A stretch of 64,000 nucleotides of DNA, taken from positions 203,335 through 267,334 of the forward strand of contig WIXG01000067.1 in NCBI GenBank assembly GCA_009869945.1, read 5' to 3'. Origin of the DNA: Mesaphorura yosii. Its lineage: Eukaryota; Arthropoda; Collembola; Poduromorpha; Tullbergiidae. The notes beneath the pieces were generated by a model. It saw only the letters and a program-made list of their open reading frames with translations, had not been told where the DNA came from and searched no databases. Made by a program: the position numbers and the translations under genes. Positions 1 through 64,000 of this stretch are shown here, in pieces; the stretch's first letter is position 1, and every line of letters begins with the position of its first letter.

Positions 1-1031
1 AGGGTCGTCAGGGCGCTGATGAGAATCCCCGCTGCCATGACGATGCTCATGAGAATGGTCTGGCTCGTTTGTTCCATGACGAAGGCGTGGCACAGCTCCA
101 TCATTTTGTAGAGTAGAATGAGCCGACTTGTGTGGCCCCGGGCAGGGGCCTCCCTCCGCCCCTTCTCGGAGTCGAAGGTGCCCAGCTTCAGGCACCGGTA
201 GATGGCGTAGGAGTACACGAGGGCGTTGGCCGAGAAGTGGAACACATGGACAAGCCCAAAGAACATGCCATGCGCGCCCGTGAGGGGGGAGGTCACCGAC
301 CCGAAGAGGCGGAAGGCCCCGTCCACCCACTCCAGCGCCCTCCGCACCCCAGGGGTGACATTGGGGCACACCTGCGTCCACTTGGCGCCCAGAATCTCCT
401 CCCCGTCGCAGAAATTGGCGACGACCTGCTGAACGATGCCAATGTCCAGGAATGTCGCATACGGATTGACCCCCAAAGCGACCAGCCCCAGCGTATACAC
501 ACAGACGAGTATTAGAATGCCTCCGATCATGATCCGGAGGAAGATTTCGGTCCCGTCTGGCTCCTCGTCTTCCAGGTCGTGCACGTTGTAGATTTCTTCG
601 TCCAGAATGGCGACTGTGTTCTCGATCGCCATGAGTCTCCTCGCGTACACGAGCATAAGGAGTTCAAGGGCGACAAAGAAGACGGTGGTCAGCCACATAA
701 AGTAGAGCGAGAGACGTCGACCCAGCTCCAGGGGGACTGTGTGGTCGTACCAAACGGACATGAGGAGGAACACCATCTGTTGAAAGATCGTCCAGAACGC
801 ACAGAGTCTGTACAGGAGCATTTGGCGCGCGTCGCCCATGTACGCGAAGGGGAGTCGGCGCGGGCGCGGGTGGTTGTGTGGGGAGCCACCGCGGGTCCAT
901 TCTGTGGGGTCGATGGGGGTTGCCCTTGAAATTTTATACCGTACGTCCAAACGCCGAAAATACGGAAAGCATCCAATGTGTGCCGCGAAGTTGGAGAAAC
1001 GTAGGAGACGCCGGATGGGTTGAGATGTCAT
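1..1031 (-). CDS. Multi-pass membrane protein, chemoreceptor-like, 3' end beyond window
   Basis: An open frame of 343 codons starts at an ATG at 1031 in a strong context (GCCGCC before ATG) and runs off the left edge without a stop, so only the N-terminal part is seen. The product opens MTSQPIRRLLRFSNF, has a basic N-terminal tail of about 65 residues and then hydrophobic segments at roughly residues 68-93, 107-133, 163-190, 255-280 and 325-343. An acidic loop (DLEDEEPDG) lies between the second and third. A long intracellular-type N-terminus followed by evenly spaced helices resembles arthropod gustatory/odorant receptor proteins, but no signature motif is visible because the diagnostic C-terminus lies outside the window. 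Any other polytopic family remains possible. Confidence 0.6.
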   Translation of the reverse strand, partial: MTSQPIRRLLRFSNFAAHIGCFPYFRRLDVRYKISRATPIDPTEWTRGGSPHNHPRPRRLPFAYMGDARQMLLYRLCAFWTIFQQMVFLLMSVWYDHTVPLELGRRLSLYFMWLTTVFFVALELLMLVYARRLMAIENTVAILDEEIYNVHDLEDEEPDGTEIFLRIMIGGILILVCVYTLGLVALGVNPYATFLDIGIVQQVVANFCDGEEILGAKWTQVCPNVTPGVRRALEWVDGAFRLFGSVTSPLTGAHGMFFGLVHVFHFSANALVYSYAIYRCLKLGTFDSEKGRREAPARGHTSRLILLYKMMELCHAFVMEQTSQTILMSIVMAAGILISALTT

Positions 1032-1585
1032 GGCGGCGGAGTTTGAAATTGGAGAGAAAGAAATTTTGGGGAAATTTTTTGAGGTCAAGTGGGATATGCG
1101 CGTTCCCTATAATTTGTACCAATTTGTTCCAATTGCGAATAGCGTCATCCATACACTAGTTAGCTACTGGCGGAGCCGAGCGCCCCGAAATTTAGGTCAT
1201 TGATTGCAATTTAATTGCAAAGCTCTTCAAAGATGCCGGTCGACGAAAACAAAATTCATGCGAAATTTAAAATTGGTCTAGGGGTAATTTTCAGAGTGGC
1301 TGGTTTTCCTGATTGATTTTTGCACGATTTATTCAATCGACTCACTAATTAGTAATTACGGAATGAGGAGGGTTGAATTTAGTTTTATTCAGCATAAATT
1401 CCAATTTCAACTGCTTCAAATTCCATCATGCATGCTTAGTATCAATTCTGGTACAAAACAGTAAATTATTAATATATGTAATTATTGACGTTTTTGCGTA
1501 ATTAGCTGGATGTCTCAACATTTTCAGGACAATGGCAGGGTGTCATCTGTCGAAATTCCTTGGCCCAATCCCAAACGACTATTCA
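1032..1585. other. Intergenic, AT-rich
   Basis: No coding potential was recognised. This stretch lies between the divergent 5' end of the membrane protein and the 3' end of the LRAT gene. AATAAA-type signals on the minus strand (around 1328-1333) could serve the LRAT gene. Confidence 0.5.
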
Positions 1586-2251
1586 CTATTCGCTGTCACT
1601 GCTGAATTCGTATCTGTGTGACTGGAAAAAAGAAGAGAATGGGATGGCATACTTGCTAAAGTTCTCAAAAAGTTCAGAACACCCACCTGATCAGTAAACC
1701 CTTTGCCAAATTTCCACTTGGTGCAATAATATTCGCAGTTCTTCCCTGTGAAATTGTACTTGACACTCGTGCCCAGCACCTTTCTGGCCATTTTGATGGA
1801 CTCTTCTGGTGGCAGTGGGTTCCGGTCGTGTGTTCTGGCCATTGGGTACACGCCCCGAAACCCATCTTTGTTATTCACACGGCATCGTTGCCTATCTCTC
1901 GTCGGGCCAAGTTCCGCAACGTGCTTCAGAGTCTGGAGTTTAATTGGCGCTGTCGTATTTTCCTTACTTTCGGCACAAATATTGTAGACTTTCCCGGCCT
2001 CTTCCGAGTACATGGCCCAGTGGTTGTAAGGACCACGGCAAAATTCGATCAAGTCTCCCGGCTGGGCGACTTTTTGGACTTCCTCCCAATGCACGAATTT
2101 GTCAGCTGCAACGCAAGAGCAAGCACAAGTTTCGCAAAAATTAGGTCCCCTCACAGCGCATAGGATTTGGAAACTAGATGAAAGACTTACAGCTCACTGC
2201 ATTCTGCACGTCTGTCACCACATCGTAGTACCAATTTTTGACTGCCTCCAT
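1586..2251 (-). CDS. LRAT/PLAAT-family acyltransferase-phospholipase (HRASLS-like)
   Basis: Three exons: 2251-2191, 2105-1687 and 1621-1586, giving 171 residues, close to the usual size of PLAAT proteins. The joins use GTAAGT and GTGGGT donors, with introns of 85 and 65 bases and phases 1 and 0. The LRAT domain begins at PGDLIEF (residues 36-42). The catalytic His is H49 in YNHWAMY, and the catalytic Cys is C144 in the NCEYYC box. Family members are thiol enzymes of the NlpC/P60 fold that move acyl groups between phospholipids or hydrolyse them, usually at membranes. Vertebrate PLAATs often have a C-terminal membrane anchor, which is absent here: the protein ends with a hydrophilic SHRYEFSSDSE tail. 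It may therefore be soluble or act on another acyl substrate. Confidence 0.88.
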
Positions 2252-3109
2252 TTAGTCGAAGCGCCAATTTTATAGAACAACCAGAAATGTCAAACCAGCA
2301 ATTCCGATTTAATTTCCTCTGATTGGAGCCGCCGTACAGTTTTGGAATAAGTATTTGTAATTTAATCAACCGTCGACCGACACCCGTCTTGATTCGCACA
2401 CAAGTTCAAATCGCAGCTCACTTACACACTACAACTCACTGTGTGACTGTGACTCACGCCTAGCCTGTGACTGGGTTAGATTTGTCAACACCAAGCCAGA
2501 GCTCAGCGCAAATCCAGCTCTACTTCTACGAGCAGAGCACCAATTCATTCCTGTAAGCTAATGCAATGATGCGAATAATACGTGGAGTGGAGAATCGCCG
2601 GTTGACCTTGGTTTAATGAAACCTAGTATGTGCAAATTTGCTTCATACCAATTTTATCAATGTTTTGGTGCATTAGGAAAATTAGACATCACCGTCACCA
2701 ATGCAAGATACATTTGGGGCCAATTCTTTCGGCACGGCATGGACCTCCACTCACCCGACCAGGCATGGCTTATGACGGCATGCCGAGTGCATGCATATGT
2801 CCGGCGCGGCTTCGGCACAGGTTTTTGCCATGGCAGCACTCTTTCATAAAGTTGAAAAAATGAAATCCGTACAAAGATCGCTTGCAACCATTCTTGGTAT
2901 TCTTAGCTCAACAGATTGGTGCCAGGGCTTGGAATGTGCCCGGCATCTAGTCTTCTGAAAAATCTGCAGATTTTTCAGCGTGCCATTCCAGACATACCGG
3001 CGGAACGCCCTTCGTTTGCGCCGATTGCGGGACGAAATGCGTGAGCAAAACGGGGCTCAGAACCCACCGACGCGGACATGTGAAGCAAAACTGTGTATTC
3101 GTATATTTT
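2252..3109. other. Intergenic, with a palindrome-bearing dispersed repeat
   Basis: No gene was recognised. A 24-base perfect palindrome at 2955-2978, centred on CTGCAG, is followed by a segment that recurs near 5846. It is listed separately as a repeat. Confidence 0.5.
2955..2990. repeat. Dispersed repeat copy 1 with perfect 24-bp palindrome
   Basis: Positions 2955-2978 read the same on both strands (arm CTGAAAAATCTG). The block ATCTGCAGATTTTTCAGCGTG plus CATTCCA recurs at 5846-5873 with one substitution. Copy 2 has lost the left arm. It may be the end of a small transposable element. Confidence 0.6.
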
Positions 3110-4980
3110 TCAGTAAGTAAATGAAGAATTTCTAGTGCCTATGCCTAAATATTCTCTCAGACTGTGTTCAATCACCGTACGGGCGTACATCAAGGATGGT
3201 GAGTCATTTACTGATTCAACCCTGTCGTCGGCAACGTGGGCAGTGTCTAAGCAACACAACACATAACGTAACATTCTTTGTTGGAATCACTTGAAAAAGG
3301 GATTTACCGGGTATAAAGACGACAGTGTTCCCACTCCCTGTCTGATATTTCTTCGTGATTCCCAACGGGTGCCACGGGTCAATCTTCCCATTTACGAATA
3401 TGACATTTGTAACGTCTCTGAAGGCTTCAATTCCGCCATAGAATTCGTTCGATTCCCGAACCGCATTGAGTACGAAGCTTTTCGTGAATCTGAGCGTGAC
3501 AAAAAGACAAATATCTGAAAATAAGCGCGCACATGACTGAAAGAAAGTGTCTCACTTTGCCCCAAAAGTGTCGCGACATTGTCTCAAATAGAATTCTACG
3601 GGAAAATGTCCGAAAATGGCGCCCCTTTCAAAAGTGGACGTCTGAAAATATCCAAATTCCGTGCAGGTTTGCCAGATCCACCCCCGAAATGCTGACGACA
3701 CTGCGAGGCTCTCCCATTCCGTGTGGCTCAGGAACCGTACAAAACTTGCAAATTGGAAGTCGTTGCACCGATCCCACACTCCGCCAATAGAAATCTCATT
3801 CAGGAATTGAAACATGGCTGCGTACCGCTCGAGTGGGCTCCTGCGTTCTGTCGTGTTCACATTTGTCATTATTCTGCATATGGAGGGGATGTTTGCCCTA
3901 TTCGCCGGAATGTGGTCCCGGTTGTACTGCACGATGCCCGCCACCGCCTCGGAAATGTTTTGGTAAATGAATTGGACGTTTAGCGGAGTCTTTTCCAATG
4001 GTTCGCACATGCTAGAATGAAAAGGGGGCGTCGGACGCAAGTTTTATGTTTGTGGGTGTTATTTTGAGAGAAATTGGTATTTGTACTCACTTGAATACTC
4101 TCTTCAAGTACCGCCACTCCCTTTCACCCCCTTCCACCAGCCGTTTGATGGTTTGAGTCGCTTCGCCAATTGCGTCCGCACAATCTTGCGAGAATTTTGC
4201 GAAAAGTGAGGCAATGTTGACCCGTTTGTAATCTGAACAAGGAAATACGCGGAAATTGACATTTTTTAGGCGTTGGTATGAAATCCCGCGTTTACCTTTA
4301 AAATCCGCTACAATTTTAACCGGTGCGGACGATGCCACGGCTGCGTGGACTTGTTCTGGAAATTTTAGCCTGTACCATGCAGCCAAGCATGCTGAATATG
4401 ACAAGCCGAAGGCCACCCACCGGTTTTGCTCGAGACCATGAATCCTCTTCATCGCAATGGTAAAAGCCTCCAAATCCTTCAGTGCTTGCCGACTGCTCAA
4501 CCATTTCAGGTTCTCGACAGAAGCATCCTCCGTCGGGTGAGATTTTCCATAGTAACGGTGCTCGAGTAGTATCAGTAGTGCGCCCATCCTTTGTGCCATC
4601 TCGGCGCTGAACGCATCCGTCAAGTCTTCGGGAAAAGCTTCCCATTCGCCACTGATAATGAGAAAGATTGGACCGTCCGGGTCGGTGAAGAATTCCCTGT
4701 TTATGAAGTAACGCTGCGGCCATATACGACGATGGTCACGATCATAATTGAAATGGTCCAAAACTTGTGTGAAGAAGTGCTCCTCCACATTTTCCACGCC
4801 CACGTTCACGGTTATGTTGAAGGAGTCCTTTCTGGTTCGGGTTCTCCTGCCAAATACCTTCCCATGGCTGAATTTCAGAGTCCCCTTCTCGAATTGCTCC
4901 CCAGAGCCAAAAAAGTCGATAGATTGGGCAGTTTGGATTGCCAATAAAGGCAGGAACACGAAAAACAGGAAGAAATTCAT
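3110..4980 (-). CDS. Peptidase family S28 serine carboxypeptidase (PRSS16/Pro-X carboxypeptidase-like)
   Basis: Five exons: 4980-4296, 4232-4091, 4011-3556, 3489-3308 and 3246-3110, giving 533 residues. The introns are 63, 79, 66 and 61 bases, and every phase closes. A signal peptide (MNFFLFFVFLPLLAIQTAQS) marks it as secreted or lysosomal. S28 landmarks appear in order: the LDHF segment, EHRYYGKS, the nucleophile region, VASSAPV, GIVQYNRD and NGKIDPWHPLG. The likely catalytic triad is S194 in FGLSYS, D465 in KIDPWH and H492 in DTAHVAD. The family cleaves Pro-X bonds at the C-terminus or releases N-terminal dipeptides. The nucleophile motif is G-L-S-Y-S rather than the usual G-G-S-Y-G/S-G, so activity may be altered although Ser, Asp and His are all kept. 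Confidence 0.92.
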
Positions 4981-5546
4981 AAGGGTTTGGATGGGGCAGT
5001 GAATCTGAAAGGGCTAACGATATCTCAAAAACACATTCGAATATTGAACCCAAACTTTTTCCACGTTAAATTCAGACCTTTGACTAGCTGATGGTGAATT
5101 TTGAGGTTGAGAAAACAATAGAACGACTGTGCGCCTTAACCCTTTTCTCGCAATATGTTTGTTCCAAATAAGTTGCACATCAAGTGTAAATGCAAATTCC
5201 TACTGTATAAAATTAGGCCATACTAGACGAAGAATTTGATGACGATGAAGGTCGATGGGGAAATGTTTGCGACGGTGGTAAGATTTTGGCATTCCAGCGT
5301 TCCTCTTGAATTGCAAACGATGGAATTTGGATGTGACTCAATGAATCTAGTGGGCTTTATTCAATAAACAGAAATAATCAATTACAAGTTAGATGTCCCA
5401 TGTCCGCTTCAATAAATTCGAGAACAAAAGAAAAGACGAAGAACTCTCAGACAGTCTTTTAAGGAAGTGTGTTGTCATTTGTTACGGATTTGGAATACGT
5501 GTTTTACTTGATCGTATTGGGTTTGATTGTGATTGAATTTACGACA

Positions 5547-5672
5547 ATGGAACAAACCCCCAAACGGCGGCGTGCCTATTCCCCGAAGTTCAAGCTTGAA
5601 GTTAAGCCGATCAGAACAGTGATAACAAGGCCAAACAACAACAAGGCTGCTAACACAACCAAATTTTCTTAA
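5547..5672 (+). pseudogene. Fragment of a transposase N-terminal DNA-binding region
   Basis: The reading MEQTPKRRRAYSPKFKLEV is the helix-turn-helix opening seen in Tigger/pogo-type and related domesticated transposases, where a basic run is followed by a Y-[ST]-x-x-F-K-L motif. Further on, NNNKAANTTKFS resembles the next helix of the same domain. The bases between do not keep one frame: a family-like reading DQNSDNK appears in another frame. No DDE domain follows. It is best read as a decayed transposon end, though a short expressed ORF cannot be excluded. Confidence 0.45.
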
Positions 5673-5841
5673 TAACTTGACTTATTAACTTAATAAAATT
5701 TAAAACTAATTAACATTTAGAATTTAACATTTAGCAGTATAGCAATGGCAATGATGCTGATATTCTTGCAGTTGTAGCCTTTAGACCAATTTGAGTCTAC
5801 GTCATAATCTCTCGCAAACTCCAGTTTGAAAATCACGGCAT

Positions 5842-5875
5842 AAATCTGCAGATTTTTCAGCGTGTCATTCCAAAT
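5842..5875. repeat. Dispersed repeat copy 2
   Basis: It matches 2959-2990 with a single C/T change. The left palindrome arm is degraded here. Confidence 0.55.
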
Positions 5876-6523
5876 CCATTCTGCTCCAGCAGTTTTTTAA
5901 TTTGTAAGGCTAGCGGTCCACTGGAACTTACGTGTGAAGGACGCACTCCCACAGGGGACTCGGACGCGCTCTCTTCCCCGAGTGACCCCGCTTTGTTCTG
6001 GTTCTGTGGAAATAACAGGATTCCCCTCCTGGAGAGGTCGCCCGAGAGTTGTTGTCTGCAGTCACCGCCATCCCACTGCTAATGGACCGGAGTCCACCCG
6101 AGTGCTATTTAAAGGGATTGGGCACCCGGCCAACGGAAACAAAAGCGTTGGAAGCCACGCAGCCAGCAGACCATCCAAATGAGATGGTACATGTGTGTGA
6201 AAACATTTCGGAAAACATTATCCCAGCCCACAAACAAAGAAGCAACTGCGCTCTAAAAATAATTCCCAAACATGTTGGCTCTCCCTGATTACAGCACACT
6301 ACTCATAACTCGTGTCCTGCAAAAGTCTTTCTGAGTAAAATCGGGATTAAAGTCATTACTTCAACGACGCTCGGACGGAGCTGTCCTTTCTTGGTTTCAG
6401 CGTAATTTTCGCTCAAAAAGAGTTGAGCGCAGTTTGAGAATCGTGCGTTCCCGGAAGTCGCCACGTTTGCGTAGCAGTGTGAGCAGATACTCGTAGGGCG
6501 TGCGCCCACAACAACCGACCACG

Positions 6524-6652
6524 ATGCCCACCCAGGAGGATCAGCACGAGCCGGGGGAGATCCTGAATGAATTCATTAATACGGAGGAGAATGACGATGG
6601 GGCGGAGATGCGGAGGAAGGTGACCAAGAAGACGACTTACAAGATTGATGAG
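6524..6652 (+). other. tmod: Tropomodulin alternative first coding exon 1 (43 residues)
   Basis: The ATG at 6524 follows ACCACG. The exon encodes an acidic-then-basic leader (MPTQEDQHEP ... KKTTYKIDE) and ends at a clear donor AG|GTGAGT in phase 0. It joins the common exon at 9440, which begins with in-frame codons NTTATTTM. Confidence 0.75.
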
Positions 6653-9600
6653 GTGAGTAGTAAAATAGTTGAGGGCTGTTTAGAGAGTGGCCACTCCCGC
6701 GCGCAAAAAAAGGAGGAGGCCATTGCTCCCCATCGGCCGGGTCCCAAAGAGCGGTGGAGCGGCCTGCTCGCAAACTTCAAACGTGGGGCAGACCACTGCC
6801 CCCACGACCACTGTAGCCCCATCAAAGCATCAGAAAGACGGCCTTCTCCATTCGCACGCTCTCATCTGCTTCATAACTCATTACGCGTAGCGCTCAGCGC
6901 GTCAGGTTTTTAACCTAAAGTGAGGCTACGAAAGAGCGGACGCGGCTCGGCAATGTGACGGCCCAGTCACTGACGGTGTTGCCCGCAAATGAGCGGAACG
7001 GCGGAGCTCCATAGCGAGCGCCTCCCGGCCGTCATGCCACCTCCGTCACTCTCCGACCGAATGTCACCACAGTCATTCGTCATCCCGCCTTTTGATTGAA
7101 TGGCGAGACTGTCACGGCCGTCACCGTGTGACAAATATCCACTGCGCGGCGGATGTGATTGCGTAATCAAACTCGGCTATTGCCAAGGAAAACAGCGGTG
7201 GCCTTCGCATTGACATTCCTTCCATTCGCGTGTGCTTCACGAGTCGAACAGGGGCGAGGGGAACAGGGGTGAGTTATGAGAGAATTGCGCCCCGGCACGA
7301 GTATTGGTGAATTTCTCTGCGTAGTTCCCACGGAGACATTCCTGCACTCTATGGTGTGGCTTCCATGCCAACAAAGGAAGGCCTTCTAAATATCGAAGGA
7401 CTTTGTTGCCCTGGGACGTGGGGGGCCTTGAGCTGCCACGTTTGTTGTTGCGCCGTTGCGCGGTGGCCGTGATCGCAGTCGTGCGAAGGTATTTCTCAAG
7501 CCTTCCCCGATTTCTCCCCAAAACAAGAGAATATTTTTTTTTATCATAGCACCATAGCGATGGAGGATTTTTATTTTTATCCACCGTCCCCGAATATATC
7601 CTTCGTAAACAAATTCCGCAACGAAATCCTTCGCCCGTGCCCACTTTTTATTCTCCTTCTACTCTTGATACGAGTGGCTCTTTGAGATTCGGGAGAGAGA
7701 TTCATGAGATCTCTTTTTACGTTATTTCAATAAGTAGTGGCCACCATTGCGTTTCCCGTGCTCGTGACTCACTTCACGACTGCCGTACGTCTCGCAGTTT
7801 ACGTGTAGGAGCCGCAGGGAGCGGGCATTAATTTCGGTCACTTTCGCAGCCTCTTTTCGTAGTGCACCACCACCGCCGTTCACGCAAATGGGTTGAGGGC
7901 TCTCTTTTTAGCTCGGCCCGCGGGTAGTTTTTAGTTTTCATTCGCCAAAAGTGCGTCAGCGTCATGACGACGGCGACGATGGAGCCACCCCGCTACTTTG
8001 GCTTCACTTCGTTCGAGCAGGTGAGCCCGCTCTTTCATAGGTTGATTGGGCCTCTGCTGAAAACGACGGCCAAATTTCGATCGCCGTGCCAGCCGTGTCC
8101 ACTGAGTTGTGACCGTGTCTCTGGCCCATCCTTTGTGCGGCCGGCCGGTGGATGTCCGATCATCTTCCCCTTCATTGCGACTTGAGAGTCACCGATCTGT
8201 CATTTTTAATGGGTCTCGCCAACACGGAGTCATTTTAAGCTCGCTCCCGGTTCGACCATCGCAGTGGCCAGCGTGTCAGTGAACTCTCTCCGTCTGGGCA
8301 ATTAGCTTCTTTTGTCTTCATTTGGTCGACGGTTTGGGAGCAAATTCTTCTGCTCGCTGCGTCGTTTCGAGCCGCAGCAGAGGACGGTGGAACAGAAGGC
8401 AAAAGTCAGAGCCAAGGCTTCCGCTGCTGCTGCGCATCTGCTCTCCACCGTTCCACATCGTTCGTATACGTGAGTAGGACGTCCAAAGAGACACGCGTCT
8501 AATTTTAGAACTGTGCTCCTCAAAGAGAGAGATGACTTTGTGAGATTACGACTCGCTAATGGACTCCCATGAACGGGGTCTCTGTGTGCTCGGAAAGAGC
8601 TCTCGCTAATGATGATTTGCTCGAAAAGTTCGCAAGACGGGACGAGGATCCGCGCCCTCTGCGGTGGGCGCTCGGCCCGCAAGTCCATCTCAGAGAAGTG
8701 CCCCCCTGTTGGATGGTCGAAGTCTTATCGCGCGCACCCGCTCCCATGAACTCTGGCCGCGCTCTCACCCTTCCACCGTTTCTTGAGTCTAACTCGCGCT
8801 GCCTATTCTCGTTCCATGTCCCCATCGCGACCACCATCATCCGTGCATCTTCATTGGGGGTAGGTACGTAGTTGCGGCTGCTTTAGAGAGTCCGCCATGT
8901 CCGCTCTTTGTAGTGTGGCCTTCGTTTCTCTGTTGGTCAGCAGCGTGTCTTTCTCCATGTCGTAGCAACGTGTCTCTCGTATGTCAAGTGTCATTCGCCA
9001 TATCCGTGCCAACAGTTTACTTCTTGTGAGTCAGCGAGGGTGGTCCGTCACTCCTCTTTTTCCGTGTGCGTAGTGTAGAGGGAGGAAGTGTTGAGTCTCG
9101 TGTGTGAAGAGTGAAGGGGGTGCCCAGCCTTGCTCAGTGTGCACTCTCATGTCCTTGACTCGACTGCTGCAATTTTATGTTGGTAGAAGAGAAGGCTATT
9201 CTAGAGTGTGCATTTTTGCAATTTGTCCGCTTCCTAGTGTATTTTGTGTCCGCAATTCGGTGAGATTTCTGAGGTTGCACTCTGTGTTTCTTATCTGTGT
9301 AGACAGCCAGTCAAATCAGCGTGAAGATGGTCAGTTCCGGAATACTTTTAGTCTAGTCTAATCGTGCCTTTATTCGTTCGCTTTCACTCCAATCTCCGAG
9401 TGTCGACCCTAATCTAGTACTTAATTTTCTCCCCCTTAGAATACGACTGCCACCACCACGATGACCAAGACGATGACGACTCGGAAACTCTACGGACGTG
9501 ATTTATCAGAGTACGAGCACATGGACGTTGATGAATTACTAAATCAATTAACAAATGAGGAGCTGGAGAAGCTGTCAAAGGAGGTCGATCCGGATGTGAG

Positions 9601-12211
9601 TAGTCTTACTCTTCTACTAATTTGTCGTTCTACTTCCAAAGACCAATCCAATGCTGCCCATACAATTGGAACCTGCATTTTAAAAAAATCTATAATCTTT
9701 ACAGGACAACCTCCTCCCACCCGACCAACGCTGCTCGTACGCGTGTGGGAAGCGCCCTACAGGCCCTCTCAACCGTAAACAACTCATAGAGTTCATCAAC
9801 AAGATCGCCATGGAGACCCCTGATCGCCCTGAACTCAAACCCTACATAGCAGGGCAAATACGTGGCAAAAAGTATACCCCCCCAGAACGCCCTCTAACCA
9901 AGCAGGAGGAGGAGATTGCGGTGGATTTGGGGGATGAGTACGAGCAAGCACTAACGAATGCGAGTGAGGAGGAGCTGGTGGATTTGGCGGGTGAGGGCAG
10001 ACTTACGATTGCCCGTGGGCAGTTGAACATCATGTTTCTTCCGTTTTCCGTGTCCATGACAACTCGCTAAATTTCTCTCTATCTTATAGCCATCCTCGGC
10101 TTCCACTCGATGATGAATCAGGAGCAGTACCATAGCTCTTTACTAAATAAAGGACAGAAGTTAGGGCTTGGTTTCCATGGCACTGCGAAGGCGTATCAGC
10201 CGAAAGCGCTCCCGATGGAGCCCCCAAACCAAACTGATCTTGAGAGGTCAATACAAGCTTTGAAAAGTGATGATTATAATCTTGTCAAGTTGAATTTGAA
10301 CAATATACCGGTGAGTGTGCACGCTTTCTGGCAACTTTCCTTTGGTGAGACACTTTTTAACTAATCCGACGTATGCGCAGATCAATGAGGACGAGTTTGA
10401 ACGGCTGTTTGAGGCGCTCAGGTCAAATACGAGGTTGGAGTGTTTGAGCCTGAGCAATACTCAGTTGGGGGATAAGCCTGGCTTGCTGTTAGCAGCGGTG
10501 CTCGAGAAGAACGGGAGTCTGAAGAAGTTGAAGTGAGTGTTCGAGTGTATTTTTTCAAATGGGGGAATTCTAAATTCTTCTAAATCTACAGCGTCGAGTC
10601 AAACAACCTCTCCCCACCCACAGTCTGCTCCCTTGTTCGGGCTTTGCTACAGCAAAAGTACATTGAGGAGTTTCGGGCGTCGAATCAGGTATGAACTTCT
10701 TTGGCCACTGACGAGACTCCTTTTTACTATCAGTGTCTTACAGCGCCAGCAAACCCTCGGCAACAAGATGGAAACTGAAATCACTAACCTCATCGAGCAG
10801 AACCCTACTTTATTGAGGCTTGGGTTGCATTTGGAGTACAACGACGCCCGTAACAGGGTTGCGACGCATCTGCAGAGGAATCTGGATAGGAGTGAGTCCT
10901 TAAATACTCTTCAAATATAGTCCCCCACCCTACAAATAGACCCCCTCTTCTATTTACCCCTCCCCCCGCAAAATGAAACACGAACTATCTCGTGTGTGCA
11001 TGTACGGAAATGGTAAAGAGAGGACAGCCGCACTCCGCGTCCAGCTGCGAAGGGAGGAGGACGGGGTGCGGATCGTGGGGGCGGCGTGAGCCCTGCAGGT
11101 GCCCTCCCTCCCTCACCGTCACAGAGAGACATGAAGGGTACACTCACTTTTGTGTGTGTGCAGTGTAGACCAGCTTTATTAAAATAGAAAACATTAACCG
11201 AGAATGCTGGCGATTAACATGTTTTTATACGCGAGTGTGAGGTTTTCCTGTTTTTCGAGTTTTTCTTCCCGAGACTAATCGCATGCCTCGTGTGCTCTGT
11301 TTTCTTCTTGTGTGTTAAGAACGGCTCAAGCGAATCGGGCGTGATGTGCCGCCATCGGAGTGAGGCGCCCACTGGCAACTGTTTGGGAGAAGGTAATATT
11401 TCTTGTCTTTGTGCAATTCTCGTGCTTCGTGTTTGTTTTACGCCATAGCAACGACGACCCCACCCTTTAAAAAAACCTCTCTGTCTCGGGACCGTCGTCC
11501 TCACCAAATGTGTGTTCCTCTCCTGTGTATTTCCAGAGCGCCGCTCCAAACGAATCGGCTGATGAGCACTCGCCATGGGAACGCCGACAAAAACTTTTCT
11601 CGCCTTTTCTCTTTTGTACAGACTCGTTAATACTTAATGTCACTAGTTTAATGATTAAGTGGTTATCAAGTTCATCGTCCAAGTTCACTTTTTATACCGC
11701 CATCCCGCATCGTGTCCCTTGACTACTACTGCTACAATGTGTCCGATAAGTAGAGACAGGATCCGAGGGAGTTGTTAAGGTATGCCTGCTGTATATAAGA
11801 AATTTTGCGTGTGCTAGAACCTCTTGCGAGACCTTCCCATTTTGTAAATGACACGGATTTTTTTTGGTGACCACCCTACTTTTTTTGTCGTGAGACGAAT
11901 TTTTTTTGGTGACCACCCCTTTTTTTGACGGGATTTGGTGTTTTCCCATTTTCCCCCCTGCCGTTTGACGAGGAAATACGATTTTTTTTTGCAACTCCCA
12001 TTTTTTAGTACTCACATTTTTATGATGGCAGGTGGCGATGGTTTTTTAAAACTGATATTAAGTTGATGTTTTTTTTTATAAATGTATAGTTTCCATGGTC
12101 CCACAAACTGAAACCCCTCTCTTTACTCTTGTAGGCAGGAAGACGCGGATGGGCCTCTCGCCCCGAAACCTCGTTCAGGGGATGACGCCGTCGAGGAGCC
12201 CCTCTTGCTGA
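6524..12211 (+). CDS. tmod: Tropomodulin, actin pointed-end capping protein
   Basis: Common exons: 9440-9595, 9705-9990, 10090-10310, 10381-10532, 10592-10688, 10744-10891 and a last exon at 12135-12211. All phases are consistent. The sequence matches tropomodulin throughout: RKLYGRDLSEYEHMDVDELL (actin/tropomyosin-binding N-terminus), PPDQRCSYACGKRPTGPLNR, IRGKKYTPP, AILGFHSMMNQEQY, and then leucine-rich repeats from LNLNNIP to HLQRNLDR. It caps the slow end of actin filaments and binds tropomyosin, for example in sarcomeres and the membrane skeleton. Two alternative phase-0 first coding exons were found at 6524-6652 and 7964-8020, and an internal ATG at 9461 gives a third possible start. 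The final exon, about 1.24 kb downstream, adds a basic tail ending SRSPSC and is the least certain part. A polyadenylation signal lies at 12338-12343. Confidence 0.93.
7964..8020 (+). other. tmod: Tropomodulin alternative first coding exon 2 (19 residues)
   Basis: The exon encodes MTTATMEPPRYFGFTSFEQ and ends at CAG|GTGAGC in phase 0, so it can replace the upstream leader. The surrounding 7.1-9.4 kb has no other recognised coding sequence and probably holds separate promoters and 5' UTR exons. Confidence 0.65.
11850..11940. repeat. tmod: Short direct repeat in the last tropomodulin intron
   Basis: The unit ATTTTTTTTGGTGACCACCC occurs twice, about 45 bases apart, in a T-rich stretch. Nothing else is recognised in this 1.24-kb intron apart from G+C-rich and T-rich blocks. 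Confidence 0.5.
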
Positions 12212-13221
12212 GGAAGATTATGGAATGGATGCGAATAGGACTAAGATTCACTAGGATTAATCATACTGTAATGTTACACTGCACCGCCCTGTGATGGGCT
12301 CCTTTTAATCATAGTGAGACGTACTGTGTACCAGTGGAATAAATAAGTGCTAATTTAACTTCTCTGTTCTAAGGACGAATTCCAAAGAAAAAAAAATAAT
12401 ATGTATCGAAAGTGGTCACGAGCGGGCCACCCTTCAAAAGAGTATTAACACGAGTGTAGATCTTTTAGTGTTGGGATGACTTGTAAACTTGTAAATAACC
12501 CCATGGAATAAAGCCATTATCTTTAAGCTAAGAGACGATCAGTGAAAAACAGAGTTCAAACACCGCTCTCAAAGGATGATACCGGTTAAGCCCCTGCTTC
12601 TGGCTAAACGCTAGCGATTGATGAGACATATATCAATCGAAAGCTTATACCCCAAGGGCCACAAAGAAAAATATATTTCGCATCGAGATTCCACTGCCCG
12701 AGCCCATAGTGGCCTGCTTCCATTCACGATTTTGACCGCAGATATCTCAGTAACGAGGAGGTGGAAAACAAAATATTATGTTAACCCGAAGTGCCCAATC
12801 GATAAAAAAAAATACTCTAGTTGGGCTTTGCTCCATATCTTTGGTTCTTGTGACCCGATGTTTGTCCTCGATAGCTCACTTTAAAGCCCAGACCTTACAG
12901 ATTCCGATTTTCGATCCAATTGGGTCTCAAGAAATCACCGCGAATCAGTATTTGCCGAAGTTCGGCAAAACGGACAAAAAATTGATCATCACCCATTTTT
13001 CGAAGTCTATCAAACGAGCACAAACAACCGACCCGAACAAAGAGCTTGTTAGCTTTCATTTTCTTGTATTCGAGGATCTCAAAACAACCCAAGTCTTTAT
13101 CTTATCAGTTATGAAATCACAAATCACCATATTGCTCTTGCGATGCCTGTCTAATTTGCCTATCTATTCTCTTTTTGGTCTGAATTTTAAATCTGCTCCT
13201 GTTCCATGCTTCATTTGCAGC
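12212..13221. other. Tropomodulin 3' region and spacer
   Basis: It holds polyadenylation signals at 12338-12343 and about 12505, a block repeated at 14464, and open frames without recognisable conservation (for example 12778-13230). A first exon of the unknown gene that follows could lie here, but I could not fix its borders. Confidence 0.4.
12502..12573. repeat. 3'-UTR-like repeat, copy 1
   Basis: The block starting ATGGAATAAAGCCATTATCTT and including AAAAACAGAGTTCAAACA recurs at 14464-14532. Both copies contain an AATAAA signal. Confidence 0.6.
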
Positions 13222-14048
13222 GTTGAGTGACAAATTCGCAGCCAATTCTTTCCTTCCACCTGTTAATACTCTACATGTAACTAATAAATTATTGTACGAT
13301 TGTCAAGTGCAGTTCCAGTCCAGTTCCAGTCCAGTTCCAGTCCAGATCCAGTTGTCAACTACGAATCAAATCTACTCGTGGAATATGTGGTAAGTAATCC
13401 CGATTCTCAGAAGGGAACAGCAACACCCCAAAATAGCATGAAAAAGGGCTCCAGGCGATTCCTTCAATTCCAATGTCAAGGCAGCAAGCAGCAAACACTC
13501 TCATGCACTCGCATTCCCATTCGCATTCCAGTGTTGTCCCTTACTTCAGAACTGAACTGTTATTTACACGAACACGACCATTTATTCTTTCACTGCAGGA
13601 ATTCACAAGGAGCTGCGTTTAACACTTTCCGAGGTCATTGGGCAGATTTTAAACACGACATAATGACGCGTTCGGAGGGGCATCACGTGCCAACCCACGC
13701 TCGGGAGCGGATTCTTACTTTAGTTGCTTCAATCGATGCACTCATGAAGATTTTGCCAAGCGCACCACAAAACCATGAGGTAATCGTCTCGGAAATTCTG
13801 CAATACTCTAACCTCCTCAAAAACGAGTACTTTCTCTTGACTGGCCTCCATGTCGCCTGGTAAGTGCATTCTTAAGTAGTCATAGACATTCAAGGTTCAC
13901 GTAATTGCAAATGCAACTAATTGACCTTCTCGCATTTCAGGTGAGCAGGACGTTGGGGCCACCCACGACGGAGGAAGAGGAGCCGGCCATCCTGCTCGAT
14001 GCCATCGCCCGTGACAGCCTCCCTTCGCCACGCACTTCTTTCAATTAA
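13222..14048 (+). CDS. Unrecognised spliced gene, 5' end uncertain
   Basis: Three joined coding segments fit: 13222-13389, 13599-13859 and 13949-14048 (stop TAA). They use donors TG|GTAAGT at 13390 and TG|GTAAGT at 13860 and acceptors at 13598 and 13948. The frame then stays open across all three. The first segment would need an upstream exon donating one base, or translation could begin at the ATG at 13385 just before the first donor. The visible protein has a Gln/Ser/Pro-rich stretch produced by a tandem CAGTTCCAGTC repeat, a helical part (RERILTLVASIDALMKILP, IVSEILQYSNLLKNEY) and an acidic then polar tail ending PSPRTSFN. I do not recognise the family. The last join depends on using the second of two adjacent acceptors, because the first gives an immediate stop. 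Confidence 0.5.
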
Positions 14049-14692
14049 ACAACTGCCATTGGTAACTAACAATGATCTTTCAAAATTCGGCCGTAATATT
14101 TCCAAATTCCAAAGAGCAAACAATTCAACTTAACAGTCGTCTAAATTGAAACACGATTGTACTGCGTAATTTATTGAAACTGAAAAATTGGTGGAAAAGG
14201 GCGAGTTTGAGGTGAATAAAAATACTCGATGACAAGTGAGAAAAATACGTATTTATAATAAACCTAGAAAAATTTTATTTCGTGATTCGTAGTAGCTATA
14301 AAAGTTAAGAAATTCAGAACATCCGGAGGCAACTCACAGTGAATTATTTGTAGGTTTGCAGCACCGGATTGAGGATTGGGGTCCTCTTGCTTGTTCACCA
14401 ACTCTGTCCGAAGAAGGAGCCCATTCCTCGAGTGTTGGCTTGCCTGGCGACGCCGCTGGGGCTCATGGAATAAAGCCATTATCTTAAATAAAGCTAAGAT
14501 CAGCGAAAAACAGAGTTCAAACAACCCTCTCAAATTTATTAATCAATTGGAAACCGGGAGTAGTTGACAAACATAACACATGTTACAAATTTTAGTAGTT
14601 AGTAGAAAAGTGTAATTACAGTGTGTATTCCGCGAAGTGTTATTGCCATGGAGTTTATTATTCTCGCCACCTCTCCCCGTAACCTGAGAATG
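14049..14692. other. Spacer between convergent genes, with repeat copy
   Basis: It holds the 3' ends of the unknown plus-strand gene and of minus-strand HDAC6, whose AATAAA lies at 14654-14659 on the minus strand. The second copy of the 3'-UTR-like repeat is at 14464-14532. Confidence 0.5.
14464..14532. repeat. 3'-UTR-like repeat, copy 2
   Basis: It matches 12502-12573 with small indels (an extra AAATAA after CATTATCTT). Confidence 0.6.
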
Positions 14693-17600
14693 TCAAGGCA
14701 ATCCTGTACCAAACTTGCTCCGGTGGGCGGAGGATTTGTACGGGCGGAGGGCCTGCAGAAGAAAATCTTCGTTGCCATCACAATACACTCAAATAACACG
14801 ACAATCCGGACAAATTGGCTCACCACACAGTCAATATAAGCATCGCACCCGTAGCACCAAATCGATAAATCAGAGCAGCTAATAGCCAGTCTGTGACCTG
14901 TCTCTGTAAAATGCTGCTGCATGTGCTTGTTGACGTAGCGACTGCAGTGAGGCTGTAAAGATTTGAGAGCGGTCAACGTCGAGTAAACATTTTTAAAAAA
15001 GTACCGGCACTCACCCCAAAGCAACTGAGGCACACCCAGTTTTCTAACGTATTCCCGCACTCTTCACAGTCTTTTCCAGTGTCCATCCCGCCAGGTGGCA
15101 GGACTCCTAAATCAGAGTCCAGATGGGGGCAGTAATCAAGTGGCTCTACTAAATACATTGCCTCGTTTCCATCGTAGACCTGCTCATTTCCAAAGATTAG
15201 ACTATAGGCGTCGGCGATTGTTGAAGGAGCAGCTGCACTGCATCCCCCGACTGCCCCCTCCAGGATCTGTACATCATCAGAGGTGTATCCTCCAACCGCC
15301 TCCAGCTTGTGCTCGTTAGCCTGTAGCGAAGGTGGTGCGTCCACGCGCAGCTTCTGCAAGCCCTCCATGAGCTCCTTTTCTAGGTAGTCTCCTGCCTTTA
15401 CGGGGCACTCCTCCGGGACTATCTTATCGAAAGCTGATAAGCTCGCCCAGTACTCACTCTGGACACTGATCACATCTTGAATCGATGCCATAGCTTTTCC
15501 TTTAACCTCCCCCAACTGAAGTGCAGGAAGCGGATCCCCCAACAGAACCCTCGTGCAACTCGCCATCGAGTAAGAAATGGATTCAAGGTTGTAGCCCCCC
15601 TCTAATGTGAGGATTAGCCTACCATTAGCCAGTGGTTTTAATAGGTGAGTCATGTGCCCATAGCACTGTGGAGTCACACGGTAGCCTGTAAAGAAAACGA
15701 ATTATTGGAGTCAGTGTGATCATCTAAATACTCGTACTCACCGCCAAGGGGGTCCCCCACCGCCGCATCGAACCCAGCAGAGACGAGTACCAACTCTGGT
15801 CCGAACTCGTAAGCAATAGGGAGTATAACATTTATGAAGGCCGCCATGTACTCTTCGTCCCCCATACTTCCACCGCTGAAGGGGATATTTACATTGTAAC
15901 CCAGGCCGGGACCATGCCCTACTTTATCGTAGTCAGCCTCTCTGCTGCACGGGAAGAAGGATCCTCCATCGTAGCGGTGGAGGGAGATGTAAAGTACTCG
16001 TGGATCAGAGTAGAATGCGTGCTGAACCCCGTTCCCATGGTGAACGTCCCAGTCTAGTAGTAGGATTCTGTGGGGTAGAAAAGGAGGGGGTAAAGATTGG
16101 AGTGTCGTGTTGTGTTGTTTGAAAAAAGGACCTTTTCAATCCAAACTCCTGCATCGCATATTTAGCTGCTATGACCACATTATTATAAAGACAGAACCCG
16201 CACGCGTAATCTTCTTCAGCGTGATGGCCAGGGGGGCGGATGACTCCTATGCCAGACTGTAGATTCCCAATCAAAACTTCTCTTACTAGGTTCAATAGCC
16301 CACCGGAGGCTAGGAGGGCAGCCTTGTTAGAATTATTATTCAAGAAGATTGAATTGTAACGCTCTTGAAGTTTGCTCAATTCCTTCATGGGCATTGTAGA
16401 AGTGCGCCCCATCTGGTCAATGTGCTCCTGCCCATGGAAGAGAGCCAGCTCTTCTGTAGTCGCCTCCCTGGCTTGTACACTGACACACCTCCCAACCAAC
16501 CCGTACTCTTCGTGTAGAGAGTGGATCCTGGAAATCCGCTCTGGGCGCTCGGGGTGGTTCCTGCGCAGAAATACAGAGTGTAAAAGGAGGTTACACTCAG
16601 AGGTCTTGCACTCACCCCTCTTGATTCCGATGCCCCATCATCTTCTCATCATATAAATAACCAACTTTGTTTTTAGCTATGGCCAAGTCCGTTGTGAGTA
16701 TTAGTCTGTCTAGTAATTTATCTAGTTGCTCAAACTCTTCTTTTGATTGGAGTGGATGGCAGTCCCTTGTTGGGTATAAGAGGGGTAGTGGCTCTGTCCA
16801 TAAATACTCAGCTTTTGGTTTGTGCACATTGTCATCATCAGCAGCGGAGGTCCGAATACACTTCAATCGTAGCTGCTCACGGAGGAGGGAGTGGTGTGAG
16901 AGTACAATATTAACGAGCCTGCAATTATTCGTAAAGTGGTTTGGTGTTTCAGTTCCCAAGATTCGTGCAACTCACTCTGGCATTGGCTGGTCCACCGTAC
17001 TTCCTATTAAAGGGCAGGGGTCTCCCAACAGAGTTCTTAAGCTTAGAGCGGCCGCCTCGGATAGTGATTTGATGCAGTAGCCCCCTTCTAAAACTACAGC
17101 TAATTTTCCTTTAGCAAGTCCTAACAGGGGGTGGATCAAGTGTGGGTAACAGGAAGGCTCGAGTAACATTCTCCCTTCGGGGCAGCCTATGGCGGCGTCA
17201 TACCCAGCGGAGATCAAGACGAGGTCCGGTGCAAACTGCGGCAAGTGTTGGATTAGACTCCTACATGCTAAATGCGGAAAAGTGTAGGAAAATGCTAAAC
17301 TCACCCCGTACGCCATTGGAAGGAGTAACTGCATCCATACAGCTAGAAATTCATTGTTCCCCATCCCCGTCTTGTTGAGGGGGACATTCATATTGTAGCC
17401 GTGTCCTTCCCCTGAACCGACCCAGTTCCAGTTGGACTCAATCAAATTTGGCCAGAATAACCCATCCTCGTAACGGTGCGTGGAAAAGTAGAGGACCCTG
17501 CGCAGCATTTACATGAATGTGGTATGGTGAGGGGGCTCCCTAAAAAGACCTCACCTCGGATCCCCATAAAACATCTCCTGACTCGCCTGCCCGTGATGAA

Positions 17601-18473
17601 CGTCAAAATCCACTATTAAGATCTTTTTCGCTTTTCCACTCTCAAGCGCATGCTTGGCTGCTATGGCGACATTGTTAAAGAAGCAGTATCCGCAGTAGGT
17701 TGACTCTCCTGGAATTTAGTCGGATTTAGTGGGAGACTCATCAGAGTTCAGCCTAATAAGACTCACCGGCATGGTGGCCTGGAGGTCTAACTATAGCCAT
17801 CCCGTTCATTATCTTCCCCTCTAATATACTCTCAACTAATTCTATAACGCTCCCTGCTGACAGTCTAGCTAAATTGTAGGTTGATGGATGGAAGTAGATC
17901 GAGTCGTACTGTGAAGAGTGGTTTTCTAATATAACCTCATCTTTCTCATTACAGATCGATTCAAGCTTGGTAATGTGCTCTGGAGTATGTTGCAGCTTCA
18001 ATTCTTTTAATGTGGCTAGTCGGGGTTGGATGAATGTGCAGCGCTGGAGGAGGCCGAGTTGAGTGCACCTGCAGCACGGAGAGAAAATGAGGAAATGGGC
18101 TGCGGTAGTAGAATAAAGAAAAGTACCTGCGCAACACCCCCTCGAACCTCTCTGGCCTCTCTGGATGGGTATTGTCCCATAAGTTTCTGTGCTCTACCAT
18201 GCGAGTATCGTAAGTGACTCCAGTGGGGCCGATTTTGAGAGAGAGCGAGTCGCGGGCCTGTGTACAAGAGTGGAAATTACTCATCTGTGGGGGGCAATTG
18301 TTGGCATAACAAACCTCCCCCATCCGATCAACAACTGTAGGCATGACCAAGGTTGGCTCTGGCTTACGACTCTTTGCAGCCAGTTTTGCTTCAGCGAGGG
18401 ACATCTTCCCACTCTTTCGGGGACTCCTCCTCGGTGGTTGCCCACCGCTACTTCCTGTAGGTGACGGCTCCAT
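14693..18473 (-). CDS. HDAC6: Histone deacetylase 6: tandem deacetylase domains plus UBP zinc finger
   Basis: Eleven exons: 18473-18127, 18068-17767, 17708-17555, 17497-17305, 17235-16976, 16918-16616, 16560-16132, 16067-15742, 15685-15015, 14952-14824 and 14752-14693. They total 1,057 residues with all phases closing. The architecture is that of HDAC6, the cytoplasmic zinc-dependent deacetylase of tubulin and other proteins, which also binds ubiquitin ends. Deacetylase domain 1 has [33 protein letters not shown] and LEGGY. Domain 2 has [50 protein letters not shown] and LEGGYN. The zinc finger follows ([31 protein letters not shown]) and the protein ends SKFGTGLP. The frame is also open upstream to 18554, so a longer N-terminus is possible. 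The donor of exon 7 (AG|GTCC) is weak. Confidence 0.96.
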
Positions 18474-19090
18474 CACCCTCAACTGCAGTGTATGAAATAG
18501 CTGCACCACACCCACCTGGCTGCACTCCAAGCGCACAAAATGGTCCTGACCCACCAGAAATCAAATCCGCGAACTGAGAACTTCCCGGCTGTCGGAAACT
18601 ACTCTGCAAAAATATTTTTCAAAACTGGAGCCCGGTCCTCGGACTCCGAGTCAGAAGTTTGAGAGTCGGCAGTCGGAGAAGAGTAGAAGAGCGGACTGTG
18701 TAGCTACTGCTGCTGCCCTATAGCGCAGAGCACACTACCGCTACACAATCACATGGCCCCCATACACTGTTACATTCACTCCTCTCATTCACAATCTCTC
18801 CTCTGCACTCGGCACATCTGTTCTCCTCTCCTCGGATCACGGATCTCTTTCTCTGGTCTCTCCTGCAGTCAGGTAGAGCAGAGCTGATTGTAGATTTAAT
18901 TCCGTGTGTCATATTTGTTTGATTCCTCGAGAGGAGAGTGATTTCCTCCCCTGAACCCTAATCGTTGGAGCCACCTCCCCTTCTCCGTTAGAAAAGAGAG
19001 AGGTGAGCTATCACGTCCGACCGGCCCCCACCCACACCTGTTTCTGAATACGATCTCTCTCCCGTAGCCACCGCCAGCCGAAACGGAGCA
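18474..19090. promoter_or_regulatory. Divergent promoter region between HDAC6 and CDV3
   Basis: 617 bases separate the two head-to-head start codons. No TATA box was noticed. The spacing suggests a shared bidirectional promoter plus both 5' UTRs. This is inference from layout. Confidence 0.5.
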
Positions 19091-20047
19091 ATGGCCGACC
19101 TCGAAGACTTCTTCGCGAAGCGCGACAAGAAGAAGAAAACAAAGAAGTTTGAATCGGTTGACATTGACAATGTTGCTAAGGTTTTAGAAGAGAAGGCGAG
19201 AGAGAGGAAGAAGAATGAGCAGTACGTTCCTCCACCAGGGGTGGATGGCAGTGTAGAGCAGGGGGTGAGATTGCATTTATTATTGGGGGAGTGAACCCCT
19301 TTCTTAACTCTCGTCTTCATATCCTCCGCAGACGCCCTCCTCCCGCTCTGAGGACGCGGAGTGGAAGGAGGAGGTGGAGACTGCACCCGATTTCACAGGG
19401 TTGAAGATACAAGAGTTTACGTTAGAAGAGGAGAAGGGGGAGGAGAAGGAGGAGAAGAGTACTACTGTTATAGATGGGGGCCCCTGGGGGAGGGGGAAGG
19501 TGGAGTCAATGACCGCCACTGCACAGGCTCCGCCTCCGAAAGAAATAAAACCGGAGTTGCCGGCTATTGTTGCCGTAGCTACTCCAGGCGCTTCTGGAGA
19601 GGGCGCGCCTCCACCCTCCGCCACAACTTCCTCAGAGGAGGAGAAGCCACCCCAGGAGGGCGTCCCTGCAGCAGAACAGGCTGGAGGAGAAGCGGAGGGT
19701 AAAAAGTACCTCACACCGCGGCAGCGGGTGGAGCAGCAGGCGGCTGCTAAAACTGTGACTGCAACACCAGCTGCAGGACCACCTTCAGCAGCCCCACAAC
19801 TCCCCTCCTCCGCCGGCGGAAAGTACGTCCCACCCAGTCAGCGGCTCGGGGCAGGGGGAGGAGGTGAGTTACTTTAAAAAAGTATTCAATCCTCATTCGT
19901 GTTCTTAATGCTAATGCCCCCCTTTTTGATTCAACAGCCCCCACCCCGAGCACTACCCCAAAAGCCCCCACCCGGAGAACAGCAGCCCCCAACATCCAGT
20001 CCGAGTCCAACTTTCCGAGCCTCGGAGCAGCAGCGGGCAAGAGTTGA
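19091..20047 (+). CDS. CDV3: CDV3 homolog
   Basis: Three exons: 19091-19264, 19332-19863 and 19938-20047, giving 271 residues (vertebrate CDV3 is about 260). The N-terminus MADLEDFFAKRDKKKKTKKF is the conserved CDV3 opening. The middle is low-complexity and rich in Glu, Pro and Ala, with two short repeats of the KY(L/V)xPxQR type (KKYLTPRQR and GKYVPPSQR). The end NIQSESNFPSLG is the conserved C-terminal motif. The biochemical role of CDV3 is not well known. The protein is predicted to be largely disordered and cytoplasmic. AATAAA lies at 20142-20147. Confidence 0.93.
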
Positions 20048-20435
20048 GGGAGAGAAGCATTTTAAGAGAAGCATTCATCCAACCTCCAATAATTTGAAAT
20101 TCTTTTGTAAACCCTCCATACATATAAAATATGGCGGTGAAAATAAAAAATGAATTGATTAATTCTCTCTTCAATGACCATCTCTGCAATTTCGCTTGCA
20201 TGGCAACCACCCGCACTTGCTTCTTGTCTCTTTCTCGCACAAACTCTCTCGTTTCCTCATCTGACCCATCCTCGTGCCTATCGCGTGAAGACCAAAGTGC
20301 AGGCTGCTGCGGAGAGATTCGTGAGAGAATTCAAACCCCGAAATTCAAATCTCGTTCTTCTCGTGTTCATTATTTTGTCCCCTGAACCAAAATTCTGTGA
20401 AAATTGAATTAGTGTTTTGGTAGCCCCCACCAGAG
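20048..20435. other. CDV3 3' UTR and PDK 5' region
   Basis: The 388 bases between the two plus-strand genes hold the CDV3 polyadenylation signal. No additional coding sequence was recognised. Confidence 0.5.
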
Positions 20436-22196
20436 ATGAAGACCTCCCTCCTCCGGTTATCATCCTCCTCATCTTCAGGGGAGTGGAGCAAAATGCTCGA
20501 CTCGTTCTCGCAGTTTAACCCGAGCCCTCTTTCCATTAAGCAATTCATCGACTTTGGTGAGTACATTGAATAGTTTGGGGTTTCGGAGTCTAAAGATAAA
20601 ACTTTCTAAAATCCACCCACAGGCCGGACCGCCAACGAACAGGCTTCATATTTATTCTTAAAGAAGGAGCTCCCCGTCCGCCTCGCGAATATCATGAAGG
20701 AGATTAACCTGCTCCCTCCAAACTTGTTAAAGATGCCCAGCACAAAACTCGTTCAGAACTGGTACACCCAGTCATTTAGGGAGATTCTCCAGTTTCAACA
20801 TGGCCAGCAGGACAGCAATGGGAATGGAGACACAAAGACAGAGTTGAAGAAGTGAGTGCAATACTGATCAACAGCTGAAGGAGCCTGCCTGAGTTCCCCA
20901 CTGTCTCTAGAATTTATAAAAGTCTTGTCCCGGCAGATTCTGCGACCTCCTCGCCACCATCCGCAACAGGCATTCAGACGTCGTTCCCACAATGGCCCAG
21001 GGGATACTCGAGTTGAAAGAATCCCACTCCGTTGACCAGGCAGAGGAGTACTCGATACAATACTTCCTTGACAGGTTCTACATGTCTAGGATCAGTATTC
21101 GCATGTTGATATCGCAGCACAGTGAGTCTCTGTAAAAATGCTAAAATTGGCTCCTTTGAATTTATTACGATAGCAACCCCCGCAACTAATTCTTTATTCG
21201 CAGCCTTATTATTCGGAGAGGAAAAGCCAGCAGACACACAGCAGATTGGCTCACTCCACTCCGCCTGCCGTGTCATGGACGTTGTGCGGGACGCGTATGA
21301 GAACGCGAGGTTCTTGTGCGATAGGTACTACCTAGCGAGTCCGGGGTTGAGGTTGGAGGAGGAGAACGGTGAGTGGGCTGCTAGGGGTTTTCATTATTTG
21401 CTCCTTTGAGCCCCTACATCTTCTCAATGTATAGTTGATGCTGGGAACCCCATCGAAATCGTCTACGTCCCCTCCCACCTGTACCATATGTTCTTTGAGC
21501 TGTTTAAGAACGCTTTACGTGCTGTTGTGGAACACTACGGCCCCTCCTCGGAAAATTACCCCGACGTAGAAGCTCTCGTAGTGAGTGGAGAGCATGACGT
21601 TACGGTGAAGGTGAGGTTTTTTATTAGACAATTAAGTGGCCACAGCTCGTATAACTTTTATAATTGCAGATCTTCGACAGGGGTGGGGGGATCCCCCGTG
21701 AGAAAACTGATTTGCTATTTCAGTACATGTACAGCACGGCTCCACAACCCCCTGCAGGGATGGATAATTCTGTTCCGCTGGCGGGTGAGCACCTTCTTCT
21801 CTTCTTGTGTGAGCCGTCTCTAATGAACATCTCTGATGCGCAGGCTACGGCTACGGCCTCCCAATCTCTCGGTTATACGCAAGATATTTTCAAGGCGACC
21901 TAATCCTAACGAGTTATGAGGGGTACGGGACGGATGCCATCATCTATCTGAAGGTGTTTTTCATTGTCCATTTCAAAATTTCTCTGTTGCCATGGATTTT
22001 CTCAAACTCATCCCCGTTTTAAATGTAGCGCCAACCCGAGCTGGCCAACGAACTCCTTCCCATCTTCAACACTACCTCATCAAGGGTCTACACACAGAGC
22101 ATTCCAACGGGGGACTGGAGTGGGGCGAGGGGGGGCTCTTTTAGCGGGAGGAAACCTCCTCCTACGACGCAAGATAGTGGTAGTAGCAACTCCTGA
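20436..22196 (+). CDS. PDK: Pyruvate dehydrogenase kinase, mitochondrial
   Basis: Eight exons: 20436-20556, 20623-20851, 20937-21121, 21204-21368, 21435-21610, 21670-21784, 21844-21953 and 22029-22196, giving 422 residues. It phosphorylates and switches off the E1 alpha subunit of the mitochondrial pyruvate dehydrogenase complex. The four-helix regulatory domain is followed by a GHKL ATP-binding domain: the N-box [13 protein letters not shown], the G1 box [17 protein letters not shown], the ATP lid YMYSTAP and the G2 box [16 protein letters not shown]. The C-terminal tail keeps the Asp-Trp pair (GDWSG) used for dimer and lipoyl-domain binding. The tail after it ([13 protein letters not shown]) and the 3' flank are duplicated near 41.7 kb. 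A polyadenylation signal lies at 22325-22330. Confidence 0.97.
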
Positions 22197-22500
22197 GGGG
22201 GTGGTAATTCCTGAGTCAAACCAGCTTTAAAAGAAACAGTAAAAATGTCTTCCAGTAACCATAATCATACAAAATATGCTTGAATAATGAGTACTTCATA
22301 TGATTAGTGTATTATTTATGGGGAAATAAAAAGCAGTCTTCCAAGACCCAAGATGATGATTACGCAACGGGCACGTGTTAAGTCAATGGCTAGCGGTCAC
22401 AAGACTACTAAAAGTGTTTCCTCATCCTCTCAACACCCTGTACAACTCTCATCCTTGACCCATGTAAGAAGCAATAAAGAGTGTCAGAGGTCAAAGGGCC
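22156..22500 (+). repeat. Segmental duplication, copy 1 (PDK 3' end and flank)
   Basis: About 345 bases covering the last PDK codons, 3' UTR, polyadenylation signal and downstream flank match 41736-42085 with scattered substitutions and small indels. Confidence 0.85.
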
Positions 22501-22638
22501 GCACGGAGCAGCACATGGAGGTATCTAATACAGGTGCGAGACTTGAGATACTGATATCCATAAGCGTACACAATTCGGACCTCCTAGACGACGGAATTAA
22601 TTTTTGTGGAATGTTGCCGAATCGCGAATAATGTGACG

Positions 22639-23057
22639 ATGAGCAACTCCTTCGAACTTGTTGAGGTGGATGATCTACGGCAGCACCTACGGACCTATTT
22701 GCGACCGGCTGCAAAGCTGATATGTTCACATCTGCAATCAATTCTGCGAGTATTAGATGATCACGATTACGAGATTTGCAACTTCGGCACAGGTACGTGC
22801 GTACATTAAAATAGCGTGAAGTACAAGTCCTTATTTGTTCGTACAAAGTACATAACTTGACTGATTCTTATATAGAGGACAACATGGACGTTGCAGCCGC
22901 AGAAGCCATCATCTCGTTTTTTATGGAACAGCCCACTGTGTGGGATTCTCGACAATTTGGTGCGCCGTGCATTTTAGTATATGAAAAATTTCAAACTTTG
23001 GAAGCCAATAGCTGTCTTCCGGATGGCCCCCGGGAGGGTAGCTTTTGCTGCATATGA
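22639..23057 (+). CDS. CARD-like (death-fold) protein, partial model
   Basis: Two exons read well: 22639-22792 and 22876-23057. They are joined in phase 1 by donor AG|GTACGT and acceptor TATAG. The protein begins MSNSFELVEVDDLRQHL and shows a pattern of helices (YLRPAAKLICSHLQSIL, DDHDYEICNFG, DVAAAEAIISFFMEQPTVW) like the CARDs of RIG-I/MDA5-type receptors. The closest resemblance is the ending AAAEAIISFFMEQP-x-x-W. CARDs act in innate immune and apoptotic signalling by homotypic contacts. No helicase or caspase domain follows. Instead the next kilobase is transposase-derived, so the gene may be truncated or split by insertion. The similarity is my pattern judgement only. Confidence 0.4.
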
Positions 23058-23109
23058 AACCCCATGTCCTTAGGTTTCCAACGACACCCCACTTGACATG
23101 GGTCATCAT

Positions 23110-23900
23110 AGAACCGGAAGTGGCAAAATGGCGGATGGCCCGACTTTGACCTTCTGTACTCTGCAAAGAATATCGCTCACGCGGGTGAAGTGAGAAGGGG
23201 CAAGAAAGGATGGGATGTGGACGCCGGGCAGCATTCAACGCACGCTCCAGATTATGTGAAGTGTGAGACAGAATTGGCACGAGGTACGGCAAAGGAGATG
23301 GTAGTTCAGGATCCATTCATGAAGACGGCTGACATTTGGGAAAAACGACACAAAATACTTCATTAAGTGCGTAGCATTTACTTCCAACCGAGATAGTATT
23401 CAAGGACTGTATCCGAAGGCACAAGAAGTCGCCTTAACAATTCAAAGATCCCAAAATGCTGATGGATGTGACAATACCTACCTCTTACCATTTCACCCTG
23501 CGAGGAGACAAATTCTGCGCTTTGATTCGAATGACAGTAAAAGGAAGCTAATAATTACAACGGCGAGCAACCTCAAGGTGAGTCAGAACATCAGGCACAT
23601 GACGATGAAATTTTGCATTATCACTAATTGGACCTCACTTTCAGTTGCTGGCTGGATGCGAAACATGGATAATGGATGGTAGATGTAAGTCGTGCCCAAA
23701 ATTGTACAAGAAAACAGACCAAGTCTATTCTATGTACGGTGTCTTCACGAAAAGAGACGCATCTGGTGAAATTGAGACTGCTTGCTCATTGCCGCTTGTG
23801 CGATACGTGATAAAGTCAAGAAGGCATACGAAGGTCTCTTCGACCAATTTACTCAAATCGCTGGCTTTCTAAATATTAATTGATAAGCAACAAAGGCGAA
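23110..23900 (+). pseudogene. FLYWCH/MULE-type transposase remnant
   Basis: In pieces, this strand reads like a transposase of the Mutator superfamily. A FLYWCH-linker-like segment (GQHSTHAPDYVKCETELARG) is followed by RDSIQGLYPKAQEVALTIQR and then RKLIITTASNLK at a donor (AAG|GTGAGT, 23577). After the acceptor at 23643 comes LLAGCETWIMDGRCKSCPKL, which carries the first catalytic Asp region (W-x-M-D-G) of the MULE domain. The frame then slips: the continuation KKAYEGLFDQFTQIAGFLN is in another frame, and in-frame stops separate the first two pieces. The rest of the catalytic domain is missing. I read it as a decayed or captured element inserted next to the CARD-like exons. Confidence 0.6.
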
Positions 23901-25354
23901 ATATCTTTAATCTCTACAGGACGGGGTACTTAGAACTCTTACGAGAGCAAAACAGAACTTGAGAATGTCTCCTCCCGAATGCAAATCGACAAGTTTCAGA
24001 ATCACAGCCGCAAGAAATATCTAAAGATAACTTCACAGCTCCGGGTCTTGTATAGCAATTTCCGCACAATCCGATCCATTAATTACATCAAGGCTATTGT
24101 GAAAAATCTCTGAACATTTATCAAATATTTCACACTTGTGTTATTGATTTTCAATGCTTTTTGAAGAATACTGACGTGAATAAAGTTTCGACAATTTGCC
24201 TACTTTTTTTCAAAAAAATTTCGACAATGTGACCTGATACCTTCTCAGGAATTTGTGCACGGAGCTTCAAAGAACCAGCCAAGTAGTGTTACATCAATGC
24301 AACAACTCAATGCAGTTGGGACTCTTTGTCGCTGTAGCATCATGAATATTTTTTGTATTACATCATCGCACATGAATTCGCAAATCACATACCGGTTGAA
24401 TTTTATTCTTAAAGGCCTCACGTGTTTGTACAACGACTGTCACACTTCCTTCCCGCAATATTCTTGCATGTACATTTTCCACAACTTTTGATGGATCTTA
24501 ACTTAATCCCTCGGCTGAGAAATGAAATTACAATTTAGAGCTTCACATTTGAAAGGTGTTCTTACTCTAACTTTCCCATTGTAACAAAGGCCAAAAGCTC
24601 ATTCCAGTTACTTTTTGCCTGAAATATGGCATTCACGGAATTCGTGCACAATATTTTAACAGTTCCTTAATTAGTAATTACTTTCACGACTCTTGATACG
24701 CTCATGCTCCTATTTTTGTGGTTTTGCCTTGTGAGTTTGTCTATATTTAACTGCTTACCAATTTTTCAGGAGGGATAATTTTCTTACTTAGAAATGAATA
24801 CTATAAAAACAATAAATAATACTAAACGCAACGTAATGAATACTGTATCAATACTAAAGATGATGGGATTAAACGCTACAGAAAGTGAAATGTGTGTGAA
24901 GCGTATGATTTTTTGCGAGAGAAAAACTATAGTGGATTTAGTGTTATGTCAACAGAGCACCCACAAAGCAATGCTTTTATGACGGAGAGAACCTTCAGCA
25001 GCAGCAGTGGACCGGAACGAAAGGAGGAGCTTTGTCGGTATTTCTTTCGTAGCTCAGCCTTTATACGCGAATGGCGCGGCGAATGCATGCGCCATCGAAC
25101 TTGAAACAGATTTCCGTACAGTTGAACCCAATACCCAAACCTTTAATTCAAAGTCTTTTCCGTTTGAGTAAATTTCCTTGATGTAATTGCATAATATACG
25201 AATCGAGTTGAGTGCACACATTTCTAGAAATAAAGCAATTTCATGGCCTGACTTAAATTTGAATTTAACTTAATTTTTACTCATTATTTCAAAGAACAGC
25301 GACATTTTGTAATCATTTAAAGCTTGATTCAAGAACTTTCATCATTTATTATAC
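23901..25354. other. Intergenic, AT-rich
   Basis: No conserved coding sequence was recognised. Short open frames near 24794-25104 lack family features. Confidence 0.45.
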
Positions 25355-27527
25355 CTATTGAATGTATAATAGAATACTAAAGATTATTATTAGATTTCGT
25401 ACTAGTCGTAGGAATGTCTTGAAATTTGAAATAGGAACTTGGGCTTGGACTAAATGCATCTCGTGATTGCCCGGTCCCCGAAACGGTTCTAAACCTTGAA
25501 GATACCGTTGAAGGCGCTGTTCATCTGTTTCCAAAGCCGAGCACAAGCTCAATCTCCCTCAAAGAGTGCACTAAAAAGTGAAAAGGAATGATTTAGTTAT
25601 TTCTTGCTCCACGCACGTTTTTAATCATATCGTACGAACCTGCATTGACCTTCTGCAGCCTTGAACGCTGGGACCGTTTCAAAACAATCGAGGCCAGAGC
25701 GTTCATATTTGGAGTCGTGAATGCTCAAAAGAATCGCTTGTCCTTTGTGCCAAGATGTAAGCAATTCCGAATTTGTTGCAATTCGAGCTCGGCTCTGACA
25801 TGAAGACTCGTGCTTTGCACAGAAATCTTTAACGAGTAGCTCCGCCTCGTTCTTGTGTCCAGTCTCAACTTCCTGCGTACGTTCAACAAGATTACACGAT
25901 TAAAGGGAATTTTACGAGACAAGACCATGAAATCCAAATTTTCGTACCTCGCACCAAATTTTCCAGTTTCCGTAGAATTTCCCACCCTCCTTCACAGTTC
26001 CCCGCAAAGCATTGGCGCGAGCACCAGCTTCCACATGGAGTTGAATGGTTCTAATTTTATGCCCCACGTATTGCTCCAGTTGTTCAAGGCTGCAAGTGGC
26101 CAGATCAAGCTCGGCTTCCGGTTCAAACTGAGTTTGCCCCCAAATTGAAGCTTCTATTTGCAGCAGATTGGCAAGTGATGATGGGTTGATTCCAGCGAAT
26201 ATTTTACCCGTGCCTGCCAAAGTCCTCATGAAGCGGGTTGCGAGCTGTAGAATATAAGAGATATTATACATTTTTAATTACACATTGTATCCGCTTAATT
26301 TCTTAATCTTAATAATCTTAATGTGCCTCAACTTACCTCGAAATGCGACTGTCCTGCAGCAAAGCATGATTTGTCCACCGCCGAGGCTCCAGCGGTTACA
26401 TGGCAGACGGCAGTGCTCCAGAAAAGCAGCTTAGCATTGGCAAGACCTAAAGACGTAAATAATATTACACTTCGCATGCAAGCAATGCGGAAAAGCGGAG
26501 TAAATGTTATCTCTCTTTGTATAGCGATGTCATCTTACTTCTCTCTGGTTGCCCCTCCGCCAAAAACTCGAGCGTTTCCCTTGTGTATCTGTTGAGGATA
26601 TTAAATATATTATGTCCCATTAAAAATGCAATTAACTACAAATTCATTAGGCCGATAAAGCAATTAATTTATAGTTCGGCGCGAACTCATGGCGTCAGGT
26701 ACACAAATGCTGACAAGATGAACTCAGTCGTGCGAATGAGAGTTGTGAATGCAATGGCGACGTATTTCTCACATTGTGTAATTTGTGAATGTGTAACAGT
26801 CAGAATCCCACCCACCGCCCTTCATGACATGACACTCACTCAGTACACATGGAATTATGCCAAAAGTAGCCTTTGCCCGCAATTTACCCCTAATTTTTAA
26901 TACGAAACCAAGGAATACTGAGCTCACAATCACAATCAGTTATTGCATATTGCATTTTTTCCTCATATCGCTCTTGAACTGAAGCAGTAAAACGTTTTCT
27001 CAACTGCTGGAATCTTGCAAAGTCGTATAAAAACTTTGTTTAAAAGGTAGGTTTCAGCTATCTGAATTTAGGAAAAAGTAATGATTATGATCATTGAGAA
27101 ATTCAAAAGCCTTTTCAAGTGCGGTTGGCCAGGCCGACGCAAATTCGAGTAGAAGCTAATCGCACGTGTTAAGAGCATTAATTGCTTGCGAAGTTCTTAT
27201 GACTGTCTATTCCTTGACCTGACTAGTGTACTGGCAGGGTTAAATTCATGCGACGCACTGAGATTAGTTGTCAGTGTCTAGAGCATGTGCAGAAGTAGGA
27301 ATAAAAAGGGGCAGAGTGAGATCCTTGACAAGCGTCGTGCCGTTGCATAATGCAACAATATGCAGAGTCGTTTAGAAGATGACTACTGACCTCATTGCCA
27401 CTTCTTCCGTTTGGTTGTCAAAATCTGCCAATTCCTGAAGGACAGAAGGAATGCCAGCGGTGAATGAATGATTGAGGGTAGGAAATTTTTGAGCGCTGAA
27501 GGGTCGAACCGTGTACACGGGAAACAT
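25355..27527 (-). CDS. Uncharacterised paralog A of a three-gene family
   Basis: Six exons: 27527-27391, 26588-26539, 26446-26337, 26244-25948, 25872-25640 and 25547-25355. They give 339 residues with phases 2, 1, 0, 0, 2. The model rests on homology with gene B (30.9 kb): the second exon is exactly 50 bases in both, and matching blocks include YTRETLEFLAEG against YSKIALELLVDG, GQSHFE-LATRFMRTLAG against GHGHFE-LAARFMRTLAE, and NWKIWCE against DWKIWCK. The protein is helical and has no strong hydrophobic segment except near the C-terminus (LIIIFSILLYI). The N-terminus (MFPVYTVRPFSAQKF) is basic and could be a mitochondrial leader. The function is unknown. The last acceptor (GAG) is weak, so the C-terminal exon is less certain. 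Confidence 0.7.
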
Positions 27528-28637
27528 TTTGCGAGAATTGCGAGAATTTACAAACCAGTAATTAATAATTAACGTTGTTTCAGTTGTGCGATTCAAATTA
27601 ATGCGGTTTTATTGTAAGAATTTGCAGGGCTGGATTAGATTGAACTGGTATTTTAAGGGTCTGAACTTGGGAGTTCTTCCCTGTGAGCTGTTAGAATAAC
27701 GAGTGGCCAACTTTCGCACTATTACACCTATTAATGCGATCATACGGTCATACAAGATCGTACTTTTTCCTGCGTTTTTTATGGAGATTCGCGTTCACTT
27801 TGAGAGGGATTATGATTGAAGAGCACAATGAATAATGTGGTTGACAGGACTATTGATTGAGCTATTGCCCAGGACTGAGCTATTACGGCAGAGCTAAATG
27901 TTACTAAAAATAACACAAACTGATTCGCGACGGCTGGCGACGGTGTCGTTATGTTATACACACATTCTGGGAATCGCTGTCGGCGTGCTATTAAAGGGGC
28001 AGTTATTTTATAATAAGCATAGCATAAGCTTAAATTCGTTGCGTTTAACTTTGCGTTGCGTTTCAAGCATTCTTTGCGACCGCCGACTGATGCATGATGA
28101 CACAGTCATTGCCAGGTAGTTCATTAACTCGTGTTTGTGGTAATAAACAACGCAAATTAGTGAACACAAAAATAACTCCATAAATCCAATTGTAATCGAA
28201 TAGTCCATAATGTGAATCTTAAAAAAGGTTCCCTCAGATTCGACTGACCGATTACGACAGCTATTCGCGATTCAACAACTTAATCAGCCCAACCTAGTAA
28301 ATTCCCGTAAATTCCGAACTTATTTCCATGAGTCATATTTATTATAGTTTGTCTTCTTATTTATAGTCACTGAATCCGTACATTCTTGATCACAGGTCGC
28401 AGAAACGGTCTTTTCTTGTATCCCATTACTTCCATTCCGATTACTACGTATCAGCGTGGTGCTATTAAATGGGAAACGCTTTCTGATTTATTAACACTCA
28501 ATTAGGATCTTTAAGTTGAACAAATTCTTGTACAGACGCTGTACGTGAAATTGCACCTCCTTTATAGAAATGAGTAGACAAGTGGAAAAAGGCTCGTAAT
28601 ACAAGACAAGCAGACACAGTCCTATGAGTGAGACATA

Positions 28638-28904
28638 ATGAATGCACTGATTAAAAAAGTGTCAAATAAAAGAGGCTGTATGCTAATTTTGATTATGATC
28701 ATTTACTGCTTTTATGCAGTGAAGTACTCGTCTCACTTCCATTCGAGGCAGCCTGGTCACATGTCGAATGCGAGAGTTCACCGGGTTCGGCCTGTGGCTA
28801 ATTCTTACGTGGGCCAACCACTAATCAGTCGTCATCGCCCATTGAAAGAGAAATCGGATTACTCATGCCACATGTGCGCCGGCGGGTCTGTATGTCTCGT
28901 GTAG
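28638..28904 (+). CDS. Possible small signal-anchored peptide ORF
   Basis: An 88-residue frame from ATG opens MNALIKKVSNKRG and has a single hydrophobic helix (CMLILIMIIYCFYAVKY). A basic lumenal-type stretch and a Cys-rich end (CHMCAGGSVC) follow. The layout resembles a type II membrane or secreted short peptide. No family is recognised and chance is possible. Confidence 0.25.
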   Translation: MNALIKKVSNKRGCMLILIMIIYCFYAVKYSSHFHSRQPGHMSNARVHRVRPVANSYVGQPLISRHRPLKEKSDYSCHMCAGGSVCLV

Positions 28905-30538
28905 AAGAATGTATGATCCATGTTTTGTGTTAAAGCACTGCACTTTGCTGTACTTTACTCTTCTGAGTACCGCACCCATTTTCAAGTGCGTAGTAAGTAC
29001 AGAGCCTGTACTCTACTGTACTTAATACGTAATACACAGAGTGGTCTCACGACTTACGTAATGAGTGCGCTTCATTCGTGAACGCGTTGAAGGTCGACTG
29101 CGGTGTTGATGTTTCATTGCTTGAGGTCAGAACTTTGATCTCAGAGCAACTTACGCTGGCGCTATTGCCCTTCGCCCTTTACGCATCTTGTCACACTTTT
29201 ACATAGGGCTCTCCTGCCTGCACATTTTCCTGGCAATCAATTCACCTAGCTGAGATTTCGGAAATAGCTTAAGCGTTTATATGTATTATACGAGATTGTT
29301 TGAGTAACTGGATTGTCATTTCATCATTTTTTTGCCTATTTTTGACCAGATCGGACGGATGATTCAGCTTGCTTCGCTGCAGACCGCAGACTTACACCTT
29401 CGGACTGCTGTTGCGTACTTTACTCTTCCTTACACGAACGCAACCGTACGCAGAACTCATGGAATTTGAACGCTAGCTTATATTCATTGATGCTTCATGT
29501 TCATAAACGTGTCACTCTGCTTCTCGCCGCACGGGTAAAGTTGACTACAAGAACTAAGATTCAACGAAGCTCGTCGAATGAATGATTTCCTGAGTGAATG
29601 CTGACACTTAATTCATGCTCTTAATATTACGAATAAAACAATCATAGAAGATACCGGGAGGTGCACTAAGAGGTTTAGTCGGGACTTTACGTGTTTAGAC
29701 TTACGCCAGTAACGCCTATTGTTACTAGCTTTGAATTGTAATGTGTACATGTTATTGTATGTCATAAGGTGTATTGTTTCTTCGGGAAAAAACCGATAGA
29801 AATACGATTGGTAGCAATTAATTTGGCCAAGCATTTAATTGCTATGAGCTGAATCTTATTCTATACAATGGTGCAAATGCCAAGCTTTCAGCTTCCAAAT
29901 AGAGTCTTAAAGTACAAAATTAACGCTGCAAGAGAATGGAGGAAATGTTTACGTAGAATAGAAATGCCTCACCTGAAGGGGAAGCTGCCTTTATAGTATT
30001 GTACGCAGGTCCATTTTAATGGCGCAGCCTCACAATTTTATGACTGAATGGTGGGCAGTCCTTCTTTCCACGGCTCGCCGACTTTCATACGCTTGACTGG
30101 TTGCCTCTTGCTGCCTCGCGTGTCCTTTGTGTGTACCGTCAATATTATTACGATCCCACGTGACTCATCCTCATCATCAGCTAAAACGCCATACCTCGTT
30201 CCTGTCACAAAATAATATGAACAACCACTGGTTAATTACATGATAATTGGAGGACCATTCTGTGAAATCTACTCTCATCAGTATGTTAACTTCTCGTCCC
30301 ATTCGATTCAGATCTAAAAACTATTCTCTGAAGTCAGGGAAAACAATCATCGCGTCTTTCCATGTGACCGGTTACCAGACCTTGTGTTGAAATTTTCTGT
30401 CATCGCACGCAGTGCCTACGTCCGATTACGCCAGTATACTAAATCTTTTCGCTAATGGACCTCATCTGAAGTCGGAGCCACAAGAATCATGACAGGAAGG
30501 GTTGTCTCCCAATCCAATTGGACTTTGGAATTGGAAAA

Positions 30539-30576
30539 AAAGTGTCAACTTTGACCTAGGTCAAAGTTGACACTTT
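30539..30576. promoter_or_regulatory. 38-bp perfect palindrome with nuclear-receptor-like half-sites
   Basis: The centre TGACCTAGGTCA is an everted pair of AGGTCA half-sites with no spacer. Extending outward, each arm reads AGGTCAAAGTTGA, a direct repeat of two half-site-like hexamers spaced by one base. It lies about 200 bases upstream of the TATA box of gene B. Receptor binding is inference. Confidence 0.5.
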
Positions 30577-30781
30577 CGCACATATGAGAATGCAAGCCGC
30601 GCAGCTTATCTGCTCTTTGTTTTTCATAGTGACAAGGCTGAATTACAACTAGCTACAACCAATAAGCCACCTTAACTTAAGCAGTAAGTTGATGCTTAAT
30701 CAACTCTAGAGTCTAAAGTCTGTCTACTGTTTACGAATATAGTGTACGCTAGAGAGATGAGTTTTGCACAGGAATTGAGAG

Positions 30782-30788
30782 TATAAAA
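30782..30788 (+). promoter_or_regulatory. TATA box of gene B
   Basis: TATAAAA in GAGAGTATAAAAGAAG, about 136 bases before the start codon of gene B. Confidence 0.6.
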
Positions 30789-30923
30789 GAAGAGCTCATT
30801 CGCCATTCTCACTTTTCGTAGTGCAGAACTCCGGAAGTCTCAAGTTTTGATTAACAATTCGATTCGAGTTTGAATTCAGCATCCCCGTGTATAATTTCTA
30901 CTTGTGCTGTGCTGCCCATCAAG

Positions 30924-32876
30924 ATGAACGTCATGTCGACCCTTCGTCATGTGCCATTAACACTCTACGCTTTGCCCAGGTCTGCCCCAGACGAGTTGGT
31001 CCAACTTCACTCCAACCTGACTTCCACTGATTTCACTCGTTTACTTGAAATTGGGATGCACAGGTCAGTATATAAGTCATTGTCTTCGCGTGGCTTCAGG
31101 CGTAGTGCAGGCGTGTTAACCAATTGTACATGCCGCGTGCGGAAACTTTCTGATATGATTCTGGATTTTCACACTTTCTTCACGCGGCATAGATTCATGT
31201 AAAATTTGTCCCTTTGTCCTGTCATTAGTCCCGGTTCCCCGCATGTTAAAGTCAAGTGCACGAATAATGCATGAAGTGTACGAATAACGTGCTTAATTGC
31301 ATTGATTTTCTCCTTCACAACAATGCATGCGATTTAACTCAATATGAGAGGATGCATGCTATATGAATTTTGAACAATTATCCGAACTTCAATCATAAGT
31401 AAGTACATGAATGGAAACAGCAGACCATTCAATAACCGTATCAATATTGCATCATTAATTTTCACGTGGTAACCATGCGAAACCATCGAATCAAGCAAAC
31501 AATCTCAGAATTCTCGTGAATGGAAGTTCTGGGGTTTGGTTAGACACCGCAATTTGCAATCGAGCTTGCAAACACGCGGTTTTGAGGTGATATTTTGCAA
31601 ATTGTAAAGAGCATAGCCAAGGGTACCTTGGGACCAGAGCATTATTAACGATATTTTTACAGATACTCAAAGATCGCTCTTGAACTTCTCGTGGACGGGC
31701 TCCCAGAGACAGGCAAGATATGAATCATTGAAAAGTGACATGCAAATGCTGACCTGGCATGAGACAATTGACCGCATGCGATTAAGCCTCAATATTTACA
31801 CGTTTAGGAGGTGACTCAAAGGATAAGGAAGTGCTTGCTTGGAATGCCGCTGTCGTCGAAGCAATCATTGGAACAGCAGCAGCGGCCGAGAATCGTTTTC
31901 TCGAAGGGCACGGTCATTTTGAGGCTAGTTTAAGCGTTTCTGCGTTTCTTGCACCTTCAAATGCATTCGCTTCATCTAATTTTATCGTCTGCTTCCGCAT
32001 CTACAGCTTGCCGCCCGCTTTATGAGAACGCTGGCCGAAACCAGAGTGGGCGCTTCATTCGCTGGAGTTAAACCGAGCATGCTGGCCAAAGTACTGGAAA
32101 TTGAAGCGTCAATTCTTCGGCAGGCTGCAATCTGCACTGATTTAAATTGTGCTGATTTGGACTTGGATGTGAATCGCTTTGAGGTGTACATGAATCAGCT
32201 CATTCTACTTACTCAGCTGCACGTAGAAGCTCGTGCTCGAGTTAAGGCACTGCGTAAGACGCAAAAGTATTCAAAATCAGATTTTGACTGGAAAATTTGG
32301 TGCAAGGTTAGTTTCAAAATTGCATGCAGTCATATACAGTGAATGAAGCACACAGTAAAAAGTAAAGTGAAAATCATCCAGTATTTTTTATATAATCAAA
32401 TTCCATAACATTTTTTATCTCTTCGTGGCAGGGACTTGAGAATGTGCATGAGAAAGAGGCGAAGGAGTTGGAGGACAAACTCGGAGCTGTCCGCATCGAA
32501 CGCCCTGCTTCACCAATTCTACGAATGAAGGTAGCTGCGATTAAGTTGAAAACAAGTGCCTTTCTGTTAAGAATTCGTAAGTCCGGATATAAGGATTCAG
32601 GACTGGAGAATGTGGAAGATTTGGTTCCAGAGGTGACTCCCTTCGAGATACATGGAATTGCTGCAGGATTGGAAGACATGTAAGCAAATACAATAATTGA
32701 GGTTTTAAATAAACGGGAACGAGAAGTAATCTCACCAGTAATCGCTCTGTCAGATCTAAAGTTTAATTAATTTTTTACTTTTTTCAATTTGTAGATCCAC
32801 TCGTGGCCCGAAATTTTTCAAAGGAAACGGAACCTTTGCTCGGCTATTCAACACAATCGAAGGCAAAGGCAATTAA
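30924..32876 (+). CDS. Uncharacterised paralog B of a three-gene family
   Basis: Six exons: 30924-31063, 31663-31712, 31808-31923, 32007-32306, 32432-32679 and 32795-32876. They give 311 residues with phases 2, 1, 0, 0, 2, the same as gene A. Exons 2 and 3 appear to end in GC donors (ACAG|GCAAGA and GAG|GCTAGT); in gene A the same positions carry GTAAGA and GTAAGT. The protein begins MNVMSTLRHVPLTLYALP, then is helical, with landmarks YSKIALELLVDG, LAARFMRTLAE, QLHVEARARVKALRK, DWKIWCK and FEIHGIAAGLEDI, ending FNTIEGKGN. No signal peptide or membrane segment is clear. The family is unknown to me. A TATA promoter and AATAAA at 33088-33093 flank the gene. Confidence 0.78.
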
Positions 32877-34876
32877 CTTCACATCTCATACGCGGCCTCT
32901 AGCCTCAACCTTCGAGGAACTTCAAATTTTGGAAATTTGAGGTTTAATTTCCTCCTTTATGGAGAGTATGGACTATGATCATCCAGCAAAGGATGCAGCA
33001 AGATGATCCTGTCTAATGCACGGAATTATGGTCATTCCTTGCCATTTACCAAAACGACTTTGTTACCTCTTCCATTTTCTTTGACAAAATAAACGTAATA
33101 CATAGAAATACATCGATTTTTTAAAATTCATGAACACACCATCCTAAAACTGTGTCACCAAAGCTCAGGAATTAGAGTTTTACATCAGTTCAGACGAGTT
33201 TTGGCATTTTATGCGTGTGCTCTTCCCCCATTTTGAAACAGGACAGTATTTGAGAAGTTTTGGATTGGTTCCATTGCACAAACTAAAAGCACCTCCTTCG
33301 TTCATTCAGCAACCGTGACGTGTGCTCATGTTCGGCTGCTGCTGCTTCGACGTGCGTGTTCGTACAAAATATTTAACGCAAAAGGCCTTCTGTTCTGTCG
33401 GAACCCTCTCGTGTCTGGTCTCCTCCCTTGTGTCATGATACTAATACACGAACGCATTCGTTTCTATGCTTAATGCTTTCATTTATCGCAATTTTTACCA
33501 GCATTTATCCTACATAAGCATTTCCTCTTTTTTTATCAGAGTTTGAGTATTTCGGTTCGAGAATTTCTGCACATTTCTCTAATTGTGACTGTTAAAGCTG
33601 TTCTTCGCTACTTATCATCTTCGTTCAACGATCTCCAGAGAATTCGGTTTAGATTTCCAGGAAAAGTTGACTCAATCGAACATTTGAAAGCAAACCGCAT
33701 AAAAACCGTAGATTAACTCTACGCATCTAGATGCAGTTTATTTTTAGCAAGTGGTCAACACTCACGAGACACAAAGTCAAAGAGAAAAGTCTCTGGTATG
33801 TGCTGTTGCGATGTGGATGAATGAGTTTAAACCATGCAGCTGACCACGGAATGCGACTGTCCTTGAGTATTTTCTGCATGTATGCTTCTATGGCGTGATA
33901 TTTTTGCCATCACTACAAGACTACATACACTTGATAGTGGATGACGTGTCTCGTAGCAGCGGATGTTTTCATTATTGTGTTCCTAAGGACTGGAAACTGG
34001 AAACTGCTTTAATGCATCTGTACGCACCCATGCTATTTAAATGATTGTAATTGCATTTGCACTGGTAATAGGCATAATTTCAAAACCGCTGGGTCGCATG
34101 GCGACTATCCATGGAATTCTTATGTACAATCACTTTCATGTAAGATGAGTAATAATTGAGTACTGCAGCGACGGTCAGTCAATCGCAGGCTAATCGTTGA
34201 CCAAGGGAATAATACCTCATTTAGATGCTAACCCGAAAGGTTTTGTAGTTGTCCAGAAATTTAATAATATGAAATTCCATCGGATTATGCCATTCGAGAT
34301 GATTTCTGCACTCTTCGATGTAGAGATTTGACTGATCATAAGGAAGGAAAAAGAAGACCGAAAGACCTACCACGCTCTCTCATTCATGCACCAACCGACC
34401 CACCGAAATTTGCAGTCAGATTTTGAGGGCCCAATCAGAGTACACAAGCGTAAGTATTGTTCAATCTTTCAGCGTACTTCGTGTATCTCGTGTACATCAT
34501 ATTCTCTCCACGTCTTCGTCATCGTGTTTCGTGTTGTCCCGAGAGAGAACGAAACCTAATTAATGCTTCTATCTGCAATATTACTACACACTTGTAAGAT
34601 GATGACGTGATTCACATTCTGGCCATTGCCTGCTTCGCATTTACTCTCGTACCTTTCTTGGCTGACCGTAAACAGCCTACATAAACCGTAAACTCATACA
34701 TACTCATCAACCAAACGCCGCGTCGTCCTCATTGCTTTGCTGCGTGCATCTCATCATTGTTCACGTCCTCGTTCATCACAGAATTCCATACCTTTAATTA
34801 ACCTCCATCAGAATTTCAAGTGTGTCCAGTGCTCTTTAACTGTGTACTGATTAGAGTACTTGAATTTTGAGACAAA
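32877..34876. other. Intergenic between paralogs B and C
   Basis: 2 kb without recognised genes. It holds the gene B polyadenylation signal and presumably the gene C promoter. Confidence 0.5.
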
Positions 34877-36509
34877 ATGCCTGTGATTTCAAAATTCTGC
34901 TTTGGTGCATTCTCAAAGGAGGACATGTACGACAAGTTTGTCGATGTTGTGAAACCGGCACGAGACGTGCGTCTCGTATTGAATTGGCTGATGCGATCTG
35001 AAAATTTGGTGTCCAAACCAATGGACCAAGCCTCCGATATTCAATTGGCATTGAGGTGAGGATGAAATATGATTTACATTTTACTGTGGACGGAATGACA
35101 GTAGCAGTTATGAATGTCCGAAGAAGAAGGGGAAACCTCATTCGTGGCTCAGTCTATGAACTTGAGGACCATGTACCAGAATATGGCCAAGATCAGACAC
35201 ACATTAATTCCTGAATCGTAACCGTCATAATTTAAAATGATAATTATTTTAGATTTATTGAGGTCGCACTTCACGTCGTGAAGCGTACGGCTGCATTAGG
35301 AAATGCCGCACCGGCCGCGAAAATCATTCGCTCCTTAAATAAGGAGATTGGTAAGCCATTTAAATTTTATACCCAATCAACATAGGATCCAGTCGTCAAG
35401 GGGTCATCCTGCAATGTGAATACACAGGTTCCTCGGCTGCAAGTATGGCACTAAATGTGGCGGATTTCCACCTGAAGAATGCATTGTCGCTCATCGAGAA
35501 CAAAGAGAATGGCAAGGCACTAGAGCACGTCAAAGTAAGTTAGAATGTAATCGGTTACGTATTCGATTGCGAATTTTCTTTTTAATTTCTACAATTTATA
35601 TCTCCTTTGAATAGATTGGAGCTGGAATCCTCAAATTTATGACAAATCAGTCACTTTGGTTAACCTCAAAAATGAAAGCAGCCTTGAAGGCTCGGTTGAA
35701 CATTTCAAACAATGTCGGTCGTGCCATACGGCTGCAAATTGATTGGCTTCCTTTGGTTAATTCGCAAGACTTTGAGGAGCTGGCCGAAGTTCACGCTTCC
35801 ACAGCCAAAGCTTACTACAACGTGCAGAAGGAGGCCCACTGGAAGAAGGTTGTACCGTCAGTAAGTATATGCAAATGTAAAAGTGGCAAGTCAAATAAGC
35901 CTTTAAAAGTCAAGGCAGGGAAAAGGATCTCACTTTCGTAGGTCTCAATCTCTTTCATATGGATATTAATGTGCAGGTCACAGAGCAATTAGAAAGACAT
36001 CGGCGAGATTGCAAACGCTACATACGCGATTATGCTAACAAAAGAGAAGGAAAATCGTGGTACCAATCGGCGAGACTGTTGGCTATTCAATGCAACAATT
36101 TCATGGCTTGGAATGACGTCCGGCAAGACTTGGTGCTGATGGCAACTGAATTTCATGGCAAGAATTTGGAGGGAATGACTTGGTGAGAATTAAATCATGC
36201 CCCCCATTTTCCCGCGAAAACAGATTTAATTTCTATTCCTAATCTTGCCACGTTCGGGAAAACCTTTCTGGCGTTAAGGGTGAAATATTTCATGAAACTC
36301 GTAAATTATATTTAGGAACCAGTGAAAATATTTCCACCAAATTCATTTCTTTCGAGAAAAATTATATTTTCAAGAACTATTAACTATCGTTTTCTTCGCG
36401 CAGGAAGGAACTCTCCGACTACTCGGATCGAGGAGCACTTCCCGTCCGTGTTCGCATCACTTGGGCCATTCAACGGATTGCGAAAAAAGTCAAAAATTCC
36501 TCAGCTTAA
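34877..36509 (+). CDS. Uncharacterised paralog C, divergent member of the family
   Basis: Six exons: 34877-35055, 35253-35350, 35428-35534, 35615-35860, 35977-36182 and 36404-36509. They give 313 residues with standard donors (GTGAGG, GTAAGC, GTAAGT, GTAAGT, GTGAGA). The intron phases are 2, 1, 0, 0, 2, identical to A and B, and the length is close to B. Sequence likeness is weak but ordered: ENKENGKALEHVK against AENRFLEGHGHFE at the end of exon 3, ILKFM against AARFM at the start of exon 4, TEFHGKNLEGMTW against FEIHGIAAGLEDI at the end of exon 5, and SDRG against STRG early in exon 6. The protein is helical and basic, without a signal peptide, and starts MPVISKFCFGAFSKEDMYDK. The function is unknown. 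Confidence 0.8.
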
Positions 36510-39189
36510 CCAAGAAAAGGTAGCAACCAGTATTTACAGTTCCTGGGCTAACGAAAGAGCCCAAGTCAACTCTGACTTCCACTTAAGCCTTCCATTTCCT
36601 AAAGCTTTAATTACTCGTTCGAGAATCATCGTGTACTTATCTTTAATTATATCCTTGCACTGTTTCCAGTGTCCTTGTTTAAGTTGTACTTGGTGCTGTG
36701 CTAGCTTAATACTTAAGAATAAAAATAAATTGGAAATCTCAAATTCGCAAATTTGCAATCCGGCATTAGGCCAGACGCCAGACACGAGAGCCAAACGGGA
36801 CTGCCGTTTTGCGACGAGTTGCGAGCCCTCTCTCGCCGAGTGAAAGAGTTGCAAGTCCAGCCATTGACCAGCACTCACTTGCACACGGCTTCTATTAAAA
36901 AAGTACACGTTAGGTGGAGATCGAGTAGTCTCGATTCACTTTAACCTTCAACGCTTCAGCGAGCCATTGCGAAATTCGTCCACGTAGTACGGACTCTCAT
37001 ATGGTCATTCGATTCAGACCTGAACACTTGGAACTTAACCGTACCTTGTATCGTGTCAACCAATCGCGTAAAATTTTTTAATTGCGCAGCCTCAACTCTG
37101 CGCGTAAAATTTCACTCACCTTCCAAAAGCTCACCAGTCTCTTGTCTCATCCTTCCTTGAGTCCAGTTTTCCACTGCCAGTTAATTCAAAGGACATTTCG
37201 GAAGGCACTGCCACGACAACTTTCACTTCCACTGCACTCATTTCGAAGGGGCAGGCCGCCGATTCCTTTCGTCTCCATAAGTTTAATCGATCACTCACTT
37301 CGAATTCGGAGTGAAAGATGGAAGAACTCGGTGGCGAGTTTACGCTTTTTATGCGGGGACTGGAATCTCAGCCAGCTGAAAGCCGAATCCGTTTCCTGAA
37401 GTTTCATGACCGAAGAGGCAACGGAAAATGGAGTGCCAATCAGAAATTGCGACCTGATTTGCGACCTCGCGCCATGCTCGTGATGAGCCCTGTTAACAGA
37501 AATGTGATCATAATATACGTTTCGTGATAAGATAAGGCAGCACAGCAAGCCCACTTAAGCCCGGATTGTTAATGCTCTGGAATTTTCCCTTACATAATAC
37601 TAACCCCATTTTGTGTACGAGGCTCCGACGTTGCCATTCCGAATTGCGATTGGAGAACCGCGAATTGTTGTAGGGTTGCCCCTCGCGTCGGACTCGTCTT
37701 GAACTGCACTCGCACTCTGAAGACTGAGGCACCAAGACAAGTAAAGATGGTCATTAAAAAGTGGAGACATTATTCGTACATTCACATTGATCACTTGAAG
37801 TATAAGTTTTGCTTCGTGACAATTTGCATATCACAGCCGCCACAGCAAGCAGGTCAATTCGACCGCTCGACCGGTCACTTCAGTCGTCTTTGTCGTACGT
37901 GTCACCAAAGTGGAGAAGATTAGAGATACTCGTATTTATATTACAAGTAGATAAATTAAGCCAAATGTGTACATAACATGAGGTTACGGCGTGATTCATG
38001 ATAATGCCAAACATGGCCATTTATATATACATTTGCATAGCGATTGAATGACTCTTAATTCCCAGATGAGAAGGGAGACCGGTTTGCGAAAGATTTATGT
38101 CTTGGACTTCGCCTTCACAGGAATTAACGCATACGTGCACAGAACAAACTTGTGCACTCATACATGATTGAAATCAAGACTTCTTTTCACCTTTCGCCCG
38201 ACTGCTCAGCCCAAACTCCATACGGTTCCAGAAATCATGAAGTACTAATGCGAATTTCACTTACTCGGTGTGCAATTGGAATTGTCCATTGTCCAGCTCC
38301 GTGCTCAGCGTCATTCAGGATTTTGCCTCGAAATTCAGAGCAGTGGCGTCGGGATGCATAACTGGATGAAAACGCACAAAACTCGGCTTCTTTCTCGCCT
38401 GATGTGCTTCGTGCTTGAGACGCGACCAAAATTGGCTACTGCTGGTAGCGTAAGGAGGTGAACTGAATTCATTCGAGACGCGCACAAGGCTCAAGTCGCC
38501 GGAGTCACGAACCAAAAGTGGCTGCGGTTGGTACAAGAAAGAATAAACTGAGCGCATGCATCATGCACTGGTATTCAAAGCTAAGCCAAACCAAGCCCCG
38601 GAAACCAGACACCACAATCAGTTGGGTTTCAATTCTTCTCAGGAAAGACGCGTCGAAGCTATCCGCTAACGTACTCATACATTGTACAAATACAAATACA
38701 GATACCGGGTGGCGAATATTTTGTCACAGCGACATTTCGCCTGGTTACGTGCGAAACAAATATTTGTTTGACTTCACTAGAAGAGTTTATCATCACTGGG
38801 AATGAAAAACAGAAAATATGTACGCAACGCGTAGGAAATATACGCAGATATGAATGAGCGAAGAACGAATGCGAACCACACCAGTTGCACGAGGTACTAA
38901 AGATTTCTGCAGAATGATTGTTGCAAAAAATACTCAATTCGATTGGAAATCTTGCATCTTGCCTGGCCGTCGTCAGAATTCGTACTGGAGTGCCGTCAAT
39001 ATTATGGAGCCTGTATGTTTGTGCCTGGCCTACAATTTCTTTTTAAACTTTTCAAAATGTGAATCCTCGCTCAGTGGATCTCGAGGAGACATTCTTCGGA
39101 ACGGTGCTTCTTCGGCATGAACGTCGAACTCCGGCTTCTGTGCAAAAAGGCAAGCCCATGGCATTTCAACAATCAATGATTAATTTATG
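36510..39189. other. Intergenic, no recognised gene
   Basis: It contains the 3' UTR of gene C with AATAAA-like signals near 36717. Scattered open frames (for example 37318-37527) lack conserved features. Confidence 0.45.
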
Positions 39190-40968
39190 GCGTAAAACCC
39201 AGCCCAGCTTCGGGAGGCTGCCAATTAGCAACTGCCCAGCCAGTTTCCAGGATCTTTGTCCAATGGTAGTACACAAGTTCGATGTCCCACGGCGCACACT
39301 CCAATGCCAACTCCGAGCACAAGTAGGGGGATTCGAAGTACATTCACATCATTCTTTTCGGCGGGTCCTCATGCGGTGGAAGATTGAAGAGAATTGCACC
39401 AATCCTTGTCAGACGCGGGTCGTTCGAGTCGAGTCGAGTACCGGAAGTGGAAGAACCTCTCGACCACGATCTTGTCGACCAACCGATCGATGCTACTCCA
39501 GACCCCATATATTCCTGACTCAACGATGGCGCTGATGGTCTTGGCAACCAGCCGATGGATCCAAGTGGCTGGCATCTCTTGCATACGTACGAAGGGATTT
39601 GCGGGTCGATCCATGATAATGTCCTTTCTCAGCCTGAGAGGGATTTACTACCTTCGGGGCCTCAAAAGGTCCTTCGATTAGGGCAAAGTTGTCTGGTACT
39701 TTCACCTCGCCCTTGGCCGTCGTACTGATTTTTGTTCCCTATTGGATTGATCGAATGAATGTGTAGAAAAAACTCAAGATTGGATTCCGGGTCTGGATCT
39801 CACGATTCAGATGAACGTTCGCAACCGATGCTAAAATGCTGTCGCACGTCTCACATGATTCCAGTCTGGGTAGAACATACAGTGCCGGATAATCCTTGCC
39901 ATTTGTTGCGCTGACCGTCGACCCAGAGAAAATGTTCATTTTGTTCTCGACCAATGACTTCAGAGTGTCGGGGATCCAGGGCACAACCTGCTTCGTTATG
40001 AGTGCAGCAAGAATCCCCTGAGTACTCATTCGAGATGATCAGAGTCGCAAGTGTCCAAAGACTGAATACGAGCACGAATCGAGCATTAAGAAGCCGGCCT
40101 GCGAAGCCTTGACCAAGCAGGTTTCCATAACATCCCAGTACGCAGGTAGAGTTTTCATTCCAGTCGACCGGAAATTCTTGTTGCAGCATCTTGTAGGAAA
40201 GTGTCAAAGCAGCTATTGAGAGAAGCGTGAAGCCCCAAGTCCATGACCGCTAACAATGAGTTCATGTTTGTGCTCTTGATGAATTCCTTGTCCAGAACAA
40301 CGAGGAGCCTAAAGGGGAGCTCTTCTATATGGACAAAATTTTGCACCGTCGTTTTCCCAAAACCAATGATTGTATGCTACTCCAGTTACGTTAAGTTAAG
40401 CGTTCTCCAGTTAAGCTTTCACTGACGTAGTAAAATCAAACAGCAGGCAGGTTGCAATGAGGACCCGAATTCCTGGGACTACTTTCATCATCCTTGCCGA
40501 GCTTTGGCTTGAACAATCTGAAACGAACGATCATCAACTGGCCGGCACTTGCAGTTGAACGCGGCACGGGCGCTGGTCACGCAAGTATCTGAGCTTGCCA
40601 TGGTAGGAAGTTCGCCAATGGATTCCCAGGAGGAGCAGTTTTAGGTTTATCAATTTTCGCGAAAATGTTTACAATAATCGATTGGGGAAAACCAAACTTA
40701 TGAAAACCATGTCACGGGCATGAATTCTGCCAGGCATTACACGAATTGGCGAGTGACCACTATAATATACCAATTCGGAAGTTTTTAATATACTCTTACC
40801 TTCGCCCCATTTACGACCCATCCTGGTGTCTTTTCAAACGTTTGCATGAATGAATACAAATTGACTTTGCCCGATTCACCGGGCAGTGGTGATTTCATAC
40901 TCTTTTTTGCGAATAAAGGGGATAGATAAACGCTTTCCATCCGTCCGTGCATTGACCGAATGATGCAC
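39190..40968 (-). pseudogene. Decayed ionotropic receptor (iGluR-related chemoreceptor)
   Basis: Pieces of an arthropod ionotropic receptor appear in order on the minus strand. An exon at 40968-40800 (CIIRSMHGRMES ... TPGWVVNGAK, donor GTAAGA) is followed by VLGCYGNLLGQGF and RFVLVFSLWTLATLIISNEY, the channel helix. Next comes ILAALITKQVVPWIPDTLKS, the equivalent of the SYTANLAAFLT region, then KGEVKVPDNFALIEGPFEAP, RLVAKTISAIVESGIYGVW and a last hydrophobic helix (VLRIPLLVLGVGIGVCAVG). These lie in several frames: one extra base separates the channel helix from ILAALIT near 40020, and further slips occur near 40205 and 39630. Several cannot be introns because the gaps are too short. It would have been a ligand-gated cation channel for chemical sensing. 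Confidence 0.65.
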
Positions 40969-41735
40969 CTGAAGCAAATGTACCTAAAAATAATTGGGGT
41001 TCGTCATGATTTAGCCTGGCGGTTTCGGCATTCCGTTCGAATCTCAAACTTCATGCGAAAAACAGACAATTTTGTGCAGCTCATGTGAGATTGCACACAT
41101 TACAGATGAAAATGAAGAGATAAAAAAAGTATAGTTGGTATTCAAGCGCGATAAGAGTTGAACCACTTTCAATGCGCGATATCAGTGAGAAAGAAAAGCA
41201 ACATAGTTAAATACCACCAATGGTCACAATCAACTTATAAGGATCCCCTGAACCGGAAAATGGGCGTGGGTATAGTTTAGGGCTTTAGGAGAAAACGCAA
41301 TGTTAATGGCTAGTGGTCACATGGCTAGTGGCTAATGTTATCTTTGCCACACGTGTCCAGCCGAACTTTTTGATAAACTTGCCCGATGTTTCTTTATGAT
41401 TTACATGAGTACATTTTCTAAAATTATCTTCTGAGTGCATATGAAGAAGAATCATTGCTCAGTTTGTGCTTCTGAGTCTGCCAGCGAAGTTATGACTGAA
41501 CGTCATCAGAAGGTAGACGCTCAATCTTGATTAAGGAATTACGGGTACTTGTATGAATCAAGTTTAAGGAAAGGAAATCTTTATTGCAGGCGTGGCAGGC
41601 GATGGCGTCCCAGGAAGTGCCGCATTATTATTCCAATATTTCGGACTCCGACCTCGAAAATCGCCCAAAGAAGCAGGCAAAGCAGCAGAAAAATAACTGG
41701 AAGTTCAGTACAAGATTCGAATCATATCTTATCGA
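40969..41735. other. Spacer with one possible exon
   Basis: Mostly non-coding. From 41590 an open stretch after an acceptor-like TATTGCAG reads AWQAMASQEVPHYYSNIS and runs into the duplicated PDK tail. It may be a remnant of another gene. Confidence 0.35.
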
Positions 41736-42085
41736 ATCCTCCTACGACGCAAGATGGTGGTGGTAGCAACTCCTGAGGGGGTTAATTCCCTGAGTCAAAT
41801 CTGCTTTAAAAGAAACAGTAAAAATGTCTTCCAGTAACCATAATCATACAAAATAGGCTTGAATAATGAGTATTCGATATGATTACTGTATTTATGTGTG
41901 AGGGAAATAAAAAGCAGTCTTCCAAGACTCAAGACGATGGTTGCGATTACGCAACGGGCACATGATAAGTTGATAGCTAGCGGTCACAAGACTGCTGGAA
42001 GTCTTTCCTCATCCTCTCATCAACACCTTGCACAGCTCTCATCCTTGACCCATGTAAGAAGCAATAAAGAGCGTCAGAGGTCAAA
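41736..42085 (+). repeat. Segmental duplication, copy 2 (PDK 3' end copied upstream of SHMT)
   Basis: It matches 22156-22500. The last PDK codons are still readable (PPTTQDGGGSNS and stop) but the rest of PDK is absent, so this is a tail copy. It ends about 125 bases before the SHMT start codon. Confidence 0.85.
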
Positions 42086-42209
42086 GTGCTGTGATAAGAA
42101 AGTAGATTTCCACACACACACACGCTGAGCAGCCGGCCGGCCATCGCTAATCCCATCTCGCCGTCTCTGCCAATCGCTTAATCCTCTCGTAATCCCGTCC
42201 ACCAGCCGA

Positions 42210-45200
42210 ATGCTGCTGCTCAGACTGCACTCTGCTGTAACTGCTGCCGTGACAACTGGAACGCCTGGGAAACTGCTGGCGAATAAGGTGAGTTCAGATT
42301 CTGGGGGTACTCCCGAATAAAGTGAGTTTTCGGTCGTATTTCGGGAACGAGCGGACTGCGTAAAAGACAAAGAGTGGGTTTGCGAGCTGAGGCGGTCGAT
42401 TGAAAACCACTCAAATCGCAAAAAAAACCTGTTCACGTCACACACGTGCCGCCGCCGGTCTTGATCTCCTCCGTGAAGATACGAGTTCCCTGAGTAACAA
42501 CCTGTCGCAATTAAATCACGGCGCAATCACAACAGGGAGTAGCGCATGCCCTGCCACGCAACCTCGATCGCTCGTACGTTAACATTCCTTTTTGTACACT
42601 CCAAACAGCGACTGCTCCCGAATCTCCAACAACTGCAAAGAATGAGTTCAAACTGGACCGGAAACGAGCCCCTCTCCCAAGACGATCCGGAGATATGGGG
42701 GTTGTTGAGAGAAGAAAAGAAGAGACAAATGGCAGGGTTGGAGCTGATCGCGTCGGAGGTGAGTGACTTGAACTTAACTTTGACTTAACTCTGACTGGAC
42801 TTGAACTTGAGCTTGACTTGCACTTAGACCATTAAGGCAGTTGTCAAGAAAACGAACCATCGATTTTTTACTGTAAATAAGCTAACTCTGTGAAATAATG
42901 CCCCGCAGAACTTCGCCTCCCGCTCCTCCCTTGAAGCCATGGGCAGCTGTTTTAATAACAAGTACGCGGAGGGGTATCCTGGGGCCAGGTACTACGGGGG
43001 GACGGAGGTGGTTGACAAGCTAGAGTTGCTCTGTGAGAAGAGGGCTCTTGAGGCGTTTGGACTTGATAAGAACGAGTGGGGGTGCAATGTGCAGCCGTTG
43101 GTGAGTTGATTAAGAGAAAAGGAGATGACATGTTTGTTGCCATGCCGGTAACGTCTTTGACTAAGAATTAACCCGACAATTAATTTTCTGACAGTCCGGC
43201 TCCCCCGCCAACTTCCAGGCGTACACGGCTGTCCTCCAGCCACACGACCGGATCATGGGGTTGGACTTGCCGGATGGGGGGCAGTAAGTTATTTTTTTAG
43301 TTCCTTTGGTGAAGTCAAAGACTAAGGCACCTTTTTTAAATCTTAGTCTGACACATGGGTTCATGACGGACACGAAGCGGATCTCGGCCACCTCCGTCTT
43401 TTTCGAGTCGATGCCTTATCGGTTGGATCCGGCGACAGGTAAGTTTTTGGGGGTGGCGTCGTGAACGAATCAAGGGCCTCAAGGACCCCACGAAGGTCCT
43501 GGGGCGCTCGAATTCGCTGTAGCGGCGTGACCACCTTCGGCGGTAACACGCTAACCCCTGCCCCAACCGTTACAAACGAGCGAGATCCCGGCTTCTCCAA
43601 CAATTTGTTGGCGAGGCGCGGAGGGAGCGAAGCGACCGACAGCCCAGTTCTCAACAGCCGTGCAATTTAGTAGAATTTGCGGGGAAAAAGGGCGGGGAAA
43701 CTTCCAATAAATTCAAAACAGATGATACAAGAAATTGCCAAGCAGCCCAAACCCGCCAACCCTTAAAATTCCCCCCAAACTCAATTCTTCATTTCAAACC
43801 CCTTCTTAAAAACCCCCTTTTAATCCTCTCCACAGGTCTCATCGACTACGACACCCTCCTGTCAAACGCCCGCCTCTTCCGTCCCCGTGTCATCATCGCC
43901 GGCACGTCCGCCTACAGCCGCCTACTCGACTACGCCCGCTTCCGCTCGATTTGCGATGAAGTTGGAGCCTACTTGCTATCCGACATGGCCCACATCAGTG
44001 GATTGGTCGCGGCGGGTGTGATTCCCTCGCCTTTTGAGCATTCAGACATTGTCACGACCACTACGCATAAGACTCTGAGGGGTGTGAGGGCTGGATTAAT
44101 ATTTTATAGAAAAGGGGCCAGGATGGTGAAGGGGAAGGAGGTTAAGTACGATTTGGAGGGAAGGGTTAATTTTGCCGTGTTTCCGCAGCTGCAGGGCGGG
44201 CCGCACATGTGAGTGGGGGTTTTTGACGGGGGTTTTAAGAAACTAAAAAAAGAATGGGAAAAAAGGAAAAGGAGACTGTGGAAGGGAGCATGAAAAAAAG
44301 TTGAAAGAAATGAAAAAAAATCTCTTAAAAGACGAGTCTGTTAAACAATTTCCTAAGAAAAGTGTTCCCGTGGTGACGCGGTGTCTTATGACTTGTTTAT
44401 TGTTCCCGCAGGCACGCCATCGCAGGGGTCGCAGTCGCCCTCAAACAAGCTCGGGAGCCCCACTTTAAAGACTATCAAATCCAAGTACTGAAGAACGCGA
44501 AAGCGATGGCGAAACGCTTGGTTGAGCTCGGCTACAGCTGCGTGAGCGGTGGGACTGACAATCATCTCGTGCTGGCAGACATGCGGTCAAAGGTGAGTTA
44601 CTTTTGTGGTGGTTGGGGGCTCAGCAAGTGATATATGTTCTTTGAAAGTTCAGATTGAATTTCTTTTTGATGACCTCACCAAATGAATCTTGTAAAAAAA
44701 AGTTTCGCTTTGAAATCGACTTTTTTGTGATTTCTCACCAAATGAAAACATTAAACATGTTTAAAAATTATTTTTTTCTTGTGGTGAAACCCAATTCTAA
44801 AAGGCACTTTGACTTTTTCTTGTTGGCTATGGGCTCACCAAATGAAACGCTCTTTAAAAGAATATTTAACTCACTAAATTAGAACCCGTCTTTCAACAAA
44901 TTTTCTTCAGATATTTTTTGTGATCCTCTCACCAACTGAACCCTCTTATCTCCACACAGAACCTTGACGGAGCACGCGTCGAGTCCGTTTGCAACCACGT
45001 CAACATCACCGCGAACAAGAACACGTGTCCGGGGGACAAGTCTGCGTTGACTCCGAGCGGGTTGCGGTTGGGTGAGGCTTTTTCTTTTTACTGCAAAGTG
45101 TCTTTCCTTTGGCGTGAATCACTCACTTTTTTTAAATCTCTGCAGGCTCCCCCGCCCTCACCTCTCGCCAGTTCAAAGAGGCGGACTTTGAGCGCGTCAT

Positions 45201-45381
45201 TGATTTATTAGATGAGGCCGTCAAGATTGCGGCGGAGGTGAAGCAAAAGACGGAGAAGCTCAAAGACTTTAAAGAGTTTTTAGAGAAGGATGGGGAGACG
45301 ATTGGGAAGTTGAAGGGGCTGAGAGCAAAAGTGGAGGAATTCGCGAGCGGGTTCCCCATGCCTGGGTTTGAGGATCACTGA
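42210..45381 (+). CDS. SHMT: Serine hydroxymethyltransferase, mitochondrial form with possible cytosolic start
   Basis: Nine exons: 42210-42287, 42609-42758, 42909-43100, 43195-43283, 43347-43438, 43836-44208, 44412-44592, 44960-45071 and 45146-45381. They give 500 residues. It interconverts serine and glycine with tetrahydrofolate, using pyridoxal phosphate. Conserved blocks run throughout: [66 protein letters not shown] with the cofactor-binding Lys, and [15 protein letters not shown]. Exon 1 and the start of exon 2 encode a basic, Leu-rich leader ([14 protein letters not shown] ... [11 protein letters not shown]) typical of mitochondrial import. The ATG at 42642 ([11 protein letters not shown]) starts the mature core and could give a cytosolic form from an alternative first exon. 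AATAAA lies at 45452-45457. Confidence 0.97.
43460..43660. other. G+C-rich insertion-like block in SHMT intron 5
   Basis: Intron 5 (43439-43835) is longer than its neighbours and holds a G+C-rich stretch (GGCGAGGCGCGGAGGGAGCG) unlike the T-rich SHMT introns. A block of similar style lies at 45550-45665. It may be a mobile-element remnant, but no family is identified. Confidence 0.3.
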
Positions 45382-45829
45382 GCTGATTTGGTGATTGAGT
45401 TTCGAGATCTGCTTCAAATACAAGTGCAATTGCTATGGGAGCAAGTTAAGTAATAAAGTTTGAGCTTATTATATAATTATTGGTGTCAATTGTAAACGAT
45501 ATTCCATTTAAGAACAAGAGTTCAATAAAATATATATTCAATACGAGTTTTGTGGCTCCGGGAAGGAGGTCGAGGACCTCTCGCTTCGCTCGGGCTCTCG
45601 CCACCGTCACTCCGAAAGGGAGCACTCCAGTCGGAAGTCCCTCCGCAATCTTCTCCAAGGCTCATCTATGATTACCGGAATCCGACTTTGAAGACTCTCC
45701 GGCTCTCAGATCACAACAACATTGGCAAATTCGCCAAACATTGTAATTTAATTAACTAAAAAATTAAATTGTATTACAATTTTGAACTTATAAAGTGGTG
45801 ACATGCTAAATACAAAGTAATTGACTCAA
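45382..45829. other. SHMT 3' UTR and spacer
   Basis: No gene was recognised. It contains the SHMT polyadenylation signal and a G+C-rich block at 45550-45665. Confidence 0.45.
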
Positions 45830-46690
45830 ACACCAGGTAGTCGCTTGATTATTTCGTTTAACCTGGACGAAATGGAGTCAACTTCTGCATTGTTTCCATC
45901 TTATAAGTCCACTTTCTCTGACAACAGTTGCATTCGTAGAAGCAAATCCAAAATATTGGTGGAATTCATGTTTCTAAACCCCAATGCTAACTCTGCAGCA
46001 ATTTATTGCTGTTGTTCCAGTTGTCGTCGTAACAGCTCATGCAAGTCCAACTCCTGCTCCTTGAACATATGCCTGTTGACCTTTTGCTTTAACATACGAG
46101 TTAAACATGTGACCAGTGTCTCCATGAACACCTTTCTGAATTCAATTGTGTGTGAATTCTAACGGTTCTAGTCCAACCCCGAGAAACATTTTTCGTTGGT
46201 AAAACGTTGGGGCGATCTCGTAGGCCCTGCATGAAATGATAACTCGCTTAGCGTATCATCTTTATCGTGTGTGAGGTTAAGTTTCTTTCCGAGACGCTGA
46301 AGTGAGTTTTCTAAAGTCTGTCCTTCTGAATCAATCCAGAGAATATAATCATACTCGCTTTCGTATTCATTAGCATATCGTTTTGCAGTGCTTGTCTTCC
46401 CAATTCCGCCCATTCCGACCACTGCGTGCTTCGAAATGATTGCAGATGCTTTATATTCACTGGAGAGTAACTGATTCCTCAAATCTTGAACCAAATATCG
46501 ACCATTTGAATTGGTTCGATTTATAAAGGAAATAATCGTGTCCTTCTTTTCCGGCCACTATTTTTGTTGCAAAGCAAGCGTGTCTCTCTTTGCTGCGCTA
46601 CTTGGTGCACATTCTGACTGACAATCATGTCCAGATTTTAATGCAGCTTCGTAGATCAGACGTTCTAAATGTTTCATTCGTGTTCGCACC
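45830..46690 (-). pseudogene. NB-ARC (STAND/NLR-like) NTPase remnant
   Basis: On the minus strand a frame reads RMKHLERLIYEAALKSGHDC, meets a TAG at 46560-46558, then continues in the same frame for 130 codons (46557-46168). The first residues after the stop are WPEKKDTIISFINR, followed by a clear P-loop, VVGMGGIGKTSTAKRYA, and YDYILWIDSEG. This is the start of an NB-ARC domain, the nucleotide switch of APAF1-like and NLR-like immune or apoptotic proteins. Walker B and later motifs are absent. Further on, helical charged sequence (RKVFMETLVTCLTRMLKQ, LHELLRRQLEQQQ, NSTNILDLLLRMQLLSEK) continues with more in-frame stops. The TAG could be an intron boundary (AAAAATAG before TGG), but the later stops support decay. 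Confidence 0.6.
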
Positions 46691-47228
46691 TGCAAAAGCT
46701 TCAGCCTCGTAGATTGAAATATGTTTTTGTACACTGCATCAAGATATAGGTATAGGCTTGCTCCATTTGTCCAGGCTGGCTTGCTAATTGTTGGCCAATG
46801 TCATCTCTTCCGACTTCGTGAACACTGCTTAACTTTAACCGTTTTAATTTCGCAGAAATAAAACTCTGAACGTGATTAAAACAGCAAGCTATGCGGCTTT
46901 GCGGAATATTCGCGTGAAGTTGATGATTGGCTGAATCTCTCCAACTGCAATTAAAGGATTGAAGTCTCCTCGGCCTCACAGGGCCATAAAAATGTCTAAC
47001 TCGACTTGAATGTGCTACAAGGGAAAATAACAAGCAGAGAGGTTTTTATTCAGAAAGGTTTTGTGCTGGAAGTCAGATTCAACGACGGATTCGAGCGCGT
47101 TTAGTTGATTACGATGATTTATTCAAGTGAATTTTGTGGTTGGTTTATAATTAAGTGTAAGATACAGAGATTAGTCGTTGCAGTTCCTGCAACGGTTAAT
47201 CAAGCGGTGTCGCCGCTTGTTGTGTGGC
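46691..47228. other. Spacer downstream of the giant SecA-like gene
   Basis: It holds the 3' UTR of the giant gene (minus-strand AATAAA at 47118-47123). No other gene was recognised. Frames near 46700-47030 may be further eroded parts of the NB-ARC gene. Confidence 0.4.
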
Positions 47229-50200
47229 TCATTTGGAAGCAAAGTCGGCCATCCACGTCCTGTACTCCTGGAGTGCTGTCTCGTGGCTTCCAATCATGAA
47301 ACCGAATGCCAGACTTGCAGTTGAATTAAGGATGACGTATGTGTTTCCGTGGAGGTCGGAGAGGAACTCCACCTCAGATGGCAGAGCGTATGGCGTAGAC
47401 GTTTCAACTTGTTTCTTCGTTTGACCTCCAGCATTCACAACCAACACGTGGTCATCGTTCCTGCAAGTTCAAATATGGCGGCAGGTGAAATTTAGGCTCA
47501 TTCAACGGAAATGGATGACAAGATGACTCACTCTGAACTCTGAAGCTTAAATGAATCAAAAATGCTACCTTTGCGAGACGTCCTTTGCATCGTCTTGCGA
47601 GTTCGGTTCGCCCGTGTTGTCAGTGGAGGACGAGGCTGCCAGGAATTCTGTGATGGGGATTTTCATGTAGCTGAGGTACGCTTCGTACGAGACGCGGATA
47701 GACTCGTGCATATGCTCCTTCATTTTGTGTCCGGCGAAGAACTCGAACACGGCATTCACCACTTGCATCTTGATTTTCTGTTTGAATCCAGTCATAATTT
47801 GGTCCACGGCCTTTTGGAACTCTTGCTCAGCCGCAGAGTCCACGAATGCATCGGCCTCCTCCTCCTGCTCTTCATCGTCTTCATCCTTGGCGGGCATGGT
47901 CTGTTTATCTGCTTCCAGCTTCTCGGTTTTGCTCTTGATCTGTTCGTTGAGGTCTCGCATGGTTTGCAGAATGAGTGTTTGAATTTGTTCCTGGTAAGGC
48001 ATGTTGGCTTGTGAGTTCTTGTCGTTGGATGCGAACCATCCCTCGAAGGCGGCCGGGCAGGAGATGGGCATTGTCATCTTCACGACTTGCATCATGATCT
48101 TGACCATTTGTGTGCCCGTGATGTCGCTCAGCAGTTTCTCCAGCTGCAATTCAAACTTGGTTGATGTTGTGGTGACGTCCTCTTCCGACGGAACAATTCC
48201 ACCAGCGACCTTTCTCAAGATTTGCCCTGCTTCTTTTGGTCCCGACGTGGATTTGAGGAGTGCAGTGGCGTTGCTATTGTAGGCGGTGACCTCTGCCTGG
48301 AACTCCTCGGTCAGAAGAAGGGAGTCGAGGAGTGAATTCAGGCTGGACTGGTTGTTCGAGATGGATTCCTGGATTTTATTTTCGATGAAAGAGAGAAGAA
48401 GTGCCTTTCCGAAGGACTTGCCGAGTGCGGTGATGAGTCTGAGTACAATTGCCTTGAGAAGATGTTTGGTGCCTTGGAAGGCGACTCCAGCGAAGGGGAA
48501 GAACCCAGCAACGGCGGCTACTCCCACGGACCATTTCAAACTTGTCTTCTTGTAGGATTTGTACTTGGCCAGGGTTGGGCGGTTACCATCGTACAAATGC
48601 TTGCATGAGTAGTACATGTCAGAGGCTCCTGCACAACATAGAGGGAAAAATTCATGACCTTTTGACCCAATGCTCAACGCTAAAAGTGATGAGAGTGGTG
48701 TTACCTTCAGAGATGAGAACTGCGGCCAGTGGGCTAAGCAAGCCCCCGGAAAATATCTCAATCGCCACTCCTGCTGCAACTTCAACAGCGCCAAGGAGGA
48801 GGATCCCGAGTGCACCGTAGTTCTTGTAGAAGGGCACGAGTTCATCAAAGGTCACGAGTTGGTCGAACAGTGCTTCTTGGATCCACTGTTGCAGCTCCTC
48901 GCAGCAGTGATTCGACTCCAAAGGAATCCTAGAACTGATAGCGTTGTAGTTGACTCGGATTTTATGGTGGAGCTTCAACGAGCCGACCGAAGCGATCAAG
49001 ACCTCCAGAATGTTGTTCAGGTACACCTTAAATTCAGCGTCCTTCTCCTTTTCATCGTTCTTGGTGTTCCGGTGGAACTCGTCAAATATTTTGCGAATTT
49101 GATCCGTGTGTTTGGTTTCGACTCTTTGCCGTATTTGCTTGAGTCTGACCTCCACTTCTTTCTCGCCCGGGCACTTGCTTGACAGGATGACAACAGGACA
49201 CTTGACCCAGCCTTGCTCGATGAGACAATCCAGGATGATTTTTCGGCCCTCGGCCTTTGTGTTTGGGAAGGGTAGAGCCTTGAGCTGAAGGAGCTCTTCG
49301 TCCGAGGCGACGAGTGCAGTTTGCCTGAAGAGACTGTTGGTGATGCGTATTTGTTGGCTGGACAGGATCCTCTCATAAAGGTCAATTTCTTGGGGCAGGG
49401 ATTCGTTGCCTAGTTTATTCAATCGGACTGCATTCATTCTGTCACGGACGATTCTGAAGGGTAGATTTCTGGTCTGAATCCATCCAAACTGGAGAAGTGT
49501 GGTTTTAAGCAAAACCTCGAGCTCCACCTGGTCAGCCTGTTCGTCCCCTTGGAGGAGAGAGGCGAACAAGCTGTGGTCGTACAGTTCCAGGTAGCGGTCC
49601 AGGAGGATCTTGGTCACAGCGTCGGCGTAAACCATCAGTTTTTGTGGGAATGTCTTCCTCTCCTTCCCTGCACGCTCTTTATTCAGTTGATCTTGGGTGA
49701 GGAGAATGATGGCCGGTTTCTTCAGCCCGTCCTTCAAAACAGCTGCTGAGTTTGGGGACGAGGGTTCGATGAACTCCAAGTCCAGACTTTCTTCACTCTG
49801 CGACGAATCCGCAATTGATCGCACAAATCCATGTTTCTCCAATGCCCGTAGGAATCCAATTTTGGTGATGACGAGCCCATCAAAGTCTGTGGGCCCCAAC
49901 ACTGGTTTGTGGTTCTCTTTGAATTCCTTGAGGAGTTGAATCAACGCATCACTTGAACATGGTGCGGCAGATTCCTTCAGTTTTCCAGTGACGCTTTCGA
50001 GGTTAAAGTTCTTGTGTTGTGGGTCATTGGAGAAGAGTTTAGAGGTGAGTCTGTAGTTCTTGCAGAGTTGTCCGTCGTTGGTGAGGAGTTGGAAGAGGCG
50101 TTGAGACTCGTCCTCGCTGTCGATGGCCTTGACATGGTGCTTGAAATACTTGGGGTCGAGTGGTGACTGAAGGGCCGTGTTGATGGCATCCACGTGGTGC

Positions 50201-53200
50201 TGCAGCAGATTGTTCTCGCTGTTGATTTGCTCTTGGAATTTGTTTTGAATCTCCACCTGCCCTTTCGAAGGGTCATTCTCTGACCCCGCATCCGCGGTGG
50301 TTGGTTGGGCGTGTTTGGACACCTCGTCCAACAGAAAGCCTTCCGACGCGTGTTGCTCCATTCGCAGTAGGATCTCTTTCCTTGATTTCAACAAAAAATC
50401 CTTGGTAGTATTCTTGTCAAGCGGGTTCATTTGAAGGGCGACTGCCCCACTGTACAATTGAGACACCTCGGTCAGACAACCGCCTTCGCCCTTATCAGCA
50501 GTTCCCTTCCCACCATTCAAATCGCTTTTCGACTGATCCTGGCCGACTTTGTTGGCCTGCTGGAGGGATTGCAGACTCAATTGATAGTTGGACGGTGAGG
50601 GTGGGACCTTCTCGGTGAAGGGCAGGAGTGACTTGAAGTCCTTCCACATCTGCCCACTGGTGACATATTCTTTGTTCTCCTCGTAGATGTTGTCCAGTTC
50701 TTCAAAGTTTGCCTCCATGGCAGTGGAGAAGGTGGTTTTGCTGCCCACAGTTTCGTATCGTTTGCCGAGTCTGATGAGTTCTGAAGTGAATTGGGCGAAT
50801 CCGCAAGAACTGTCCTCCAGCCTGACCATCAAGGAATCTGTGAATTCTTTGAATTGGTTCATGACATTTACCTTGCCCACATCGTGCTGAAGGTGGAGAC
50901 AGTCGATGGAGTGGCGAATGGAGTCCAACCACACGGCCCAACGGTTGTTCAGAAACTGCAGCTGCAGCTCTCGAATTCGTTTGGGGTGTTTGAGGAGGTG
51001 CGGACTCCTCTTCACCCGCCCGTGCACAAACTTGGTGTACTCGTCGAACAGCTCGTCCTCGATCTTGATTTTTGGCAGATCTTTCTGTCGAATCCGCTCC
51101 ACCCTCTCGCCCTCCCTCTTTCTCCTCTCCTCCTTTACGCTTTCAATTGTCAACTTGACTTCCTCAGCTTGTTGCCCTGCTGACGCAGAAGTTGTGGCTG
51201 ACGTTGACGATGTTGAGGCGGAGTGTTGGATGATGAACTGGACGGTTCCGTTGCCACCTGCACGTGCCGTTCTCCCGAACGCTTGTTTTTCCACTCGGAT
51301 GTTTGTTGGGAGGTACGAGAGGATGACATGAAGTCCAAGTTCTTCAGCGTCCTTGTGAATTTCGAGGTCTGTTCCTCTGCCGCCGAGGTTTGTGCTGAGG
51401 ACGAGTTCGCCTGGTTTCAGTCCCTTCCTCTGCTTGACCTCCTCAGTGAACTTTTGGTCTTTGTCCGAGCTCTGGTAGAGGTGAATGGCGATGAGGCGAT
51501 GCTGGAGATCGGCGTGCTTCCGAATCTGTTGGAGAATGAGGTTGAGTTTGGCGATGTTTTGTGTGATGATGAGGATTGGTTGTTTCTCGCAGTGGGTGGC
51601 CACCGAGGTTGTAATGTTGGCCCACCAGTCCGCAGACTCCGTGGAAATGAGAGCCTCCTCCTCGACCTGCTTGTTGAGTTTGAACCTGGGCATCCCAAAG
51701 AATTCCACGTAGTATTCGTGCGCGAGGAGCTGTGTTTCCTCTGGTCCGCCGAGTGTGCCAGTGATGCCAAAGAGCTTGCCCTTGTGTCGCTGGAAGTACT
51801 TGAGGTTGCTCATAAAGACGCACTTGAGGGTTTCCGCACTGACTTTGGTTTTGTACTTGAGCTGGAGGAACTGGTGGAGTCCGAACGAGAGTTGCATCTG
51901 CGTCTGCTCCACGCCGGTGTCTGCGTCCATGTTGACCACTCGATACTTGTTCTCCTCGATGATGTAGTCTTCGTTGACGGGCATGAATCGAGCCACGAAC
52001 GCCTGCTTGATCCAGATCTCAAGGCGACGGCTCACAAAGTCTGTCATGCAGCTGGGGTAGCGCAGTTCCCTGTCTGATCTCAGCCTGGCCTCCACACTGG
52101 CGCGGACGTTGTTGATGTCGGAGAGGGAGTACTGCCTCCAGCTGCATGGCGTGCAGAGTTTGCGCGAGACCGCATCCCAAATGACGAGGAGGATTGGGCG
52201 AAGGTACTTGAGCTCAGGAATGGTGTGTGACAAGTAGAGCATGTTGGCCCCTTTGTCCAGGAGAAGCGAATCTACTTCGTCCACGATCAGGACGTCCGCC
52301 AGACTCATGATTTCCTTCCCGTGGAATTCGGTGTTGAGAAGGTCGCCTTGGAATCCGCTGAGTTCGCCGTAGACCACGTGGTTGTTGTACCTCTCCGCCC
52401 GCTCCTTGTCCCCGTTCGCTTTCTTGTCGCAGTTGTTGCCCACTTTGAGTCCCAGACTCGCGAAGTAGTCTCTATAGCGTACTTCATCTTCGATGGCAAG
52501 CACGCTGTTGGAGGTGATCACGTGCACTCGCGCCTTCAACAAAGCACAAAACGAAGCAAACATGGCAACGATGCAGGATTTGCCTTCTCCAGTGTTGATT
52601 TCTCCCATTTTGCCAACTCCCTTAGCTAGACCGCTGATGAGGAACAGGAGGGCCACCAACTGAGAATTTCGTGGACTTCGAGGCTCTTTTGCCGGGGTGC
52701 TTATCGTCGCTCGTCTCGTTATTGTAGGCCCCGATTCCTTTACCTTTGTCAATGTCGTGCTTTCGGTTTCTGACTTCGACTGAGGCGATGGTGGTGCGTT
52801 CATGTGGTACTCCATTGCTCGGTAGATGAGGACGATGGTGTCCAGGACGACGAGATCCTCGGAGGAGAACTTGATGGTCCAACTACGGTCTTTGTATTTC
52901 TTCTGCCACTGCGCGTGCAGCCCCGCCAAGTCTTCCTTGTACTGGGCCCTTTCGGTGATGGGGTGAAGGAATTTGGAGGAGAGCCGCGAGTTGCTTCCGT
53001 TCAAAGTGTCGCGGATTCGTTGGACCTGTGCGTGGATGAGGTTGAGGAGTTGTTCGTTGTCGGTTGCCTTCCTCTGGTTCATCGGGTGCGCCTTGGCCTC
53101 GGTGATGAGTTGGTCCAGATTCAATTCCTTCTTCCTCTTGTTCGCGCAGTACTTGTCGATTTCATCGAACGCCACTTCCAGTTTGAATCGATTGACGGAT

Positions 53201-56200
53201 CGGATGAGGATGTCGACGGTTGCCTGTTCGAGGATCCACTCACCACTGCTGAATTTCACCAGGACTCTCATCATCTCTTCTTCTGGCATCTTGTCGGAGA
53301 GGCAAGCGTCGAGGAGTTGATCCACGAGACGTTGTCCCACTTCTGTATCCATTGCCATGCACTTCTCAACTGCTTTGGATGACAAATTGCGGGCCCTTAA
53401 GGACTCGAGACGAATGAGGCGAGGCCAGTAGGAGAGAGGACTCACTTTGAACTCAATGGCTGCAAGCCTGCTCAGTTGCTCCATGCCAATCCGATTGACT
53501 CCGTTCAGAATATTCACAATGTCTGTGATAGTCATGCTGGAGGAGGCGTCTGCAATTTCAGCCTTCAGTTTGGGATGAAAGATGCGGAGGAACCTGAGCT
53601 TCGGTTCTTTCAGTGGCGGAGCTACGAATTGAGACAAGGCCATCTCAATGGACGGTTCTCGTGTGGTGTTCATCTTTGGGTTGGCGCCTGTCAAAGGCTT
53701 GGCATCGTGGAGAATGCATTCCAAAAGAATGTGTTTGAACCAGTTGAAGTGGAACGAGTTTCGCACGATGGACTCCAGGGTGTTCATGGGGATGTCCCTG
53801 ATGAAGACGAGGAAGGCGCAGGCGTCCTTTACGGTTGAAAAGATGGTGAAGGACTCCGTCTCCAGCTCCTCGTAGATGAAGGCCAGGAGTTGCAGGAGAC
53901 GACCTCGGTCGCTCTTGTGGCAGAGGAGGTAGGTCAGCTTGAATTCTTCGAGGACGCGTTTAGTCTGGAGCATACGCAGAAGTCTCTTCATGAGCCGCCC
54001 ACGTTTCGAAGTGATGAGCGTCTGCTGCCGGACGATCGCATGCAGACTTTCCTTCTGTTCCAGTTGGGCCGTGTTCAAGGAGAATAGGAGTTGGAAGATC
54101 GTGTCAAAGTGAAGCTTCTCCAGGTGCCCGGCCCAAACAGTGGGAATTTTGGTGGATAAGATGGCCTCCATTCTGGTTGTCAATCTACCGAGCACTATCT
54201 CCAACTGATTTTTGCCTCCGTGTTTCTCGAGAAGCCGGACGAGGGACTCGACGTGCAGCTGTTCGTCTGGTCCGAGTAGAAGAGTTGATTTGATTGTTGA
54301 GGGATTGAATTCTGGTGCAACGAGTCTGTAGAGAACCTCCTGCGTCGTTGCACCTTCAATGTTGAGTAATGCGTGTGCTGGTCGTGAGGTGTCACCTAAA
54401 CCTTTCTGGATGAGTCGAACGAGGAGTCGTCTGCATGGATGGGAGTAAGGAATGCTGAGGAGGACTTTCGCAAGATGTGTCGGAGTGGATGTGACTTTGT
54501 CTTTGAATGCAGCCAGGAATGTGGTCCAGAGCCGGTCCTTGTCCTGCACATCCTCGTTGAGTAGAGCCTGAATGAGTTTGTGATTGGCGACGAGGAGTTT
54601 GTTGGAGTCGAGGGAGGCAGAACGGAGAAGGAGTTCCATTTCCACGTCGAATGGGAAGTTGCAGTAGAAGTCTCGCGTTTGGATTTGCACGTGGACTTCG
54701 TACTTTGCTCCATCGCTTGTTCTCTGCTTATTTGAATCGACGGGATAAAGTGCATTCAATTTCACAAGCATGTCGTTCGCGTTGTCCTTGTTTTTGACAT
54801 TCAACAAGTTGAGTTGATTGTTGACGATTTCCTGCGCCTGATGGAGTGAGTTTGCGCATGCGTAGTACATGGTGGACAGACTCTCTTGACGTAGGCGCTT
54901 GGCTTCTTCTAGAATAGTTTCCACATGTCTCCATCGCTGCCTGTAATGATTCAGCTCCTCCAGGACGGCCCCTGTGGGGTAGTTGGTGGAGTCTGGGTCC
55001 AAGTGCTCCGCGGCCACTCCAGTGGATCTCTTGAAGCCTTCTTCCGCTGTGACTTCCCTCAGGTACGAAGCCTTGGTCTCATCCAAGCCATTTTTGGTCG
55101 GGCAGATGAATGAGTGGAGGAGGAGCATGAACAGACGCTCTGGCTCGGACTCTTCCTCCGTAGAGCTCTTTTTCAACGGAGGCCAGGAGAACAGGTTGAG
55201 CACCTCGCGAATTGTGAGTGAGTTGAGCGGTTCCACCTTGTCGCGTATTTCGTCAACAAGACGGTCCACGTCTGCTGCATCTTGCAGTGCATCTAAATCT
55301 GATGAAAACTTATCGAACCACTCCTGGTCAATGTCTTCTTGTTCTTTGTCCTTGTATTTGTGCAGAAGGAAGAGTGTGAATCTCTTGACCGAGAAGTCCA
55401 GGTAGCTCTTGTCCTGTGGCTGAAGGCGAGCAGCAAGACGATCCACTTGCTCCTTCAGGCGTTCATCTGTGAAGGTGATTCCTTCCATTTCAGCCGTGAT
55501 CAATTGAATCAAGTCGGAGTAGTCGGGGGGATCGTAGCGTCTCTGCTCGAGAGTCAGAGTCCGCAGCAGGAGCTTCAGGTACCTCTTGTCTTGCTCGTCG
55601 AGGGTGGTCGTTTGGCCAATTGTCTCCTGCAGCTCCTCCAAAGTAAAGACTTCCGCTTCCTCTTCCGAAGCTTCTCGAACGGAGTTGAGAGCATGAAAGA
55701 AGAGGTCGTCCATGCAGATTGCGAACACAGTTTTCAGGTAGTTGTGGATCTGACTCAGATTGACTTGTCCATTCTGGTAGGCTGGATGTTGGGTAATGGA
55801 GGGAGGCACGTGTTTCGCGGTGAATTCGTCAATCACTTCCAGGATTTTCCCGACGTTGGATTTGTCTAGGGCGTCCAACTTTTCTCGCAATTTCTGCATT
55901 TCTCTACAACGACTTTGTTGGACCAAGTACAGCTGGAGTCGACAGATGGAGAATTTGACGTAGTTTCTGATGCGTGGGTCTATCGTGCCTGACTCGTTCG
56001 AATCGATGGGCATGAACTCCAACAGACTGGCAATCAGAGACTCCGAAGTCGATTCCAAGGAGTTCACATCACATTTCGCCTTCACTTTGGTCAAGTCGAC
56101 TTCAGGCAGCACAGCTTGAATTGCGGAACCCAATTTGGAGCAGGCGTCCTTGCTCTCAGGTTGGTGGAGGTTATCCCAAACCGTGGCTTCTATTCGAACC

Positions 56201-59200
56201 AGCTCTTCAGTACTGAAAGGTACGAGCCTTCCATGCCAGAGTTTGCCCACGTGGAGCTGGCAGAGGGTGCGGTTGAGGAGGCTGTTCTCTCCTTCCCTTC
56301 CCTCTGCATCAATCGCTTTGGTGATTGCGTTCAGAAATTCGTTCATGACGAGACTGGAGGACTGGGTGTCGACGCAGCTGTGGCCGCTGCCCGCGTACAG
56401 GCTGCTCAGGCACTTGTCCAGCGACGACCCTCCTCCCTTCAGCGCATTTTCGCACTGCTCGTACTGCTCTATCCTGGTGCTAAAGGCCAGGTCCAAGAAT
56501 TCAGACTCTATCAGCGCCACGAATTCCTTTTCCACAGTTCTCAGTTTATCGTCGTCCTCTTTCAGCTTTCGTCTGATCTGGGCGAGAGAGGGCGCCTGGA
56601 ACACTCGTCTGTAGTAATTTAGCAGGTCGTCCTTAAGTTGGTGGAGCGGACTCTCATCGCTGTTGGTCCCGTTTGTTGATGCAGCGCCTGATTGTCGGGA
56701 TAGTGAGAGAAGTGTCTTGACCTTAGTTTTAGCCTTATCCAAGGCAGTCAGGTCCAGGTTCATGTATGGAAGCAACGTGGAAATTTGGTGGGCCGAATCG
56801 GCGCTAATGTGTTCGAAAAGCCATTGAGCGTTGACGTGATCCTTGAAGAGCACTTTGCTGAAGTCCATATTTTTGCTGCTTTTTCCGTTGCTGTCGTTGT
56901 CGAGGAGTGCAGTGAGGAATTCCTCAAGGTCCAGGTGCTTGCATCCAAAGATGTGGAGGCGGTTCATCTTTTCGTAGAAAATGGCGCCTTCTCGTACGAT
57001 GCCCCTGACGATTCTCATGTGCTGAAGTTTCTTGCCCCACACGATGTCCAGGCCTTGTTTGAACTTTCCTTTCTTGTTGGTCTTTGCATTCCACTTGATG
57101 AGGGCGTGGTGCTCGATGTGCTGAGCATGAATTTCACTCAGGAGACGACGAAGTTGTGGAGCCAACTTGTTTGTAGGTTTCAGAATGGAGTCAAGGTGCT
57201 TGATTCGACTTTTAAATTTGTCGCTCATCTCGTTGTTGTCGTCGTCCTCGTTCCAGGTAAGGACACGACATCTCGCGACCCAATCCACGAACGTAGTTTC
57301 TCCATCGAATTCCTTGCTCAGATGTTTCTTGACGAGTAGATCGCCTTGGTAGGTGAATGCATATGCCACATCCTGAGTGAATTGGTTGCTACAATACTGA
57401 AGCCACTCCTTCCGCTCCGCGTCAGGCTTCAGACTCACCATGTTCGTGTAGAATTTCGACAGAAAGGCCTCCATGGGCTGGGAAATGGTGTTCTTGGTCA
57501 GCCGCACCAGGTCGAGCAGATTTCTTTCGATCAGGGCGTGACGCTCTGTTGGAATCTCGGCGGTAAGTCTCAGGAAGAGAAGATAATTTGCATTTTTGGC
57601 CTGAATCTCGAAGAGTCTGCCTGATGTCTTGGACACAGGGCCTCCTGCAGTATTCATGGTCGCATCTTCCTCTTCGAGTGCGTTTGTGGGGGCCTCGCGG
57701 ATAACGGTGGTCGTTTGTTCTGTGATTTGTTGGTGCATGAGGGCATGTTGTGCGGTGGCGCTGAGTTCGAGGGCCTCCTCCTGCGCCACCTTCATGTGCA
57801 CCGCGATCTGCTCCAGCTCCTTCACCTTATTCTCTGCCTCTTCCTGTTGTCGCTCTGCCTCCGCTGACAGTTCGACGAGTGCATTCATTCGTGACTTTCC
57901 TGTGGCCACTTGCGCAGTTCGACTTCGCTTGCGCACCTCGAGGTCTTGGATTTCCTGGAGTTGCTGACGGAGCTCCTGATCAGTTTTGCTAAGACCTTGA
58001 TCGTGTGCCTGCGTCTGTTCTTGGAGTTTGTTCATGGCGTTCTCTGCCCTCGCAGCTCGTTCCATTTCCTGCGTTTGGGTGGTGGTGACGACACTCGCTT
58101 TGAGCGCATTCACGCTTTGAGCCTTGATTTGGTTTGCCTTGGTCGTGCTCTTCAGGACTTGTGTATTTTGTTGCTTTTGTTGCGTCACTTTGGTCGTCTG
58201 TTGCGTGTACTCGGGCTCACGTCCTGCTGCAATGCGATAACCATTCTTCACGTAGCCTGGCAGTTCGATGGCTCTCAAATTGTAGTCGTAGCTGTGCAAC
58301 CAGTCGTACCAAAGGCCTTCTCGCGACCACCCATCGTCCTTCCCGTGTTTCCCGTGACCACCATGATCCCCAGGATTTCCTGCCATCCCACCCGTCCCAG
58401 CCTCGCCATCCTCGTGTTTCTGCTCGTACACTTTGTTTGATGAGGCGATGACTAGGGCCAGTCCACCTGCCCCACCGCCGCCCCTGCAGCCGCCTTTGCC
58501 TCCAAGTCCCCCGGGCTTGCCTGGCTCTCCCAGTCCTCCCCTGTCGATTCTTTGATATTCCTCGAAAATATCTGCCCAGAAGGAGGGATGAGGCAAGTCA
58601 CCATTCCTTCCGTCGACGCCTTTTCTTCCTTTGTGACCGTCTCCACCATTCTGGCCGTCCCCACCAGCCCCGCCCCCGCATTTGAATTTAAGGTTCTGGT
58701 GGTTGATGACCGCTCCGATGGCTTCCAAGTGGACACTTCCTCCGTGTCCACCGGTGTGACCATCGAGTCCATCGGCTCCCTTGTCGCCCTCGTTACAGCC
58801 GTTCTTGGCTTTCAGAGTTGCATGTTTCCTTTGGCCATGGTTCCCGGAGACGTCGATTTCGATGGTTGAGTCAGCCACAATGATGTTGTTGGACACGATG
58901 ATCAAATTGATTCCTGGCATTTTGAGACCTTTGTCGATGACCAAATTTCCTTGGCACACGATGCGCACTTGCCTCGGGTTTTCCAGTTTGTTGAGGTGGT
59001 TGTGGAGCTCTTGGAGGATGCTGGAGAGGATCAGGTGGTGGTTGGCGCGCACAATGGGCTGTCCATCTTCGTCGACCTGAACTTCGGGAATGGTTGTGAG
59101 ACTGGTGAGTGCGTCCAGGAGCTGAGCACGGTCGCCAGGAAGCTCCTTCGCTGCTCTCCTCCCAAGAAATTCATTCTTTGGGAGGTTTAGAATCGAGACC

Positions 59201-60516
59201 AATTTCTGTGTCATTTTGCCCATCGAGACAATTTCATTCCAGTCAGTTTTGTGGAGTTCCTTCAATTTGGACTTGAGTTTGGGTTCGGGGTTGAGGTTGA
59301 TGAGGCTGTAGCAAAGGGAAGTGATGGCCTCCTCCTCCTTGAGGGCCTCAACCTCCGCCCTCTTCTTCTGTAGCGCCTCCTTCAGCTGTTTGTTCTCACT
59401 CGTGGATTTCTGGAGCTTGGACTTCTTTTTGTTGGCTTCCTTCTCGCGCTGCTTGATGTCTGCAAGAAGTTTTGCGAGCTCGGCTTCCTTCTTTTGAATG
59501 TTTGCTTCGAGCTGCTGCTGTTGCTTGGCCAGTTTTTCTCTTTTCTCGAGTGCATGACTCGCATCCTCCTCATACTTTTGTTTCTGGACGAGGACGAGTT
59601 CCCTGGCGGGGTAGTAGAGTTCCATCGTGATGAGGCGAAGCAGGCTCACCCGCAGCTCAGTTTGCACCGCCAAGTCACAGCTTGACTCCAACTCGATCAA
59701 CTTCTCAACCATGAGGCTGGCTCGACCTTCGTTGGGTGGAGAGAGTGCGAGCCAAATGGCTTGGATGGACTCACAATCGACGAGTCTCTTGTGGAATGAA
59801 CCGATTCGGTTGAGAGTGTCCACGTAGTCCTGGTCAGGACGTTCTTGGATCTGGAGTGCCATGACTTGGTTGCAGTATGCCTTGAGGAATCCGTTCGAAT
59901 TGAGTTGTTGGATCAGATTGTGGGCATGCAGTTTGGGGGTGGGGTAGAGCAGACTCTGGCCACATACCAATCTCAAAATCAATGACTCCTCCCTGTTCCT
60001 ATCCGCCAATTCTTCAAATAGGAAAATGTCATGGTCGTTGTAGTCTTTCTCGATCGAAAACTCATTGCGAGCCCTTGTATCGACATTTTCTGGCGACCCT
60101 GCTTCGACAACATCATCGCTACCCACAGGCAGGATCTGCCGTCGGTCAGAAATTCTCATTTGACGATCGATTGTGACAACGCGACGGTCCTTGAGGTCGA
60201 CTTGACTGAACTGGGCCAGTAGTTTGAAGTACTCGGCCTCAAAGGCTGAAAGCTGGAGCTTTTTGTGCTGGAGACGTCGCAGTTGGGTTAGGAAGACAAG
60301 AGAGGCTTCGCCCAGGACATCATCGGTCAGGTAGGCCCATTCGATATGGAAGTCATGGAACTGGGACTCGTCGAGGCCAATGACTACCCACGGTCTCCCA
60401 CTCAAGTGCTGCAGCGTCGCGATGACGAGAGAGTCACTGTACGACTGTGTGGTCGTGATGCTAAGGCCACAGTCGTGCTCCGCCAGAGTGCGCTCCATCT
60501 TGACTTTCTTTTCCAT
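47229..60516 (-). CDS. Giant protein with SecA-type ATPase, collagen-like stretch and coiled coils
   Basis: Three coding exons: 60516-48705, 48628-47569 and 47460-47229, giving 4,367 residues. The first coding ATG is at 60516. A 5' UTR exon ending at the donor CG|GTAAGC (60875) is probably spliced to 60536. Coiled coil lies at about residues 305-400, a Gly-rich collagen-like run (GDKGADGLDGHTGGHGG) at about 565-730, and Gln/Ala-rich coiled coil at about 770-935. A very long helical region follows. A SecA motor occupies about 2615-3100: Walker A TGEGKS near 2642, LIVDEVDSLLLD near 2742, the GLHQFLQLK hinge near 2879, GITGTLGG near 2915, LSTNLGGRGTDL near 3042 and QAFGRTARAGG near 3078. Hydrophobic segments lie at about 3900-4010 (GILLLGAVEVAAGVAIEIF and WSVGVAAVAGFFPFAGVAF). 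SecA normally drives proteins across bacterial or plastid membranes. The role here is unknown. Confidence 0.9.
51220..52670 (-). other. SecA ATPase region within the giant gene
   Basis: Both nucleotide-binding halves are present and in SecA order. NBD1 has GEGKS, HVITSNSVLAIEDEVRYRDY, VVYGELSGFQGDLL and VDEVDS. A shortened insert sits where the preprotein-binding domain would be and keeps DYII-E-x-x-x-YRVVNMD and GLHQ. NBD2 has KLFGITGTLG, NLGGRGTDL, GLHVILSYLPTNIRVEKQ and GRTARAGG, with the arginine-finger region kept. The usual GRSGRQGDPG is replaced by GRTARAGGNG. A basic helical stretch (ERRKREGERVERIRQKDLPK) stands where the helical scaffold would begin. No C-terminal zinc motif was seen. 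Confidence 0.88.
58325..58825 (-). repeat. Collagen-like Gly-rich coding segment in the giant gene
   Basis: About 165 residues are rich in Gly with interrupted G-x-y triplets, for example GGDGQNGGDGHKGRKGVDG, GEPGKPGGLGGKGG and GMAGNPGDHGGHGKHGK. The triplets are too broken for a stable collagen triple helix and may form a polyglycine-type fold or a flexible linker. Confidence 0.75.
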
Positions 60517-62762
60517 TGGATCCAATTCCCTGACCCCTGCAGAAGCAGAAAAGAGTACAAAAGAGAACGGATCAACGGATGGAATTACAAATGATCGAAT
60601 AATTTCTTGGCTTACAATTAAAGGCTCGACAAAATAATATTTCTGCTCTCAATTTAAGCTACAACTTAAGTGAAACAACTTCCGGAGGAGCTCTATTGCT
60701 AACGTGAATGAATATGAATTTGTGAGTTGTGACCTTGGTCAAATGCGCGCTCCAACTTGGTCAAGTAAATTCCGATTGATGAGAAAAAGAAACGAGGTCA
60801 ATCATGTCACTTTTAATTTTCACAAAAGAAAGGAAAGATCGTTGCTCAAATATGGATTGAAATGATTTGCTTACCGATTTAATGTTTGGGGTGGAGGTGT
60901 TGGGTATGCTTGCAGTTGGAGGCAACCAATCCACGTTCCTTGCGGAGTGGAAAGGAGGAAACTCTGCACAATAATGAACGAAACATGCTGATTGATGTTT
61001 AATCAAATGTTTGCTTCAGAGGTGCAGTGCAGATGACTGCAACCGATATGAGTTGAACCAAGGCTTCAGGGCTTGGCTTTTATGAAGTCAAGTAGTTTGT
61101 AAGAATTCACTGGAGAATCAATTCTTAATTACGCTATGCTGCTGGTGGAGTTCTCACGCTTCGAGAGTTGGTCAGCCAAAAATGGATGGAACAAAGATGC
61201 AAATGCTCACTGTCTCACCGCTGCACTCTTTTTGGTGGAATCACGAACTATTTGAATGGCTTGTTTACTTGTGTGGGAACGAACAACCAATGGCCAAATA
61301 TAACGTTGGAATGCAAGGTGTTGACTTTGCGATGTGCAAAATCAACAAAAGTCGGCCCACGCTGCTTCGCAAAAAATGGAATTTGCTCGCAATTGTCAAT
61401 GGAAAATGGAATCGAAAATTTTCAATGCTTTTATAGAGCCAGACTAATTGCGCTCGCGCGAGTGTCCGAAGAGGGACTCTCTGTCACTTGCAGATGCTTC
61501 ACCGCAATCAGCGGTCACCAGAGTTAAAACGCAAATTCGGTCGCATAATTTCAGAGCTCAAACTTGAACACTTGCAAACACCTGGAACCAGACGAAGCTC
61601 TCTTTTATTGCAGGTTTTGTACACTTGAAACGTGTCTCACTCAAAGTTACGTTTTGAAGGTTCGATTCGTCGGGACATTGGCGACGGTTGCCTTTCTCTG
61701 TTCGATTTATGAAATTAATGATTCTGTAAATCCCTTTATCCGTTGACGCTTTCAGTTAGTAAATGAACGCACGTTGGCAGAGTTGTTGACTCGGCGGTTG
61801 CTTTGATGGTTGGTTAGGAGCAAAGCTGGATAAACTGTCAAGTCGGTTAACCTGCTCGTGTCGGAACTGAATTTAGCATAGGAATTAGAAGCTTCAAGCT
61901 GTGTGCTTCCGTTCCTACCGAATCACACTTTGCCCTGCTTGCTGACTCTTTTCTGTTGGTCTGCTGAGCTGTGCTAATCACTTAATCTAGTAATGGACAA
62001 AGCAAAGTAAGGCAGAAACAGAATGTGGAGAGTCTGAATGTGTTGAGTGTGAATGTTAATTGGGATGAAAAGACATTAAGATAATTCAGTGCCGGTTTGT
62101 TATGCAACATACAAATGTTTAATATCAAACCCAAATCTGACTCAAGCAGAAGCAGAAAAGTGCGTTTATGTAACCACGCAGACCAAGACGAAATGAGGCA
62201 AGTGCGAGTGCAAAATCTGGTTGGGATTGTGTTTCATGTTTCATGAGAAGAGCCTTGAGATTAACGACTCGAGTTGACAACTTTATCGACAGATTTATGA
62301 CACATTTAGCATTCACACTCCTCCAGTCCAGCCCAATTGCCCAGTCTATCTCTCCTCAGCCTCTCCTCTACTCAGTCTACTCGCTTCTCTCTCTCTCTCT
62401 TTGCTGCCTTTGTGGCTTTGCTCTCTTCAGGGTCGCCTTCCATTTACACTGACTTCTTTATCGTCCAGTTCGAAAGGATGATTCATGAATTCGCAAATTT
62501 GCACACTTCACTTCTGCTTTACTTCTATCAGTCTCAGTCTGAGTCAACTGACTTCTTTCATCCACTCTTGCCTTGCCTTCTGCACATTCTCTTTACTTTA
62601 TACTTAAAACACAATTCACTTAATCATCTTTATGTTTACATCAACCAACAACATAAGCATTCCACTCCACCAGCCGGCCAGCCAGCTTTGGCCCAAAGTA
62701 TCTCAAGTGTCTCGTTGTAATACTGCTTCATAGATCTCGAATCGGCTAAACTCCGCTTCAGG
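60517..62762. promoter_or_regulatory. Divergent region between the giant gene and the small membrane protein gene
   Basis: 2.2 kb between two head-to-head start codons. It holds the 5' UTR exon of the giant gene (ending 60875) and its 338-base intron. A pyrimidine-rich stretch (TCTCTCTC repeats, 62340-62400) lies before the small gene. No other gene was recognised. Confidence 0.5.
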
Positions 62763-63563
62763 ATGCAACGAGGTAATTCGTACACATTTTCTAAATTCCT
62801 AACTAAATCAAACCTAGCCAAACCAGGGACCAGAGTTTTTGTGAGTAACCTAACTTTTAATGTTGCAGACACGGATTCGCAATTGTCCTGGGGCAAGGAA
62901 ACCGTTTCTGTGGAAGCTGGTTCCGCCACTTCATTCCAGGCTTCTGCCAAGGAGACTGCGACCTCAGAGAAGATGGTGGAGACTCAGGTGGCCCAGAGCA
63001 ACAAGCAACAGGTGGCAGTGCAGAATTACAATCAAACAGTCGACGCAATCAAACCATACGCTGAAGCACTCATTGCAGCCTCTGCGAAAGTCACTGCCAA
63101 GAAGGTGGCTGAGATTGCAGGTGTCGTTTGGGACGAGTTCAAAAGTGAGTCCACAATTGAAATTTTCCGAAGCTGACGAGAATGCTAGATAAACTGATCT
63201 CGCTCTTCGTATTGTGTTTCAGAAATGTCGAGACTGCAGCAAATCCTTGCCATTTTGGCCACCGCTCTGGTGGTCGGTGCTGTTGGGTACGTCTCGTGGA
63301 AACTGATTCGGGGCAACTGGGCCACCATCACAGGATTCGTGTATGCACAGGCCGAGAAGCTCCAGGCCAAGAAGGACGAAATTGCAACGATGATTGGTCA
63401 GACAGCCGTCGTGGCCAAGATTGGAGAAATGTTCCAGAAGAAGCAGGAGAAAGTCGACCTGTCCAAGGAGAACGTGAAAGGCGTGCTCCAGCTGTTCCAG
63501 GAATGCGGCCACGCTGGAGCCATCGCTGCCTTTGTGGAATCCTTAAAGGCTGCACAAGCATAA
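62763..63563 (+). CDS. Small single-pass membrane protein with helical flanks
   Basis: Preferred exons: 62763-62772, 62869-63144 and 63223-63563, giving 208 residues. The first intron could instead be retained, because the frame stays open through it and adds 32 residues after MQR. The N-terminal part is polar, Ala/Thr/Glu-rich and helical (QASAKETATSEKMVETQVAQ, AEALIAASAKVTAKKVAEIA). One transmembrane helix follows (ILAILATALVVGAVGYVSW), then a basic and amphipathic region (EKLQAKKDEIATMIG ... MFQKKQEKVDL) ending FVESLKAAQA. There is no signal peptide, so it is an internally anchored protein. No family is recognised. It is the divergent neighbour of the giant SecA-like gene. Polyadenylation signal at 63585-63590. 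Confidence 0.72.
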
Positions 63564-64000
63564 TCTCATCACACAATCCAATCCAATAAAAAAGCTTTTG
63601 ACTTGTCAATTAATTATGGCAGCACATTTCAATTCTAGGCTCCAAAACCTTTTAAAAATGTTGTTCCTGATTGTTTAAATAAAATGAACGAAAGAACACA
63701 ATTCATAAATTTATTTATTTTAGTTTAGTTGCATTTATTAGTGGTAATAATTCATTTATCAATCCGAATTACGAACACAAATGCAAAATTCTGAAAAAAA
63801 ATTTGTTTTTGCTTAAGGTTAGGCTCCGATAGGCTCTTCTGCCTTCCTCAAAATCCCTCCAAATCTGAAATCTGAAAGAATCAGTTGACAGGGAAAAGAC
63901 CCCAATAAAGAATTTTCGATGGCCCAAGTCATGCCCGTAGCGTCGGCCTTGACCCGACGAAGTTCCGCAAATCCCTAACATTGCCCGCAGGTGAGGCCAG
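63564..64000. other. Right-edge flank
   Basis: 3' UTR of the small membrane protein gene, then AT-rich sequence. A minus-strand frame (63981-63769) contains acceptor-like TTTCAG sites and could be the last exon of a gene starting beyond the window. The support is weak. Confidence 0.35.

Follow-up and report, generated by a model that had tools for sequence, protein, structure and literature searches.

A giant nuclear gene among animal neighbours

The window analysed here is the whole 64,000-nucleotide stretch of a contig from the springtail Mesaphorura yosii. On its minus strand, an open frame of 3,998 codons runs from 60648 to 48652, a length with a log10 chance of about -77 at the local base composition; the first ATG of this frame is at 60516. 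The gene consists of one 11.8-kb exon and two short exons, with GT-AG introns, and splicing of the two introns yields 4,367 residues between 60516 and 47229, the same length and coordinates as given in an earlier note on this DNA. An AATAAA was seen by eye at 47123-47118. The features of the gene, ordered from its 5' end, are as follows.

48705..60516, minus strand: coding exon 1 (ATG 60516), covering residues 1-3937 and the first part of codon 3938
58228..58809, minus strand: glycine-rich segment, residues 570-763
50647..52746, minus strand: SecA-like motor, residues 2591-3290 as folded
52576..52593, minus strand: Walker A TGEGKS, residues 2642-2647
52270..52281, minus strand: Walker B DEVD, residues 2746-2749, conserved to 99-100% across 128 cores
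51256..51381, minus strand: motifs V (GRGTD) and VI (GRTARAG), residues 3046-3087
48270..48972, minus strand: conserved hydrophobic module, residues 3849-4057, split by intron 1
48760..48816, minus strand: hydrophobic helix of the module, residues 3901-3919, mean hydropathy 2.14
48629..48704, minus strand: intron 1, 76 nt, GTAACA..GTGCAG, within the hydrophobic module
47569..48628, minus strand: coding exon 2
47229..48269, minus strand: C-terminal tail, residues 4058-4367 (310 aa), interrupted by intron 2
47461..47568, minus strand: intron 2, 108 nt, GTAGCA..TTGCAG
47229..47460, minus strand: coding exon 3, stop TGA at 47231-47229

A domain scan of ten other frames in the window returned LRAT, S28 peptidase, histone deacetylase and SHMT over cut-off, with zf-UBP (behind the deacetylase) and CDV3 below it. 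An NB-ARC exon lies directly downstream of the giant gene. The far 5' side is short because 3.5 kb separate the start of the gene from the end of contig C67, and no known gene was matched there. The two GT-AG introns and the animal neighbours on one contig bear out the earlier claim of a nuclear animal gene with spliceosomal introns, and leave a bacterial contaminant or chimeric assembly unsupported.

A divergent member of the SecA family

SecA is the textbook motor of bacterial export and moves polypeptides together with SecYEG and, to a weak degree, by itself in lipid. The series of SecA motifs reported earlier for the springtail protein is present in full between residues 2642 and 3087, including GLHQ (residues 2879-2882), TGTLG (2919-2923), GGRGTD (3045-3050) and GRTARAG (3081-3087), and both motor domains have their catalytic motifs (Walker A, DEVD, TGT, GRGTD, GR..R.G); the column of K2646 is lysine in 128 of 128 aligned cores. 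The protein matches Pfam SecA_DEAD at E 2e-24 and NCBIfam SecA profiles at up to E 3.9e-41, where a best score of 141 bits, with the curated cut-off at 862, indicates a divergent branch and no housekeeping SecA. In PHROGs, the motor matches phrog_32805, a family of unknown function (3.7e-33).

In the AlphaFold model of residues 2591-3290, the two motor domains and the position of the preprotein-binding domain are followed by a long helix resembling the scaffold and by a pair of helices; superposed on SecA, the model aligns over 574 residues at 3.4 A. Its motor domains can likewise be aligned to RIG-I and DEAD-box folds, as expected of a nucleic-acid helicase from a different SF2 family with a mere resemblance to SecA, but over about 340 residues; by profile, solved SecA is matched at E 1e-82 and the best DEAD-box chain at 7e-8. 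SecA thus outperforms every other SF2 family in the profile comparison that the earlier note had called for, the helicase reading is barely credible, and the motor is a real SecA.

With bacterial SecA and SecA2 the protein shares both Walker motifs, motifs V and VI and the two motor domains, and perhaps also the scaffold-like helices and the C-terminal half of the preprotein-binding domain. For the latter, PF01043 (preprotein cross-linking) has no Pfam match in the window protein, and the profile alignment covers the second half of the domain; that half is matched in six of the seven paralogs from the same genome, over cut-off in three. Model helices 534-578, 589-609 and 621-645, candidates for the helical scaffold and two-helix finger, fall within a structural match extending as far as SecA residue 776. 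Unlike the bacterial proteins, the giant is about five times longer, scores far below the NCBIfam cut-offs and has no apparent counterpart of the helical wing domain among the structural elements of the model. The springtail genome holds one locus with SecY-family matches, which is probably Sec61-like; neither a second such locus nor a bacterial-type SecY partner was found in it. The SecA fold, with helices aligning to the scaffold region, and the single SecY-family locus are what a plain SecA-type translocase partnered with Sec61 would call for; however, the 4,367 residues, patchy distribution and many copies, as well as the failure to find a second SecY-family locus or an apparent wing domain, make such a translocase very improbable.

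The earlier note had held that SecA is confined to bacteria and plastids, and this part of its interpretation is not supported, while the motor, the nuclear gene and the extra parts stand, as does the observation as a whole. Giant secA genes of eukaryotes, namely ants, Daphnia, mosquitoes and protists, and their exchange with Wolbachia were published in 2013 (Duplouy et al., PMC3639933), and the springtail gene is not the first animal SecA. The core region is matched by 315 proteins among 1,889 scored candidates, the best 120 of which were used. In an 86-row tree, the giants, with animal and endosymbiont copies, stand apart from canonical bacterial SecA with support 100; the same split recurs with support 99 in a 73-row tree that leaves out nine unnamed and four long-branch rows. 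Giants from Harpegnathos, Daphnia and Wolbachia share the giants clade of the 86-row tree with the window protein, whose own subclade contains Pseudolycoriella, Folsomia and two springtail paralogs (support 100 for the pair and 92 for the five-row group). In P0003 of Pseudolycoriella, the relative closest to the window protein, little sequence follows the motor. A single animal clade, and with it a single origin in animals, is rejected (p-AU 3e-81, 73-row tree). Of 191 candidate stretches on viral contigs, two (L122 and L123) encode a relative; L122 clusters with a Neisseriaceae MAG contig in a tree built without L123. The giant SecA family is shared by animals and intracellular bacteria, and has probably been traded between them.

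For the N-terminal part, residues 500-1250 of the frame used as a query returned two matches, both SecA giants and neither of them P0003, which is 26% identical over residues 75-1196. Coiled coils were judged by eye. Of the collagen-like stretch claimed earlier, the glycine-rich segment at residues 570-763 is real, but the term is too strong: the longest G-X-Y run is nine triplets, which speaks against a true collagen. Glycine-rich segments at the same threshold occur in 20 of 148 other giants and in none of the seven paralogs from the springtail genome. Our preferred explanation, given below, leaves the N-terminal 2,600 residues unaccounted for.

A hydrophobic module and exchanged C-terminal tips

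Among 156 giants of animals and intracellular bacteria, 136 have a hydrophobic module of about 220 residues, some hundreds of residues past the motor. The hydrophobic C-terminal region claimed for the window protein is both real by hydropathy and conserved by the module HMM, which it matches at E 1.1e-30 as one of the 89 seeds; its exon-1 part also matches the module of the springtail paralog C221 (E 9.2e-8). The module accompanies all eight long-frame copies in the springtail genome. It is missing in 20 of the 156 giants, including P0003 as annotated and both Elusimicrobia giants; contig ends or gene models truncate some of these sequences. The last 620 residues of the window protein have no Pfam match over cut-off, and the module of C221 has none in PHROGs or PADLOC. 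The structure model of the module is poor (pLDDT 51); its hydropathy and conservation suggest that it may form a pore or membrane hairpin.

Beyond the module, relatives end in a variable tip, preceded in about half of them by a domain that appears peptidase-like by eye (74 of 156 giants match its HMM and 82 do not) and that in many resembles papain or OTU. The giants number near-duplicates among them, many from Wolbachia, and the following pairs are non-independent: of 59 pairs with core identity of at least 90%, 23 have the last 200 residues in common, and near-identical bodies with exchanged tips include Wolbachia and animal copies. The rule counts a tip as shared from 50 matching residues, and an Adineta pair with 92% core identity was scored as different because its match spans 34. 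Related tips occur in 40 of 118 animal pairs and are retained among Daphnia species and Harpegnathos paralogs; for animal genomes, the last 200 residues are those of gene models used as annotated, which may be wrong. At the level of the family, the giants display the hallmark of polymorphic toxins, a conserved body with exchanged C-terminal domains.

A few tips are nuclease-like or ADP-ribosyltransferase-like, and most of those tested match no known domain. Of ten bacterial tails, two have a known toxin domain over cut-off (L055, and L051 barely), as do two of eight tails of the listed relatives (P0006 and P0029). The nuclease-like tips of these two and of P0011 from Daphnia (below cut-off), together with the exchange of tips among Wolbachia and animal copies, could be indicative of a selfish or weapon gene that is still active, a killer or anti-competitor toxin whose motor drives the release of its own tip. 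For the window copy we regard this as unlikely, as its last 620 residues hold no recognisable toxin domain and most tips of the family resemble no known toxin.

The peptidase-like HMM likewise finds no match in the window protein, which may be a disarmed or domesticated copy. Short tails of 262-312 residues without the peptidase-like domain are also found in the springtail relatives C837 and C221 and in P0004 of Folsomia. Furthermore, the SecA giants of the springtail genome form a multigene family in which some module copies are degraded; in C593 the module match falls in two pieces, one with an in-frame stop (intron or decay). Both observations, along with the nearby NB-ARC exon, would suit a domesticated immune factor directed at intracellular bacteria or their vacuole, which it would recognise or remodel by pulling proteins from their membranes with the motor, with no delivery of itself. 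Yet the four short tails have no detectable likeness to one another and a single NB-ARC exon nearby is no proof, and we give this reading perhaps one chance in a few.

A putative translocase shared by animals and symbionts

We propose, at roughly even confidence, that the nuclear springtail gene is a member of this family that encodes a cytosolic, membrane-seeking, ATP-driven translocase or remodeler kept by the host, plausibly for conflict with intracellular microbes. With ATP, the motor would move a polypeptide, most simply its own C-terminal part or else a bound client, across or out of the membrane that holds the hydrophobic module, in the manner of SecA. If the exchanged tips of relatives are the cargo, the family would work like a self-delivering polymorphic toxin, which its architecture resembles and whose fashion of swapping tail ends the relatives share. 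The window protein has neither the peptidase-like domain nor a known toxin domain, so that the toxin analogy comes from its relatives, and its tail without a recognised payload makes a host-kept translocase or remodeler the most likely form. The earlier suggestion of a self-contained machine acting on membranes was a fair guess, which the module and the swapped tips of relatives render more specific; the specific form that we give it is predicted from sequence.

We extend this proposal more tentatively to the family: the giants may be self-delivering polymorphic toxins, shared and exchanged by animals and their intracellular bacteria, in which a built-in SecA motor, accompanied by the membrane module, threads the interchangeable tip across a membrane with no SecY channel, and some animal copies, the springtail gene among them, may have lost the tip and become host translocases.

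Parts of these architectures have known parallels. The secA genes of the Duplouy group (wBol1_1092, Harpegnathos and Daphnia; PMC3639933) and the eukaryotic association module of phage WO (PMC5062602) are, in the sections dealing with these genes, described by SecA domain and transfer, with no mention there of the module, tip exchange or peptidase-like domain; giant length, SecA core, occurrence in animals and Wolbachia, and evidence of inter-domain transfer are common to those genes and ours. Polymorphic toxins and endosymbiont effectors, as characterized in the relevant part of Zhang et al. 2012 (PMC3482391), likewise combine a conserved body with exchangeable C-terminal tips, to which the nuclease-like or ADP-ribosyltransferase-like tips of some relatives and the papain/OTU-like domain of many (by eye) correspond. 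There, "SecA-like helicase-related domains" are among the variable C-terminal domains of Amoebophilus effectors, whereas in the giants the SecA part stays constant as the central motor, and no known tip is present in the window copy. Finally, giant secreted toxins of actinobacteria contain a SecA-like ATPase predicted to aid their own secretion (eLife 2021, PMC8195603); by their description in that account, they share with our giants the ATPase inside a giant protein and differ in their actinobacterial origin and in carrying GT4 and MFS transporter domains.

As searched, the literature leaves as new the conserved module of about 220 residues, the exchanged C-terminal tips and the rejection of a single animal clade. 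If our reading is wrong, the analysis still documents a large, little-studied animal gene family of bacterial type. If it is correct, SecA has a second life in giants that cross between animals and symbionts, and a motor, membrane module and exchangeable payload in one chain would constitute a new delivery principle. The giants would then be candidate factors for symbiont-host conflict, including that with Wolbachia and Rickettsia, and the action of SecA without SecY would become a testable question.

The window gene and its hydrophobic module

The window (G000:C67:203335-267334) belongs to a genome of 93.0 Mb in 1,127 contigs. An open frame of 3,998 codons runs along its minus strand (60648-48652), and the ATG at 60516, two GT-AG introns (76 and 108 nt) and a stop at 47229 together give 4,367 residues, which reproduces the extent and length that the earlier note had assigned to this gene. 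Ten other window frames were scanned: four were over cut-off (LRAT, S28 peptidase, histone deacetylase, and SHMT), and zf-UBP and CDV3 fell below it. With its exons spliced by eye, the SHMT is closest among named animals to the springtail Folsomia candida (77%) and at most 82% identical to short-contig sequences. The host is therefore probably a springtail. Roughly 0.7 kb beyond the 3' end of the SecA gene, on the same strand, open frame 46171-46557 (-) has an NB-ARC NTPase domain over cut-off (E 1.2e-6).

In many giants, hydropathy marks one hydrophobic helix or a pair of them some hundreds of residues past the motor, and the sequences there share the approximate pattern G..QI..G, then LI.EG..D, then G.FSW..Y...K..S. 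An HMM of this module, built from 89 seeds, found it in 136 of 156 giants (the window protein, seven own paralogs, 120 listed proteins, and 28 bacterial or viral-contig frames, near-duplicates included); 47 of the 136 were not seeds. In the window protein it lies as follows:

Residues 3849-4057 (gene on minus strand): hydrophobic module, spanning intron 1, by HMM match

SecA_DEAD matches nine times in the host's own genome, and eight of these matches lie in open frames 2,999-4,724 codons long; the module accompanies all eight long-frame copies, either in the motor's frame (six) or in the next frame 3' (contigs C546 and C593, the latter in two pieces, one with an internal stop). Module-only matches occur on contigs C994, C876, C826, and C765, with internal stops on three of these four, a pattern that suggests birth and death of family copies. 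Among the 14 bacterial genomes reached through the loci of this analysis, 13 carry the module, at 21 places, 17 of which share one frame with SecA_DEAD; a separate ordinary SecA is present in 12 of the 14 (one partial). Pfam gave nothing over cut-off in the window protein's last 620 residues, and the module of paralog C221 had no match in PHROGs or PADLOC. The predicted model of the module region from prokaryote locus L052 was poor (pLDDT 51.1), and we therefore claim no fold for the module.

Distribution and host changes of the SecA giants

The earlier note held that SecA is not known from animal cytoplasm. That surprise is outdated, because Duplouy et al. (2013, PMC3639933) described two giant secA genes in Wolbachia wBol1 with relatives in Harpegnathos, Daphnia, and mosquitoes, and reported secA transfer between eukaryotes and bacteria, and because SecA is counted among the eukaryotic-like domains of the phage WO eukaryotic association module (PMC5062602). 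A SecA DEAD-like transcript is also tabulated in a Daphnia similoides reproductive-switch transcriptome (PMC5037449), and at least one animal relative is therefore transcribed.

The protein search returned 315 matches, the best 120 of which are 2,212-6,902 aa long and include flies, bees, ants, a bug, a moth, Daphnia, Artemia, an ostracod, rotifers, a fluke, fish, Wolbachia, and a Rickettsia. A scan of prokaryote genomes retained 80 loci; the core HMM scored 26 at 319 bits or more (Rickettsiales, Legionellales, Bacteroidetes, Parachlamydiales, Elusimicrobia, and a few others) and the remaining 54 at 278 bits or less. Complete frames among the 26 span 1,023-5,255 aa, so not all are giants, and several other frames end at contig ends. 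Two IMG/VR contigs (L122, L123) each code for a SecA giant of roughly 3,556 aa, L122 being close to a giant from a Neisseriaceae MAG. Legionella worsleiensis (L066 genome, G014) has an ordinary SecA and SecA_DEAD over cut-off in four open frames (1,349-3,519 aa); the module had no match in this genome.

In an 86-row tree, a fully supported branch splits the giants from 15 canonical SecA rows. The window copy is sister to Pseudolycoriella hygida P0003 (support 100, starred; 51% identity), and this pair joins Folsomia and own paralogs C837 and C221 (support 92, not starred); a second group unites five other springtail copies with the ostracod Darwinula (99, starred). Two Elusimicrobia giants without the module (L065, 4,433 aa; L091, 5,255 aa) branch first in the giants clade. 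With nine unnamed and four long-branch rows left out, the resulting 73-row tree needs at least six changes between animal and bacterial hosts, without settling the direction of transfer; a single animal clade was rejected (p-AU 2.7e-81). Bee, brine shrimp, and moth copies (P0069, P0064, P0045) have cores 80-84% identical to each other despite their distant hosts and group with Wolbachia copies (P0048) in the 86-row tree, a likeness that suggests recent transfers or, for some assemblies, reads from symbionts.

Exchangeable C-terminal tips

Body and tip were compared by identity in 150-residue blocks against Wolbachia P0048. Wolbachia P0050, P0054, and P0056 are 55-100% identical in the body and 19-22% in the last block; the corresponding values are 50-92% and 14% for the bee Osmia and 36-94% and 14% for Artemia. 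The moth Chilo retains 64-68% in the final two blocks and thus shares the tip. Across 99 giants that combine core and module with a tail of 450 aa or more, all 59 pairs with core identity of at least 90% have the module and next 300 aa in common, and 23 of them the last 200 aa; one core cluster corresponds to 51 tip clusters. Among 30 animal proteins (28 named and two own paralogs), 118 pairs have cores at least 45% identical; tips are unrelated in 78 of these, and the other 40 include Daphnia species and Harpegnathos paralogs. Among the published open-access papers searched, we came across none that deals with the module, or with the exchange of tips, in such giants.

Two of eight tails tested from listed relatives were over cut-off, P0006 for a non-specific endonuclease (1.2e-7) and P0029 for an LHH nuclease (1.4e-18). 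Daphnia P0011 matched a non-specific endonuclease below cut-off (5e-5), Rotaria P0021 and Osmia P0069 weakly matched families without clear meaning, and three had no domain match. Among ten bacterial tails, L055 matched a WHH/colicin-type nuclease, L051 an ADP-ribosyltransferase toxin family (barely over cut-off), L057 and L062 gave matches below cut-off, and six had no domain match. Own paralog C762 has a weak MUG113 match near its end (0.006, below cut-off). An iteratively built profile places a domain with G-H and N-C-L motifs about 185 aa past the module in 74 of the 156 giants; judged by eye, it resembles a permuted papain or OTU peptidase. This profile had no match in the window protein, C837, C221, or Folsomia P0004, the tails of which are 262-312 aa.

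A putative delivery device

A conserved motor, a conserved hydrophobic module, and an exchangeable end would be as expected of a delivery device with cargo. We propose the following mechanism because of this arrangement, because SecA alone is reported to form low-efficiency protein-conducting channels in lipid (PMC5456053), and because a SecA-like ATPase is predicted to serve secretion in giant actinobacterial toxins (PMC8195603). The module would insert into a membrane, the motor would thread the C-terminal part or a client through it, and in many relatives the peptidase-like domain may free the tip. The window copy, in which no payload is recognised, would be a translocase or remodeler kept by its host.
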